DNA of 51,370 nucleotides from Anaerolineales bacterium (GTDB taxonomy: Bacteria; Chloroflexota; Anaerolineae; Anaerolineales; Villigracilaceae): NCBI GenBank assembly GCA_020060625.1, contig JAGUZU010000100.1:1-51370 (forward strand). Reading direction: 5' to 3'. The notes under the pieces are model-generated. The model was not told where the DNA came from and did no database searches. It saw nothing but the letters and a program-made list of their open reading frames with translations. The translations under genes were made by a program, and so were the position numbers. This document shows positions 1 to 51,370 of the stretch, one piece after another. Within the stretch, counting starts at the first letter, position 1, and the number at the start of each line of letters is the position of its first letter.

Positions 1-30
1 CCAAAATTCACTCTGTACAAATTCCCAAAA

Positions 31-103
31 TGAACCGCCAAGCCGCCAAGAACGCCAAGAAAAAAATGAAGAAACTTGGCGGCTTGGCGTCCTTGGCGGT
101 AAA
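31..103. repeat. Imperfect inverted repeat of CGCCAAG units
   Basis: The left arm carries several CCGCCAAG-like units and the right arm carries the complementary CTTGGCGG units, around an A-rich centre, so the transcript would fold into a long imperfect hairpin. This is a dispersed intergenic repeat style. It has no coding sign, and its function is unknown. Confidence 0.6.
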
Positions 104-166
104 AAAACGAAAAATATTCTGATGGGCGATTCTACAGAATCTGAATGTTCCCTTTTCTGCCTGCGT

Positions 167-172
167 TATAAT
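167..172 (+). promoter_or_regulatory. Putative -10 element (TATAAT)
   Basis: A consensus TATAAT lies 30 nt before the start of the 140-aa gene at 202. No good -35 hexamer is seen at 17 bp, so this is only a tentative promoter. Confidence 0.35.
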
Positions 173-201
173 CCCTTTATCAAATTGCAGGAGAGAATCT
201 A

Positions 202-624
202 ATGACTGAACCGAAACCTTTGAACTGGACTCCCATGCCCAATATCGGCTACAACGTCGTTCGCCGCGGTGACGGGGGGATGACGTTAACTTTTTCCAAT
301 CTCTCGGATGAGACCCTGGAACACTGGCATCAATTCGCGTTGGACCACCTGCTCGGCATGGACCGCCGCACGCGCAACCTGTACGACCTGCGCGCCGTGA
401 AGGACATTCCTGAGAAAGCCATCCGCATGGCGGTGGATGCGAACAGCGATCCATCCGCCCGCAACATCCGCGTGGCGGTGGTGGTGGCGAACGAGGAAGT
501 GGCGGGGGGAATCCGCAAGGTGGCGGCGCTCGCGGAGACGGGGCTGGCTTCCGCATTGAAGATCTTCACCGATATCAACGAAGCCGAAGCCTGGCTGGCG
601 CGTCCGTTGGATCAGATTCCATAA
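202..624 (+). CDS. Hypothetical protein, possible SpoIIAA/STAS-like fold
   Basis: A 140-aa soluble protein without signal peptide or membrane segment. The start is supported by a GGAGAG ribosome-binding site at 190-195. The C-terminal half alternates hydrophobic strands (RVAVVVANE) and helices and ends in an acidic helix (INEAEAWL), a pattern resembling SpoIIAA-like STAS proteins that are common as stand-alone genes. That resemblance is weak and by eye only. The gene precedes folP with a repeat in between, so co-transcription is possible but not shown. No function is assigned. Confidence 0.6.
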   Translation: MTEPKPLNWTPMPNIGYNVVRRGDGGMTLTFSNLSDETLEHWHQFALDHLLGMDRRTRNLYDLRAVKDIPEKAIRMAVDANSDPSARNIRVAVVVANEEVAGGIRKVAALAETGLASALKIFTDINEAEAWLARPLDQIP

Positions 625-627
625 TGT

Positions 628-690
628 CGTTGCGAGGAGCGAACGTAGCGGCACGCGACACTTCAGTCACTCCACTCCTTCGCAATGACA
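628..690. repeat. Palindromic dispersed repeat in front of folP
   Basis: An arm reading GTTGCGAGGAG is matched by CTCCTTCGCAATGAC downstream, forming an imperfect hairpin. It stays open in the folP frame, which would otherwise suggest a longer N-terminus for that gene. Confidence 0.5.
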
Positions 691-1586
691 TGATGTTTAT
701 GAAATCACCCACTCTTCAAATCGGGAGTTTTACATTTCAGTGGGGTTCCCGCACGTACGTGATGGGAATCCTGAATGTGACTCCCGATTCGTTTTCGGGG
801 GATGGCATCATCGCCAAAGGGGATGCGGTTGCATTCGCAATCAAACAGGCGGCGGACTTCCTCGAAGGCGGCGCGGACATCCTCGATGTCGGCGGCGAAT
901 CCACGCGCCCCGGCTCCGCGCCAGTGACCGCGGACGAAGAGATGGAGCGGGTGATTCCCGTCATCGAGGCGCTTCATGCGAACTTCCCCAATGCGATCAT
1001 TTCCATAGATTCCTACAAAGCCAGCGTGGCGGAGGCGGCGATTCGCGCAGGCGCCCATATCGTCAATGACGTGTGGGGCTTCCGCGCGGATGCGGAGACC
1101 GCGGCGGTGGCGGCGAAATACAAAACGCCCGTGATCCTGATGCACAACCGCAGCAACCCCGCCAGTGTGGAAGCGCGCGCGAGATTGGGCGGTGCGTACA
1201 TCGGCGCGGAGTACGAAAATCTAATCGAAGATGTGAAACGCGAGTTACTCGTCAGCGTGGAGATTGCAGGAAAAGCCGGAGTGGAGGAAGAGGTCATTTT
1301 GCTCGACCCAGGCATCGGCTTCGGAAAGACGCGGGAGCATAATCTGGAATTGATCAACCGCCTCGGCGAAATCCGCGAGTTGGGATATCCCATCCTGCTT
1401 GGTCCATCCCGCAAATCGTTTATCGGATTTACATTGGACTTGCCGCCCGATCAAAGAATCGAAGGGACTGCCGCGACGGTGGCGGTGGGGATCACGCGCG
1501 GCGCGGACGTGATCCGCGTGCATGATGTGAAGGAAATGGCGCGCGTGGCGAAGATGACGGATGCGATGGTACGGAATACAACATGA
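690..1586 (+). CDS. folP: Dihydropteroate synthase
   Basis: FolP condenses 6-hydroxymethyl-7,8-dihydropterin pyrophosphate with p-aminobenzoate to give dihydropteroate in folate synthesis. All hallmark motifs of the TIM-barrel family are visible in order: GILNVTPDSFS, DVGGESTRPG, a SIDSYK strand, NDVWG, LLDPGIGFGK, GPSRKSFIG and the closing RVHDV. The length, about 298 aa, is typical. The frame is open from 624, but that extension is encoded by a palindromic repeat, so a start at 690 or 699 is preferred; no strong ribosome-binding site decides between them. No other folate gene is adjacent. Confidence 0.95.
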   Translation: MMFMKSPTLQIGSFTFQWGSRTYVMGILNVTPDSFSGDGIIAKGDAVAFAIKQAADFLEGGADILDVGGESTRPGSAPVTADEEMERVIPVIEALHANFPNAIISIDSYKASVAEAAIRAGAHIVNDVWGFRADAETAAVAAKYKTPVILMHNRSNPASVEARARLGGAYIGAEYENLIEDVKRELLVSVEIAGKAGVEEEVILLDPGIGFGKTREHNLELINRLGEIRELGYPILLGPSRKSFIGFTLDLPPDQRIEGTAATVAVGITRGADVIRVHDVKEMARVAKMTDAMVRNTT

Positions 1587-1657
1587 TTTCACCGCGGAGG
1601 CGCGGAGAACACAGAGAAAAAAACTCCGCGCGCTCTGCGTCTCTGCGGTTGAAATAG
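1587..1657. repeat. Imperfect inverted repeat (CCGCGGAGGCGCGGAG type)
   Basis: The arm TTTCACCGCGGAGGCGCGGAG is mirrored by a CTCCGCG...CTGCGGTTGAAA arm. It is a dispersed intergenic palindrome related in style to the CACAGAG repeat at the right edge of the window. Confidence 0.55.
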
Positions 1658-1670
1658 ATCGCGCATAAAC

Positions 1671-2990
1671 ATGAGCAACTCATACTCAAAAGAACTCCTC
1701 CGCACGGGAATCATCGAAGCAAAGGCTGGTCACAAAGACACCGCCCGCCGTTACCTCGACCGCGCGATCTACATGGCAGGGTCGCATGACGTGCTTGCCG
1801 AAGCGTGGTTTTGGATGAGCGAAGCGCTCGACGATGCCCTGGAAAAACGCAAGGCGCTGGAGAACTGCCTTTCGCACGACCTGCATCATGCGCGCGCGCG
1901 GCGCGCGCTGGCGATTCTGGATGGCAAACTCAAAGCCGACGAATTGGTGAACCCCGACCGCCTGCCTGCCGCGCCCGACGGGTTGCGAAGCGCGGACGCC
2001 GACCGCTTTATGTGCCCCAAGTGCGGCGGACGCATGTCGTTTTCACCCGACGGCGTTTCGCTGGTCTGTGAATATTGCACGCGCCAGCACGCGTTGGGCT
2101 TGGGGGCGAAAAGCGAGGACGAAAAGGACTTCATCGTTGCGATGGCGACCATGAAGGGACATGGCAAACCCTTGCAGGAACAAGCCTTCCGCTGCAACGG
2201 CTGCGGCGCGGAGTTCATCTTGCCTCCCAAACAAATTTCCGCCAACTGCGCCTATTGCGATTCGCCGCATGTCATCCGCATCGAAAATTCCAAAGACCTG
2301 CTTGCGCCCGATGCCATCCTCCCGCACGCTTTCGACCGGAAACGCGCCGTGAAACTGCTCATCGAATGGGTGAAGGGCAACGGCATCACGCCCGAAAAGC
2401 AGGTCGAACTTCCGCGCGGGCTGTACCTTCCGCTGTGGACGTTCGACATCGGCGGAGAGATCGATTACACGGGCGAGATGGTCCAATATGAAGACAACCC
2501 GTTCAGCAGCAGGGACGAGCGCAAGGTGATTCGGATTCAGGATAAATATCCCGTGCTGGTGGATGACCTGCCGCTTCCCGCCTCCCGCAAACTGTCTGCT
2601 GTTTTTCTGAAGCTGATTCCCACCTTCGACCTTAAGTCGCTCCAGCCGTACGACCCGCGCTATCTCGCGGACTGGCTCGCCGAGATCTACGACGTCCCGA
2701 TGGCGGATGCTTCGTTGGACGCGCGCAGTCAAACGTACAGGAAAATGAAGCGCGATCTTCCCGCCCTGTTGAACGGACTTAACATCGTCCACACCTCCTC
2801 CGCCAACATCATGGTGACCTCGTTCAAGCTCAACCTGCTGCCCGTATGGATGACCGAGATTCCCTTCGACGGGCGCGAGCATCTCCTGCTCATCAACGGG
2901 CAAAGCGGGCATATCGCAAGCGACCTGCCCGAAGAAGAGGAGGAAGCAGGCGGGTTGTTCAGTTTTCTGAGCGATCTGCTGAACGATTAA
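1671..2990 (+). CDS. TPR-like protein with two zinc ribbons
   Basis: A 439-aa soluble protein of unknown function. Residues 1-85 form helix pairs of tetratricopeptide type (an AKAGHKDTARRYLDRA repeat). They are followed by two CxxC-x14-CxxC zinc ribbons with cysteines near 115/118 and 133/136, then 175/178 and 193/196. The remaining 240 residues look like a mixed alpha/beta domain with no recognised catalytic motif, and there is no signal peptide. Paired zinc ribbons suggest protein or nucleic-acid binding, but no partner can be inferred from the neighbours. It follows folP after a repeat-containing gap and is probably a separate transcript. Confidence 0.8.
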   Translation: MSNSYSKELLRTGIIEAKAGHKDTARRYLDRAIYMAGSHDVLAEAWFWMSEALDDALEKRKALENCLSHDLHHARARRALAILDGKLKADELVNPDRLPAAPDGLRSADADRFMCPKCGGRMSFSPDGVSLVCEYCTRQHALGLGAKSEDEKDFIVAMATMKGHGKPLQEQAFRCNGCGAEFILPPKQISANCAYCDSPHVIRIENSKDLLAPDAILPHAFDRKRAVKLLIEWVKGNGITPEKQVELPRGLYLPLWTFDIGGEIDYTGEMVQYEDNPFSSRDERKVIRIQDKYPVLVDDLPLPASRKLSAVFLKLIPTFDLKSLQPYDPRYLADWLAEIYDVPMADASLDARSQTYRKMKRDLPALLNGLNIVHTSSANIMVTSFKLNLLPVWMTEIPFDGREHLLLINGQSGHIASDLPEEEEEAGGLFSFLSDLLND

Positions 2991-3046
2991 CCCCGCCGGC
3001 TTGTATTCTGCCTGCTTTTCATTCCCCATTCAGCCAATGAAAGGAA

Positions 3047-3571
3047 TCAGCCCGCGGACTGCTGGTTGATTCCCAAATAAGCATACGCCGCAGCGACGGC
3101 AAGACCCAGCCAGGACTGCCCCATATCGGTCAGCGGCTGCAGGAAGCCCGGATATTGCAGGAACCCGACGATGAATGCCAGCAGCCCGAAAATAACCCAG
3201 ATCAAAAGATAGAGCGTGGTGGTGACCTTCAGAATGGTCTTCGCCTGCTCGCTTGGGTTGTCATCCAAAACGCGGGCATAGGGGGTTTCACCCGGCTTGG
3301 TGACCGCAAGTTCCGCAATCACCAGCGCGGAAACCAAGCCGCCGACCATGGCGAGCGTGGTGCTCATGCCGCTCGTGAAACTCTCCTTGGTGAGGCTCGT
3401 GCATTCCTCGCCTTTGGCAAGACAACTGGTGACCGCCAACGCCACGATGACGGCGTACACGTACAGTCCCAACAAAATGACCGCAATGACGCCGCCAAAG
3501 AGTGTCTTTTGGGATAAGCCTGTTCTTTTTTGGGGGGCGGGGTTTCTTTTTGCCATGATCTTTTGCGCCAT
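3047..3571 (-). CDS. Hypothetical membrane protein
   Basis: About 174 aa with four predicted membrane segments: an N-terminal VIAVILLGLYVYAVIVALA helix, a TLAMVGGLVSALVIAELAV helix, then two C-terminal helices in LYLLIWVIFGLLAFIVGFL and SWLGLAVAAAYAYLGI. The frame continues upstream to 3670. The start was placed at a Met before the basic KRNPAPQKR stretch because the extra residues look non-coding; 3556 is an alternative. No family was recognised. It converges with the gene at 1671. Confidence 0.6.
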   Translation of the reverse strand: MAQKIMAKRNPAPQKRTGLSQKTLFGGVIAVILLGLYVYAVIVALAVTSCLAKGEECTSLTKESFTSGMSTTLAMVGGLVSALVIAELAVTKPGETPYARVLDDNPSEQAKTILKVTTTLYLLIWVIFGLLAFIVGFLQYPGFLQPLTDMGQSWLGLAVAAAYAYLGINQQSAG

Positions 3572-3693
3572 GCCCGGAGCAACGGACGGAGGCGCATTCC
3601 TCCTTTCATGAATGGAAATGACGGATTGCTCTCTCTGAAAACAGCTGTTGCCATTGGTTCCATAGTACAACTGCCGGGCTTGAATTTCAACCG

Positions 3694-3840
3694 TCAGTTT
3701 GCGCGGATTGCAATGCCTTCTTCATCCTTGACCCCACCCGCGCTGGGACCTTCAACCCGTGTTCCCACACCCTGATCACTTTCCAGCCCGTCTTCCGCAA
3801 TTGACGGTTTACCAGTTTGTCGCGCTCCTTGTTTGCCTGC
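3694..3840 (-). pseudogene. Truncated vsr (very-short-patch repair endonuclease) fragment, copy 1
   Basis: Read on the minus strand this gives KERDKLVNRQLRKTGWKVIR followed by VWEHGLK. That is the C-terminal part of the Vsr mismatch endonuclease family, which nicks at T:G mismatches. The N-terminal half with the catalytic Asp is absent and no start codon is present. The next fragment at 4694-4876 is nearly the same sequence; the matched DNA is about 3709-3828 against 4711-4829. The two copies bracket a PIN toxin-antitoxin module. Confidence 0.6.
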
Positions 3841-3875
3841 AATTTCCCCTCCTAAAATTCTCGATCCAAAAGAAA

Positions 3876-3911
3876 ACAGCGTAAGAGCCCTCACTGGGCT
3901 TCTTACGCTGT
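3876..3911 (-). terminator. Rho-independent terminator after the PIN toxin-antitoxin pair
   Basis: An 11-bp stem (ACAGCGTAAGA with TCTTACGCTGT) continues into a GCCC/GGGC pair around a short loop. It is followed on the minus strand by a T-rich tract, and lies just after the antitoxin stop codon. Confidence 0.8.
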
Positions 3912-3928
3912 GTCAAATACCATCAGAT

Positions 3929-4201
3929 TCAGGCTTTTGTTTTTTGCGCCTGTGATTTGACAGCAGGGAGGCGGTCATACTCTGCTGGCTCGGCATGCGG
4001 GACTTTGGCTAACGCATTCTGAAATTTCTTTTTACTCGCGCGTGATGCCCGTTTTTGAATGTAATCCTCCGCCGCCAAAGCGGATACCTTCTCTGCCAAT
4101 GCGAGCGTAATCAACTGATTAATGGAAATATTCTCCTCGCGCGCCAGTTCGCGGGCGGCTTTGTGCAGCGACTCGGGAAGTCGTAAACTGATTGTGCTCA
4201 T
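3929..4201 (-). CDS. Antitoxin, ribbon-helix-helix (HicB/Arc-like)
   Basis: A 90-aa basic protein. Its N-terminal strand (STISLRLPESLH) and two following helices with SINQLITLALAEKV match the ribbon-helix-helix DNA-binding fold used by many antitoxins. The tail after residue 50 is basic and probably disordered, and would wrap the toxin. Its start overlaps the toxin stop by 4 bp (ATGA), so the two are translationally coupled. The toxin-first order is less common than antitoxin-first. It is expected to neutralise the PIN toxin and repress the promoter at 4633-4661. Confidence 0.8.
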   Translation of the reverse strand: MSTISLRLPESLHKAARELAREENISINQLITLALAEKVSALAAEDYIQKRASRASKKKFQNALAKVPHAEPAEYDRLPAVKSQAQKTKA

Positions 4202-4626
4202 GACAAAACTCCTATCTTGCGCAGGAACTCTACAGGCGATATGGCTTGGATGCCAAACTCCTCGATATTGTTGAAATCTTTTTTATTGTGCGTGATGATG
4301 AACTGACATCCTGCTGCAACGGCGAGTTCCAATACCATGTCATCCTTGGGGTCTTTGAGGAAGGGACGCCAAAGAAAAAATACCTGTTGTTCGTTTCCGA
4401 TTTCGCAAATGTAATTGATCACGTCGTCAATGACATCTTCCGTGATTTGCGTTTTGCCGATCAATCTCTTAGCGGCATCTTCATATTCCAATACCAGGGC
4501 AACGGAAATGTAGATATCGAAGGATTCGTTTTCGCCAAGCAGGGAAATGAGCAGAAAGGAAGCGCCATCTCTTGACCGCAAAGCGGAAACAAGAACATTG
4601 GTATCTATGACGACACGGTATTTCAT
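4198..4626 (-). CDS. PIN-domain toxin (putative toxin-antitoxin ribonuclease)
   Basis: A 142-aa PIN-family protein of the COG1569 type. The first acidic residue lies in VVIDTNVLVSAL, a conserved Glu in LVLEYED, a DPKDDMVLELA block carries the third acidic set, and the fold ends with FIITHNKKDF. PIN toxins are metal-dependent RNases that cut tRNA or mRNA. The catalytic acidic residues are all present, so the protein is probably active. It is the first gene of the pair, with the antitoxin overlapping its 3' end. A -10 box just upstream suggests a leaderless mRNA. Confidence 0.85.
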   Translation of the reverse strand: MKYRVVIDTNVLVSALRSRDGASFLLISLLGENESFDIYISVALVLEYEDAAKRLIGKTQITEDVIDDVINYICEIGNEQQVFFLWRPFLKDPKDDMVLELAVAAGCQFIITHNKKDFNNIEEFGIQAISPVEFLRKIGVLS

Positions 4627-4629
4627 AGC

Positions 4630-4661
4630 GGTATTGTATGCAATACCACTGTCCGCGTCAA
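4630..4661 (-). promoter_or_regulatory. Promoter and palindromic operator of the PIN toxin-antitoxin pair
   Basis: On the minus strand TTGACG (4656-4661) and TACAAT (4633-4638) are separated by 17 bp. A perfect inverted repeat, GGTATTG-TATG-CAATACC (4630-4647), overlaps the -10 box, as expected for autorepression by the antitoxin. The start codon at 4626 lies about where transcription should begin. Confidence 0.7.
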
Positions 4662-4693
4662 CCTTTTGGCACTGCGCGTAGATTAACGCCCTC

Positions 4694-4876
4694 TCAGCCC
4701 CACTTCGTGCTTAATACCTTCTTCACCCTCGCCCCCACCCGCACAGGGACCTTCAACTCGTGTTCCCACACCCTGATCACTTTCCAGCCCGTCTTCCGCA
4801 ATTGACGGTTTACCAGTTTGTCGCGCTCCCTCTTCAAACCTTCGACCTGTGACTTTCGATCTCCCCCATTCCCCAA
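4694..4876 (-). pseudogene. Truncated vsr fragment, copy 2
   Basis: It encodes RERDKLVNRQLRKTGWKVIR and then VWEHELKVPVR, the C-terminal end of a Vsr-type endonuclease. The remaining N-terminus does not resemble the family and the catalytic region is missing. It is a near copy of the fragment at 3694-3840. An intact start is possible at 4876, but a 60-aa product would lack the active site. Confidence 0.55.
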
Positions 4877-4912
4877 TCTACCAACTTACCAAAATTCCTT
4901 TACAATCCCCCC

Positions 4913-7477
4913 ATGCCCTCCACCCTCCCCATCCTCCGCGCCCGGCGCGAACGCAGGCTGGATAAACAGAAACGCAGCGAGAACCGCGCGCGCGGCGCCA
5001 TCCTCAGCGGGGGGATTGTCTTTTCGATCATTCTTGCCGCCGTCATCCTGCTCGGCGCGTTCGCCTACGCCGACGTGACCCGCGACCTGCCTTCCACGCA
5101 AATCCTCCCCATCCTCCTGAATCCTCCAAACGGTTTGCTCCTCCAGCCCACGCGCATCTACGACCGCACGGGTACGCAAGTCCTCGCAACCTTCGCGCCC
5201 GAAGACGCCCCGCGCCGCTACATCCCCGTCAGCGACCAGAACCCGCAGCACATCCCCGAACATCTCATCAACGCCGTCATCGCCGCCGCCGACCCCGGCT
5301 TTTGGCGTCATTCGGGTTATTCACTCCAAGGCTTGGAGGACCCCGACCCGCACCCCACCCTCGCGCAAAAACTCGTCAGCGGGCTGATGCTCTACAACGA
5401 GCCTCCTTCCACGCGCCGCGCCGTCCGCGAACGCATCCTTGCCGCGCAGATCACCGCTCAATTCGGACGCGCACAAATCATCGAGTGGCATCTCAACAGC
5501 GCGAACTTCGGGAGGCACGCCTACGGGGTCGAAGCCGCCGCGCAGCTGTATTTCGGCAAACCCGCGGACGCGCTCACCCTCGCCGAGTCCGCCATCCTCG
5601 CCGCGGTCAGCGAGACGCCCGCGCTCAACCCTCTCGACGCCCCGCAAGTCGCCATTCAACGCGGGCGCGAATTGCTTTATGTGATGAACGACCTCGGACT
5701 CGCTCCCACCTCCGAAGTGGAATCAGCGCTTTTGACGACTCCCACCTTCCAAACCGCGCCTCTGACTCCGCCCGTAGTTGCTCCCGCTTTCGTCAACCTG
5801 GTCATCGCCCAAGCCGAATCCTTCATCCCGCGTGAACGGCTCGAACGCGGCGGCATGATCGTCATCACCACGCTGGATTACGACTTGCAAAAGCAGGCAT
5901 CCTGCGCGACGGAAGTGTATGCCGCGCGCCTGGCTGGAAACCCCGACCCCGAATCCGATTGCGAGTCGGCGCGGCTGTTACCGTCCCTGCCGCCTGCTAT
6001 CAACTTTGAAGATTCGTCTGCCAGCGCGTTGATCCTCGACCCGAAAATGGGACAAGTCCTGGCGCTCGTCGGAGAAACCGTCAGGGGAGAGGAAACTCCA
6101 CTGGTTGGCGCGCACAAGCCCGGGTCGAGTCTCGATGCGTTCGTCTATTTGACGGGATTCACCCGGGGCTTGAGTCCCGCCTCGCTGACGTGGGACATCC
6201 CGCAAGAGTCGAACATCCAAAACTTCGACGGCGTTCATCATGGACCTTTGCGTTTGCGAATCGCATTGGCGAACGATTATCAAGCGCCCGTCGAGACGTT
6301 GAAGGCGCAGATGGGAATCGAAAATGTGATTGATGTTGCATCTTCGTTCGGCTTGGATTTGAATTCGGATGTGACCATGCTCGATCTTGCCGGCGCGTAC
6401 GGTGTGTTTGGGACGCAGGGCGTGTATTTCGGGCGGGAGGTGAACGAGGATTTCACGCCCGTGTCGCTGCTGAGGGTTGAGTCGGCAGACCGCGGCGTGC
6501 TGCTCGATTGGTCCATCCCGCAGGCGCGGACGGTGGTGACGCCCGCGATGGCGTATTTGACGACGCACGTTTTGAGCGACGAACCCGCGCGCTGGGAAAC
6601 GTGGGGCAGGCAGAACCCGCTGGAGATTGACAGACCTGCGGGCGTGAAATCCGGGCAGACATTCGAAGGAAGCGATGCGTGGATCGTGGGGTACACGCCT
6701 TCACACGTTGTAGTAACTTGGACTGGAGTCCGTACCCCCCTTGCACAAGGAGACGATCCGCTTTCCTCCCCCCACTTGTTGGGGGGACCGAGGGGGGTAA
6801 CTCCGCGTTTCCCCGCCGTGTTGTGGAATGCGCTCATGCAAACCGCCTCCGCAAACCTCCCGCCCGACGGCTGGACATTGCCGCAAGGCGTGGCAGTGAC
6901 GACGGTCTGCGATCCATCAGGCTTGCTGCCGACGCGCGAATGCCCGAACCTGGTGACGGAGGTCTTCCTGCACGGCAGCGAGCCAACGCACGAGGATAAT
7001 TTATTCCGCGAGTTTTCCGTCAACCGCGAGACGGGCTTGCTTGCCACGGTCTTCACGCCGCCCGAATTGATCGAGAACCGCGTGTACCTGATCGTCCCCG
7101 AACATGCGCGGGCGTGGGCGCAAAGCGCAGGCTTGGCAGTGCCTCCCTCTTCGTATGACGCCATCCAGCCGCCGCCGTTTAACCCGAATGTCAACATCAC
7201 CTCGCCGCAGCTCTTCACGGACGTGGACGGCGTGGTGCAAATCATCGGCACGGCTTCAGGCGACGACTTTCTCTTTTATCGTGTGCAGGTGGGAAAGGGA
7301 CTGAACCCGCAATCATGGATTCAGTTGGGAGATGATTCGTTCGAGCCTGTGGAAAACGGTCTATTGGCGGAGTGGGATACGACAGGCTTGAGCGGGTTGT
7401 ACGCTGTTCAATTGGTGGTGGTGCAAAACGACCAGGTGGTGGAAACGGCGGTGATTCAAGTGACGGTGAGCGATTAG
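4913..7477 (+). CDS. Class A penicillin-binding protein homologue, catalytically degenerate
   Basis: An 854-aa single-pass membrane protein (anchor about residues 30-52) with a GT51 transglycosylase-like domain (about 80-260), a transpeptidase-like domain (about 365-640) and a beta-rich C-terminal module (about 750-854). Class A PBPs polymerise and crosslink peptidoglycan. The family's EDxxF glutamate is Ala126 (AAADPGFWRH), although the downstream Glu in IIEWHLN remains. The SxxK motif reads S405-S-L-D408, the SxN position reads DYQ (455-457), and only a KSG remains of KTG. Both activities are therefore probably lost. A scaffold role is possible, and active paralogues should exist elsewhere in the genome. 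Confidence 0.88.
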   Translation: MPSTLPILRARRERRLDKQKRSENRARGAILSGGIVFSIILAAVILLGAFAYADVTRDLPSTQILPILLNPPNGLLLQPTRIYDRTGTQVLATFAPEDAPRRYIPVSDQNPQHIPEHLINAVIAAADPGFWRHSGYSLQGLEDPDPHPTLAQKLVSGLMLYNEPPSTRRAVRERILAAQITAQFGRAQIIEWHLNSANFGRHAYGVEAAAQLYFGKPADALTLAESAILAAVSETPALNPLDAPQVAIQRGRELLYVMNDLGLAPTSEVESALLTTPTFQTAPLTPPVVAPAFVNLVIAQAESFIPRERLERGGMIVITTLDYDLQKQASCATEVYAARLAGNPDPESDCESARLLPSLPPAINFEDSSASALILDPKMGQVLALVGETVRGEETPLVGAHKPGSSLDAFVYLTGFTRGLSPASLTWDIPQESNIQNFDGVHHGPLRLRIALANDYQAPVETLKAQMGIENVIDVASSFGLDLNSDVTMLDLAGAYGVFGTQGVYFGREVNEDFTPVSLLRVESADRGVLLDWSIPQARTVVTPAMAYLTTHVLSDEPARWETWGRQNPLEIDRPAGVKSGQTFEGSDAWIVGYTPSHVVVTWTGVRTPLAQGDDPLSSPHLLGGPRGVTPRFPAVLWNALMQTASANLPPDGWTLPQGVAVTTVCDPSGLLPTRECPNLVTEVFLHGSEPTHEDNLFREFSVNRETGLLATVFTPPELIENRVYLIVPEHARAWAQSAGLAVPPSSYDAIQPPPFNPNVNITSPQLFTDVDGVVQIIGTASGDDFLFYRVQVGKGLNPQSWIQLGDDSFEPVENGLLAEWDTTGLSGLYAVQLVVVQNDQVVETAVIQVTVSD

Positions 7478-7590
7478 CGGTTAGCGATTAGCGGTTAGCA
7501 GTTAGCAGTTAGCAAAACCCACCGCAAACACTAATCGCTAAAAGCCAATAGCCAACCGCTAAATGCCAATCGCTAAAAGCCAAAAACCAA
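7469..7590. repeat. TTAGCGATTAGCGG-type short repeats, left cluster
   Basis: Head-to-tail units of TTAGCGATTAGCGG form and their inverted complement (GCTAATCGCTAAAAGCC) occupy the whole gap before the four-helix-bundle gene. Together they can form a long hairpin. The same units recur just after the gene. Confidence 0.7.
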
Positions 7591-7601
7591 AGGAGGTTGT
7601 G

Positions 7602-7964
7602 ATGAAGGATTTTCGCTCGCTAAAAGTTTGGGAGAAATCGCACGAATTGACGTTGAAAATTTACAAAGCCACAGACGGTTTTCCAAAACATGAGTTGTAT
7701 GGGGTCACAAGCCAGATTCGACGGGCGGCGGTTTCCGTCCCCACCAACATCGCCGAGGGCAGCGGCAAGGACAGCGACGGGGAACTCAAACGGTTTTTCC
7801 TGATCGCCATGGGATCAGCCAGCGAGTTGGAATACCTGCTCATCCTCGCCCGCGACCTGAACTACCTGACGGACGAGGCTTATCAGGAAATGCAGACCCA
7901 GTTAATCGAAATCCGCAAAATGCTCAACGCCTTCATCCAAAGGTTAAAAGGCGGCGGCAGCTAA
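7602..7964 (+). CDS. Four-helix bundle protein (23S rRNA intervening-sequence protein family)
   Basis: A 120-aa protein with the family's signature start (DFRSLKVWEKSHEL), the central SQIRRAAVSVPTNIAEGSG motif and the later SASELEYLL helix. The family forms pentameric four-helix bundles. Members are found inside rRNA intervening sequences and, as Avd-like proteins, near diversity-generating retroelements; the function of stand-alone copies is unknown. The start is set by AGGAGG eight bases upstream. The gene is flanked on both sides by clusters of the same short repeats, which may make it a small mobile or cargo unit. No retroelement is present. Confidence 0.9.
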   Translation: MKDFRSLKVWEKSHELTLKIYKATDGFPKHELYGVTSQIRRAAVSVPTNIAEGSGKDSDGELKRFFLIAMGSASELEYLLILARDLNYLTDEAYQEMQTQLIEIRKMLNAFIQRLKGGGS

Positions 7965-8012
7965 CTGCTAAAAGCCAACCGCTAATCGCTAACCGCTAAA
8001 AGCCAACCGCTA
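7962..8012. repeat. GCTAACCGCTAAAAGCC-type short repeats, right cluster
   Basis: Units of GCTAATCGCTAACCGC and GCTAAAAGCCAACC follow directly on the four-helix-bundle stop codon. They are the inverted complement of the units upstream of that gene. Confidence 0.7.
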
Positions 8013-8984
8013 CCGCGCCAGCACCTTCGCCATGTGGAAATACTCCATATTCACCCTGCGTTTGTTCGAAATCACATCCGCCAGCGGGATGAATTCCACG
8101 CCCTTGCCTTTGAGACCGGTCATCACGCCATGCGCGCCTTCCACCAGCGCCTCCACCGCCTTGACCCCCATGCGGGAAGCCAGCAAACGGTCATACGCCG
8201 TGGGCGATCCCCCGCGCTGGATGTGACCAAGGATCGTCATGCGCGTCTTGAAACCGACGTCCATCTCGTCAATCTTTTGCGCTAGGTCTGTGGTGCGGAT
8301 GCCCGATCCCTCCGCGTTGATCAGGATGGCATGAGTTTTGCCGCGCTGATACGCCTCCTCCACCGCTTTTGCAACTTCATCTACAGTGACCGGCGCTTCG
8401 GGGATCAAGACCATTTCCGCGCCGCAGACGATGCCCGCCATCACCGCCAGATAGCCGCTGTTGCGCCCCATTGTTTCGATCAAAAACGCGCGCTGGTGCG
8501 AGGACGCCGTATCGCGCAGTTTGTCCACCGCATCCATGATGGTGTTCATGGCGGTATCCGTGCCGACGGCGATGTTCGTGCCCCAGATGTCGTTATCGAT
8601 GCTGCCGGGAATGCCGATCACCTTCACGCCTTTTTGCGCGAGCGCGTACGCGCCGTTCATCGAACCTTCGCCGCCGATGACGATCAACGCATCCATGCCC
8701 GCCTCGTTCATCTTGCGGATCGCGTCGCGCTGACCAGTTGGCTCCAAAAAGCGCTTGCTGCGGCTGGTCAACAACACCGTCCCGCCGCGCTGTAGAATGC
8801 CGCCCACATCGCGCGCGCCCAACGGGCGGAATTCGCCATTGAGCAAACCTTCGAATCCGTGCATCACGCCAAGCACGTCCATGTTATTGGCAAGCGCCGT
8901 CCGCACCACCGCGCGGATCGCCGCATTCATGCCCGGCGCGTCGCCTCCGGATGTCAATACCCCTATTGTAAATTTCTCAGCCAT
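8010..8984 (-). CDS. pfkA: ATP-dependent 6-phosphofructokinase
   Basis: A 324-aa enzyme that phosphorylates fructose 6-phosphate to fructose 1,6-bisphosphate, the committed step of glycolysis. Motifs in order: GVLTSGGDAPGMNAAIR at the nucleotide site, GGEGS (Gly at the position that is Asp in PPi-dependent enzymes, so ATP is the likely donor), PGSIDNDI with the catalytic Asp, an ETMGRNSG substrate loop, and LGHIQRGGSP. The Thr of the usual PGTIDND is Ser here. An in-frame upstream extension was rejected because family homology begins at MAEKFTIGVL. RNase Z lies 37 nt upstream on the same strand. Confidence 0.95.
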   Translation of the reverse strand: MAEKFTIGVLTSGGDAPGMNAAIRAVVRTALANNMDVLGVMHGFEGLLNGEFRPLGARDVGGILQRGGTVLLTSRSKRFLEPTGQRDAIRKMNEAGMDALIVIGGEGSMNGAYALAQKGVKVIGIPGSIDNDIWGTNIAVGTDTAMNTIMDAVDKLRDTASSHQRAFLIETMGRNSGYLAVMAGIVCGAEMVLIPEAPVTVDEVAKAVEEAYQRGKTHAILINAEGSGIRTTDLAQKIDEMDVGFKTRMTILGHIQRGGSPTAYDRLLASRMGVKAVEALVEGAHGVMTGLKGKGVEFIPLADVISNKRRVNMEYFHMAKVLAR

Positions 8985-8995
8985 CGAGTCTGTAT

Positions 8996-9022
8996 GTAGA
9001 GCAAGTCTGAGACTTGCTCTAC
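8996..9022. repeat. Perfect 12-bp inverted repeat between rnz and pfkA
   Basis: GTAGAGCAAGTC and GACTTGCTCTAC are separated by TGA, and the repeat touches the RNase Z stop codon. It has no T-run, so it may be an mRNA stabiliser or a dispersed palindrome rather than a terminator. Confidence 0.65.
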
Positions 9023-9945
9023 TACCCTTTCTTGATCGTGAACGTATCGAAATCGCGCGCCACCACGGTGTTCGGAAAAACGGACTGCGCTTCAGCCAGC
9101 ACATCCTTGCCGCGATAGCGGCGCGAAATATGAGTGAGAATCAACTTCTTAACCCCCGCTTTAATCGCGAGTTCCGCAGCCATGCGCGCAGTGAGATGCG
9201 AGAACTGCTTCGCCATATCCGCTTCTTCATCCAAATACGTGGCTTCGATCACCACCGCATCCGCATCCTTGCAGATTTCGACCAGGTTGTTGATCTTGCC
9301 GGTATCCCCCACCACGACGAGTTTACTGCCCTTTTGCCAGTCGCCCAGCACATCGTCCGGCGTGACGCGCTTGCCGCCGGCGTCTGGCAGTGTGACCTCG
9401 CGTCCCTCCACCAGTTCGCGCCGTTCGGGTCCGAACGGCACGCCAAGCGCGTCCGCCTTTTCCGAAAGGAATGGACGCCGCGCCTTCTCCTCGAAAACAT
9501 AACCAAGGCTGTCCGGTCCGCGATGCGAAACCGGGAACGCTGTCACCGTGAAATCCTCCGCCTCGAACACGACCCCGGGCTTGATCTCCACCAGACGCAG
9601 CGGCATCGGCGGCTGTTTCCCGCGCAGGACGACGTCATAAAGAAGCGTGCGCACGCGCTCCAATGCGCCGCGACTCCCAAAAACCTCGAACTCTTCGATT
9701 GCCTCCCAACGCAAAAACGTGGAAAGCAGACCGCCCAACCCGAGGATATGATCGAGATGCCCATGCGTGAGCAGGACGCGCGTCAGGCGTTTGAAGCCCT
9801 TGCCCGATTGCAGGATCTGCCGCTGCGTTCCCTCGCCGCAGTCCACCAGAAAACGATGCTCGTTGTGGGAGATGATCTGACCCGAAAGCCCGCGCTGAAT
9901 GGAAGGCGCGGAAGCGGATGTGCCAAGAAAAAGAATTTCGAACAA
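9022..9945 (-). CDS. rnz: Ribonuclease Z
   Basis: A 307-aa metallo-beta-lactamase-fold endonuclease that matures tRNA 3' ends. It starts FEILFLGTSAS, contains LVDCGEGTQRQ and the zinc motif THGHLDHILG, and carries further ligands in VSHRG, GDTG and the late LTHISRRY segment. The length matches the short RNase Z form. The first Met directly precedes the first beta strand, so the start is secure. It is followed by pfkA on the same strand. Confidence 0.93.
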   Translation of the reverse strand: MFEILFLGTSASAPSIQRGLSGQIISHNEHRFLVDCGEGTQRQILQSGKGFKRLTRVLLTHGHLDHILGLGGLLSTFLRWEAIEEFEVFGSRGALERVRTLLYDVVLRGKQPPMPLRLVEIKPGVVFEAEDFTVTAFPVSHRGPDSLGYVFEEKARRPFLSEKADALGVPFGPERRELVEGREVTLPDAGGKRVTPDDVLGDWQKGSKLVVVGDTGKINNLVEICKDADAVVIEATYLDEEADMAKQFSHLTARMAAELAIKAGVKKLILTHISRRYRGKDVLAEAQSVFPNTVVARDFDTFTIKKG

Positions 9946-10045
9946 TATTGTGTCCTTACAATGGATGATCGCACAGAAGGGAATTCTGACGAGAATTTTT
10001 ATGAAAGCCCTGCAATTGTACCTTAAAAGGAAAACAGACCATTTG

Positions 10046-10054
10046 TGCTATAAT
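10046..10054 (+). promoter_or_regulatory. Extended -10 promoter of ftsK
   Basis: TGCTATAAT fits an extended -10 element (TG-N-TATAAT) 15 nt before the ftsK start codon, which would give a very short 5' leader. No convincing -35 box is present. Confidence 0.5.
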
Positions 10055-10068
10055 GACCGCCAACTGTA

Positions 10069-12363
10069 ATGCCTCTTCTCAAACCCTCGTCCCCTTCAAA
10101 AAAGAACACCAAGTCGTCGGGCAAAACCGTTGCGCCTAAAAAGGCAAAGTCCGCCTCCAAACACAAGGCGCATCCAACTCCGCCGCCCGCCGAACCCGGC
10201 TTGTGGGAGCGCCTCTCCGAAGAACGCAAACTGGATGTTATCGGAATCGTCCTTTCATTTTCGGGCATCATCATTCTTTTGGGGCTGGTCTCCGCGAACC
10301 GCTCCGCGTTTATTGGCGGCATCATCTTCTTCCTTTCGCAAATCTTTGGCTGGGGAATTTACGTCCTGCCGCTGGGCTTGCTCGTCTTCGGTCTCTGGCT
10401 CGTCTTCCGCAAGATCGAACGCATCCCCCCGCTTTCGCTCGAACGCGGAATCGGCAGCATTGTCCTCTTTCTCTGGCTTCTCACCGTTTTGCATACCTTC
10501 GTCGCCACCGCCGAAACCGCCGAAGCCGTCGCGCTCACCGGCGTGGGCGGCGGCGCGCTTGGCGGATTGTTCCAGCGTTTTCTTTGGAGCGCGCTCGGTT
10601 CCAGCGGCGCATTCATTGCGCTTGCGGCATGGCTCATCATCGGCATCGCCGTTATGCTGGACAAACCCGTGACGGAACTTTTCTTCTGGCTCCAGCCGTT
10701 GGCTGACAAATTGCGGCAGATGCTCAACCGTCCGCTTGCGCCTCAAACCCCGCCGACAACTGATTCAGCAGCCCAAAACGGATTCACGCCGATTGATTCC
10801 GCCGCCATGCCATCCCTGCAAACGGACGCAATTCCCGTCCAGCCTGTGCAGACGCGCAGCGGCGCGGCCGTCATCGAATGGAAACTGCCGGAGATCGGCG
10901 ACATCCTCGATTCGGGTAACGCCCCTTCGACGAATGAAGAGTTCGTCCAACAGCGCGCGCGGTTAATCGAAGAGACGCTCGCCTCCTTTGGCGCGCCAGC
11001 GCAGGTGGTGGCGATCAGCCGCGGACCGACGATCACGCAATTTGGGGTGGAGCCGCTTTTCGTCGAGACCCGAGGCGGCGTGCGGACGAGAGTCCGCGTG
11101 GGCAAGATCGCATCCCTCGCCGACGACCTTGCGCTCGCGCTCGCCGCGCCGCGCATCCGCATCCAGGCGCCCGTGCCGGGTCATAGTTATGTCGGCATCG
11201 AAGTGCCGAATGAAGAGATGACGATGGTGGCGCTGCGCGATATTTTGGAAAGCGAGATTTTCAAAAACACCAAAAAGCCCCTGAGTTTCGGTTTGGGGCG
11301 CGACGTGGCGGGTCACCCCACGATTGCCAGCATAGATAACATGCCGCACATGCTGATCGCAGGCACAACCGGTTCGGGTAAATCGGTTTGTGTGAATTCG
11401 ATCCTCACCTGCATGCTGCTGTACAACACGCCCGATGATCTGCGGCTTGTGCTGGTGGACCCAAAGCGCGTGGAGTTGACCGGTTACAACGGCGTGCCGC
11501 ATTTGCTCGGACCCGTCGTTGTGGAAATGGATCGCGTCATCGGCGCGCTGCAGTGGATGACGCGCGAAATGGACAAGCGTTATCACATGTTTGCGCAGGC
11601 GGGCTCGCGCAATATTACCGACTACAATGCCAAGATGAAATTACAGGGAGGAAAGAAACTGCCGTACCTCGTGGTTGTCATTGACGAATTGGCGGATTTG
11701 ATGATGATCGCGCCGGATGAAACAGAACGGACCATCACGCGCCTCGCCCAACTGGCGCGCGCGACGGGCATTCACATGATCCTTGCCACCCAGCGCCCGT
11801 CTGTAGATGTAGTGACGGGTCTCATCAAAGCCAACTTCCCGGCGCGTATTGCGTTCGCTGTGGCGTCCAACACCGACAGCCGCGTCATCCTCGACCAGCC
11901 TGGCGCGGAACGTCTGCTCGGGCGCGGCGACATGCTTTATCAGGCGCCTGATGCGCCCGCGCCCGTCCGCTTGCAGGGCGTGTTTGTTTCAGATCACGAG
12001 ATTCAGAAACTGGTGGAGTACTGGCGCGACCAGACAGGCGGCGCAAGTCCGTATGCCGTTGCCGGAATGCCCGCGGATACCATTCCCGAAAATGTGCCGC
12101 TCAAGCAGACGCCGTTGTGGGAGGAGACGCCGAAAGTGGAGGGCGATCCATTGTTCGAGGACGCCGTGGCGATCATCCGCAAGGAGGGCAAAGCGTCTGT
12201 TTCCATGCTGCAACGGCGTTTGCGCATCGGTTATACCCGCGCCTCACGCATCGTGGATATGATGGAGGACAGGAAGATCGTCGGTCCGCCGGAGGGCGGC
12301 ACGCAAATGAGACAGGTGCTGGATTATGGAAACGTCACGCCGCCGAATGAAGATGAAACTTAA
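10069..12363 (+). CDS. ftsK: DNA translocase FtsK/SpoIIIE
   Basis: A 764-aa septal DNA pump that moves chromosome ends through the closing division septum. There are four membrane segments between about residues 60 and 205, a Pro/Gln-rich linker, and then the RecA-type motor with Walker A AGTTGSGKS (about 431-439) and Walker B VVVIDELADLM. A C-terminal gamma winged helix (about 695-750, RIGYTRASRIVDMM) reads DNA polarity. The N-terminus is short for the family but complete. The start has only a weak ribosome-binding site and a near-leaderless promoter. A perfect hairpin follows the stop. Confidence 0.95.
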   Translation: MPLLKPSSPSKKNTKSSGKTVAPKKAKSASKHKAHPTPPPAEPGLWERLSEERKLDVIGIVLSFSGIIILLGLVSANRSAFIGGIIFFLSQIFGWGIYVLPLGLLVFGLWLVFRKIERIPPLSLERGIGSIVLFLWLLTVLHTFVATAETAEAVALTGVGGGALGGLFQRFLWSALGSSGAFIALAAWLIIGIAVMLDKPVTELFFWLQPLADKLRQMLNRPLAPQTPPTTDSAAQNGFTPIDSAAMPSLQTDAIPVQPVQTRSGAAVIEWKLPEIGDILDSGNAPSTNEEFVQQRARLIEETLASFGAPAQVVAISRGPTITQFGVEPLFVETRGGVRTRVRVGKIASLADDLALALAAPRIRIQAPVPGHSYVGIEVPNEEMTMVALRDILESEIFKNTKKPLSFGLGRDVAGHPTIASIDNMPHMLIAGTTGSGKSVCVNSILTCMLLYNTPDDLRLVLVDPKRVELTGYNGVPHLLGPVVVEMDRVIGALQWMTREMDKRYHMFAQAGSRNITDYNAKMKLQGGKKLPYLVVVIDELADLMMIAPDETERTITRLAQLARATGIHMILATQRPSVDVVTGLIKANFPARIAFAVASNTDSRVILDQPGAERLLGRGDMLYQAPDAPAPVRLQGVFVSDHEIQKLVEYWRDQTGGASPYAVAGMPADTIPENVPLKQTPLWEETPKVEGDPLFEDAVAIIRKEGKASVSMLQRRLRIGYTRASRIVDMMEDRKIVGPPEGGTQMRQVLDYGNVTPPNEDET

Positions 12364-12396
12364 CGAAAGGACTGCTTTTCAGCAGTCCTTTCGTTA
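12361..12396. terminator. Bidirectional terminator between ftsK and the LLM oxidoreductase
   Basis: A perfect 15-bp stem (from TAACGAAAGGACTGC) around the loop TTTTCA includes the ftsK stop codon. It lies between convergent genes and can serve both. Confidence 0.85.
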
Positions 12397-12450
12397 TCTG
12401 CAACGCTGTTCGATTATCCAGATGTTTTCCCAAAAATCAGGATAAGGTTT

Positions 12451-13452
12451 TTAGAACGCTTTCGCCAAATTCCGCCACCACTCATCCTTTTCGCCGGGGA
12501 CAAAAGGCGTGTACAGCGTCAGTCTGTCCGCGATGCCGTCGTAACGTTTCTTCAGGTCGGATGCGAGGTTCTCCTGCGTGGTCATCAGACAAAACTCCGC
12601 CAGCATCTCATCCGTGATGAGCATGGGCATCTCCGCCCACTCGCCTTTGGAAGCAAAGCCCGAAAGTCTTTCGGCGGTCTCGCCCCAGCCATGCAAGTCC
12701 ATCACAGGTTTGTACGAAGGGGTCGAAGCGTAAAACGCAACCTGCATCCGCGCGAAGGCTTCTTCTTCAGGCGAAGTCGCAACAAAGGGAGTCATCGAAA
12801 CCGTGATGTCGCTTCGTTTGCGTCCGCTTTTTTGCAAGCCTTCCGCGATGGCGGGCAGAATCACGTCGTTCATATAACGCGGACTGTTGAACGGGTGCGC
12901 GTGGAATCCCTCACACAGTTCGCCTGCGAGTTTGGCAAGCCCCGTGTTCACGCCTGCAACGTAGATGGGAATAAGACCCTCACCCACAGGCAGGGGGGAC
13001 GGTTGGAAAAACGGCGACATCAACGTCACTTTGTAATATTCTCCGCGGAAGTTCAACTTCGCGCCGTTTTGCCACGAATCCCACAAAGCGCGAATGACCT
13101 GAATCTGCTCGCGGAGTTTCCCGGTCACAGACTGGGGCCATGGCATCCCGAACCGCCTCTCGATATGCGCCTTAACCTGCGTGCCAAGCCCCAAAATGAA
13201 TCTACCCCCAGACTGCGCTGCCAAGTCCCATGCGGTGTAGGCGAGGTTGGCAGGCGAGCGCGCAAACGACACAGCTATTGCGGTTCCCATTTCCATTTTT
13301 GATGTGTGTTCCGCGATCAACGCGCAGGGCAAAAATGGATCGTGTTGGGTTTCCTGAGTCCACAAGGCGGCGAAGCCGATTTCTTCGGCGGCTTTCGCAA
13401 TCGCAGGGACATCCTTTAGCGGAACAGGGGGGAGGGCGGCATCGAGTTTCAT
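12451..13452 (-). CDS. LLM-class (luciferase-like) flavin/F420-dependent oxidoreductase
   Basis: A 333-aa TIM-barrel protein of the bacterial luciferase-like superfamily, TIGR03617-like by overall layout. Visible signatures are AAEEIGFAALWTQE near the start, GTAIAVSFARSP, and GRFILGLGTQVKAH, a cofactor-loop pattern of F420 enzymes. The F420 assignment and the substrate are inferences; FMN use is also possible. The start is placed at MKLDAALPP because the longer frame would read through a non-coding repeat tract. It is monocistronic and convergent with ftsK. Confidence 0.85.
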   Translation of the reverse strand: MKLDAALPPVPLKDVPAIAKAAEEIGFAALWTQETQHDPFLPCALIAEHTSKMEMGTAIAVSFARSPANLAYTAWDLAAQSGGRFILGLGTQVKAHIERRFGMPWPQSVTGKLREQIQVIRALWDSWQNGAKLNFRGEYYKVTLMSPFFQPSPLPVGEGLIPIYVAGVNTGLAKLAGELCEGFHAHPFNSPRYMNDVILPAIAEGLQKSGRKRSDITVSMTPFVATSPEEEAFARMQVAFYASTPSYKPVMDLHGWGETAERLSGFASKGEWAEMPMLITDEMLAEFCLMTTQENLASDLKKRYDGIADRLTLYTPFVPGEKDEWWRNLAKAF

Positions 13453-13453
13453 G

Positions 13454-13632
13454 AGGTAAGTATACAAGGTGATAAGGGAATAGTGAATAGTGAATAGGAA
13501 TAGGGAATAGGAAAACTTCTCTGCCGTGCATTTGAGAATTGGGACGCAGATGAACGCAGATAAATTCATTAAAAATCAGCGCAATCAGCGTTTGTCAGCG
13601 TCCCACGTGGGTTTTGTACGGTAGAGAGAGGA
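13454..13632. repeat. Intergenic low-complexity tract (GAATAGTGAATAGG units)
   Basis: Short GAATAG/GGAATAG repeats and a segment of general intergenic sequence (GCGTTTGTCAGCGTCC) occupy the gap between the LLM gene and the element. No gene is seen here. Confidence 0.5.
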
Positions 13633-13685
13633 AAACAAAAAAACCCTCCGATACAGGAGGGCTTGTGAGCGCGGAGAGATTCGAA
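13633..13685 (-). other. Extra tRNA-Lys 3'-tail fragment with terminator (old att remnant)
   Basis: It duplicates about 53 nt of the sequence at 13713-13765: an A-run, a CCCTCC-GATACA-GGAGGG hairpin and the first 20-odd bases of the tRNA-Lys 3' end, ending at TTCGAA. After that the two copies diverge. It may be left from an earlier integration or an unequal exchange at the same tRNA. Confidence 0.6.
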
Positions 13686-13723
13686 TACATCCCCCCTGTG
13701 GGGACACGCAACCAAACAAAAAA

Positions 13724-13741
13724 CCCTCCGATACAGGAGGG
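13724..13741 (-). terminator. Terminator of the tRNA-Lys transcript, now separated by the prophage
   Basis: On the minus strand CCCTCC-TGTATC-GGAGGG is followed by a T-run. Before integration it would have lain just downstream of tRNA-Lys; a second copy lies at 13644-13661. Confidence 0.7.
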
Positions 13742-13744
13742 CTT

Positions 13745-13787
13745 GTGAGCGCGGAGAGATTCGAACTCTCAACCAACGGCTTAAAAG
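13745..13787. other. attL, 43-bp direct repeat of the tRNA-Lys 3' end
   Basis: Bases 13745-13787 are identical to 24554-24596. They cover the discriminator, acceptor 3' strand, T arm and anticodon arm up to the anticodon loop of tRNA-Lys. This is the classical pattern for tyrosine-integrase insertion into a tRNA gene. The element body is 10,809 bp from repeat to repeat. Confidence 0.92.
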
Positions 13788-13814
13788 TTTTCAAGTTAAG
13801 AAAAGGAGATTTTT

Positions 13815-14093
13815 ATGTCTTGTATTAATTACGTTCCTGTATTGTGTAATGATTGTTTGCGACTATTTTTAGTTGATTATGATAAATATGTTGCGAATGG
13901 TTGTTCTCTTCCTTGTGTGTGTGGTAGCAATGAGATTTGTCATTGTGGTGATTGTATGGATATTGTTGATAAGTTAATTTCTTGGAATCAAAATGGATGT
14001 CCTGGCGCGTTTTATTATGGGCTTCAAAATCCGATTGCTTATTGGCGTCCTTTTGATGGTTGTGTTAAGTACGATGAGGATTTGCCTGTTTAG
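13815..14093 (+). CDS. Cys-rich small protein of the prophage, unknown
   Basis: A 92-aa protein with twelve cysteines, including LCNDC, CVCG and CHCGDC clusters in the first 60 residues, suggesting one or two zinc sites or a metal-binding knuckle. AAAAGGAG lies 6 nt before the ATG. It is convergent with the integrase and overlaps its 3' end by 4 bp on the other strand. The codons are T-ending, like the rest of the element. No family was recognised; a small DNA-binding or anti-host protein is conceivable but not supported. Confidence 0.65.
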   Translation: MSCINYVPVLCNDCLRLFLVDYDKYVANGCSLPCVCGSNEICHCGDCMDIVDKLISWNQNGCPGAFYYGLQNPIAYWRPFDGCVKYDEDLPV

Positions 14094-15022
14094 GGCGGTT
14101 TGTAATATTTATCAAATGCCTGGTGCAGCTCATCGATGGCAAAGGTCCCATAAAAATCAGCGGTGACAGTGATTGATTTATGTCCTGCAAGTTGTGATAC
14201 TTGCGGGAGTGGCATTCCGTCCTGGATACGTTTCCTGCACCAACGATGGCGCCATTGATGTGGGCTGCATGGTTCGCTGATTTTTAATTTTTCCCGATAT
14301 CGATCTAAGATTTCTGATATTCCTGCTGTTGATAGCGGTGTGCCTTTTGCGGTCGTGAATACATGATCTGATTGATGGTTGCGGACCTGTAGCCAGTGAA
14401 CCAGGGCGCGGTGTGCTTCCGGACTCATTACTACGGTCCTGTCGATATCGCCTTTCTCATGGATGATTGCTCTCCTGCATAATGGTTCTGGTTGATCCAA
14501 AAATAAATTACTGATCCGCAGATCTGCAATTCCTCCCCTCCTGGCATTTGTGCTTTCCAAAAAATTGATTAAGGCGTAGTCTCTCGCGTTTTGTCTGGCT
14601 GCGTTAATGATCTGTTTTGCGTTGTGGTCGCTGATTCCCTTCCTGGCACGTTTTGGTAGTTTTGGAAGTCGCAGTTCCTGCGCGAGATTGATCGGCAAAA
14701 TATTTCGACGGTGTAGGAACTTAAAGAATTTTTTTACAGCTCGAATGTATCCATGTTTTGTATCGGGTGCGATTGATGATCTTTCTAGCTTTTCATACCA
14801 GGCAAATAAATCAAGCTCGATCACAGTGTTGATCGTTCGGCTCGATCCTCCCATTTGATTTGCAAAATTAAATAACTTATCTCTGTACCAGGTCTTTGTT
14901 TTTGTGGACCTGCCTACTGTCTCTATTTGCAAAAAAGTTTCAATCGCCATTGCAAAGTTGATCGTGTCGGTGGTGGTGATTGTTTGCTGAATCATATTTT
15001 CCCTAGGAGGTGTGACGGGCAT
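14090..15022 (-). CDS. Tyrosine recombinase / integrase
   Basis: A 310-aa site-specific recombinase that would insert and excise the element at tRNA-Lys. The N-terminal SAM-like core-binding domain covers about residues 24-110, and the catalytic domain the rest. Catalytic residues are visible: Arg161/162 (NARRGG), Lys190, His255 and Arg258 (HQWRHRW), His281 (AGHKSI) and the nucleophile Tyr291 (DFYGTF). It lies 300 bp from attL, pointing towards it. The start at the first Met has a GGGGG stretch 9 nt upstream; Met10 is an alternative. It is divergent from the gene at 15130. Confidence 0.93.
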   Translation of the reverse strand: MPVTPPRENMIQQTITTTDTINFAMAIETFLQIETVGRSTKTKTWYRDKLFNFANQMGGSSRTINTVIELDLFAWYEKLERSSIAPDTKHGYIRAVKKFFKFLHRRNILPINLAQELRLPKLPKRARKGISDHNAKQIINAARQNARDYALINFLESTNARRGGIADLRISNLFLDQPEPLCRRAIIHEKGDIDRTVVMSPEAHRALVHWLQVRNHQSDHVFTTAKGTPLSTAGISEILDRYREKLKISEPCSPHQWRHRWCRKRIQDGMPLPQVSQLAGHKSITVTADFYGTFAIDELHQAFDKYYKPP

Positions 15023-15049
15023 AGAACAAATGCCCCCGTAAATAGTACA

Positions 15050-15083
15050 CCCGATGATGGAGGAGTTTCCAAATCAACCATCA
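15050..15083. promoter_or_regulatory. Inverted repeat in the int / early-gene divergent region
   Basis: CGATGATGG and CCATCATCG form a perfect 9-bp inverted repeat with a 17-nt spacer, lying between the divergent integrase and the 77-aa gene. It could be an operator or a leader hairpin; no regulator is identified. Confidence 0.4.
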
Positions 15084-15129
15084 TCGAGTGACCGTTCATA
15101 TTCTATCAAATTTCAAAAAGGAGTTTCCT

Positions 15130-15363
15130 ATGTCTTTAAATTTGTTCGCTTTGGTTTTTGGATCTAAGGATCCTTTTCAGCCTGATGATCTTGTTCGTTT
15201 GCGTCAGGAGCTGCGAGGTGATGCTTCCGATGATCAAGTAACTGTTTCTATTGATTCGGTTCTCGCTGATCGTCATGGGATTGATCTTGATGTAAATGGA
15301 TTTCCAGAGGCTGAATCTCTCGAAGCTTGGCATCGTAAGCACAATCCGCATCTGTTTGAGTAA
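15130..15363 (+). CDS. Small acidic prophage protein, unknown
   Basis: A 77-aa protein with the start fixed by AAGGAGTTTCC just upstream; the same leader (TTTCAAAAAGGAGTTTCC) is repeated before the next gene at 15424. The sequence is acidic and rich in Asp/Glu (QPDDLVRLRQELRGDASDDQ), without Cys or membrane segments, and is probably a small alpha/beta fold. It is the first gene of the rightward accessory/replication run. No family was recognised. Confidence 0.65.
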   Translation: MSLNLFALVFGSKDPFQPDDLVRLRQELRGDASDDQVTVSIDSVLADRHGIDLDVNGFPEAESLEAWHRKHNPHLFE

Positions 15364-15372
15364 ATCAATTAT

Positions 15373-15400
15373 GACCAGGTTGGTAAGGTCCAGTCTGGTC
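15373..15400 (+). promoter_or_regulatory. Short inverted repeat before the 274-aa membrane protein
   Basis: GACCAG...CTGGTC arms lie between the genes at 15130 and 15424. They may form a weak hairpin in the mRNA, of uncertain role. Confidence 0.3.
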
Positions 15401-15423
15401 AATTTCAAAAAAGGAGTTTCCCC

Positions 15424-16248
15424 ATGAATGTTTTTGATAGGGTTGTACGTTTCATGGATCATACGGAAGTTTCGTTTGTTACGTTGTTGGCAAAGATTAT
15501 TCCGTTGTTGGTCCCGATCATTCCCGCGTATGTTGGATATAGTCACGTCACCGATCAGTCTACTGGTTTGGGATTCGAGTCTTGGGCGGGATGGGTTTAT
15601 GGTGGCGTCATCGAAGGGCTTGGATACGCGGCGATTTACAAGGCTGTACAGTTTTGGGAGCATAACCGCAAGTACACGGCGGAGAAAAATCAAGCTCCGC
15701 TATTTGCTGCAGTGGCGATCTATCTGGTGTACCTGGTCGTTACGTTGACCGTGAATGTCGTCTTGGATTACAAGGCAGGCTTGGAATTTTATAAGGTCAT
15801 TGCGCTTGGTTTGATTTCCCTTCTTTCTGTCCCTGCTGGTTTGCTCATGTCTATTTCTGCTGTTCATACTGAACGAACAACTGAACGCGAGCGAACGAAC
15901 GAACGTGCGCGTGTCGAACGTAATCAGCGAAGGAACGAACAGGCGAACGAACAGCGAACGGATTTACGAGCGAACGAACAGCGAACGAACGAACGACCAC
16001 GGAAGGTGCGTCGAACGAACGAACAAGTGTTACAGCCAACGAACGAACAGCGAACGAACAGATCGTTTGGTTTTTCGCCGAATGAACAACGAACGAACGA
16101 TGATAGCAAACAGGCGCGATTGTTTGATCATATCCAGCAGCTGCAATTGAACGGAATGCCTGTACCTGGTCCGTCTCAACTCTCGCGTGATTTGCGAATG
16201 AGCAAGTCATACATCAGTGAACGATTGAATGAATGGAGGACAGAATGA
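15424..16248 (+). CDS. Four-TM protein with NERT repeats and C-terminal helix-turn-helix
   Basis: A 274-aa protein with an unusual layout. Four membrane helices lie between about residues 18 and 145. They are followed by a highly charged Asn-Glu-Arg-Thr repeat region (about 148-230, units such as NERTNE and NEQRTNE). A C-terminal helix-turn-helix (about 245-272, PSQLSRDLRMSKSYISERL) ends the protein. This would place a DNA-binding domain on the cytoplasmic face of the membrane via a long basic tether. The repeat region is encoded by direct repeats of GCGAACGAACAGCGAAC form. Start by AAGGAG upstream; its stop overlaps the next start (ATGA). No characterised homologue was recognised. Confidence 0.75.
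   Translation: MNVFDRVVRFMDHTEVSFVTLLAKIIPLLVPIIPAYVGYSHVTDQSTGLGFESWAGWVYGGVIEGLGYAAIYKAVQFWEHNRKYTAEKNQAPLFAAVAIYLVYLVVTLTVNVVLDYKAGLEFYKVIALGLISLLSVPAGLLMSISAVHTERTTERERTNERARVERNQRRNEQANEQRTDLRANEQRTNERPRKVRRTNEQVLQPTNEQRTNRSFGFSPNEQRTNDDSKQARLFDHIQQLQLNGMPVPGPSQLSRDLRMSKSYISERLNEWRTE
15876..16105 (+). repeat. Iteron-like CGAACGAA direct repeats inside a coding sequence
   Basis: Many CGAACGAA units occur here, with a longer GCGAACGAACAGCGAAC motif seen at least three times. They encode the NERTNE segments of the overlapping protein. The DNA-level regularity resembles origin iterons. Confidence 0.7.
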
Positions 16249-16499
16249 AACAACTGGTTTTCTTTGTTCTTCGTGATGGTAAAGATGTTTATGACCGCGC
16301 TTACGATCTTTTTGCTACGTCCGTTCAGGATATGCAATCGGGCTTATGGCAGTATGAAACTTTTGACGACCTGAAAGTTTTGGAGATGGCTCGATTGTTA
16401 TCTGAGGATTGTAAAGAGAAAACACGTGAAAAAGTTTTGTCTCGTCGTATTGATCGTGTTTTGCGGGATGCGGGTTTAGAAGTTCGGAGGAGATTATGA
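16245..16499 (+). CDS. Small helical prophage protein, unknown
   Basis: An 84-aa basic, largely helical protein (LLSEDCKEKTREKVLSRRID at its core). Its ATG overlaps the preceding stop as ATGA, with GGAGG 4 nt earlier, so it is translationally coupled. The next start again overlaps its stop. No motif was recognised. Its position between the membrane helix-turn-helix protein and the primase suggests a replication accessory role, which is inference only. Confidence 0.65.
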   Translation: MKQLVFFVLRDGKDVYDRAYDLFATSVQDMQSGLWQYETFDDLKVLEMARLLSEDCKEKTREKVLSRRIDRVLRDAGLEVRRRL

Positions 16500-16792
16500 C
16501 TTGGAAGATTGTGATTTCTTTTGAGGAGTGGAGAAAGCGTAATCCTGATCTTGAAAATTTGGTTGATTGTCCTCGATGTTTTGGATTTGGCGCAACAGTT
16601 GAGGACCATGTCGAATTACATTCATGTATCAGGTGTGAAGGTGAAGGACTGATCGAGGATTTATATTCTCTTTATCTGGATGATATTGAACATGATCTTC
16701 GCTTGGTTTTTGCTGTTTATCCTCCCAATAAAATGACGCCAGGGCTTAAAGAGTTTTTGCTTCGTTTCTATGTGGATGGGGTGTATCCATGA
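16496..16792 (+). CDS. Small zinc-ribbon protein (DnaJ-like CxxCxGxG pair)
   Basis: A 98-aa protein with two CxxCxGxG-type knuckles, CPRCFGFG (Cys25/28) and CIRCEGEG (Cys44/47), the spacing of half a DnaJ-type zinc finger. A helical C-terminus follows. It is coupled by 4-bp overlaps on both sides, with 16245-16499 upstream and the primase downstream. Such fingers mediate protein or DNA contacts; the partner here is probably a replication protein, by position only. Confidence 0.7.
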   Translation: MTWKIVISFEEWRKRNPDLENLVDCPRCFGFGATVEDHVELHSCIRCEGEGLIEDLYSLYLDDIEHDLRLVFAVYPPNKMTPGLKEFLLRFYVDGVYP

Positions 16793-17607
16793 CACAAGAT
16801 ATTTACATCGCTGCTTTGGATTGGTTGGGTCGGGGTTTTGATCTTTTGCCCATTCAGCCAGGCACGAAGAAAAAGGCTGCCGGGTTTGGTGTTTACTCAT
16901 CAAGGATTACTGATCAGTATTTTGCTGCTCAATATTTTCGTGACGCATCGATGCGCTGGAATTTGGGCGTTGTTGCTCCTGAAGGTACGATCATTTTGGA
17001 TTTTGATAACTGGGACACGTATCTTGATTGGGTCCGATTTGCGAAGCGTTTTGATGATTCGATGACCACATCGTATACGGAGGTTACTCCCCGCTATGGC
17101 GCCCATGTTTTTTTGTCGGGCGAGGTGCCGGATGGACTCAAATGTCGTGATGGTGTTGAGGTAAAGCATGATGTTGTTGTCGCTCCCTCGATTGTGGGTG
17201 GTGTGCGTTATGAATCATTGGGAGTAGAGACGCATATTTATCACGGGTCGCTCGATGCCGTCTTTTTTTTCCTTAGCCGTCCGTGTCCCGATTCTGCTGT
17301 TCAAGTTGTTTCGAAAATGCGTGATTATGATGGTGGAGCAATATCCAAGATAAAGGGATCTTTATCCATTGTCGAATTGATGAGGAAGTATTATCCTCGG
17401 ACCAAGCTCAAGCAGCGCGGCATATTTTATAATTCTCTTTGTCCGTTCCATGCCGAAAAGAATTCGTCCTTTTGGCTAAATTCACAACTGAATATATTTG
17501 GGTGTCACGCTTGCAAGGCGCGGGGTGACGTCATCAACTTTTACGCGCTTGCTAAAAACATCAACAATGACCAGGCAGTAAGAGAATTGATGACGTTTTA
17601 TGCTTGA
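16789..17607 (+). CDS. PrimPol-type primase with C-terminal CHC2 zinc finger
   Basis: A 272-aa protein. Residues 5-165 match the N-terminal bifunctional primase/polymerase domain: the opening ALDWLGRGFDLLPI...GTKKKA, an acidic ILDFDNWD metal site at 70-77, and a late VEVKHDVVVAPS segment. Residues 190-270 form a DnaG-like CHC2 finger with Cys218, His221, Cys239 and Cys242 (CPFH...CHAC). It would synthesise primers on single-stranded phage DNA. PrimPol joined to a CHC2 finger, next to a rolling-circle Rep, is not the usual inovirus set. The next gene overlaps by 8 bp. Confidence 0.85.
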   Translation: MTQDIYIAALDWLGRGFDLLPIQPGTKKKAAGFGVYSSRITDQYFAAQYFRDASMRWNLGVVAPEGTIILDFDNWDTYLDWVRFAKRFDDSMTTSYTEVTPRYGAHVFLSGEVPDGLKCRDGVEVKHDVVVAPSIVGGVRYESLGVETHIYHGSLDAVFFFLSRPCPDSAVQVVSKMRDYDGGAISKIKGSLSIVELMRKYYPRTKLKQRGIFYNSLCPFHAEKNSSFWLNSQLNIFGCHACKARGDVINFYALAKNINNDQAVRELMTFYA

Positions 17608-18721
17608 CGCTACCACGTGGACACCGCTTGATCGTTCTCGCCTCCAATTGCGCAATATGGAGGCGGATGATCGTTTAACTGTTAATCGGTTGATCCGTTG
17701 GCAGCGTCAATCTGTTGCGCGGTTGATTTTGCCAGGCGAGCGAGTTGCGAAGTGTTACAGGGTGCGGGTTCGTGAGCTCGTCGATGTGATGCGGTCGGCG
17801 AAGTTCAAACGCGCTCATTATGGTGGCTTGTTTACGTGTACATCTGTTTGGTCTTGTCCTGTGTGCGCTGCTAAGATCACAGAGAGGCGGCGTATTGAGT
17901 TGCAGCAGGCAATCGATAAATCTGACGGAATGGGGATTAAATACTTCATGGTGACGTGGACCTTGCAACATACGAAGCAGGATAGTTTGCGGGATGTGCG
18001 TGATGCTCTTGGTGTTGCGTTGCGTAAATTACGTGCGGGTCGTTGGTACCAGGGTTTTGCTGATCAGTGGGGCATTCTCGGCAACGTTACAGGTTCTGAA
18101 GTTACTTATGGATCTGAGTTCGGCTGGCATTATCATAAACATTCGATATATTTCACCAGGCAGGCTGTTACGGTCGCGGATCTCCGGACTATGCAGGGTG
18201 AGTTATCTTTGAAGTATCGCTTGATCTTGGAAAAAATGGGACGTTATGCACATCCGATCATTGGTGTCGATGTTCGCGCTGGTGATTCTGCGGTTGGTGA
18301 TTATGTTGCCAAGTATGGACAGCAGCAAGCTATATCGAATTGGTCTCTTGCTGCGGAACTTACAAAGGGCAGTAGTAAAAATGCCCTGGTTGGTAGTGAT
18401 CACTTCACCCCGTTTGAGTTGCTTGATCTTTATTTGTATCGTCACGATGATGGATCGTTGTTTCGGGAATATGCCCAGGTTATGAAAGGTCAACATCAAA
18501 TACGATGGTCTGCGGATTTGCGCAAGGAACTTGAGCTTGATCCTGAAATAACCGATGAAGAAATAGCATCTGTACAAGATGAGGATGGTTATCTTTTTGC
18601 TCAGATTACGATTCAGCAGTGGCGCAGGATTATTAAACGGGAAAAGCGGGCGCAGGTACTTGAAGTTGCATCGATGGGTGATGCGGATTTGTTTCAAAAA
18701 TTTTTGCAGTTAATAAGTTGA
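17600..18721 (+). CDS. Rolling-circle replication initiator (HUH Rep, Rep_1-like)
   Basis: A 373-aa Rep endonuclease, equivalent in role to filamentous phage pII, that would nick the double-strand origin and covalently hold the 5' end. It has an N-terminal zinc-like cluster (CTSVWSCPVC, 80-89), the metal-binding HUH segment WHYHKHSIYF (His177/179/181) and the catalytic-tyrosine motif GDYVAKYG (Tyr235, Tyr239). A Rep_1-type W..AAELTKGSSK tail follows. The start overlaps the primase by 8 bp. The probable origin is the structured region 19226-19294, 0.5 kb downstream. Confidence 0.88.
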   Translation: MLDATTWTPLDRSRLQLRNMEADDRLTVNRLIRWQRQSVARLILPGERVAKCYRVRVRELVDVMRSAKFKRAHYGGLFTCTSVWSCPVCAAKITERRRIELQQAIDKSDGMGIKYFMVTWTLQHTKQDSLRDVRDALGVALRKLRAGRWYQGFADQWGILGNVTGSEVTYGSEFGWHYHKHSIYFTRQAVTVADLRTMQGELSLKYRLILEKMGRYAHPIIGVDVRAGDSAVGDYVAKYGQQQAISNWSLAAELTKGSSKNALVGSDHFTPFELLDLYLYRHDDGSLFREYAQVMKGQHQIRWSADLRKELELDPEITDEEIASVQDEDGYLFAQITIQQWRRIIKREKRAQVLEVASMGDADLFQKFLQLIS

Positions 18722-18748
18722 AATTTAATGCAGAAGAGGACAGAAAAT

Positions 18749-19018
18749 ATGAAAATAAAAAATGTGAAAATAAAAATCAGTAAGGAACGAATCGAGAGGA
18801 TGATTATGGAACATGAATGGATCGAAAATTCTAAAGGTATGCTCTTGTGGGTTTGTACATGCGCCCGTTGCGGAGCGTTGCGCTATGGTTGGCGGTGGGG
18901 AAGAGTGATCGAATATACATACCCTGCCGAGCAAAGTGTGGACCTGGCTGCTTGCGGCGGTCATCAGTCCGTGTCATATCCCCTGCAATTATCACTTTTT
19001 GCAGATGTGCCGTTTTAA
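18749..19018 (+). CDS. Small prophage protein with Cys pair, unknown
   Basis: An 89-aa protein. The start at 18749 follows GAGGAC by eight bases; 18728 in the same frame is also possible, as is a Met further in at MEHEWIEN. It contains a CTCARCG knuckle and two later aromatic-rich strands. The ending SLFADVPF is typical of small phage proteins of unknown role. It is the last gene before the terminator at 19106-19149. Confidence 0.55.
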   Translation: MKIKNVKIKISKERIERMIMEHEWIENSKGMLLWVCTCARCGALRYGWRWGRVIEYTYPAEQSVDLAACGGHQSVSYPLQLSLFADVPF

Positions 19019-19105
19019 TTCTAATATTTGCCTTTGCTTGCAGGGTGCCTCCCTTAGTTCGTGTAGTCCATGTTGACCTGCCAGGGTGAGGGGGCGATAG
19101 CGGTG

Positions 19106-19149
19106 AAAAAAAAGACGGGTGGGTTTTGGTTTTCACCCGTCTTTTTTTT
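19106..19149. terminator. Strong bidirectional terminator of the replication module
   Basis: GACGGGTG and CACCCGTC form the stem core, flanked by an 8-base A-run and an 8-base T-run, so it should end transcription in both directions. It separates the replication genes from the non-coding region. Confidence 0.88.
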
Positions 19150-19581
19150 CACAATATTGGATGGGGCGGGTGAAAAATGTTTGGGTTGAAGATTAGGCTA
19201 CAGGTTTGATCAGGTTGTTTTTTGGGCGCGGAACGCGCGGCTCTACTTGGTATTAAGTATTAACGCGAAATTCGCGTCCCGCCACGTAGAAGCCCTACAA
19301 CATGCCTTTCTCGATTTTTTCATGTCGAGGTAGCGGTACTCCCCCTAGCGTCAAAATTTGACCTTAGAATTTTCGTTCTAAGATAGTTCGTATGTTCTAT
19401 TTTGGGGCATGAAGGGGGGATGTGGCAAAAAATGGTAAATTTTGAGGGTTGTAAAATTGGTCAATTTTTGATTGTCTGGACAAGTCTTGACCGAGAAATG
19501 AGACAAGGTTGTCCGAATAATAGTTTTTAGCGTAGAAAAATGCCTGGTGGAAAAGTTTTCGGATAATGTGATTTTTTACTG
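19150..19581. other. Prophage non-coding region, candidate replication origin
   Basis: The 430 bp between the terminator and the virion promoter hold no credible gene. They contain the nested hairpins at 19226-19294, a 7-bp hairpin at 19361-19381 (CTTAGAA/TTCTAAG) and an AT-rich tract from about 19390. In filamentous phages the corresponding intergenic region holds plus- and minus-strand origins and the packaging signal. Confidence 0.6.
19226..19294. other. Nested hairpins, possible double-strand origin
   Basis: A GCGCG-GAA-CGCGC hairpin (19226-19238) is followed by an outer stem pairing GGC.CTAC (19239-19246) with GTAG.GCC (19286-19294). Inside it are two more hairpins, TACTT-GGTATT-AAGTA (19244-19259) and ACGCGAA-A-TTCGCGT (19263-19277). 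An AT-rich loop in the TACTT hairpin is a candidate Rep nick site. Confidence 0.5.
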
Positions 19582-19610
19582 TTGACATATTAGAACTTTT
19601 TTGCTAAATT
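19582..19610 (+). promoter_or_regulatory. Strong sigma-70-type promoter of the virion module
   Basis: A perfect -35 TTGACA (19582-19587), a 17-bp spacer and a -10 TAAATT (19605-19610) lie in front of the ssDNA-binding-like and coat genes. It is the best promoter in the element. Confidence 0.8.
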
Positions 19611-19615
19611 ACATC

Positions 19616-19655
19616 CAGACACGATCCGCATCCCAGCGGTCGTGTCTGTTTTGTT
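19616..19655 (+). promoter_or_regulatory. Long leader hairpin with T-run (attenuator or packaging hairpin)
   Basis: CAGACACGA (19616-19624) pairs with TCGTGTCTG (19640-19648), and inside it CCGC pairs with GCGG around ATCCCA; TTTTGTT follows. It begins at the predicted transcription start. It could be an attenuator, an mRNA stabiliser or the single-stranded DNA packaging signal. Confidence 0.65.
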
Positions 19656-19767
19656 ATATCGGGGGTGTGGATCTGTCGGGGAGCCAATACGCGGACGTTC
19701 CGCTTTTGGGGTCCTCACCAGGGCAAGTGATGACCTACCTATTACGCCCAAAAAGGAGATCCAAAAA

Positions 19768-20058
19768 ATGCAAGTTTCTTTCACAGGTATTGTGCGTGAG
19801 ATCAAGGATTGGGAAACGGATAAGCAGGGAAATGTCTTGCCTCCGGAAAAGGTCACAACTCAGATCACGTTTCTGGATCGTGAAACTGGCGGAGATGTGG
19901 TTATTACTTTCCCTCACGATCATGGCTTTGTTGTTGGGCAGGATGTGCAGATCAAGAATGCTCTTGTGAAGCCTGTTCTGCGCAATTTCAAGTTGTCGTT
20001 GTATGCGCAGCCCAACAACACGCCTGTTCATCAAGTTGATGACAAATCGAAAAAGTAA
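19768..20058 (+). CDS. Probable ssDNA-binding protein (gpV-like position)
   Basis: A 96-aa soluble protein, mostly beta strands (QVSFTGIVREIKDWE...TQITFLDRETGGDVVITF), compatible with an OB fold, with a short charged tail. Its place directly upstream of the coat gene matches the ssDNA-binding gene V of filamentous phages. That protein coats the new single strands before export. The start is set by AAGGAGATCC. The fold call is by pattern and position, so confidence in function is moderate. Confidence 0.6.
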   Translation: MQVSFTGIVREIKDWETDKQGNVLPPEKVTTQITFLDRETGGDVVITFPHDHGFVVGQDVQIKNALVKPVLRNFKLSLYAQPNNTPVHQVDDKSKK

Positions 20059-20108
20059 CGCGTCCGCGGCGCGAACTTTAATCCTTATGAGAGGAGGTTA
20101 ACGCTACC

Positions 20109-20258
20109 ATGGCAGACCTTGTAACCTGGATGACGGATCTGTTCGCCGTAAGTCTCGGGACCGTCGGAACGACCACCGTTACGCTCGGCTTGATCCTGTC
20201 TTTCTCGCTCGTCGCCGGGCTTGTGATCAACATCTATCGGCGCGTCAAATCACGCTGA
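20109..20258 (+). CDS. Candidate major coat protein (Pf3-like, no signal peptide)
   Basis: A 49-aa protein, too short for routine gene calling. An acidic amphipathic N-terminus (MADLVTWMTDLF) leads to a Thr/Gly/Leu-rich membrane helix (about 18-41) and a basic C-terminus (YRRVKSR) that would contact DNA, the general plan of filamentous phage coat proteins. There is no signal peptide, as in the Pf3 coat. A strong GGAGG site precedes it and a 10-bp hairpin follows it. Counted GC is 85/150, against 67/171 in the next gene, consistent with codon optimisation for very high expression. Confidence 0.75.
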   Translation: MADLVTWMTDLFAVSLGTVGTTTVTLGLILSFSLVAGLVINIYRRVKSR

Positions 20259-20271
20259 TCATCACCAAGTA

Positions 20272-20301
20272 AATCGGCTGGGCGGAGACGTCCAGCCGAT
20301 T
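20272..20301 (+). terminator. Hairpin after the coat gene (partial terminator or processing stop)
   Basis: A perfect 10-bp stem (AATCGGCTGG with CCAGCCGATT) has a 10-nt loop but no T-run. In Ff phages a terminator after gene VIII sets the high coat level; this may be its counterpart. Confidence 0.65.
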
Positions 20302-20314
20302 CTGTGAGGATACT

Positions 20315-20485
20315 ATGGGAGAACTTATTCAACTTACCAACACAATTGTTGACACGATGAAGCATATCAATTATCACGGTATATCAATGTGGAACATTAT
20401 GCAGATCATAATTTGGTTCAATATTGTGGTTTGGACGTTGGTCAGATTTTTCTTTGGTCGAGTAGGGGGCGGGAGTGATGACTGA
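20315..20485 (+). CDS. Small membrane protein, virion module
   Basis: A 56-aa protein with one membrane helix (about residues 24-43, WNIMQIIIWFNIVVWTLV) after a polar N-terminus, and a Gly-rich C-terminus. GAGGA lies before the start and its stop overlaps the next start. It is probably a minor virion or assembly protein by position in the coat-adhesin block; no sequence family was recognised. Confidence 0.6.
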   Translation: MGELIQLTNTIVDTMKHINYHGISMWNIMQIIIWFNIVVWTLVRFFFGRVGGGSDD

Positions 20486-20669
20486 AGTTCAGACCATTAC
20501 GTTTGGGGGCGTGATGGTTTTGTTGATGTTGCGTCAGCCGATTATTGCCATTGCTTGGATATTATCGGTTGCATTGGGAGTGTTGCCGGATGAAATGCTT
20601 GTGCCAGGTATAGTGGCGTTGATTTTTATATCGCTGTTTCTGGTTTATAAGAGAGAGGCAGATAAGTAA
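20478..20669 (+). CDS. Small two-helix membrane protein, virion module
   Basis: A 63-aa protein with two hydrophobic segments (VMVLLMLRQPIIAIAWILSV and GIVALIFISLFLVY) and a basic end (KREADK). The ATG at 20478 (or a GTG at 20475) lies inside the 3' end of the previous gene, so the two are coupled. A minor coat or assembly role is inferred from context only. Confidence 0.6.
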   Translation: MTEVQTITFGGVMVLLMLRQPIIAIAWILSVALGVLPDEMLVPGIVALIFISLFLVYKREADK

Positions 20670-20670
20670 T

Positions 20671-20784
20671 ATGTCCGCAGTTATGTACTTGTTGAATGAG
20701 TTGGGAATTTTGTCAGCGATTCAGTTTTTGGTCACATCCATAATTGTCTTGATACTTGTGCTAATGGTGGTGCGGAGGTCATGA
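20671..20784 (+). CDS. Tiny membrane protein (pVII/pIX-like size)
   Basis: A 37-aa protein consisting of a short polar start, one membrane helix (FLVTSIIVLILVLMVV) and a basic RRS end. Its stop overlaps the adhesin start by 4 bp (ATGA). Size, hydrophobicity and position match the tiny tip proteins pVII/pIX of filamentous phages, though sequence alone cannot prove it. Confidence 0.55.
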   Translation: MSAVMYLLNELGILSAIQFLVTSIIVLILVLMVVRRS

Positions 20785-22007
20785 AGACGTCGTCTGCTGT
20801 GTTGTTGTTGGGCGCTTTGACAGTCGGGTTGATTGTTACGCCCAGGGCGGTTGGGGCGTATGAAGATTATCAGGAAGTTACATCAACTCCGGAAGCTACG
20901 ACAACGGTTACAGCTCCCCCTGCATATCAACCACAGATATTGTCCACGCAGGATCTTGGTGATTTAAGTTGTCCGCCGGATGGATCGAATCCTGTTGGGT
21001 GGGGAACGGTAACGCCATCGTCGGGGTGGAATTTGCTTTGTTCGCAGTGTGTGAGTCAATCGGAGTGGGCAACATCTACGCCTGCAGATACGGCTACTCC
21101 AAATCCGACTTATGTGTATCTTACGCAGGCGGCTTGTCAAACTGCTGCTCCGGGAGGAGAGCCGTGCATAACATCAACGCCGACGGTTACTCCTTTGTCA
21201 ACAACTACTATGACAAGTACTCCATCTTCAAATATAGTTTTTACAGGTGGTTCGCTTGTATCTACCGGTTCTGTTTATTTCAGTGATACTGCCGAATTCC
21301 AGCGTACTTGGTCTCGTGTTTTGACGTCTGATTTGGTTACGTTTAGTGGTTATGTTGGCATTCGTGATGCGTCTACAACTCGTTGGGATAATAGATTGGT
21401 GGATTTTCAAACTACTTATACTGGTTCCGGCTATGTTTATTGGAATGCTGATTTTGTTGAGAGCCATGAGAATGCTACATTAAATTCTGTGAGTTTGATT
21501 TTACATGATAATGATGGTGATGAAATCATAGATTTGATTAATAATCCTATTGGTAGCGCGTATCTAAGTTCTTCTGGCACAATTTTTTATAGGCTTTCTT
21601 ATAACTCTAAAAATCCTTTTATGTCGTATAGTATTCCAGCTGCTGAATTTACTGACAATGGGACAGTTATATCAAATGTGCCTTTTGAGCCTACTCCTAC
21701 GCCTACGGTTACACCAACTGCCAGTCCATTAGGTTATTGTCAGTCAGTCAGTAATGTTGAAAGTGGATTTTCTTGGTCGGGTATTACGTATGGAGAAACT
21801 TATTGTCAGGATATAGGTCCTTATGGAGGCTTTGATTTCAATGGTTTGACTGCGAATCCGATTGGAGCATTTCCCTGGATTGCTCATCTCTGTCTTCAGG
21901 ATGTCTCTTTTGGCAATGCTGTGATTTTCGATGTCGAAATATCGCTCGAAGTGGTGCTTTATATTCTTGGTATTGTTGCGATCATTCGAAATCTATTTGT
22001 ATCGTGA
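20781..22007 (+). CDS. pIII-like adsorption/minor coat protein
   Basis: A 408-aa secreted, anchored protein: N-terminal signal peptide (about 1-26, LLLGALTVGLIVTPRAVGA), Thr/Pro-rich linkers (about 35-50, 130-150, 305-317) that separate globular blocks, and a C-terminal membrane helix (about 385-405, VVLYILGIVAII) with a short tail. This is the layout of the receptor-binding and virion-release protein pIII. The globular parts are Cys-containing and match no family known to me, as expected for a host-range protein. It lies between a tiny membrane gene and the pI-type ATPase, as in inoviruses. Confidence 0.8.
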   Translation: MKTSSAVLLLGALTVGLIVTPRAVGAYEDYQEVTSTPEATTTVTAPPAYQPQILSTQDLGDLSCPPDGSNPVGWGTVTPSSGWNLLCSQCVSQSEWATSTPADTATPNPTYVYLTQAACQTAAPGGEPCITSTPTVTPLSTTTMTSTPSSNIVFTGGSLVSTGSVYFSDTAEFQRTWSRVLTSDLVTFSGYVGIRDASTTRWDNRLVDFQTTYTGSGYVYWNADFVESHENATLNSVSLILHDNDGDEIIDLINNPIGSAYLSSSGTIFYRLSYNSKNPFMSYSIPAAEFTDNGTVISNVPFEPTPTPTVTPTASPLGYCQSVSNVESGFSWSGITYGETYCQDIGPYGGFDFNGLTANPIGAFPWIAHLCLQDVSFGNAVIFDVEISLEVVLYILGIVAIIRNLFVS

Positions 22008-22016
22008 GGATAAACA

Positions 22017-22115
22017 ATGGAACCTTGGTTTAATGTTACTTTGACTGTTCCTATGGGATTGGCTACTGTGTTTGGTGTGGCGTTTTTGGTTTATGCAATA
22101 AAGTCAGTCCTATGA
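22017..22115 (+). CDS. Tiny membrane protein between adhesin and pI
   Basis: A 32-aa protein with one membrane helix (VPMGLATVFGVAFLVYAI) and a basic end (KSVL). GAGGA lies upstream and the stop overlaps the Zot start (ATGA). It occupies the slot of pVI in filamentous phages, between pIII and pI, but is much shorter than pVI. Confidence 0.55.
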   Translation: MEPWFNVTLTVPMGLATVFGVAFLVYAIKSVL

Positions 22116-22834
22116 TTTTGTACGATGATGGCTTTTTTGCCGAACTTGATGATTGTTATATGGTGTATATCACCGGACGTTTGGGATCTGGTAAAACACT
22201 GTTTGCGGTTGAAATTGCTGAACGATATTTGAAGAAGGGTTACAAGTTGATCAGTCAGATCAATTGTATTTGGAACGATGATCCTGCTACTATGCAGATG
22301 GATGAATTCGGTAGGCGGAAGGTGGTAGCTATCTTCGATGAACTTGGTCTTTATTTTCGGACGCAGAAAAGCGCCGGGGCAATTTCTTCGTTTGCTCGAA
22401 AACAGCAGACTTATCTTATATTTTCGGGACGTAAAGCCCCGCATGATGATCTGTGTGAATTAACTGTGCAGTTATGGTTTGACTTTTTCAAGTGGTTTCT
22501 GATTCCGATCAAATTGTGGAGATATGACAAAATCAATGGGCGAAAATCGTATCATGGTTACATTATCCAAACTGCGTGGTGGGAGCATTTTGGCGTTTAT
22601 GACACGCTCGATCCGGGGGACTTTCCGGAGGATATTGTCAATACGTTTAAGACGTGGACAAAGGAATATTTCCAGAAGTACAAACGCAAATACGAGATAC
22701 GAGATGTGGAGAGCGGAAGGGGGGATGACATCTCCGAACTTGGTAACGACATTGCTTCATCTGCTCGGAAAATGGGAGAAGCGGCAGAAAAGTTTGCGTC
22801 CGTTCCTCGGGGTAAAAAGTGGTGGGGGAGCTAA
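22112..22834 (+). CDS. Zot/pI-family assembly ATPase
   Basis: A 240-aa ATPase of the Zonula occludens toxin family, the motor that extrudes filamentous virions through the inner membrane. Walker A GRLGSGKT lies at 22-29, Walker B VVAIFDE at 71-77 and a conserved FARKQQT sensor-like segment at about 94-100. Unlike Ff pI it has no membrane helix or external domain of its own. These appear in the next gene, whose frame overlaps the end of this one. The start is coupled to the 32-aa gene. This is the strongest single marker of the element as an inovirus. Confidence 0.88.
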   Translation: MILYDDGFFAELDDCYMVYITGRLGSGKTLFAVEIAERYLKKGYKLISQINCIWNDDPATMQMDEFGRRKVVAIFDELGLYFRTQKSAGAISSFARKQQTYLIFSGRKAPHDDLCELTVQLWFDFFKWFLIPIKLWRYDKINGRKSYHGYIIQTAWWEHFGVYDTLDPGDFPEDIVNTFKTWTKEYFQKYKRKYEIRDVESGRGDDISELGNDIASSARKMGEAAEKFASVPRGKKWWGS

Positions 22835-22841
22835 TTACCTT

Positions 22842-23594
22842 GTGACGGCTGGTCAGATGTGGATCATGATCGGCACGATTTTATATTTTTCACGGGGGTT
22901 TTTTGGGATGTTTTTACCTAATCCGGAGACAGGCGCAAATATGGAGTCTGCTTATGCTTTGGGATTGGTGGAACCGTCGCCAACACCAACACCGATCTTG
23001 GTGCAGATTGTGCCTGGTATAAATGTTACAAGTCCTACGCCTTATCCAACATATACTCCACTTCCAACTGTGACACCTGCGGCGCCTTGGATGAGGGATA
23101 CGCCAACGCCTGTTTATATTCCTCTCGATCCGTTGACTGTGAACTGGGTCTTTAGTTATTATTATCCTGACCTTGTTGCCAAGATGGCTGAAAATCCGGA
23201 ATATGCTGTAAATTGCCATGAAGCCAATTGGATTTATAACGATCAAAGGACCAGGGTGATTGGATGTAAGAATACGACTGCGTCCGGTTTGCCGTGGAAG
23301 GAATACATGATGGATCGTTCAGAACATATTGATTTTCGGGGAGGGATTGCAGTTCCGGTATATCCTGATATGCCTGTGTCTTGGGAATTTGCGCTCTATC
23401 CGCCTGGAACGGTCATGACGATATCGTCTCCTGTGCAGATTGCTGGAGATTATCTTGTAATTGATTTATGTGGGGGGTGTAATGCCTATGCTGCCAGTCA
23501 TGGTGTAATGTTTGTGGATTTTGTAGCGAAGGGTTTGCCGGAAGGTGTCAATTTTTGGGATAGTGTGATTATCGAATCAGTGAGGTATCCATGA
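22842..23594 (+). CDS. Membrane-anchored protein with possible 3D/DPBB domain
   Basis: About 250 aa from GTG 22842 (or 245 from ATG 22857). One N-terminal helix (MWIMIGTILYFSRGFFGMFL) is followed by a Pro/Thr-rich external linker (PSPTPTPILV, PTYTPLPTVTP) and a 150-aa C-terminal domain. The domain end, GGIAVPVYP...PPGTVMTI...GDYLVIDLCGGC...FVDF, resembles 3D double-psi beta-barrels of cell-wall lytic proteins. It may be the external half of a split pI or an enzyme that opens the wall for virion exit. The frame is open back to 22524, so a frameshift fusion with the ATPase is possible. Confidence 0.65.
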   Translation: MTAGQMWIMIGTILYFSRGFFGMFLPNPETGANMESAYALGLVEPSPTPTPILVQIVPGINVTSPTPYPTYTPLPTVTPAAPWMRDTPTPVYIPLDPLTVNWVFSYYYPDLVAKMAENPEYAVNCHEANWIYNDQRTRVIGCKNTTASGLPWKEYMMDRSEHIDFRGGIAVPVYPDMPVSWEFALYPPGTVMTISSPVQIAGDYLVIDLCGGCNAYAASHGVMFVDFVAKGLPEGVNFWDSVIIESVRYP

Positions 23595-23815
23595 TTTATA
23601 GGACTAAAGTTTCGGATGGTTTTGGTGACCCGGCGCGGTATCAAATGATCTTTAATAGTGCAACAGGGAAATTTCGTTGTTTGCTTTATACGAGAGAAGG
23701 TTATAAGTTGAAAAGTCTTGAATGGGCGAATTCGGAAGAGGATGCTTTCAATTGTGCTAATGAGTGGTGTGAGAAAAAATTAGGAGCGCGGTTGTCTTCG
23801 GTTATTTATCCATAA
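23591..23815 (+). CDS. Small prophage protein, unknown
   Basis: A 74-aa protein coupled to the previous gene by an ATGA overlap. It has strand-turn-strand character (YQMIFNSATGKFRCLLYTRE) and a helical EEDAFNCANEWCEKKL segment. No family was recognised. It is the last gene of the virion transcript, before the strong terminator. Confidence 0.6.
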   Translation: MIYRTKVSDGFGDPARYQMIFNSATGKFRCLLYTREGYKLKSLEWANSEEDAFNCANEWCEKKLGARLSSVIYP

Positions 23816-23816
23816 G

Positions 23817-23869
23817 CAGGGTCGAGGCGGCTCCCGTTCCGCGAAGCGGACGGAGCCGCCGCCCTGTTT
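23817..23869 (+). terminator. Terminator of the virion transcript
   Basis: A long GC-rich hairpin (GGCGGCTCCCGTTCCGC with its complement around GAA), closed further by CAGGG/CCCTG and followed by TTT, directly after the last virion gene. Confidence 0.85.
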
Positions 23870-23965
23870 GATGAATTGATTTGAATAGGTCATTTGTATT
23901 GGACTATCTCGATTCCGTCGCTCCTGAGGCTTCCTGTGGTCACGATTTTTTGTTTCTAAATGCTT

Positions 23966-24223
23966 TTATGGGGTGATTGTTATCATATCGTTTAATTTTG
24001 ACAGTAACATGGAAATTAGTGTAATGCTTCCGATGCACCCAATTAAAGCAAGGGAAATTATTCCAATAATTTTGTTTCGTTTTTCTCGTTTCAAGTAGTT
24101 AATTACATCTTTGTTGTCTTTTTCAGGAGGGAAATTTTGTCTCAGTTCCAGAATTTCTATGCGTTGTTCCAATTCTTCCAAGTATTTCATCAGTTCGTTC
24201 ATGTTTTTGAATTTTCGGGACAT
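23966..24223 (-). CDS. Coiled-coil single-TM prophage protein
   Basis: An 85-aa protein with an N-terminal helix rich in Glu/Lys/Leu heptads (MNELMKYLEELEQRIEILEL), a charged middle and a C-terminal membrane helix (IIGIISLALIGCIGSITLI). Start by AAGGAGG 8 nt upstream; a frame extension to 24274 was rejected. It is divergent from the excisionase-like gene, which begins 49 nt away, so the two probably share a promoter region. Superinfection exclusion or regulation is possible, but nothing in the sequence shows it. Confidence 0.65.
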   Translation of the reverse strand: MSRKFKNMNELMKYLEELEQRIEILELRQNFPPEKDNKDVINYLKREKRNKIIGIISLALIGCIGSITLISMLLSKLNDMITITP

Positions 24224-24272
24224 GGGATTTTCCTCCTTGACAAAATTTCCGAATGTGCGTAAGATGTTGCGC

Positions 24273-24464
24273 ATGACACAGGACCGAAAAGATTTAAGTG
24301 TTGCTCAAGTTGCGATAATTCTTGTTTGTTCTCCTCGGCATGTTTTGAATCTAATATCTGCTGGTCACTTCCCTAATGCGTATAAAATGAATCCTGGCAA
24401 GAGAAGTGTGTATCGCATTCCTCGGAAAGATGTGGATGCGTTTCTTAGGTTGCGGAAGAAATAA
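24273..24464 (+). CDS. Excisionase-like helix-turn-helix protein
   Basis: A 63-aa winged-helix protein of the MerR/excisionase type: LSVAQVAIILVCSPRHVLNL (recognition helix), the wing RSVYRIPRKDVDAFL and a basic RLRKK end. Such proteins direct excision or serve as small regulators. It lies next to attR, at the opposite end from the integrase, and is followed by its own terminator. The frame is open upstream to 24111, but that part does not fit the family. Confidence 0.8.
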   Translation: MTQDRKDLSVAQVAIILVCSPRHVLNLISAGHFPNAYKMNPGKRSVYRIPRKDVDAFLRLRKK

Positions 24465-24465
24465 T

Positions 24466-24495
24466 CAGCCCCGCGTGCGGTCACACGCAGGGCTG
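24466..24495 (+). terminator. Hairpin after the excisionase gene
   Basis: CAGCCC-GCGTG pairs with CACGC-GGGCTG with one bulge on each side, directly after the stop codon. It has no clear T-run, but the stem is strong. Confidence 0.65.
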
Positions 24496-24553
24496 TGACG
24501 GCGGCTCTATTGTCGTCAAAGTGAGATGGCACTTTAACAACTGAATAGAGACA

Positions 24554-24596
24554 GTGAGCGCGGAGAGATTCGAACTCTCAACCAACGGCTTAAAAG
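24554..24596. other. attR, 43-bp direct repeat inside tRNA-Lys
   Basis: Identical to 13745-13787. It covers the 3' half of the intact tRNA-Lys gene, which was therefore preserved by the insertion. Confidence 0.92.
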
Positions 24597-24626
24597 GCCG
24601 CTGCTCTGCCGTTGAGCTACGCGCCC
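24555..24626 (-). tRNA. tRNA-Lys (UUU anticodon)
   Basis: A full cloverleaf on the minus strand: acceptor GGGCGCG/CGCGCTC (one G-U), D arm GCTC...GAGC, anticodon arm GCGGC/GCCGT around loop CTTTTAA (anticodon TTT), and T arm GAGAG-TTCGAAT-CTCTC. The discriminator base is A and CCA is not encoded. The element's attR lies within its 3' half, and its own terminator is now 10.8 kb away at attL. Confidence 0.93.
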
Positions 24627-24690
24627 ATTACTAAGGCGGGTTGCATTCTATCACGTCAGAATACCCGCGTCAACGCATGGATAAAGCAGG

Positions 24691-26187
24691 TCAACGAGAT
24701 AAAAAATAGCGGTAAAAAACCGTTTGCCGGACATTGGCGATGAAGTTTTTCGAGAGCTTGTCTTCCATGAATTGCAGGGAGATGATCTCATCCGCAGTCA
24801 ATGCGCCGGGATGCTCAAGTTCCAGCGCGCCAGCCTGCTCGAGATGAGCGGCAGGTTTGGGCGGCGGAGCGACGCGTTGGTCTTCGTCCAGAACGAGATA
24901 ATACTCGTATGTCCGGTAAACGGAGCGGTTGATTTCGTAGAGGGGAGTGAGAGAGCCGAAAACAAGCAACAGGTAACAAGCGGCGAGTAATAAGCGGGGC
25001 GTTGTTTTATCGAAGATAGTTTCACCCGCCATCAACATCAAATAGAAAAGCGGGGCAATCGAGACGCGCATGACGAAGTCACGGTCGCTGCCGAGTTGGA
25101 TAAAGGGGATGACGAGCAGGAGCAAGCCCGTAACCATCCAACGCGGGTCGCGCCATTTGACCGGCGCAAGCGCGAACCAGAGAATCCCGCCTTCGAGCAG
25201 GAAGAAGGCGAGGAAGTCGGCGAAGGGGATGGCTTGCAGTCCGCGCTGCTGGGCGGCGGTGTTCGATAAAAAGTAGAAAGTGGAAAGCAGGAGGATGATG
25301 GCGGCGGCAGGCAGGATTTCCCAACGGAGGTTTTTGAACGGAGATTTAAAGTCGGTTTGTTTGATAAGTTCGATAAGGACATAGGGAAGAAGCCCAAGGG
25401 AGACGAGGGGCGCGAAGAAAAAGCAAAGAGACCAGAGAAGAATAATTTCAGCATGAGATTGAGATTGCCTCGCCGCAATGACAACAATCATGGCAACACA
25501 CAACCATGCTGGGACGGCTTGGTTGAAGACCCAAAACAATTGCGTGGTGAAGGAGGAGTATTGAAGATTGCCAGCCCAAATCTCAAGATGCGTGACGGGC
25601 GGCAAAAGAGACGGGTATTCCTTTGCAAAAAACAGCGTGCCGATGGAATCCAATCCGCTGAAGAGGATGAGGAGCAGGCTGGCTTTGAGCGGGGAAGTTT
25701 TCAGCGCGGATGCCAGGTGCAGGGTAACAAGTAGAACGCCAGGCAATGTCCAAAGGAAAAGGGCGAAGTTGGCGGCTTTCCAGCCGAGGAACCTGCCAAC
25801 CCATGCGGAAGGCAGCCAGTAGCCAACGTAATAAACCAGCATCTTCACGGGTCCGCTTTCGGGCTGGGTGTAGTAAACGGGCCAGTCGAACTTGATCAAA
25901 TCACGGAAGACAGCGTTACGCCAGTGATGGTCCCAGTTTTGGAAGGCATAGCCGCCAACGCCGGAGAGCGCCACCCAGAAGGCAGTAATCAGTAACCAGT
26001 AACCAATTGATTTGGAATCGGGGAATGGGGAATGGTGATTAGTGGCACAGTTTTTGAAAAGCCGCCAAATTGCAAAGAGGACGATGGCAGATAAAGGAAT
26101 GGCAATGGAGAGCCTTACCCAACCGAAAAGGAAGAGAAGAAAGGGGAATATGAGATAAAGGATGGAAACGCGGTAAAGGAATTTCAT
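24691..26187 (-). CDS. Polytopic membrane protein, GT-C-like, unknown
   Basis: A 498-aa protein with about ten to twelve hydrophobic segments starting at FLYRVSILYLIFPFLLFLFG. Loops are short and the soluble C-terminal tail is about 70 residues. No clear catalytic motif was recognised, although length and layout are like GT-C membrane glycosyltransferases. It is the last gene of the surE operon, starting about 10 nt after a GT39-like gene; a start at 26211 overlapping that gene is also possible. The two may work together on a lipid-linked sugar substrate, by inference. Confidence 0.7.
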   Translation of the reverse strand: MKFLYRVSILYLIFPFLLFLFGWVRLSIAIPLSAIVLFAIWRLFKNCATNHHSPFPDSKSIGYWLLITAFWVALSGVGGYAFQNWDHHWRNAVFRDLIKFDWPVYYTQPESGPVKMLVYYVGYWLPSAWVGRFLGWKAANFALFLWTLPGVLLVTLHLASALKTSPLKASLLLILFSGLDSIGTLFFAKEYPSLLPPVTHLEIWAGNLQYSSFTTQLFWVFNQAVPAWLCVAMIVVIAARQSQSHAEIILLWSLCFFFAPLVSLGLLPYVLIELIKQTDFKSPFKNLRWEILPAAAIILLLSTFYFLSNTAAQQRGLQAIPFADFLAFFLLEGGILWFALAPVKWRDPRWMVTGLLLLVIPFIQLGSDRDFVMRVSIAPLFYLMLMAGETIFDKTTPRLLLAACYLLLVFGSLTPLYEINRSVYRTYEYYLVLDEDQRVAPPPKPAAHLEQAGALELEHPGALTADEIISLQFMEDKLSKNFIANVRQTVFYRYFLSR

Positions 26188-26197
26188 GGTCAACGGT

Positions 26198-27718
26198 CTA
26201 TCGCACAGCATCCAATTCGTAGATAACGTAATCTTCCTTTGCCATTGTAACGGAATAATGTTCTTCCAAAAACGCGCGGAGTTCGGGGAAGTCGCGCGAG
26301 GTATCCTCGCCGGAAATCCAGGGTTTGTCTATGGCTGTCACTTCCACGATAAATCGCGGCTGCGCTTCATGCAATTGATTCATAAAGCCGCTTCGCAGGG
26401 ATTGAATATACGGGTCGGAAACATGATGATAGAAATAAAAATCGAAGACATATTTCGTGGCAAGCGGCGCGCGGGTCTCGAGCATGGCAAGCAGTGTGCC
26501 GCCCGTCCAATCGAGCGGCTGGACGGTATCGCCCGGTTCGAGGTTCTTTTCGAGAAATTTTGAAATCTCGCCCGCACGGTTGGAAGAGGTTGCGATCTGT
26601 TTGCCTTCGATTTGGCGGATAAAGGTTTGGGAGGGGCGGATGTTTATAAGAATGACCGCGAGAAGGATGATGGAGGAAAGAGGCAAGAGGAAAGAAGGCA
26701 ATCCCACAGGGAGGCTTCGCGCTGGAAAGTGGAAAGTGGAAAGTGAGGCAAGGAGAACAACGCAATACACAAACGGAATGTAGTGATAGGGGAAGAATTG
26801 ACCCGATAACGCCGGATAGATCGCATAACACAACGCAAGACAGGCAAGCAGGTACGCCTGGTGATTCCGATTAAGATAAACGCCAAAGCCTGCGGGGATC
26901 AGCCACAACCCGCCTCCGCCCAGACGCCAAAACTGATTCAACAAATAAGCCGTTCTCTCCGCCGACGGCGTGACTGCCATCTCGCCGTTGATTTGCGCGT
27001 ACAAACCCCAGTAGTTGAGCGCAATATCAAGGAAGGGAATCAATGCGCCCGTCAACGCGAGCCAAGCCGTGACGAGTGAAATGGGAATAAAAAATCCGAT
27101 GACTGCCGGGAGGAAAACTTGTTTCAGAAGGTTTGGCAGGGAAAACTCCGGGCGTTGACGAAGGTCTGCAATGTCAAAGAGCAGGAAAGGCAGGAGTCCG
27201 AGCGCGGCGTGGGGCTTGACGACTGCCGATAGACCGAAGAGAAATCCGAGGGTGAGGCGATGCTTGAGAGTCAGAGAGTCGCGCAATCCCGCCCAAAGAG
27301 CGAGCGCAACAAAGACAAGCAAAAGATACTCGCGTTGAAGCGAGAGCGCCGGACCGCCCTGCAAATATTTCAAGCCGAAGAGGATGCCTGCCGCAAGGGC
27401 GGGGAGTTTTCCAAAACGCCGCATGGCAAAGTACGTGATGAGGATGAGTGCGGCGAGGATAAGCAGGTCGAGGATGCGGATGCGGAAAGCGCCGAAATTG
27501 CCGGCAATGCCGAGCAGGTAGTAGATGAGGTAACTACCCGGCATTTGAAAGTCGAAGATGTCGCGGTAGGGAACGCGCCCTTCGCTTTGTATGAGAAAGG
27601 CTTCGTAGAAGAGCGGCGCTTCATCGTGCGCGAGGGGCCATTGCAATGAGAAAGCCGCCTGCGTAACGAGCAGGGCGGCAAGTAAAAAAAGCAAAATGAC
27701 TGGGAGCGGACGCATCAA
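26198..27718 (-). CDS. GT39/PMT-family membrane glycosyltransferase
   Basis: A 506-aa integral membrane protein with an N-terminal signal-anchor helix and the first-loop acidic pair HDEAPLFYE (Asp32, Glu33), typical of GT-C transferases that use polyprenyl-phosphate sugars. RDIFDFQMPGSYL follows, the PMT_2 style seen in many prokaryotic Chloroflexi genomes. A C-terminal soluble domain covers about residues 400-506. The sugar and acceptor are unknown. It is the fourth gene of a tightly packed operon (surE, DUF2721, 92-aa gene, this, membrane protein). Confidence 0.8.
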   Translation of the reverse strand: MMRPLPVILLFLLAALLVTQAAFSLQWPLAHDEAPLFYEAFLIQSEGRVPYRDIFDFQMPGSYLIYYLLGIAGNFGAFRIRILDLLILAALILITYFAMRRFGKLPALAAGILFGLKYLQGGPALSLQREYLLLVFVALALWAGLRDSLTLKHRLTLGFLFGLSAVVKPHAALGLLPFLLFDIADLRQRPEFSLPNLLKQVFLPAVIGFFIPISLVTAWLALTGALIPFLDIALNYWGLYAQINGEMAVTPSAERTAYLLNQFWRLGGGGLWLIPAGFGVYLNRNHQAYLLACLALCYAIYPALSGQFFPYHYIPFVYCVVLLASLSTFHFPARSLPVGLPSFLLPLSSIILLAVILINIRPSQTFIRQIEGKQIATSSNRAGEISKFLEKNLEPGDTVQPLDWTGGTLLAMLETRAPLATKYVFDFYFYHHVSDPYIQSLRSGFMNQLHEAQPRFIVEVTAIDKPWISGEDTSRDFPELRAFLEEHYSVTMAKEDYVIYELDAVR

Positions 27719-27721
27719 CTG

Positions 27722-28000
27722 TTAAATGAATTCCCCGCCCGTGATGTCGCGCTGGATTAACGTCCGTTCGGGCGTGAATTTGAATGTAACTTCGATGCGC
27801 TGGAAACACCTGCTTTCGCCGATCAGCGCCTTGCGGACGTGGTACACGTCGCCGCCTTCTTCATATTCCACGCTGGGGTCGTTGTCCAAATCCACGCGCC
27901 CTTCGATGGTCTCGCCGCAGTGATTGCATTTGACCGTGAAAACGTAATAACGTTTTTCGGGCTTTCGGGGCGCGCCAAAAAGTTTTTGAAGGAAATTCAT
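27722..28000 (-). CDS. Small conserved hypothetical protein with CxxC
   Basis: A 92-aa protein with a basic N-terminus (FLQKLFGAPRKPEKRYY), a single CNHC knuckle and a later cysteine, then beta strands rich in Glu and Thr. It overlaps the DUF2721 gene by 4 bp and is 3 nt from the GT39 gene, so it belongs to this operon. The function is unknown. Confidence 0.7.
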   Translation of the reverse strand: MNFLQKLFGAPRKPEKRYYVFTVKCNHCGETIEGRVDLDNDPSVEYEEGGDVYHVRKALIGESRCFQRIEVTFKFTPERTLIQRDITGGEFI

Positions 28001-28458
28001 GGCGTATGTTCCCTTTCGCTGCCATATTCATACAGTTCGACTTTGAAGGCGGCAAGCGAGCGGTTGATGTCCGTGATGAAGGCAATCAACGAGGCGATCA
28101 ACGATCCCATGCAGGCGACAAAAATGATGCTGAGAAGCCATGCGTCTTCGATGCCGAACAGGGCGGTGATAAACAACATGATAACCAGCAGCGCGGCGCA
28201 CAACAGGCTGATGGCGGCAAAGAGAATGGACAGGCGGATCAACTTCGCCCGGCTCCAAAGAATATCTATCTGAGCGAGCGCCTTTTGTTGGAGAGGTCCG
28301 CCCACAGTTTCGGAAAAAGCCAGAAGCGCGCGAGCCCGGTCAATGACGCGCGAGAGGCGGTTGGTCATGCTCAACAGGAGCAACCCCACGCCGGAGATTA
28401 CGATCACAGGACCGATGGCAGTCTGCAAAACGGGAATCAGTTCCTGGATGGAGGTCAT
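27997..28458 (-). CDS. DUF2721 family membrane protein
   Basis: A 153-aa protein with three membrane helices: VIVISGVGLLLLSMTNRLS at about 17-36, then two near 75-120. The family signature NRLSRVIDRARAL follows the first helix. DUF2721 proteins are widespread and uncharacterised. Its start overlaps the surE stop and its stop overlaps the next start, both by 4 bp, which indicates translational coupling. Confidence 0.85.
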   Translation of the reverse strand: MTSIQELIPVLQTAIGPVIVISGVGLLLLSMTNRLSRVIDRARALLAFSETVGGPLQQKALAQIDILWSRAKLIRLSILFAAISLLCAALLVIMLFITALFGIEDAWLLSIIFVACMGSLIASLIAFITDINRSLAAFKVELYEYGSEREHTP

Positions 28459-29222
28459 CTAAAATTCCATTCCTTCAGCACGTCCATCGCCTTGCGATGG
28501 GTCAGGTCCAATTGCAGCGGCGTGATGGAAACATAACCCTGCGAAAGCGCGCCGAAATCCGTGCCGTTTTCCGCCACGCCGGTGGGCGCTTCGCCGCCGA
28601 TCCAGTAATACGGCTTGCCGCGCGGGTCCATGCGGACATCGAGCGCATCGCGGTACACGCGCAGTCCCTGCCGCGTGATCATGTAGCCTTTAAGTTCGGA
28701 CTCTTTCAGATACGGCACGTTGACGTTCAAGACGACGCCTTCGGGCAAACCGTCCGCGATGACTTTTTCCGCGACGCGCTTCGCGACTACGGCGGCAGCT
28801 GAGTAGTCGAGCGGAGCTCTGTGCCCTTCCGGCGAATCCAGCGAAACCGCAATGCCTTTCACGCCCGCTATGACCGCTTCCATCGCGGCGGTGACCGTGC
28901 CGGAGTAGGTCACGTCATGCCCGATGTTGGCGTTCGGGTTGATGCCCGAAACGACGAGGTCAATCGGTTCTTCGATCAAGCCGAGGAGTGGCAGCGCGAC
29001 GCAATCCGAAGGCGCGCCATCCGAAGCAAAAGCGGGTGTGCCGTCTGCAAGGATGGTTTCCTTCACGCGCAAGGGACGTTCCATCGTCTTCACGTGCCCC
29101 GAAGCCGACCAGTTTTTGTCGGGCGCAAAAACGGTCACTTTGCCGAGGCTGCGCATTTCCTGCGCGAGCGCGAGGAGTCCGGGGGCGGTTACGCCGTCAT
29201 CGTTGGTTACAAGGATGTGCAT
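28455..29222 (-). CDS. surE: 5'/3'-nucleotidase SurE
   Basis: A 255-aa survival-protein E phosphatase that dephosphorylates nucleoside 5'- and 3'-monophosphates. Metal-site motifs are clear: VTNDDG at residues 5-10, the Ser and Asn of the APDKNWSASG segment and SGINPNANIGHDVTYSGTV, and a SLDSPEGH loop. The length is typical. It is the first gene of a five-gene minus-strand operon. Confidence 0.95.
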   Translation of the reverse strand: MHILVTNDDGVTAPGLLALAQEMRSLGKVTVFAPDKNWSASGHVKTMERPLRVKETILADGTPAFASDGAPSDCVALPLLGLIEEPIDLVVSGINPNANIGHDVTYSGTVTAAMEAVIAGVKGIAVSLDSPEGHRAPLDYSAAAVVAKRVAEKVIADGLPEGVVLNVNVPYLKESELKGYMITRQGLRVYRDALDVRMDPRGKPYYWIGGEAPTGVAENGTDFGALSQGYVSITPLQLDLTHRKAMDVLKEWNFR

Positions 29223-29547
29223 AAGTTGATTTCCGATTTATGATTTTAGATTTGCAATTGATTATAACGCCATGCGGTTGGCAAAGAAAAACGCCCTGCG
29301 TTTTGCAGAGCGTTTTATAGTATTGCTCTATAAAAACTACGCCTACCACGAAGATTTTGCGCGTAGGTCGGATTGCCAATCCGACTTACTTTGGCTGCGG
29401 CTTGCCGCGCTATAGTATTGCTCTGGAAAAACTATGCCTACCACGAAGATTTTGCGCGTAGGTCGGATTGCCAATCCGACTTACTTTGGCTGCGGCTTGC
29501 CGCGCTATGGCGTTACGCCGTGAAAACTGCGCCAACCGCGCTGTGGT
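29223..29547. repeat. Two tandem copies of a 95-bp palindromic repeat, with no gene
   Basis: A 95-bp unit (TATAGTATTGCTCT to CTTGCCGCGC) is repeated at 29316-29410 and 29411-29505 and recurs at 43307-43405. Its core GTCGGATTGCCAATCCGAC is a perfect palindrome. The rest of the gap holds a terminator and no coding sequence. Confidence 0.8.
29291..29313 (-). terminator. Hairpin ending the VOC dioxygenase transcript
   Basis: ACGC-CTGC pairs with GCAG-GCGT around TTTT, with a T-run on the minus strand. It lies between the VOC gene and surE. Confidence 0.6.
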
Positions 29548-30471
29548 CTATTGTCCGCGATCCATCGTCCGTAAGGTCACGCCATTTTGAGACGGGTCCT
29601 GCAGCAGCAAGCCGTCTTCAGTTTGGTTACTGGGAATGCCAGCCGCATCCGCGCGCTTGACCACCTCATCCAACGAGGACTGATTCGGGAAGTCCACGGT
29701 GAAATGGCGCAGACCAACCGCATCGTCGGGCGGAGGCGGAGCGCCGGCTCCCTGCCAGGTGTTCAATCCGATGTGATGGTGGTATCCACCCGCGGAGACG
29801 AACGCCATCTGAAATTCCTTTGCATGCCCCATCACATCGAAGCCGAGTACCCCATGATAGAAATCCAGCGCTTCGGGGATGTCGCGCACATGCAAATGGA
29901 TATGTCCCATTTTGGTTTCGGGCGGAATGGGCACATCGATGCGGTCACTATCGGTGAGATGCTTGAAGAGCGCATCCACATCCAACGGTTCGCGCCCATC
30001 GCTCCAGCGACCGTCTGCCCAGCGGGTTTCGTATTTGCCATCCTCCATCGTCCACGAGCCGTCTTCGGGGGATTCGCAATAGAGTTCGATGCCGTTGCCT
30101 TCGGGGTCGTCGAGGTAGGTGGTCTTGGTCATGACATGGTCGGTGGGCGAGTTGCGGACCTTCAACGCAAATAAACGCGCCATGGCAATCGCAAGTTCTC
30201 GGCGGTTGGGGAAGAGCACTGCAAAGTGATACAAGCCCGTCACCCCGCGATATTTTTTCAAATCCGGCGCTTCGTTCAGGATGAGCAAGTCCGCGCTTCC
30301 GGCTCCCAGCCCAGCCTGTTTCTCCTTCCGCCAGTGGACCTTGAAGCCCAGGGCTTTTTCATAGAACAAGACCTGGTTCTCGAGGTTGGCAACCGTCAAA
30401 GAGACGTGCCCAATGCCCGTCCGCGGGTGGATAGAGAATTCCGTTTTGTTTTCAGCTTGTGGTTGACTCAT
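29548..30471 (-). CDS. VOC-family ring-cleavage dioxygenase / glyoxalase (CatE-like)
   Basis: A 307-aa protein with two vicinal oxygen chelate domains. The first (about 15-130) starts GHVSLTVANLENQVLFYEKA, and the second (about 185-290) starts MGHIHLHVRDIPEALDFYHG. Potential metal ligands are the first-strand His residues, the Glu of GIELYCESPE and a HHHIG cluster. It resembles the CatE/YfiE extradiol dioxygenase group; the substrate is unknown. It is monocistronic. Confidence 0.85.
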   Translation of the reverse strand: MSQPQAENKTEFSIHPRTGIGHVSLTVANLENQVLFYEKALGFKVHWRKEKQAGLGAGSADLLILNEAPDLKKYRGVTGLYHFAVLFPNRRELAIAMARLFALKVRNSPTDHVMTKTTYLDDPEGNGIELYCESPEDGSWTMEDGKYETRWADGRWSDGREPLDVDALFKHLTDSDRIDVPIPPETKMGHIHLHVRDIPEALDFYHGVLGFDVMGHAKEFQMAFVSAGGYHHHIGLNTWQGAGAPPPPDDAVGLRHFTVDFPNQSSLDEVVKRADAAGIPSNQTEDGLLLQDPSQNGVTLRTMDRGQ

Positions 30472-30600
30472 TTTCTCTCATTTCATCGAATAAGGCTGAT
30501 ATGAGCATAGACTACGTCAGTCCTTTCAGCCTTTCGTGAGGGGGGCTGTATAATTTGCTCATCAGTCATTTTTCGATCCTGTGCCAAAAGGAACATCGCC

Positions 30601-31035
30601 ATGCCCCTCGAATGGATCCATTCCTCTGAAAATCTCGATTGGGACGAACTGTCCCAACTTTACTTGGATGCTCCGCTCGGTTACAAAGCGCCCGCGGACT
30701 TGAAAATCGCGTTCTCGAACAGCATGTTCAAATGCCTGGTGTACGACGATGGGAAATTGATCGCGGCGGGGCGCGCGCTGGCGGACGGGACGGATTGCTC
30801 CTACATTTGCGACGTCGCCGTCCACCCGAAGTATCAGGGCATGGGCTTGGGCAGGGACATCGTTTCCAAACTGGTCGAGTTCTCGAAGAAGCACAAGAAG
30901 ATCATCTTATATGCCGCCATCGGGAAAGAGGCGTTTTACAAGAAACTCGGCTTCAAACGCATGACCACCGCGATGGCGATCTTCAAAAATCAGGCGGAGG
31001 TGCTGGAGTCGGGGATCGTGGTGGATGATTCCTGA
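30601..31035 (+). CDS. GNAT-family N-acetyltransferase
   Basis: A 144-aa GCN5-type acetyltransferase. The acetyl-CoA motif A is VAVHPKYQGMGLGRDIVSKL (about residues 71-90), preceded by the CSYICD strand, and the YKKLGFKRM segment closes the fold. The substrate cannot be told from the sequence. It stands alone, divergent from the VOC gene. Confidence 0.9.
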   Translation: MPLEWIHSSENLDWDELSQLYLDAPLGYKAPADLKIAFSNSMFKCLVYDDGKLIAAGRALADGTDCSYICDVAVHPKYQGMGLGRDIVSKLVEFSKKHKKIILYAAIGKEAFYKKLGFKRMTTAMAIFKNQAEVLESGIVVDDS

Positions 31036-31096
31036 GGTTGTGCTACACTTGGGGAAATAGCCAATACAGTGTTCTGTTTTACCTTGGGAGATTAAA

Positions 31097-32005
31097 ATGA
31101 CAATACCTGATTATCAATCCTTGATGCTTCCGATACTTAATCTTGCCGCTGATGAGCTAGAGCACTCCTTGCAGGAAGCCACGAAAGTGCTGGCTGAGCA
31201 ATTCAATCTTACTGAGGCTGAGTTGGCAGAGATGCTCCCCAGCGCAAGGAAAACAAGATTTTATGACCGTGTTGGCTGGGCGGCGACTTATCTTCGCAAG
31301 GCTGGTTTATTGAATGCAACCGGTCGGGGACGATTCCAAATTTCACCCAGGGGATTGGATGTACTTAAACAATCACCGAAGCACATTAATGTTGAATTTC
31401 TTAGCCAATTTGACGAGTTTGTCGAATTTCGGACAAGACGCGACAAGGATGATGATGAAAAAATCACGCCAAGAGAAATAGATGTTCAAACGCCCGAAGA
31501 AGCCATTGAAGCTGCATATCAAAGCCTGCGCCAAACACTGGCAGAAGATGTTTTACAAACTGTTAAAAGTTGTTCGCCATCCTTTTTTGAAAGGCTGGTC
31601 ATCGACGTGTTGGTAAAAATGGGGTACGGCGGCACTCGAAAAGAAGCAGGCAAAGCGATTGGGAAAAGCGGCGATGGCGGGATTGACGGAATCATCAATG
31701 AAGACCGTCTTGGCTTGGATGTGATCTACATTCAAGCGAAAAAATGGGAAAACCCTGTCGGACGACCTGAAATTCAGAAATTTGCGGGCGCTTTGCAAGG
31801 ACAGAGAGCAAAAAAGGGGATTTTCATCACGACATCTGGTTTTACGACCGAAGCAAAAGAGTTCGCGTCAAAAATTGACAGCAAAATCACCTTGATTGAT
31901 GGTGAGACATTGAGTCAGTTGATGATTGACTACAATGTGGGAGTCAACTCGATTGTGAATTATGAATTAAAGCGGATTGATTCTGATTACTTCATAGAAG
32001 AATAG
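31097..32005 (+). CDS. mrr: Mrr-type restriction endonuclease
   Basis: A 302-aa type IV restriction protein that cuts modified foreign DNA. The N-terminal Mrr_N winged helix covers about 5-100 (ISPRGLDVLK), and the C-terminal Mrr_cat PD-(D/E)XK domain about 165-280. Catalytic residues are visible in KSGDGGIDGII and IYIQAKKW (Asp and Q-x-K), with GIFITTSGFT following. The start has GGGAG upstream. It sits close to a VapBC-like pair, making a small defence patch. Confidence 0.92.
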   Translation: MTIPDYQSLMLPILNLAADELEHSLQEATKVLAEQFNLTEAELAEMLPSARKTRFYDRVGWAATYLRKAGLLNATGRGRFQISPRGLDVLKQSPKHINVEFLSQFDEFVEFRTRRDKDDDEKITPREIDVQTPEEAIEAAYQSLRQTLAEDVLQTVKSCSPSFFERLVIDVLVKMGYGGTRKEAGKAIGKSGDGGIDGIINEDRLGLDVIYIQAKKWENPVGRPEIQKFAGALQGQRAKKGIFITTSGFTTEAKEFASKIDSKITLIDGETLSQLMIDYNVGVNSIVNYELKRIDSDYFIEE

Positions 32006-32025
32006 TTTTCAAATCCCCATAAACA

Positions 32026-32063
32026 AAGCGAGATGGTCGCCCTGCAAGGTGACCGTCTCGCTT
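32026..32063 (+). terminator. Terminator after mrr
   Basis: AAGCGAGA-GGTC pairs with GACC-TCTCGCTT with one mismatch, 20 bases after the mrr stop. There is no long T-run on the plus strand. Confidence 0.65.
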
Positions 32064-32131
32064 GTAGGTCACGTTTTCAACGTGACGATCTATGCAACAA
32101 AATTTGTCACGCAAAATGCGTGACCTACAAA
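32062..32131. repeat. GTAGGTCACG palindromic repeat
   Basis: TTGTAGGTCACG and CGTGACCTACAA close a nested hairpin with inner CACGTT/AACGTG pairs. Shorter relatives occur at 37758-37785 and 45544-45570. Confidence 0.6.
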
Positions 32132-32142
32132 CTTCTCACAAC

Positions 32143-32577
32143 CTACACCCCCACGTCCCCGATCCAAATCGCCCAATCCACGGCACTGGCAAGCGGAGCG
32201 TCCGCGGTGATGAGCGGCAGGTCCAGTTTTTGGGCGAGGACGGCGTAACAGGCATCGTAGGCGGTCAGTTTTTTCTGGTCCGCAAGTGTCAATGCGTCTT
32301 CGATCAACTCTGTTGTGGAGGTAACAGTCAGCGCAAGTTCGTTCAAGTCCTTCAAATCCGCCAGTGAATCTTCCAGCGGACGCTCGAAGCGGCGGGTGTA
32401 TTTCAGCAGGATGTTGGCGCATTCGATGTAAAACAAATCGGGGACGTGGATTTCCGCCTGCGGGTCATCGGCGAGTTTGGCAAGCAGCTGTTGGACCTCG
32501 TCCGAAAACTCTTCTTCGATGAATAACTTAATCCCCACGCTGGCGTCCAGGACACAGCGTAAAACGACTTCGCTCAT
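32143..32577 (-). CDS. PIN-domain toxin VapC-like
   Basis: A 144-aa PIN ribonuclease toxin. The first acidic site is CVLDASVGIKLF, then DLFYIECANIL (Glu), and later LTAYDACYAVLA and LITADAPLA with Asp residues; the full acidic set is present. The start overlaps the antitoxin stop by 4 bp, so order and coupling follow the classical VapBC plan. Such toxins cleave tRNA or rRNA when the antitoxin is degraded. Confidence 0.88.
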   Translation of the reverse strand: MSEVVLRCVLDASVGIKLFIEEEFSDEVQQLLAKLADDPQAEIHVPDLFYIECANILLKYTRRFERPLEDSLADLKDLNELALTVTSTTELIEDALTLADQKKLTAYDACYAVLAQKLDLPLITADAPLASAVDWAIWIGDVGV

Positions 32578-32816
32578 CGCCCGCGGTCCTCGCGCAGCAA
32601 GTCCAATGACGAAGGCGCGTTTTTGGGCGCCTTGAAACGCCGCCGCTGGATGGAGGTCAAGACCCTTGCTTGCTTCATGCGGCGTTCTTCGATTTCGATT
32701 GCCTGGGAAAGCAGGGTGATCACTTCCGCGCTCAGGGAGCGGTTGCGGGCATTCGCCAGTGCGCGGATGCGCTCGTACAGGTCATCAGGCACACTGCGGA
32801 CGTGAAGGGTGTTCAT
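32574..32816 (-). CDS. VapB/FitA-like ribbon-helix-helix antitoxin
   Basis: An 80-aa antitoxin with a NTLHVRSVPDDLYERIRALA ribbon-helix-helix start and the RSLSAEVITLLSQAI helix typical of the FitA/Arc type, then a basic tail that would inhibit the toxin. The start follows GGAAATCCGC. The upstream palindrome at 32851-32871 is its likely operator. Confidence 0.87.
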   Translation of the reverse strand: MNTLHVRSVPDDLYERIRALANARNRSLSAEVITLLSQAIEIEERRMKQARVLTSIQRRRFKAPKNAPSSLDLLREDRGR

Positions 32817-32837
32817 GCGGATTTCCTTTCCGCAAAA

Positions 32838-32871
32838 ATTGTAGCACAATTTGGTTGCACAGTGCAACCAA
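32838..32871 (-). promoter_or_regulatory. Promoter with palindromic operator of vapBC
   Basis: On the minus strand TTGCAC (32862-32867) and TACAAT (32838-32843) are 18 bp apart. A perfect 10-1-10 inverted repeat (TTGGTTGCAC-A-GTGCAACCAA, 32851-32871) covers the -35 box and part of the spacer, fitting autorepression by the antitoxin. Confidence 0.75.
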
Positions 32872-32919
32872 AATATGATCCTTCGACTTCGCTCAGGACA
32901 AGTCTCCAGTCTCTGCTTT

Positions 32920-33978
32920 TTATTCCCCCACCGCCACCCCATTCTGAAAGATTGTCAATTCATGACCCGCGCTCAAATACGCGTGGACAGACGTGCCGGG
33001 CGGGATGGTTTTGGTATGCGGTTTGAAGGCGTGGATCAACTTCCCTGACGATAAACGCAAACGATATTGATAATACGCGCCGCGGAAGAAGCGCGCCAGC
33101 ACCAGCGCGTTGGGCGCCTGGGTCTGGTCGAAGTTCACATCGTCGGAGCGCAGGGCGATCTCGACGGTTGAGTCAACGGGCAGGTTCACTTTTTGAGGAA
33201 TCAAACCGAGTTCGGTTTCGATGCCGTTCTCTTTCACCACGCCGGGCAAAAAGTCACTGTCACCCATGAACTCCGCCACAAAGCGCGTGGCTGAATCGTG
33301 GAAGATATCTTCGGGCACGCCCACCTGCTCCAGCCGCCCGCTTTGGAACACGGCGAGTCGGTCACCCATGAAGAGCGCCTCCTCCTGGTCATGCGTCACG
33401 AACACCGCCGTGGCAGACATCGCCTTCAAAATTCCGCGCACCTGCTCGCGGACTTCATGGCGCAAGTCCGCATCGAGGCTGCTGAACGGTTCATCCATCA
33501 GGACCAACACAGGACGCGGCGCCAACGCCCGCGCCAACGCCACACGCTGACGCTCGCCTCCAGATAATTGATGCGGGTAGCGCTCCCCAAACTTTTCCAA
33601 CCCGACGAGTTTCAACATGCTGTGCGTGGTCTCGCGTGCAATTGCGGCGGGCTGTCCCTTCAAGCCGAATTTGACATTCTCGAAAACCGTGAGATGCGGG
33701 AAGAGCGCGTGATCCTGAAAGACCATGCCCACGCCGCGCTTTTCGGGCGGAGTAAAATATTCGGGGCTGGCGACCAGCCGTCCCTTAATGTGAAGCGAAC
33801 CATGATCAGGCCGTTCGAGTCCGGCGATCAATCGCAGGGTCGTCGTCTTGCCGCATCCGCTCGGACCGACCAGCGCGAGAATCTCGCCGTCCGCAAGCGT
33901 GAAGGAAATATCATCCACTGCGGGCGTTCCAGCGGATGTGAATCGTTTTGTGACGTTGCGAAGTTCGAGCGCATTCAT
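32920..33978 (-). CDS. fbpC: Iron(III)-type ABC transporter ATP-binding protein (FbpC-like)
   Basis: A 352-aa ATPase of the ferric-iron/spermidine branch. Walker A GPSGCGKTT, the Q-loop MVFQDHALF, signature LSGGERQRVALARA, Walker B VLMDEPFSSLD and the switch His in THDQEE are all present, with a TOBE-like C-terminal part. It overlaps the permease stop region by 4 bp and is the third gene of the operon after the binding protein and permease. An upstream frame extension was rejected in favour of MNALELRNV. Confidence 0.9.
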   Translation of the reverse strand: MNALELRNVTKRFTSAGTPAVDDISFTLADGEILALVGPSGCGKTTTLRLIAGLERPDHGSLHIKGRLVASPEYFTPPEKRGVGMVFQDHALFPHLTVFENVKFGLKGQPAAIARETTHSMLKLVGLEKFGERYPHQLSGGERQRVALARALAPRPVLVLMDEPFSSLDADLRHEVREQVRGILKAMSATAVFVTHDQEEALFMGDRLAVFQSGRLEQVGVPEDIFHDSATRFVAEFMGDSDFLPGVVKENGIETELGLIPQKVNLPVDSTVEIALRSDDVNFDQTQAPNALVLARFFRGAYYQYRLRLSSGKLIHAFKPHTKTIPPGTSVHAYLSAGHELTIFQNGVAVGE

Positions 33979-35606
33979 CGGAAGATCTGTTCCCGTCGGA
34001 GTAAAAAGTATAGCGGCGCGGCGGACGCGACCACGAGCAAAAGCGCGGCGGGCGCGGCTTGGACGTAAAAGCCTTCGGACGCCCAGATCCACACGCGCAC
34101 GGCAAGCGTGTCAAAGCCCGCGGGGCGGAGCAATAATGTAGCAGGCAATTCTTTGAGCGAGGTTAAGAAGACCAGCCCCGCGCCCGCCAGAAGACCCGGC
34201 ACGATGAGCGGAAGGATGACCTGCACGATGGTTTGCAGGGACGTGCGCCCGAGCGTGCGCGACGCCTCTTCCATCGAAGGCGACAGTTGATTCAGCGCCG
34301 ACTCGCTTGCCCGCACCGCCTGAGGCATGTGACGCAGCACGTATGCCATGACGACGACCAGCGGCGTGGCATACAAGAATGGAAGATAGCGGTTGACCAT
34401 CAGGACGAGGCTCAACGCGATCACCACGCCGGGGATGGCATAGCCGATTTGACAAAAGCGCGAGATGGCTTGTGTCAGCTTGTTTGGATAACGCACCGAA
34501 AGCAAAGCGACGGGCAGTGAAAGCAAAACCGCAATCACCGCCGCCAGCCCCGAAGCCCACAGGCTGTTCCAAACGTAATTGCCGAAGTTTTGCGAGCCGG
34601 AGCGCATGATGGAAGCCAGCGTTTCGGAATCAAGCAAGGCTTGCACGCTCCATACGCCCAACACAAGCACAGGCACGAGCAGGCTTGCGAAGACGACAAA
34701 TGCAACCAGTAAAAAGGCGGGAATCTTCCAACGTTTGAGTTGATGCGGCGGCGCGGGGCGCCACTGGCTGTCCATTTGCGTGAAGCGCGCCTGTCCCTGC
34801 AAGCGGAGTTCGCCCCACAAGATGATGACCGCGATCACGATCAGAACGCCGCTCAAGACCGCCGCGGCGGAACGGTCATAACGTCCAGAGAGTTGCACAA
34901 AAATCGCGGACGAGAACGTCTCGTAGCGCAGCAACGCCACGGTGCCGTATTCCGCCAGCACGTCCAACGCGACGAGTAATGCGCCTGCCGTGATGCCGGG
35001 GCGCAGGGCGGGCAGGGTCACTTCCCATAAAGTCTGCCAGTTGCTGCGCCCAAACGTCCGCGAGGCTTCTTCGAGTGACGCATTCAACGAGCGGAATGCC
35101 GCGCCGCTGAGCAGATAAACATACGGAAACATGAACAAGGTCAGAATGAACGCCGCGCCGCCAAACCCCAGCGGACTGGGCGTGGGAATCGGCTGACCGA
35201 ACCACGATGCCAGCAGCTGCGGGATGAATCCGCCGCGCGGACGAAGCAGGGTGAGATGAACAATCCCGCCGATGTACGGCGGAATCGCCAGCGGCATCGC
35301 CAGCAACCAGCGGAAGACCCTGCGCCCGGGCAGATCCGTCCGCTCGGTGAAAAAGGACATCGTCACGCCAATCAACGCCGCGCCGCCGGTGACTGTGGCG
35401 GCGAGAAGCAATGTATTGCCAAGCAACTTCCAGATGCGGGTTTGCAAGAGGCGAATCCAGACTTCCTCTCCGCCCGTGATGGCGCGGAAGAAAATGTACG
35501 CCAGCGGAATCGCCACAAATAACGCCACCAGCCCCGCGGCAAACAGGAGCCGCGGGCTGATGTGGTAATACCTGCGAAGTTGGGGTAATGTATCTTGAAT
35601 CTGCAT
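33975..35606 (-). CDS. fbpB: Iron(III)-type ABC transporter permease (FbpB-like)
   Basis: A 543-aa fused double permease of the FbpB/CysTW type, with about twelve membrane helices and two EAA loops (EEASRTFGRSNWQTLWEVTL and EEASRTLGRTSLQTIVQVIL) that contact the ATPase. Repeated halves reflect the fused dimer. The start at MQIQDTL is preferred to 35642, because the longer frame would include a dispersed repeat; GAGGGA lies 10 nt upstream. Confidence 0.92.
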   Translation of the reverse strand: MQIQDTLPQLRRYYHISPRLLFAAGLVALFVAIPLAYIFFRAITGGEEVWIRLLQTRIWKLLGNTLLLAATVTGGAALIGVTMSFFTERTDLPGRRVFRWLLAMPLAIPPYIGGIVHLTLLRPRGGFIPQLLASWFGQPIPTPSPLGFGGAAFILTLFMFPYVYLLSGAAFRSLNASLEEASRTFGRSNWQTLWEVTLPALRPGITAGALLVALDVLAEYGTVALLRYETFSSAIFVQLSGRYDRSAAAVLSGVLIVIAVIILWGELRLQGQARFTQMDSQWRPAPPHQLKRWKIPAFLLVAFVVFASLLVPVLVLGVWSVQALLDSETLASIMRSGSQNFGNYVWNSLWASGLAAVIAVLLSLPVALLSVRYPNKLTQAISRFCQIGYAIPGVVIALSLVLMVNRYLPFLYATPLVVVMAYVLRHMPQAVRASESALNQLSPSMEEASRTLGRTSLQTIVQVILPLIVPGLLAGAGLVFLTSLKELPATLLLRPAGFDTLAVRVWIWASEGFYVQAAPAALLLVVASAAPLYFLLRREQIFR

Positions 35607-35633
35607 TTTGAAATTATCCCTCATCCCCAACCC

Positions 35634-35700
35634 TTCTCCCAAGGGGAGAAGGGAGTCTTGTCCCCCTCTCCCACAGGGAGAGGGGCTAGGGGTGAGGGTA
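35634..35700. repeat. Palindromic dispersed repeat (CTCTCCCACAGGGAGAGGGG type)
   Basis: Two hairpins are visible, CCTTCTCCC-AAGG-GGGAGAAGG and CCCCTCTCCC-ACA-GGGAGAGGGG, between the binding protein and permease genes. It is a dispersed repeat and may also process the operon mRNA. Confidence 0.65.
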
Positions 35701-35704
35701 AGAT

Positions 35705-36784
35705 TTACGGCAAACCAATCGCTTCCATTAAATCCAACGTGCCGTTGAAATCGAGCGCGGCTTCCGCCACGTTCACATCCGCAAGGCGGAAACCATCCAA
35801 CGGCTGCACGCCTTCCTTTAATGCCACACCGGGCAGAAGCGGATATTCGTAATTCAACTCAGCGAACAGTTTCTGCCCTTCTTCCGAAATCAGAAAGTCC
35901 AAAAAGGCTTGCGCGGCAGGGACATTCTTTGCGCCCTTGACGATCGCGGCGGAAGTGGCATTGCTGATCAAACCGATCCCCCCTTCACCCTGGTCTGGGA
36001 AGACGATACCCACCGGGCTGCCTTCCGCCTGCTGCAAATAATAATAGTAGTGATTGACCAGACCGATCTTGAACTCGCCCGCGCCGACGGCTTTGCGCAC
36101 ATCCGTGTGACCGCCGAAGAAGGTCACGTCATTCGCCATCAAGCCGGCGAGCCATTCCTGCGTATCCACGTCGCCGAGCAGTTGGCGCATCGCGGCGACC
36201 TGTGCCTGCATCCCGCCGTTGGTCGAGCCAGCCGCAGCGATTTGCCCCTTCCACTTGGGGTCGGTCAAATCGAAAATGGATGTCGGCGCTTCCTCCGCGC
36301 TCACAAGTTCCGTATTGTAAATGATGACACGCGCGCGACGGGTGAGACCGATCCAGCTATCGTCGGGTCCGATAAACTCCGGGGGCAATGAATCAGCCCC
36401 GGCGGGTCGGTATGAGGCGAACAACCCCTGTTGGTACAAATTCTGGATGGTGAAGATCTCGGTCGTCACGAACACATCCGCCTGCGGGTTGGCTTGCTCC
36501 TCGATCAGCGCGTTCGCCAGTTCGCTGTTGCTGCCAGACTTAAGCAAAATTTTCACAGTCGGATGCTTCGCCTGGAACGCATCCAGGACAGGCTGGATGA
36601 GCGATTCGGAACGTCCCGAATAGATGACCAGATCGCCCGAAACACCCGCCTCGTTTTCGACGGGTTGGGCTGATTCAGTTTCTGGGACATTTTCCCCACT
36701 GACGGTTGTCCCGCCGCCGCACGCGCTGACCAGAAGAGTCAGCACAAATAGAAGCCCGAACAGTTTCCTGCTGAAATGTTGCAT
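35705..36784 (-). CDS. fbpA: Iron(III)-type ABC solute-binding lipoprotein (FbpA-like)
   Basis: A 359-aa lipoprotein. A signal peptide with the lipobox LVSACGG (acylated Cys near residue 23) is followed by a Thr/Glu linker and the two-lobe binding fold. The NHYYYYLQ run lies where FbpA proteins use a Tyr pair to bind Fe(III). Start at MQHFSRK, with AAGGAG upstream; a longer frame to 36820 was rejected. It leads an operon with fbpB and fbpC, which lies divergent from a DtxR-family gene. Confidence 0.9.
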   Translation of the reverse strand: MQHFSRKLFGLLFVLTLLVSACGGGTTVSGENVPETESAQPVENEAGVSGDLVIYSGRSESLIQPVLDAFQAKHPTVKILLKSGSNSELANALIEEQANPQADVFVTTEIFTIQNLYQQGLFASYRPAGADSLPPEFIGPDDSWIGLTRRARVIIYNTELVSAEEAPTSIFDLTDPKWKGQIAAAGSTNGGMQAQVAAMRQLLGDVDTQEWLAGLMANDVTFFGGHTDVRKAVGAGEFKIGLVNHYYYYLQQAEGSPVGIVFPDQGEGGIGLISNATSAAIVKGAKNVPAAQAFLDFLISEEGQKLFAELNYEYPLLPGVALKEGVQPLDGFRLADVNVAEAALDFNGTLDLMEAIGLP

Positions 36785-36910
36785 CGAACAAATCTCCTTG
36801 AAGGTGTGTTGAACAGACAAATAAGGGTATATATGTCTGCTATGAATGCGGCGTAGTATAATCGCCGCAGCTTCAATAATCTAGATATTTGTATTAAAAT
36901 TTACCTATAT

Positions 36911-36935
36911 TTGGTTGAGAACGGTTTTCAACCAA
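36911..36935. promoter_or_regulatory. Inverted repeat, candidate DtxR-type operator
   Basis: TTGGTTGA and TCAACCAA (8 bp, spacer 9 bp with further A-T pairs) lie between the divergent fbpA and DtxR-family genes, about 125 and 105 bp from their starts. It is a good candidate for metal-dependent regulation of both. Confidence 0.6.
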
Positions 36936-36992
36936 GTTGAAGATTTTCATGTACCGCAAGGCTTGTCCTGAGTTTACGAAGGATTTATTTGC

Positions 36993-37019
36993 ATTCATCG
37001 CAAGATGAATCTTGCGTTA
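36993..37019. repeat. CGCAAGAT palindrome
   Basis: CGCAAGAT-GA-ATCTTGCG is a perfect inverted repeat just before the DtxR-family gene. A near copy occurs at about 43558-43584. Confidence 0.5.
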
Positions 37020-37039
37020 CATTCTGGAGCGCTCCCCGC

Positions 37040-37732
37040 ATGAATGTCAGCCCTGCCATGCAGCGTTACGCTGCTGAAATCTATCGCTTACAACAGGACC
37101 ATCAACAGGTTCCCATGTCTCTTTTAAGTTCGCATGTCGAGTCATCGGCGCAGGCAACCGCCAGCATGGTCAAACGCCTGCAAAAACTCGGCTATCTCGC
37201 GCACGAACCGTATCGGGGCGTATTGCTCACCCCCGAAGGCGAACGCATTGCCATGCCCTCCCTGCGCCGCCACCGCCTGACGGAAGTCTTCCTCGTCAAA
37301 GTGATGAAATACGACTGGGCAGCCGCCCACGAACTTGCCGACACTTTCGAGCGCGGGGTCAACGACGAAATCGAAGACCGCATGGACGAACTCGCGGGGC
37401 ACCCCGCACGCTGTCCGCATGGCGAGCCGATCCCCTCCAAAGACGGGGTCATGCCGCGCGTGGACGACATATCGTTGATCGAAGTCCCTTCGGGTTCCGA
37501 TTGCGTCATCAGCCGCGTCCGCACGCATGATTTGGAAAAACTAGATTACATCGGCGAGCTTGGGCTTGTCCCCGGCACGCCGTTTCATTTGTTTAGCTGC
37601 GCGCCGTTCAAAGGTCCGCTGCGGTTGCAGACACAGCAACACGATCACCTCATCGGCTTCGAACTGGCAAGTTCGCTGTGGGTGGAAGTAGTCAGGATGG
37701 GACCCGGAAATAAACTTCCCCCGAAGAAGTAA
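37040..37732 (+). CDS. DtxR-family metal-dependent regulator with C-terminal FeoA-like domain
   Basis: A 230-aa repressor. The N-terminal winged helix (about 5-65, QRYAAEIYRLQQDHQQVPMS) is followed by the DtxR dimerisation/metal region with HRLTEVFLVKVM, an HELADTFERGV helix and CPHGEPIPS (Cys/His/Glu ligands). An SH3/FeoA-like tail covers about 165-225. It probably senses Fe(II) or Mn(II) and controls the divergent Fbp operon. Start at MNVSPAM, with GGAG upstream. Confidence 0.9.
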   Translation: MNVSPAMQRYAAEIYRLQQDHQQVPMSLLSSHVESSAQATASMVKRLQKLGYLAHEPYRGVLLTPEGERIAMPSLRRHRLTEVFLVKVMKYDWAAAHELADTFERGVNDEIEDRMDELAGHPARCPHGEPIPSKDGVMPRVDDISLIEVPSGSDCVISRVRTHDLEKLDYIGELGLVPGTPFHLFSCAPFKGPLRLQTQQHDHLIGFELASSLWVEVVRMGPGNKLPPKK

Positions 37733-37779
37733 ACGGGGGAAGAATTCGTTTTCTATACTCGTCACGTTACAAACGTGAC

Positions 37780-38844
37780 CTACGAACTCTTTGCCATCGC
37801 CTCTTTGAAATTCACCAGCGCGTCCACGGGGGTTGGGTCCACGCCGTAGCCCATCGCCAGATAATACGCCATGTAATCGCCGAACAGGATCAAGGTCCAG
37901 ATATGAGCGAGCGCGGATTCGCCGCGCGCATCCACAAAATCCGTGTTCATGCCTTCGAGCATGAACGCCTGCCGCATCAGGTCGGAGCGCAGCCGATTGC
38001 GCGGATGGTCGGACGGCGCGCGCAGGAACATTGTCATGGTGTGCGCGTTCAACACCTGCTGCGGGTTGATCGTCCCTGCCAGCGTGTTGTGATTCGCTTC
38101 GGGCAAAAACTCGAAATTCGCGCCCGCCTTCGCAATCTCATTGATCTGTCCCTTCCAGCGGCGGGCAACTGGCGCGAGCATACCCGAACCCATCACCGTC
38201 ACCCAGCGCCCCATCAACTGCCCCGCGTAGCGCTTGGCAGGATTGTTCGCAGCAGGCACATCCGCGCGCAAATGCTCCTGTGATTTCTTCATCGCGGCGA
38301 CGGCTTCCGACAGATCATTGGATGGATCGGGAATAAAATTCAGACGGGCGAACAAACCGAGCAGCAGACCGAACGAGAATCCCACCGCGGCTCGCGGCTG
38401 ACCTTTGTGGCTGAATCGCCAAACCGGAATTTTTTTCTCGCCTGCGAGTTTTTCCAGTTTTCCCCCGGTGGTGATTGCAACAATGGAACATCCATTTTTC
38501 AGCGCGGCTTGGAACGAGTCCAGCGTCTCTTCGGTGTTGCCGGAATGGGACGAACAGATGACCAGCGTCTCTTTTCCTTTTGCAAACGCGGGCAGTCCGT
38601 AATCGCGGTGAACGGTCACGGGGAGGGAAAGGCTCGGAGCGACGTATGCAGCCGCAAGGTCCGCGCCGATGGCGGAGCCGCCCAGCCCGCAAATGACGAT
38701 GGAGCGGATGTCGCCAGGTTCGGGAAGCGGCTGGGTTTTCGACAAGTCCCATGCGGCTTGCAATTGATCGGGAAGCCCGTCAATTTCGGCGAGCATGTTT
38801 TGGGTATCCAGTTGTTTGAAATAAGCGAGATCGTCCAAATTCAT
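37780..38844 (-). CDS. Bifunctional phosphoglucose/phosphomannose isomerase
   Basis: A 354-aa SIS-domain isomerase that interconverts fructose 6-phosphate with glucose 6-phosphate and mannose 6-phosphate. The N-terminal SIS domain has GLGGSAIGADL and CSSHSGNTEETL; the C-terminal part has the family segment with NHNTLAG. The start at MNLDDLAYF has GGAAGG upstream. It is the last gene of the pucC-to-isomerase operon. Confidence 0.9.
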   Translation of the reverse strand: MNLDDLAYFKQLDTQNMLAEIDGLPDQLQAAWDLSKTQPLPEPGDIRSIVICGLGGSAIGADLAAAYVAPSLSLPVTVHRDYGLPAFAKGKETLVICSSHSGNTEETLDSFQAALKNGCSIVAITTGGKLEKLAGEKKIPVWRFSHKGQPRAAVGFSFGLLLGLFARLNFIPDPSNDLSEAVAAMKKSQEHLRADVPAANNPAKRYAGQLMGRWVTVMGSGMLAPVARRWKGQINEIAKAGANFEFLPEANHNTLAGTINPQQVLNAHTMTMFLRAPSDHPRNRLRSDLMRQAFMLEGMNTDFVDARGESALAHIWTLILFGDYMAYYLAMGYGVDPTPVDALVNFKEAMAKSS

Positions 38845-38905
38845 TTTGCATCCTTCCGAAGAGACGCCCGAGTTCATTCAGACCCCGAAGTCTTTTTTTT
38901 AAGGC

Positions 38906-39733
38906 TTACGTTTTATCGCGATGAACGAGATTATACACTTCCTTCTTACTCCAACCGCTTCGCTCCGCAAGTTCGGCGGAGATTTCCTTTGCAGATTTGC
39001 CCGCTTTCAACTCTTTCCTGACCGCTTCCATCACTTTCGCCTCTTCCCACTTTTCACTTTCCTCTTTGTTCTTTCCTTCGATCACCAGCGTAAACTCCCC
39101 GCGCGGCTCTTTTATTTTGAAATATTCAATCGCCTCACTCACGTTTCCGCGCCAGTATTCTTCGTACATCTTCGTCATTTCGCGGGCGATGCAGATGCGG
39201 CGGTTGCCGAGGATGGCGAGAATATCTTCAAGCGCGTTTGTGATCCTGTGAGGCGTTTCAAAAAAGATCAGAGTGTAGGGCTGGCTGGCGGCTCCCTGCA
39301 ATTTTGAGCGGCGTTCGGTTGTTTTGTGGGGAAGGTAGCCGAGGTATAAAAACGAATCGGTGGGGAGACCGGAAACAGTCAAGGCGGAGACGGGGGCTGA
39401 TGGACCGGGAACAGGTCGAACGTCGAAGCCGGAGGCGAGGGCGGCGCGTACCAGTTCATGCCCGGGGTCGTTGATCGCGGGAGTCCCCGCATCGGAGACG
39501 AGCGCCACGTCTCCTTCTGCAAGCGCTTCGAGGATCGAATCCAGTTTGGCGATCTTGTTATGTTCGAAATAACTGGTGAGGCGTTTTTTTATGCCGAAGT
39601 GTTCGAGCAGTTTTCCGGTGTGGCGGGTGTCTTCGGCGGCGATGAGAGCTGCTTCGCGGAGAATCCGCAGGGCGCGGGGGGAGATGTCTTCGAGGTTGCC
39701 GATTGGCGTTGCCACGAGATAGAGGATACCCAT
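38906..39733 (-). CDS. rsmI: 16S rRNA 2'-O-methyltransferase RsmI
   Basis: A 275-aa tetrapyrrole-methylase-fold enzyme that methylates the 2'-OH of C1402 in 16S rRNA. Motifs are LYLVATPIGNLEDIS, IAAEDTRHTGKLL, LVSDAGTPAINDPG and PVPGPSAPVSAL, with YEEYWRGNV later. The start at MGILYLV was chosen over the longer frame because the family begins there. It stands between the kinase and the isomerase in a minus-strand run; a hairpin separates it from the kinase. Confidence 0.95.
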   Translation of the reverse strand: MGILYLVATPIGNLEDISPRALRILREAALIAAEDTRHTGKLLEHFGIKKRLTSYFEHNKIAKLDSILEALAEGDVALVSDAGTPAINDPGHELVRAALASGFDVRPVPGPSAPVSALTVSGLPTDSFLYLGYLPHKTTERRSKLQGAASQPYTLIFFETPHRITNALEDILAILGNRRICIAREMTKMYEEYWRGNVSEAIEYFKIKEPRGEFTLVIEGKNKEESEKWEEAKVMEAVRKELKAGKSAKEISAELAERSGWSKKEVYNLVHRDKT

Positions 39734-39761
39734 GCGGGGATTGTATCTCACAAAAAAGAAA

Positions 39762-39781
39762 ATCGGGCGCTGCCGCCCGAT
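39762..39781 (-). terminator. Hairpin between the kinase and rsmI
   Basis: ATCGGGCG pairs with CGCCCGAT and is followed by a T-rich tract on the minus strand, just after the kinase stop. It is a likely terminator or attenuator. Confidence 0.75.
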
Positions 39782-39786
39782 GTGGT

Positions 39787-41235
39787 TTAGTTACAGCCTT
39801 TGAATTTCAATTCGACGACGGCGCAGCCCGCCTCCTCAGGCGGGACGGCAACGCAGCATTGGTTTTCCGCATTGTAGGTGGAATCCGCCGGGCATTTGGC
39901 GAGGTCGTCGTTGGAAAGCGCGGGCGGGTTGCAGACTTTTAATTCCGTCACGAGGAAGTCTGTCCCGCCGCAGGAGATGACATGCACCCCGCCATTGGTC
40001 GCTTCGACCCGGCAGGTGACATCCGGGCTAAGCGGTTCTGCAACGGCTCCTTCGGGGATGGTCAGGTTAATGTAGGCTTTTTTTTGGATACAGCGGCTGC
40101 TGGTTTCCTTTATGGCGGGCAGGGGAAAGATTTCACTTTCTGAGCAAGCCGGAGCGAAGGAAGAGGCGGGTTCATCCGTCGCAGTAGATGCCGTGACGAG
40201 GGTGAGGCGTTCCGTCTCCTGCGCCGCGATGGGCGCGGGTTCATTGGCGGCGAATAACTGCCGCCCCAAAAGGAAGAAGCCGATGACTGCCACCGCCAGG
40301 ACGATCCCGCCAACGGCAAGTCCCCTTCCGCCGCCGGGCATTTGGGTGGTCATGGTGTTCAATCGTTCGCGGATGCCGCTTGCCATGCCTGTGGGCGCGT
40401 GGACGGTAAAGTTGCCTTCGCTCCCAAAGGCAAGCACGTTCAGGGCTTTGGCAAGATCCACCGGCGTGGCGTACCGTTTGGCGCTGTCCTTCGCCATGGC
40501 AGTCTTTATAATCTCGTCCACCTCGGGCGGCAGGGCGGGCATGACTTTGAGGATTTCCGGCACGGGTTCGGTGATGTGTTTGACGACCACGCCCATCGGC
40601 GTATCCGCGCTGTAGGGTTGTTGACCGCTCAACATTTGATAGACGATCACGCCCAGCCCATAGACGTCGCTGCGGGCATCTATTTCATTCCCCTGCGCCT
40701 GTTCGGGACTCATGTAAGCGGGCGTGCCGATCACGCCGCTTCCGGTGAGACTGCCGGCTGATTCTGTCAATTTGGCGACGCCGAAATCCGAGATGAACGG
40801 GTCGCCGTTGTCGTCGAAGAGGATGTTATCGGGTTTGAGGTCGCGGTGGATGATCCCCTTGCGGTGAGCGTTGGCAAGTCCGCGCGCCACTTTTTCGATG
40901 ACGCGCGCCGTATCCTGAATGGAAAACCTGCCCTTTTCGATCTGATCGGAGAGGGAGCCGCCGCTCATGTACCGCATGACAAAAAACGGCTGCCCATCTT
41001 CCTCGCCCACATCATAGACCGGCACGATGGAAGGATGCTCCAGCGCCGCAATCATTTTGATCTCGCGTTCGAAGCGGGAGCGGAACTGCGGGTCGTGCAG
41101 CATTTCCCGCGGCAATACCTTGATCGCAACCTCGCGGTCGAAACTGGGATCGAACGCGCGATAGACGGTTGCCATGCCGCCGCGCCCCAATTCGGCTTTG
41201 ATGAGGTATCGTCCGATCTTCTCCGGGATTGCCAT
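39787..41235 (-). CDS. Membrane-anchored Ser/Thr protein kinase with Cys-rich ectodomain
   Basis: A 482-aa Hanks-type kinase. The catalytic domain (about 1-270) has GRGGMATVYR, VAIKV (Lys39), HRDLKPDN (Asp132) and SDFGVAKL (Asp150), with GTPAYMSPEQ as the activation segment; all residues are intact. A single membrane helix lies at about 304-326, followed by an extracellular part of about 155 residues with about ten cysteines (from 364 on) in place of PASTA repeats. It may sense an unknown external ligand. Start by MAIPEKIGRY; upstream extensions lack homology. Confidence 0.92.
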   Translation of the reverse strand: MAIPEKIGRYLIKAELGRGGMATVYRAFDPSFDREVAIKVLPREMLHDPQFRSRFEREIKMIAALEHPSIVPVYDVGEEDGQPFFVMRYMSGGSLSDQIEKGRFSIQDTARVIEKVARGLANAHRKGIIHRDLKPDNILFDDNGDPFISDFGVAKLTESAGSLTGSGVIGTPAYMSPEQAQGNEIDARSDVYGLGVIVYQMLSGQQPYSADTPMGVVVKHITEPVPEILKVMPALPPEVDEIIKTAMAKDSAKRYATPVDLAKALNVLAFGSEGNFTVHAPTGMASGIRERLNTMTTQMPGGGRGLAVGGIVLAVAVIGFFLLGRQLFAANEPAPIAAQETERLTLVTASTATDEPASSFAPACSESEIFPLPAIKETSSRCIQKKAYINLTIPEGAVAEPLSPDVTCRVEATNGGVHVISCGGTDFLVTELKVCNPPALSNDDLAKCPADSTYNAENQCCVAVPPEEAGCAVVELKFKGCN

Positions 41236-41319
41236 GCGCGCAAGTATAAACCAGATGACGAGCGAGGACAACCGCTTTTTTGCTTCTAACATATTCGCAT
41301 CGAACAAAAATGCCAATCG

Positions 41320-41946
41320 TCAGTGATTGGCATTTTCAAGTTTGCGGTAGGTTTCCAAAAGGCTGATCAGGATCTCGTCTGTGAAGGTATGGATCCTTGC
41401 ATACATCTCTGTCGCCTGTTTGGACGGGACGTTGGCTTCCGTATAAACTTTGATGACCGATTCGACCAGCGCATCCCGAAAGAATAAAAACGCCTTCGCG
41501 GCATCCACATAGTTCAATTGATATCTCCGCGCGCGGGAGGCGTATTCATAGCCAATGGCATACGCTTCCGCGGCGGCTTCCTCGCCGTCCGTCACGACAT
41601 ACGTCATCAGCCCCTGAAACAGCGAGCGGGCGCTCGCGCGGTATTGTATGCGCGCCTCGTTGTCCAATTTTTGATACCACGATTCGGATTCGATCCGCCC
41701 CTCCGAGATCTGCATACGGACGTTGCGCACAATCTCCTGAATCATACCTTCAGGACTTAACGCCTCCGCCCGAGACTTGGAGTTGGTCTGCGCCCAAAGG
41801 GAAATTTCACTACGCCGGTAGCGGCGATGTCCGCCCTGCGTCTTGTGGACGGGTAGAACACCTTTGTCGGACCAAAGCCGCACCGTGCTGGGATGCACGC
41901 CCAGCATTTTCGCCGCGTCGCTTAAGGAAAGCCATTCGTCCGTCAT
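41320..41946 (-). CDS. MerR-type helix-turn-helix regulator with C-terminal sensor-like domain
   Basis: A 208-aa protein. Residues 5-52 are a MerR/BldC-like helix-turn-helix with SLSDAAKMLGVHPSTVRLWS and the wing GGHRRYRRSEI. A helical C-terminal domain (about 75-205) resembles small RsbR-like sensor domains, by general pattern only. The start is 4 nt after the stop of the PucC-like gene, so the two are co-transcribed. The kinase follows 84 nt downstream. Confidence 0.8.
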   Translation of the reverse strand: MTDEWLSLSDAAKMLGVHPSTVRLWSDKGVLPVHKTQGGHRRYRRSEISLWAQTNSKSRAEALSPEGMIQEIVRNVRMQISEGRIESESWYQKLDNEARIQYRASARSLFQGLMTYVVTDGEEAAAEAYAIGYEYASRARRYQLNYVDAAKAFLFFRDALVESVIKVYTEANVPSKQATEMYARIHTFTDEILISLLETYRKLENANH

Positions 41947-41950
41947 GGTT

Positions 41951-43255
41951 TTAATCCGCCACCACAGCCACTTTATTAACAAAGGACGGCTCGTGCGCCT
42001 TCTTTTGAAACGCATTGACGTCAATGCGGTACAACATGATGGCGGCGGTCAATATCATCAACGCTTCGATCCCGAATACGATCAGATACCCGTTCATGGA
42101 ATCGCCGGTGACCTGCGTGGCAAGGTCCGCGACCACGCCCGCCATGAGCAAGCCCACCAGGCGCGAGAGACCGTTCGAAAAACCCCACGCGCCAATGTAT
42201 AAGCCGACTTTTTCCGGCACGGTCAGATCGAACATGAGCGAGAGGTTGGCAATGGTGGAAATGCCCGTGCCAAATCCGAGCAGGATGATGCCGATGTAAA
42301 AGGCTGGCAGGCTGGCGGTCAACCCGCTGATGACGATGATCACAAAACCAGTCAACACGCCGAGGTTGCCGGATTGCGCGACGTATTTTTTGTTCGCGCG
42401 TCCATCGAGGAAGCCGGCGACAACAAAAGCCGCCAGGGTGAACGAGTTGGTAATGGAGACGATGCGCGAAGTCTGTTCAAGAGACATGCCAAAGGCATGC
42501 GCGCCAAAGGGTTCGAGCAGAACATCCTGACCGAGAATGGCGGCAAGCAGCAGGAGGAGATAGACGAAAAATATCTTCGCAACGGGATTCTCCACAATGG
42601 CGGCTGTCATCTGTTTGACGGTGTAGGTGTCCGCGCGGGCGGCTGGGGCGGAATGGTCGGAGCGTGGTTCCAGTTTGAAGAGACCGATCAAGCCCAAAGT
42701 CAGGGCGGAGGCGGCGACGATGATGAAGGCGCGTTCGAGAGCGACCAGGTCGAAGGTCGTCACGAGGCGGCTGAGCGTGATTCCCGTCGCAATGATGCCG
42801 ATGACCATGACCGTGAACATGGTCGCGATGGTTTTGCCGCGCCCATCTTTGCCGGAAAGTTCGGAGGCAAGGGAAAGATAGCAAACCGCGGAAAGGTTGT
42901 AGCCCATCCCCCATGCGCCAAACGCGAGAATGCCGACAATCATGCCGAGGGTGAAGTTATCGCTGATGAGGATGGCAACCTGCGGCGAAACGGCGACGCC
43001 GATTACGCACAGGATGAGACCCGCCAGAATGTACGGCGAACGGCGATAGCCGAGAATGGGGTGCTGGTCTGAGAAGGAGCCGATGGCAACTTGAATGGGA
43101 GAAAGCAGATAGGGGAAGATCGCAAGAAGCGTAAAAATGGTTTTGGAAACTTCAAGGTCGAAGATCATCACGCGGTTGAGCGTGCTGTTGATGGGCACGA
43201 GGGTCATGGCAACCGCAGTGTGTATGAGGGCAAGTTGAAGGCGTTTTATGCGCAT
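41951..43255 (-). CDS. PucC/BCD-family MFS transporter
   Basis: A 434-aa protein with about twelve membrane helices. Family signatures are LNRVMIFDLEVSKTIF near residue 26, GYRRSPYILAG at about 72 and LLEPFGAHAFGMSLEQTSRI at about 245, all of the bacteriochlorophyll-delivery (BCD) branch of the major facilitator superfamily. In phototrophs PucC carries pigment into light-harvesting complexes. Here no photosynthesis gene is nearby, so the substrate may be a different tetrapyrrole or lipid. It is the first gene of the run ending in the isomerase. Confidence 0.88.
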   Translation of the reverse strand: MRIKRLQLALIHTAVAMTLVPINSTLNRVMIFDLEVSKTIFTLLAIFPYLLSPIQVAIGSFSDQHPILGYRRSPYILAGLILCVIGVAVSPQVAILISDNFTLGMIVGILAFGAWGMGYNLSAVCYLSLASELSGKDGRGKTIATMFTVMVIGIIATGITLSRLVTTFDLVALERAFIIVAASALTLGLIGLFKLEPRSDHSAPAARADTYTVKQMTAAIVENPVAKIFFVYLLLLLAAILGQDVLLEPFGAHAFGMSLEQTSRIVSITNSFTLAAFVVAGFLDGRANKKYVAQSGNLGVLTGFVIIVISGLTASLPAFYIGIILLGFGTGISTIANLSLMFDLTVPEKVGLYIGAWGFSNGLSRLVGLLMAGVVADLATQVTGDSMNGYLIVFGIEALMILTAAIMLYRIDVNAFQKKAHEPSFVNKVAVVAD

Positions 43256-43784
43256 GGTTCACCAGTTTCTTTACTGAGGTTACGCGGTTTGTCGGTACTG
43301 CAACATTATAGTATTGCTCTGTAAAAACTACGCCTACCGCGAAGATTTTGCGCGTAGGTCGGATTGGCAATCCGACTTACATTGGCTGCGGCTTGCCGCG
43401 CCATGGTTTTTAAGAAAATAATCCCACAATATCGCGTAGGGCGCGTTCTCTTACGCGCCCGTTGGCGTTAGCCTGTCCTGGACGGACAGTCCAGGGAGAA
43501 TGCCAACTACGCATGGTGACGGCATTGATTTGTTAATCTTCATCATGTTGCCTCTGACGCGCAAGATAAATCTTGCGGTACTGCGTAAGGTGAGTTCATT
43601 AATCAACGGGAGGGCGCGGCACGCCCTCGCTCTATTCGTGAAATTCTACATTTTCAGGTGGAATGGTCAATGTAGATTTATGTAGAATTTTACTAGGGAA
43701 TTATGAGCAAATCTGCGGGGTTGGAGTTACCAATAAAAAAACCGGAGAGACGTTTCGCATCTCTCCGGTTTTGACCTGCCTCTG
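43256..43784. repeat. Repeat-rich intergenic region without a gene
   Basis: It holds the third copy of the 95-bp palindromic unit (43307-43405), a GCGTAGGGCGCG/GCGCGTAAGA-type hairpin near 43435-43465, a TCCTGGACGGACAGTCCAGG-like palindrome near 43476-43496, and a CGCAAGATAAATCTTGCG repeat near 43559. Short open frames here carry no coding signs. Confidence 0.7.
43738..43772 (-). terminator. Terminator after the cysteine desulfurase-like gene
   Basis: ACCGGAGAGA pairs with TCTCTCCGGT around CGTTTCGCA, flanked by A- and T-runs on both sides. It lies just after the stop codon at 43785 on the minus strand. Confidence 0.85.
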
Positions 43785-45044
43785 TTATCCTGCAATCTTT
43801 TTCAACGCCTCGCCCAGCCTTGCGATCTCATCCACGGTGTTGTAATGCGCCGCGCCGACTCGCACCATGCCGCCCTGTTCTTCCACGCCCAACCGCTCGG
43901 TGACGTTGATGGCGTAGTAATTGCCGTCCCAAACGTAAATGTTTTCCTTTGCAAGTTGTTCCGCGATCTTGCGCGGGTGAATGCTGCCAATGCGGAAGGC
44001 GAAGGTCGCCACACGCTCGTCCAGGCGGCGGGGATCGGTGAGACCGAAGATACGGATTCCCGGAACAGCCTCCAGCGTGGAAAGAAGCGCGCGGTTCAAT
44101 TCGAATTCATAGGCGCGGATGGCGGTCATGGCTTTCTTGAGTTCGAGGCGGCGTCCGGCGCAGCCTTCCTCCTGCAATCCTTCTGCAAATTCACCTCCGA
44201 ATTCCCTGCCGATCCATTCAAAATATTCGATGGCGCCAAGGACTCCGGCAATGCCTTCGTGGTTTTGTGTGCCGGTTTCGAACTTGCCTGGAAGCTTATT
44301 CGTTGCCGGACGCACCTTGTAGGCAAACAGTTTTTCGAGCAAATCGCGCTTTCCGTACAAAATCCCGGAATGAGTTCCGAAAAATTTATAGGCGGAGGAA
44401 ACGAGAAAATCGCAATCCAGTTTTTGCACGTCGATGGGACCGTGCGGCGCGTATTGCACCGCGTCTATATAAACCATTGCGCCTGCATCGCGCGCCATTT
44501 TGACGATCTTCCGCACAGGGTTGATCGTCCCGAGCGCGTTGGATGCGTAACCGACCGCGAGCAGGCGCGGCTTGCGTTCGAGATGCTTTTGCAGGTCGTC
44601 GAGTTTCAGCGTGCCATCTTCCACGTCGAAATCCACCCAGTTGACCTTCACACCGCGATCCTGCGCCGCAAGAATCCAGGGCGTGACGTTGGCGTCGTGG
44701 TCGAGGCGGGTGAGAACGATCTCATCCCCCTCCTTCCACTCGCGCGAGATGGAACGGCTGATGTGCAGGGTGAGCGTGGTCATGTTGTTGCCGAAGACGA
44801 TTTCCTCGGCGGCGGAAGCGTTGTAGAAATCCGCCATGGCGCGATGCGCTTCGTCCAATACGGCATCGGAGGCAATGCTGGTCGCGAACGCGCCTTCGTG
44901 ATTGGCATTGCATTCGATCAGGTATCCATTGATGCGATCAATGCTTTGTTTGGCAATCTGCGTGCCGCCGGGGTTATCGAAAAAAATGGCGGGGCGGTTC
45001 AACGCGGGAAATTGCTGACGAATGACATCGGGATTCAATGACAT
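43785..45044 (-). CDS. Cysteine desulfurase-like class V aminotransferase (TIGR01976-like)
   Basis: A 419-aa PLP enzyme. Starting RQQFPALNRPAIFFDNPGGT, it has the phosphate-binding GNNMTTLTLHI, the HDANV segment, an Asp-containing VYIDAVQYAPH and the PLP-lysine segment SSAYKFFGTHSG. Its layout follows the SufS/Csd branch known as TIGR01976. Whether it releases sulfur or another group from cysteine is unknown. The start is at MSLNPD with GGAGA upstream; a longer frame to 45122 was rejected. It is divergent from uspA. Confidence 0.9.
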   Translation of the reverse strand: MSLNPDVIRQQFPALNRPAIFFDNPGGTQIAKQSIDRINGYLIECNANHEGAFATSIASDAVLDEAHRAMADFYNASAAEEIVFGNNMTTLTLHISRSISREWKEGDEIVLTRLDHDANVTPWILAAQDRGVKVNWVDFDVEDGTLKLDDLQKHLERKPRLLAVGYASNALGTINPVRKIVKMARDAGAMVYIDAVQYAPHGPIDVQKLDCDFLVSSAYKFFGTHSGILYGKRDLLEKLFAYKVRPATNKLPGKFETGTQNHEGIAGVLGAIEYFEWIGREFGGEFAEGLQEEGCAGRRLELKKAMTAIRAYEFELNRALLSTLEAVPGIRIFGLTDPRRLDERVATFAFRIGSIHPRKIAEQLAKENIYVWDGNYYAINVTERLGVEEQGGMVRVGAAHYNTVDEIARLGEALKKIAG

Positions 45045-45120
45045 GTGAAGGGTCTCCTCAAATGAAAATCCGATATTTTTGGTGTATATTGAAATTGTAC
45101 CCCACAGAAAAGGAGGCAAC

Positions 45121-45543
45121 ATGTTCGAGAAAATTCTACTGGCAGTGGACGGCTCCGATCACGCGCTGCGCGCCGCGCAAAAAGCCGCCGAACTGGCGCG
45201 CTGCATGAAGTCGAAGGAACTGCGCATTGTCGTCTCGTACGATCCCATTCCCATGTACCTCGGCGAGCCGAACATGCAGATCGCCATCATCAACCGCAAG
45301 GGCGAAGCCGAGAAGATCCTCGAGGAAGCCGCGGGCGAAGTGGGCGATCTGCCGTGCGAAGTCCATAAAGACCTCATCGAAGGCGATGCGGCAGGCAACA
45401 TTATCGAGATAGCCCGCAACAACAACAGCGATCTGATCGTGATGGGTTCGCGCGGTTTGGGCAGGCTGGCAGGCTTGTTGTTGGGAAGCACGAGTCAAAA
45501 AGTGCTGTCTCACGCGCCCTGCCCGGTGTTGATCGTTCGTTAA
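45121..45543 (+). CDS. Universal stress protein UspA family
   Basis: A 140-aa Rossmann-like protein starting EKILLAVDGSDHALRAAQKA. The ATP-binding motif GSRGLGRLAGLLLGSTSQKV (G-2x-G-9x-G(S)) is intact, so it is probably an ATP-binding USP. AGGAGG precedes the start, and it is divergent from the desulfurase-like gene. Confidence 0.92.
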   Translation: MFEKILLAVDGSDHALRAAQKAAELARCMKSKELRIVVSYDPIPMYLGEPNMQIAIINRKGEAEKILEEAAGEVGDLPCEVHKDLIEGDAAGNIIEIARNNNSDLIVMGSRGLGRLAGLLLGSTSQKVLSHAPCPVLIVR

Positions 45544-45565
45544 GTAGTCACGCTTCAAGCGCGAC

Positions 45566-46159
45566 CTACCCAGCCAATTGCTCGGCTTGCGCGAACTCTT
45601 CGGGGGTGTTCACATTCCAGAAGCATAACCCCGATGGGTCGAAGGTTGCGACCTCGCCGGGCGACAACGCGCGCACCCTGACCTGCGGAAACCACGCGAT
45701 GACCTTCCATTGGTCGGCTTCGATGGCGGCTTCGATGGCAGGCAGGCAGGTATCGCGGCGATATATGGCGTGGAACGGTTCATAGCCCTCGTCCATCTTT
45801 GCGATGACGACATCCGCCTCTTCCCCGACCATGAGCCTGATACTGTTTTCGAGGAAGTTTTTACTGGCGAAGGGCATATCGCACGCGACCACCGCAACCA
45901 GCGGATGGCTGGCGGAAGCGATGGCAGTGTAGAGTCCGCCCAATGGACCGCGACCAGGTTTGAGGTCCGGGGCGAGGCGGACGTCCTTAAGGAAAGCATA
46001 GTCGGCGGGGCGATTCGTCGTTACAATCGTTTCGTCGGCAATGGGCGCGAGTCTTTGAATCACCCGCTGGATGAGAGGCTTCCCCAAAAAGGGTTTGAGG
46101 GCTTTGTCCTCGCCCATGCGCGAGGACTGCCCGCCTGCTTGAATGACCACGGTTAACAT
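45566..46159 (-). CDS. mobA: Molybdenum cofactor guanylyltransferase
   Basis: A 197-aa nucleotidyltransferase that attaches GMP to molybdopterin. It has QAGGQSSRMGEDKALKPFLG (nucleotide-binding loop), a CDMPF metal motif, GRGPLGGLYTAI and later FWNVNTPEEF. The length is usual for MobA. The frame extends far upstream, but homology begins at MLTVVIQAGG. Divergent from the radical SAM gene. Confidence 0.9.
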   Translation of the reverse strand: MLTVVIQAGGQSSRMGEDKALKPFLGKPLIQRVIQRLAPIADETIVTTNRPADYAFLKDVRLAPDLKPGRGPLGGLYTAIASASHPLVAVVACDMPFASKNFLENSIRLMVGEEADVVIAKMDEGYEPFHAIYRRDTCLPAIEAAIEADQWKVIAWFPQVRVRALSPGEVATFDPSGLCFWNVNTPEEFAQAEQLAG

Positions 46160-46171
46160 GGGCTGATTATA

Positions 46172-47284
46172 ATGAGTTCGCTGGCAAATGTATTGGATGG
46201 CTTGACCGTCGAAGGCGAGTTGTACGAAAAACTCGACGACCATGCCGTGCGTTGTTTCGCGTGCGGACATCGTTGTTTGATCCGCGAGGGGAAGCGCGGC
46301 ATTTGTCAGGTGCGTTTCAACAAGGGCGGAAAACTGTTCGTGCCGCACGGGTATGTGGCGGCTTTGCAAAGCGACCCCATCGAAAAGAAACCGTTTGCCC
46401 ACGTCCTGCCGGGCGCCAACGCGCTGACGTTCGGGATGCTGGGATGCGATTATCACTGCCCGTATTGTCAAAACTTTTTAACCTCGCAAGCCATGCGGGA
46501 CCCGGCATCGGATGTGTCGGCGCAGTTCATTCAGAAGATCACGCCGCAGATGATGGTGGATTATGCGCGGAAGACGAGGGCTTCGGCTGTGGTTTCTTCC
46601 TATAACGAGCCGTTGATTACAAGCGAGTGGGCAGTGGAGATATTCAAGTCCGCAAAAGCGAATGGGTTGCTGTGCGCCTACGTCTCGAACGGAAATAACA
46701 CGCCGGAAGCCATTCAATATCTTGCGCCGTATCTTTCCGCATATAAGGTGGATTTGAAGTGCATGAGCGACAAGAACTACCGCAAACTCGGCGGGACGCT
46801 TCAACATACGCTGGATGGGATCCAACGCGCGCGGGAGGCGGGTCTGTGGGTGGAGGTGGTGACTCTGGTGATTCCGGGATTTAACGATTCAAACGAAGAA
46901 TTGTGGGATGCGGCGCGCTTCCTTGCGGGACTTTCAGCGGATATTCCCTGGCATGTGACGGCGTTCCACAAGGATTACAAGATGATCGAACCGGATAACA
47001 CCGATGCGAAGACACTCATCCGCGCGGCGGAGATTGGGCGCGAGGCGGGGCTGAGATACGTCTACGCGGGGAATTTGCCGGGAACAGTCGGGGAGTATGA
47101 GGATACTTTGTGTCCGGCGTGCAGTTACCGGCTGGTGAAGAGGCGGGGGTATATCATCCAGGAGTATCGAGTTACGGGGGAGGGAAAATGCCCAAAATGC
47201 GGGGAGAAAATCGCCGGAATCTGGCATGAGGAGCCGTCGTCGGCGCGGCTGAACGGAATAGGCGTTCCTGTTCCCCTTCATTAA
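46172..47284 (+). CDS. amrS: AmrS, AmmeMemoRadiSam system radical SAM enzyme
   Basis: A 370-aa radical SAM protein related to pyruvate-formate-lyase activases. The cluster motif is CDYHCPYC (CxxxCxxC, Cys92/96/99), preceded by a CFACGHRC...CQVR N-terminal cluster and followed by the KVDLKCMSDKNYRKL and YAGNLPG segments. The C-terminal region has a further CPAC...CPKC zinc-ribbon pair. The family occurs with MEMO and AmmeMemoRadiSam partners, which are not in this window. The function of the system is not established. Confidence 0.88.
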   Translation: MSSLANVLDGLTVEGELYEKLDDHAVRCFACGHRCLIREGKRGICQVRFNKGGKLFVPHGYVAALQSDPIEKKPFAHVLPGANALTFGMLGCDYHCPYCQNFLTSQAMRDPASDVSAQFIQKITPQMMVDYARKTRASAVVSSYNEPLITSEWAVEIFKSAKANGLLCAYVSNGNNTPEAIQYLAPYLSAYKVDLKCMSDKNYRKLGGTLQHTLDGIQRAREAGLWVEVVTLVIPGFNDSNEELWDAARFLAGLSADIPWHVTAFHKDYKMIEPDNTDAKTLIRAAEIGREAGLRYVYAGNLPGTVGEYEDTLCPACSYRLVKRRGYIIQEYRVTGEGKCPKCGEKIAGIWHEEPSSARLNGIGVPVPLH

Positions 47285-47354
47285 GTGTATAATATCCCAA
47301 TCATTTTGCGCGGCAAAATGAAACCCCCTATTCTCTTTATTGGAGGAGAAACCA

Positions 47355-49115
47355 ATGAAACGAAACCTGTTTGCCTTGTTTTCGTTGCTGGTGATTGCCG
47401 GCATGTTGCTTGCGGCATGCGGCGGGACGGCTACTGAAGCGCCCGTCGAAGAACCAGCCACGGAAGCCACGGAGGCTCCTGCAACCGAGGCGCCTGCCGA
47501 AGAGGAACCCGCCGCCCCCGCGGATGTTTCCATTGCCACGTTCGACGGCACATCGCTTTCCGTGCCGGCTGAGGAATGCAATGGCGACTACATTGGCGCG
47601 TTCCAATCTATTGTTGCGACCGACGCGAACACCGTGACCTTCACCCTGTGCCGCTCGGATCCCGCTTTCCTCTCGAAGATTGCCTTTAACGTGTTTGGCA
47701 TCTATCCCTCGGAATGGCTTGAAGCCACAGCCGGCGATGGAAGCCGCACCAGCGAAGGTCTCGAGCGCCCAGTTGGCACAGGTCCCTACGTCCTCAGCGA
47801 ATGGAACCGCGGTGAGAGCATCACCTTCACTGCCAACCCCGATTACTGGGGTGACGCTCCCGAGGCTGAGACCCTCGTCTTCCGCTGGAGCACGGAATCT
47901 GCCCAGCGCCTGCTCGAACTCCAGTCCGGCACGATTGACGGCATTGACAATGTTGGTCCTGCAGACTTTGATGTGGTAGCCAGCGATCCCAGCCTGTCTC
48001 TGAACGAACGCCCGGCTTTGAACGTGTTCTACCTTGCCATGACCAATACCTTCGCGCCGTTCGATAACCAGGAAGTCCGCCAGGCAATTGCCAAGGGCAT
48101 TGACCGCCAGCGCATTGTGGACACTTTCTATCCCGCCGGCTCCGAAGTCGCTTCGCACTTCACACCCTGCGCCATCCCGAATGGCTGTGCCGGCGATGCC
48201 TGGTATGAATTCGATGTTGAAGCCGCCCGCGCTCAACTGGCTGCCGCCGGTTACCCCGATGGCTTCTCGACCAAAATATTCTATCGCGATGTGGTGCGCG
48301 GTTACCTGCCGCAGGTCAGCAATGTGGCTCAGGATATCCAGGCTCAGTTGAAGGAAAACCTGAACATCGACGCCGAGATTGTCGCGATGGAATCCGGCGC
48401 GTTCATTGAAGAATCAACCGCTGGCCGTCTGGATGGTTTCTATCTGCTTGGTTGGGGCGCGGATTACCCGCACATCACCAATTTCCTGGATTTCCACTTT
48501 GGCGCTGCCAATCCGCAGTTCGGTGTCCAGTCTCCAACTTATTATGAGCCGATGGTTCAAGGCGCCCAGATCGCGGATCCCGCCGAAGCCGAACCTTTCT
48601 ATGTTGAAGCCAACAATGCCATTCGCGAATTCGTCCCGATGATCCCCGTGGCTCACGGTGGTTCCGGTACAGCTTACCGTGCGGATGTCACCAACCAGCA
48701 AGCCAGCCCGCTTGGCAATGAGTACTTTGCAGTGATGGATCCGGGTGGGCGCGACGTCTTCATTTGGATGCAGAACGCCGAACCGATCAGCCTGTTCTGC
48801 GCGGATGAGACCGACGGCGAATCCCTGCGCGCTTGTGAGCAGGTCGTTGAAGCGCTCTACAGCTACGAAGTCAACGGCACTGCAACTCAGCCCGCGCTGG
48901 CGGAAGCTTGCACCCCCAACGATGACTTGACGGTTTGGACGTGCACGTTGCGCCAGGGAATTAAATTCCACGATGGCAGTGATTTCGATGCTGCGGATGT
49001 TGTAGCCACATTTAATATGGGTCTCAACATTGGGTCTCCAACCCACGTCGGTAACACCGCTGCGTGGGAGTATTACGACTATCTCTGGGGTCTGATGAAG
49101 AAACCCGGTCAATAG
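47355..49115 (+). CDS. Circularly permuted family-5 solute-binding lipoprotein (SBP_bac_5-like)
   Basis: A 586-aa lipoprotein with signal peptide and lipobox (LLAACGG), then a Glu/Thr/Pro/Ala linker. The body starts inside the usual fold: SIVATDANTVTFTL and FGIYPSEWLEA, then PVGTGPYVLSEW, NPDYWG and DNQEVRQAIAKGIDR, which normally follow about 120 residues of N-terminal lobe. That lobe is found at the end instead (residues 467-586): DVFIWMQNAEPISLF, QPALAEACTPNDDLTVWTCT and KFHDGSDFDAADVV. Joining the end to the start recreates the canonical order without gap or overlap. It leads an oligopeptide ABC operon with two permeases. Confidence 0.85.
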   Translation: MKRNLFALFSLLVIAGMLLAACGGTATEAPVEEPATEATEAPATEAPAEEEPAAPADVSIATFDGTSLSVPAEECNGDYIGAFQSIVATDANTVTFTLCRSDPAFLSKIAFNVFGIYPSEWLEATAGDGSRTSEGLERPVGTGPYVLSEWNRGESITFTANPDYWGDAPEAETLVFRWSTESAQRLLELQSGTIDGIDNVGPADFDVVASDPSLSLNERPALNVFYLAMTNTFAPFDNQEVRQAIAKGIDRQRIVDTFYPAGSEVASHFTPCAIPNGCAGDAWYEFDVEAARAQLAAAGYPDGFSTKIFYRDVVRGYLPQVSNVAQDIQAQLKENLNIDAEIVAMESGAFIEESTAGRLDGFYLLGWGADYPHITNFLDFHFGAANPQFGVQSPTYYEPMVQGAQIADPAEAEPFYVEANNAIREFVPMIPVAHGGSGTAYRADVTNQQASPLGNEYFAVMDPGGRDVFIWMQNAEPISLFCADETDGESLRACEQVVEALYSYEVNGTATQPALAEACTPNDDLTVWTCTLRQGIKFHDGSDFDAADVVATFNMGLNIGSPTHVGNTAAWEYYDYLWGLMKKPGQ

Positions 49116-49138
49116 TCGGGCGCTTCCTGTAAGATAAA

Positions 49139-49173
49139 TACGGGATGGCGGGGTAAAAACCTGCCATCCCGTA
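49139..49173 (+). promoter_or_regulatory. Intercistronic hairpin between binding protein and permeases
   Basis: An 11-bp stem (TACGGGATGGC with GCCATCCCGTA) with an interior GG/CC and an A-rich loop. It may attenuate transcription or protect the abundant binding-protein mRNA, as in many ABC operons. Confidence 0.7.
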
Positions 49174-49195
49174 TTACTAAAAGAGGTAAATCCCA

Positions 49196-50275
49196 ATGAT
49201 CCAGTATGTTATCCGCAGGGTTATTTCATCCATACCGGTCTTATTTGGAATTCTGATCGTTACTTTTATTATCGCGCGCGTGATCCCCGGCGATCCGTGC
49301 AAAGCCATTCTTGGCGAAAAAGCCACACCAGCCGTTTGTGAAAGATTCATGCGCGAAAAAGGGCTGGACAGATCCATTCCAGAACAACTTGTTATCTATA
49401 TGGGTGAAGTGTTGCGCGGCGATTTTGGCGATTCGATCCGTATGAACATCCCCGTAACACGCCTGCTGATCGAGCGACTGCCCACCACCGTCGAATTAAG
49501 CCTTGCCGCTCTTTTCGTCAGCATAGTCGTTGGGATTCCGCTTGGGGTGATTTCCGCGGTCAAACACAATACCTGGATTGACGTGCTGACCATGATATGG
49601 GCAAACATCGGCGTTTCCATGCCGGTCTTCTGGCTGGGTCTGATGCTGGCATACGTGTTCTCGCTCTTATTGAAAGATACCCCCTTCTGGCTGCCTCCGT
49701 CTGGACGAGTCAGCGCCGGCATCTCGAATGATCCCTTTTTCAAGGTGTGGGGTTGGGACCTGCCCGATGGCGGATTTTTGGCGGGATTGCTCGTCTTCTT
49801 TTCGCGCATGAACATTTTGAACGCATTGCTGACCGCCAATTGGAAATTGCTCAAGGATGCGGCGGAACATCTCATCCTGCCGGCGCTTGCGCTCGGCACA
49901 ATTCCCATGGCGCTGATCGCCCGCATGACGCGCTCGTCCATGCTGGATGTGCTTGGACAGGACTATATCCGCACTGCAAGAGCCAAAGGATTGGGACATA
50001 TTGGCGTGATCATCAAACACTCCTTCCGCAACGCGCTTCTGCCGCTTGTCACTGTCATTGGTCTCTCATTGGGAGGATTGCTGGGAGGGGCAGTGTTGAC
50101 CGAAACGGTCTTCGGACTCTCCGGGTTGGGACGCACACTTTTCGAAGCCATCACTGCGCGCGATTACGGCATTGTACAATCCTTTACAGTTGTGATCGCT
50201 TTTTTCTATGTTGTCATCAACCTGCTTGTGGATATATCGTACGCATATCTCGATCCCCGAATCCGTCTTAGTTAG
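49196..50275 (+). CDS. Peptide-type ABC transporter permease, DppB-like
   Basis: A 359-aa permease with six membrane helices. The start is MIQYVIRRVISSIPVLFGIL, with GKDLG-like FHDLKPDNII absent as expected; the EAA loop DYIRTARAKGLGHIGVIIKH and the late AVLTETVFGLSGLGRTL segment are clear family marks. It follows the binding protein after a hairpin, and the next permease starts 9 nt after its stop. Confidence 0.93.
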   Translation: MIQYVIRRVISSIPVLFGILIVTFIIARVIPGDPCKAILGEKATPAVCERFMREKGLDRSIPEQLVIYMGEVLRGDFGDSIRMNIPVTRLLIERLPTTVELSLAALFVSIVVGIPLGVISAVKHNTWIDVLTMIWANIGVSMPVFWLGLMLAYVFSLLLKDTPFWLPPSGRVSAGISNDPFFKVWGWDLPDGGFLAGLLVFFSRMNILNALLTANWKLLKDAAEHLILPALALGTIPMALIARMTRSSMLDVLGQDYIRTARAKGLGHIGVIIKHSFRNALLPLVTVIGLSLGGLLGGAVLTETVFGLSGLGRTLFEAITARDYGIVQSFTVVIAFFYVVINLLVDISYAYLDPRIRLS

Positions 50276-50284
50276 GAAGCACCA

Positions 50285-51232
50285 ATGGCAAACACCGACA
50301 CAAATATTGCGCAACTGGATGCGGAAAAATTAACCCTGCGATCCACAAGCTTATGGCAGATTACATGGCAGCGCTTATTCCGCCGTCGTTCTGCCATAGT
50401 GGGCATGATCATACTCGGCTTTTTGGTGTTCATTGCCCTGACAGCTCAATGGCTTGCTCCATATGGATACCAGGAAGTATTGATTGGCAAGGAAGATGTC
50501 AAGGCAAGGGAAAAGCCCTGTATTCATCTTCTGGGATGTCCAGCGGATCAACCCCAGCACTTTGCCGGCATTGATGGAAACGTACGCGATCAATACAGCC
50601 GCTTATTGTATGGCGCGCGCCTGAGCCTGATGGTGGGGTTTTCCACGGTCACTTTCGCCATCATTATCGGGACAACGCTGGGAGCCCTTGCCGGTTATTT
50701 CGGCGGGTGGTGGGATAACATCATCATGCGTATCATGGACGTCCTGCTCGCATTCCCATCCCTAATCCTTGCCATTGCCATTGTTACGGTTCTCGGACCC
50801 GGACTGATCAATGCCCTGCTTGCAATCGGCATTGTCTCCATCCCAGCCTACGCCCGCGTGATGCGCGCCTCGGTTCTGACCGTGCGCGAAATGGAATATA
50901 TCTCGGCAACCCGCGCCCTGGGTGGCAACAATTTCCAAATCCTCTTTGGCAGGATTCTTCCCAACGCGTTGACGCCGTTGATTGTGCAAGGCACGCTTGG
51001 CATTGCCTCCGCCATCCTCGATGCGGCGGCGCTGTCCTTTCTCGGTCTTGGCGCGCAACCGCCTACACCGGAATGGGGATCCATGCTCGGCGCGGAACGC
51101 AACCAGGTGTTCACCGCGCCTCATCTTGTGTTCTACCCCGGCTTCATGATCATGATCACCGTGCTTTCCTTCAACCTGATCGGCGACGGTCTGCGCGACG
51201 CGCTCGACCCAAGACTTGCGCACGTGAGTTAA
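50285..51232 (+). CDS. Peptide-type ABC transporter permease, DppC-like
   Basis: A 315-aa permease with an N-terminal OppC-type segment, LWQITWQRLFRRRSAIVGMI, a periplasmic loop, and the EAA region REMEYISATRALGGNNFQIL. FLGLGAQPPTPEWGSML closes the family pattern. The start lies 9 nt after the DppB-like stop, with a terminator right after its own stop. The ATPase genes of the operon are not within the window and may be encoded elsewhere. Confidence 0.93.
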   Translation: MANTDTNIAQLDAEKLTLRSTSLWQITWQRLFRRRSAIVGMIILGFLVFIALTAQWLAPYGYQEVLIGKEDVKAREKPCIHLLGCPADQPQHFAGIDGNVRDQYSRLLYGARLSLMVGFSTVTFAIIIGTTLGALAGYFGGWWDNIIMRIMDVLLAFPSLILAIAIVTVLGPGLINALLAIGIVSIPAYARVMRASVLTVREMEYISATRALGGNNFQILFGRILPNALTPLIVQGTLGIASAILDAAALSFLGLGAQPPTPEWGSMLGAERNQVFTAPHLVFYPGFMIMITVLSFNLIGDGLRDALDPRLAHVS

Positions 51233-51240
51233 AGAATCAA

Positions 51241-51270
51241 AAGCGCGACCCGGAAGGGTCGCGTTTTTGA
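51241..51270 (+). terminator. Terminator after the peptide ABC operon
   Basis: CGCGACCC pairs with GGGTCGCG around GGAA and is followed by TTTTT, ten bases after the DppC-like stop. Confidence 0.85.
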
Positions 51271-51297
51271 TTCCTAACTCGGACAAGCCGAAAGAGA

Positions 51298-51370
51298 TTT
51301 CACCACAGAGCGCACAGAGTCCACAGAGATTTCAAAAAGGGTTTCTCCGTGATCTCCGTGTTCTCTGTGG
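51298..51370. repeat. CACAGAG-type imperfect inverted repeat, cut by the window edge
   Basis: Units of CCACAGAG are mirrored by CTCCGTG and CTCTGTGG units. It is a dispersed palindrome of the same kind as the one at 1587-1657. Confidence 0.55.

Follow-up and report, generated by a model that had tools for sequence, protein, structure and literature searches.

The gene at positions 47355-49115 of the window (the whole analysed stretch of 51,370 nucleotides, from an Anaerolineales bacterium) raises the question of whether a peptide-binding lipoprotein of an ABC importer can carry its chain in rotated order and still serve transport. The sequence-only reading had taken the gene for a natural circular permutation, and its coordinates proved correct. 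We hold with high confidence that its product is the lipid-anchored substrate-binding protein (SBP) of a Dpp-type importer of peptides and that a single circular permutation of this chain took place in a Chloroflexota ancestor. This is the best explanation of what could be demonstrated, namely the module order, a single branch among the sampled sequences, kept ligand residues and permease genes, and purifying selection. The features of the locus are:

47340..47354, + strand: ribosome-binding site region TTGGAGGAGAAACCA, read directly
47355..49115, + strand: circularly permuted SBP_bac_5 (DppA-like) lipoprotein gene, 586 amino acids plus stop, open reading frame confirmed
47355..47420, + strand: lipoprotein signal peptide and lipobox with Cys22, LLAAC read directly
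47421..47519, + strand: low-complexity linker, residues 23-55 (residues 16-52 are Pro/Thr/Ala/Glu-rich, with pLDDT below 50)
47520..47600, + strand: new N-terminal segment, residues 56-82, with Cys75, which is present in 95 of 95 unique sequences
47601..48734, + strand: module B, residues 83-460, the canonical body (DppA about 123-504), from sequence matches and from the model against 3m8u
48297..48299, + strand: Arg315, placed by the 1dpe alignment at DppA Arg355, the residue for the dipeptide carboxyl group
48462..48464, + strand: Asp370, placed by the 1dpe alignment at DppA Asp408, the residue for the dipeptide amino group
48735..48755, + strand: joint MDPGGRD, residues 461-467, from old C-terminus to old N-terminus, by comparison with canonical proteins
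48756..49076, + strand: module N, residues 468-574, the canonical N-terminal approximately 100 residues, from sequence matches
49077..49112, + strand: new C-terminal tail, residues 575-586, where canonical relatives continue into module B
49196..50275, + strand: DppB-type permease, its scoop-loop positions occupied by Glu41 and Lys42
50285..51232, + strand: DppC-type permease

The gene has a GGAGGAG six bases 5' of its ATG, and the ribosome-binding site region together with the ATG gave a single match in the whole window and none in 100 shuffles. A lipobox-like motif, searched with a regular expression of our own, was present in 86 of the 95 unique permuted sequences.

The rotated order was recovered in several kinds of search. 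Pfam places the protein in SBP_bac_5 (PF00496) with 259 bits against a gathering cut-off of 32.4 (whole-protein E 9.8e-77), and does so in two stretches, the better of which pairs residues 82-386 with profile positions 64-365. In a PDB sequence search, residues 83-458 matched residues 126-502 of GbpA/HbpA (3m8u) and residues 477-575 matched residues 13-118 of the same chain. A profile of 33 sequences likewise returned i-E values of 2e-63 for the body and 6.8e-14 for the N-terminal part. These two-stretch matches confirm that the motifs after the lipobox and linker stand in rotated order, as had been noticed from the letters alone. The canonical SBP_bac_5 chain order is not met, as the body comes first and the N-terminal part after it, and annotation that depends on this order sees a permuted SBP as two stretches.

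The old termini of the window protein are connected by about seven residues. The joint reads ...SPLGNEYFAV-MDPGGRD-VFIWMQNAEP... and was compared with the canonical protein of L070, whose C-terminal end is ...SPFGRNSFYGVANQP and whose start is LVYCSEGSPAGF. Between the B and N profile matches there is a gap of only 9-12 residues in 95 of 95 unique permuted sequences, so that the old C-terminal end does abut the old N-terminal start. The new ends lie where canonical relatives pass from '...YYxxVFGG' or a similar motif into the next strand. A second N-terminal lobe hidden in residues 20-60 would have refuted a permutation; it was looked for and is absent, and no permuted open reading frame (ORF) had two N-module matches at the threshold used. 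By sequence, the protein meets the definition of a circular permutation, with every canonical part present once, the order rotated and the old termini joined. The proposed permutation is supported by the order of the stretches, the lack of a duplicate, the short joint and the conservation over many genera.

An AlphaFold2 model of the window protein (mean pLDDT 83.9, pTM 0.80) shows the SBP_bac_5 body fold. Residues about 57-466 aligned with 3m8u, 1dpp and others at Z 27.6-23.1 among the 50 matches listed. Using VIA-align, the model body was superposed on 3m8u (GbpA) with Z 27.6 and an rmsd of 2.5 over 386 aligned residues, on 5f1q with Z 26.9 and an rmsd of 2.4, and on 1dpp with Z 26.8 and an rmsd of 2.5; longer Foldseek alignments of the model had an rmsd of 5-15, and the Foldseek TM-score was 0.60. 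Since the VIA-align rows cover only model residues 56-466 and Foldseek reported no residue ranges, it is the AlphaFold model, with its 33-row alignment, and homology that locate module N in the fold. Judged by the DppA domain boundaries, the new termini presumably fall in domain II and not at the hinge.

The window genome is in 155 contigs and holds several SBP_bac_5-like matches, and one might suspect that an assembly or binning error fused the halves of neighbouring SBP genes. We give this reading practically no weight, and it is refuted by the number of independent assemblies. Among 61 relatives, 31 genomes (the window's own included) match at E<=1e-60; the other 30, the one-contig assembly G021 among them, have no match at this threshold, and the gene is patchy. 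Across 400 genomes of the phylum, searched for further permuted members as had been proposed, 72 match at E<=1e-50; we take this phylum to be Chloroflexota from the titles of named contigs that carry close relatives. When the rows were read by hand, 60 of these genomes matched across the old termini in one frame, one was partial (G270) and 11 matched only residues 77-461, as canonical proteins do. Three of the 60 (G026, G248, G361) are given as one contig. The same order and the gap of 9-12 residues recur in the 95 unique sequences, and dN/dS between the window gene and four relatives is 0.08-0.17 (two of the dS values are above 1.2 and therefore rough), all of which speaks against an assembly artefact. 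A canonical query gave the mirror image, with, by hand count, 56 of 73 listed rows starting at residue 77 or before and 17 permuted ones starting at 176-190.

We also read the order of module N and module B profiles in every ORF of at least 200 amino acids. The first 144 loci contained 104 B-N, 48 N-B, five B-only and one B-B-N ORFs, and the full set of 214 loci contained 144, 78, nine and one, respectively; some genomes are present twice in these sets, and later loci were picked for long frames. A search of genome contigs yielded 63 loci, 32 of which (L038-L068, L097) carry permuted ORFs, and their titles all read Anaerolineales, Anaerolineae, Anaerolineaceae, Anaerolinea, Chloroflexi or Chloroflexota. 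The match of L089, likewise from Anaerolineales, covers only residues 544-583, at the start of a contig, where the order is not readable; the remaining loci are canonical or partial matches. The patterns of this contig search favour close relatives, and other phyla lie outside the sampling of the genome searches.

Some loci have an unusual arrangement. L133 and L134 (G377, a 1.2-Mb genome) each carry two permuted SBP genes in tandem, and in L139, L140 and L141 a canonical SBP_bac_5 gene stands head-to-head with a divergent permuted one. Two permuted genes are N-terminally cut within long contigs. For the one in G390 (L233:5615-7461), an overlapping ORF read in a different frame holds the missing B part, suggestive of a frameshift or a sequencing error; for the one in G664 (L232:5447-6481), no other piece was found among ORFs of at least 100 amino acids.

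For phylogenetic trees, the modules were put into common order. FastTree with 95 permuted and 72 canonical sequences recovered the permuted proteins as one clade (support 0.98 for both modules, 0.91 for N and 0.93 for B). IQ-TREE split 20 permuted from 46 canonical representatives by one branch (SH-aLRT 100) and placed five canonical proteins from the same phylum as sister of the permuted clade (support 87); the program warned that some rows have long branches and an odd composition. Judged from these sequence trees, and within the sequences sampled, the permutation apparently had a single origin. The nearest canonical relatives of the window protein (L142, L143, L144, L147, L166) share 33-39% identity with it in N and 34-35% in B, L143 reaching 39% and 34%, respectively. 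Canonical SBP_bac_5 proteins of the phylum that form the sister group or stand near it (L143, L144, L153, L154, L156) differ in keeping the canonical order, in lacking Cys at 99, 272 and 278, and in having no fused receptor that we could find.

These identities bear on the origin of the moved part. The C-terminal approximately 110 residues could be an autonomous domain gained separately, or could stem from another gene, and for the permuted SBP TpMglB-2, whose permuted part is poorly conserved, a foreign origin was considered (PMC4990184). In the window protein, the similarity to the same canonical relatives is about as high in N as in B, and this speaks against a foreign origin. Furthermore, permuted ORFs lack any other N module, and the permuted proteins form one clade in the separate N and B trees. 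We regard a foreign module N as very improbable. An autonomous C-terminal domain is unlikely given these identities and the contrast in predicted confidence, as module N has a pLDDT of 57.5 when modelled alone and block means of 72-98 within the whole protein. Such a contrast would be shown by an integral part of the fold, with the qualification that a shallow alignment also lowers confidence and could explain the difference.

The permuted proteins carry characteristic cysteines. Among 132 unique permuted sequences, positions 75/99 are both Cys in 129, neither in two (L205 and L206) and split in one (L065), which is probably an alignment matter, as a Cys is found a few residues upstream, before an insert. 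Positions 272/278 are both Cys in 113, neither in 19 and never split; positions 482/494 are both Cys in 127, neither in two and split in three; positions 519/530 are both Cys in 82, neither in 50 and never split. As a control, mismatched pairings among the latter three pairs were split in 18-50 sequences. Since the two cysteines of each pair occur together or are missing together in nearly every sequence, we infer that all four pairs are likely disulfides. Cys99 occurs in none of the 72 canonical sequences, a Cys within 25 residues before module B in two of the 72, and Cys at positions 272 and 278 in none. One canonical sister (L144) has Cys at both 482 and 494, and three other canonical sequences have it at both 519 and 530; hence these two pairs need not be tied to the permutation. 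The position of the 75/99 pair beside the new N-terminus suggests a staple gained with the permutation or soon after it.

Does the permuted protein still serve a peptide importer? In the DppA precursor, R383 and D436 bind the carboxyl and amino groups of the dipeptide, and a charge-reversal double mutant was without dipeptide binding (PMC12136057). By our own arithmetic these are residues 355 and 408 of the mature chain, and Asp408 is named as a ligand residue in PMC3295651. Both ligand residues have their counterparts in the window protein, Arg315 and Asp370, and the two positions are kept in 127 and 129 of the 132 unique permuted sequences, respectively. Other residues align at both positions in the most divergent permuted proteins (L139, L140, L141), and another residue aligns at the Arg315 position in L125 and L138. 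The NCBIfam equivalog DppA_dipep is not met (167.9 bits against a cut-off of 1005), in part because of the permuted order; with this cut-off unmet, we call the window protein DppA-like and do not file it as DppA.

The window protein has the marks of an ABC importer lipoprotein, with LLAAC at its start and dppB- and dppC-type genes downstream. In 38 of the 45 permuted loci with more than 2300 bases downstream, dppB and then dppC come next, and the other seven have no dppB/dppC downstream on the same strand. The scoop residues of E. coli DppB are Glu41-Arg42 (PMC12136057); the window permease has Glu41-Lys42 at these positions. The window ends 138 bases after dppC, and this remainder holds no dppD or dppF ATPase genes; in L039 the next ORFs of at least 200 amino acids after dppC are on the opposite strand; ATPase genes may be encoded elsewhere in the genome. 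The permease operon, the kept ligand residues and the purifying selection support the earlier expectation that the window protein is probably functional, with function and fold inferred in the absence of structure or binding data.

Many permuted SBPs are fused to a further domain. A class search covered 396 genomes, 167 of which had a match at E<=1e-70, and 150 matches are listed. By hand count, 41 of the 150 have open frames of at least 758 amino acids, and all 41 were examined. A second SBP domain precedes the permuted SBP, which forms the C-terminal half, in 36 of them; this is a lower bound, since listed matches with shorter frames are outside the count. In G760, G753 and G539 no second Pfam domain was found, G515:C1393 is a caspase-FHA fusion, and G655 is cut by a contig end and remains unclassified. 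Among 45 unique permuted ORFs with at least 200 residues before module B, Pfam found SBP_bac_3 in 29, Peripla_BP_6 in seven, SBP_bac_1 in one and caspase plus FHA in one; seven (L042, L127, L139, L201, L208, L210, L214) had no credible partner domain, and three, L188 among them, also match a haem-binding family. The partner family of each member was assigned by reading, with single Pfam rows for 10 of the 45. The 132-sequence FastTree requires at least 12 changes of the partner label and at least eight between the receptor-fused and unfused state. In a smaller canonical control that comes only partly from the same class, three of 56 rows had frames of at least 750 amino acids, none with a partner domain.

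The architectures are diverse. Permuted SBP_bac_5 behind SBP_bac_3, Peripla_BP_6 (once or twice) or SBP_bac_1 was observed in L175-L199, L202-L207, L123, L128, L126, L107 and L108, the first fused domain being cut by the contig end in the last two. Two Peripla_BP_6 stretches are present in L196 and, by our own reading, seemingly in the second gene of L194. In L185, L187 and L188 a lipoprotein has a CxxCH haem-binding-like stretch, then SBP_bac_3 and then permuted SBP_bac_5. L125:2306-13885 (G022:C1) is a 3860-aa open frame with a repeat-rich N-terminus and repeated C-terminal stretches, in which a Bmp domain and a partial SBP_bac_5 precede the permuted one. L208:3686-5995 (G539:C266) has the permuted SBP_bac_5 behind a Pfam-less segment and a hydrophobic span seen by eye. 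L200:1908-5165 (G515:C1393, also L219), a 1086-aa frame, combines a Peptidase_C14 caspase, FHA, a hydrophobic span (again by eye) and permuted SBP_bac_5; a transmembrane receptor whose caspase-like domain lies in the cytoplasm is one possibility.

The abundance of double-SBP fusions, and the caspase-FHA fusion with its hydrophobic span and no dppB/dppC on its strand within 9.2 kb downstream, could be taken to mean that the permuted SBP no longer serves a peptide importer and has become a sensor or scaffold domain. We consider this improbable. The window gene encodes a stand-alone lipoprotein that adjoins dppB and dppC and has both ligand residues intact, and dppB followed by dppC is also found after most fusions with more than 2300 bases downstream (16 of 21 with SBP_bac_3, five of five with Peripla_BP_6). 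In two Peripla_BP_6 fusions dppB is 1.3 kb (L195) and 4.6 kb (first gene of L194) away. As for the five SBP_bac_3 exceptions, L199 has dppB and dppC in overlapping ORFs, and none were found for the other four. The double-SBP fusions are candidate importers of two kinds of nutrient on one permease.

Two of the 150 listed matches, G537:C509 (588 aa; L222:1164-2927) and G515:C900 (579 aa; L221:1866-3602), show a further rotation, with the order B(148-370)-N-B(1-149). They come from the same genus, are 89% identical, and both have a lipoprotein leader and dppB/dppC downstream; dN/dS between them is 0.10. Once their pieces had been rearranged for a common tree, both fell within the first-round clade; their sister is the single permutant of G555 (SH-aLRT 93), followed by the caspase-FHA fusion (97). 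When the second permutant was used for a class search at E<=1e-130, only these two of 396 genomes matched over residues 1-588, and the matches of the other 41 matching genomes were confined to residues 71-449. The second break lies directly before the '(x)xxVRQAIAMGID' motif; by the DppA domain boundaries, we take this to be roughly the point at which the chain passes into the other lobe. The N-to-B1 joint reads FLEVPPATATDTKYEAPNCDYGG (FTTFLEVP... in the other), that is, the end of a first-round permutant followed by the first-permutant-like leader segment 'TDTKYEAPNCDYGG'.

This joint is relevant for the route of permutation, for which duplication followed by partial deletion had been suggested. 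Fission and fusion of split genes, or other shuffling, might have rotated the chain instead, and indeed no tandem N-B-N-B intermediate was found among the ORFs of 214 loci, nor any leftover of a second copy; near the second permutant, no such match exceeded chance (lowest tblastn E 2.6). On the other hand, a leader such as 'TDTKYEAPNCDYGG' in the joint is what a tandem would leave where one copy passes into the following one, and it makes duplication plus deletion plausible. This evidence concerns the second event and not the first. For the first permutation, tandem duplication and deletion is likely but unproven, and we see a split-gene route as possible, at clearly lower odds. Taken together, we lean, without being sure, towards a serial natural permutation from N-B1-B2 to B1-B2-N in a Chloroflexota ancestor and on to B2-N-B1 in one genus, with purifying selection at each stage and, in most cases, the same permease type alongside. 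The first step would have given a disulfide-stapled N-terminus that was repeatedly mounted with a second receptor (SBP_bac_3, Peripla_BP_6 once or twice, SBP_bac_1, Bmp, haem-binding-like plus SBP_bac_3, or caspase-FHA-membrane span), yielding two-ligand ABC importers and possibly a transmembrane receptor.

Mechanistically, a short linker would have connected the old C- and N-terminus, and the new opening of the chain would lie at DppA about 118-122, in the loop that leads from the helix following 'EYYxxLWG' to the next strand. The protein is inferred to fold as an ordinary two-lobed DppA, which would close on a peptide in Venus-flytrap manner, Arg315 holding the carboxyl and Asp370 the amino group, and would hand the peptide to DppB/DppC. 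With the new N-terminal segment fixed to the body by the putative disulfide Cys75-Cys99, a new face would become available for the exit of the membrane tether or of an entire second receptor domain. The tether would leave near DppA residue 120, a region that we take to be domain II, instead of at the old N-terminus. The pattern fits two non-exclusive ideas, a freer exit of the tether or partner and a plain tolerance of the fold for new ends; a benefit is not shown. The later fusions and the second permutation suggest that the fold tolerates moved termini well.

With E. coli DppA and Haemophilus GbpA/HbpA (SBP_bac_5, cluster C) the window protein shares homologous modules, the equivalents of Arg355 and Asp408, and DppB/DppC-type permeases; it differs in the rotated module order, the lipid anchor on a new N-terminus and the four likely disulfides. 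Natural permutation of an SBP is known, with TpMglB-2 (Tp0684) of Treponema pallidum as the one precedent found. According to PMC4990184, this membrane-tethered ABC SBP is naturally permuted and still binds its ligand, and its authors raised tethering as a possible reason for the permutation. TpMglB-2 is a cluster B glucose binder with another fold and break point; the window protein does not meet cluster B membership, as SBP_bac_5 is the only Pfam family found in it at E<=1. In contrast to the poorly conserved permuted part of TpMglB-2, module N is 33-39% identical to canonical relatives, and the accessible part of PMC4990184 mentions neither a fusion nor a second permutation, both of which occur in permuted SBP_bac_5. 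Tandem substrate-binding domains (SBDs) of different specificity in one ABC importer chain are known from GlnPQ (PMC8025302). Both SBDs of GlnPQ are linked to the membrane domain, whereas here SBP_bac_3, Peripla_BP_6, SBP_bac_1 or Bmp precedes the permuted SBP_bac_5. In open-licence PMC papers, the only literature searched, we found none on permuted SBP_bac_5, serial SBP permutation or these fusions.

Most natural circular permutations are known as isolated cases whose history is unknown. The history of the permuted SBP_bac_5 proteins is unusually readable, as one phylum holds a canonical sister group, 132 unique first-round and two second-round permutants, and at least eight changes between the receptor-fused and unfused state. 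Since all stages are present within one phylum, the order of events and the effects on tethering, folding and transport are directly testable.
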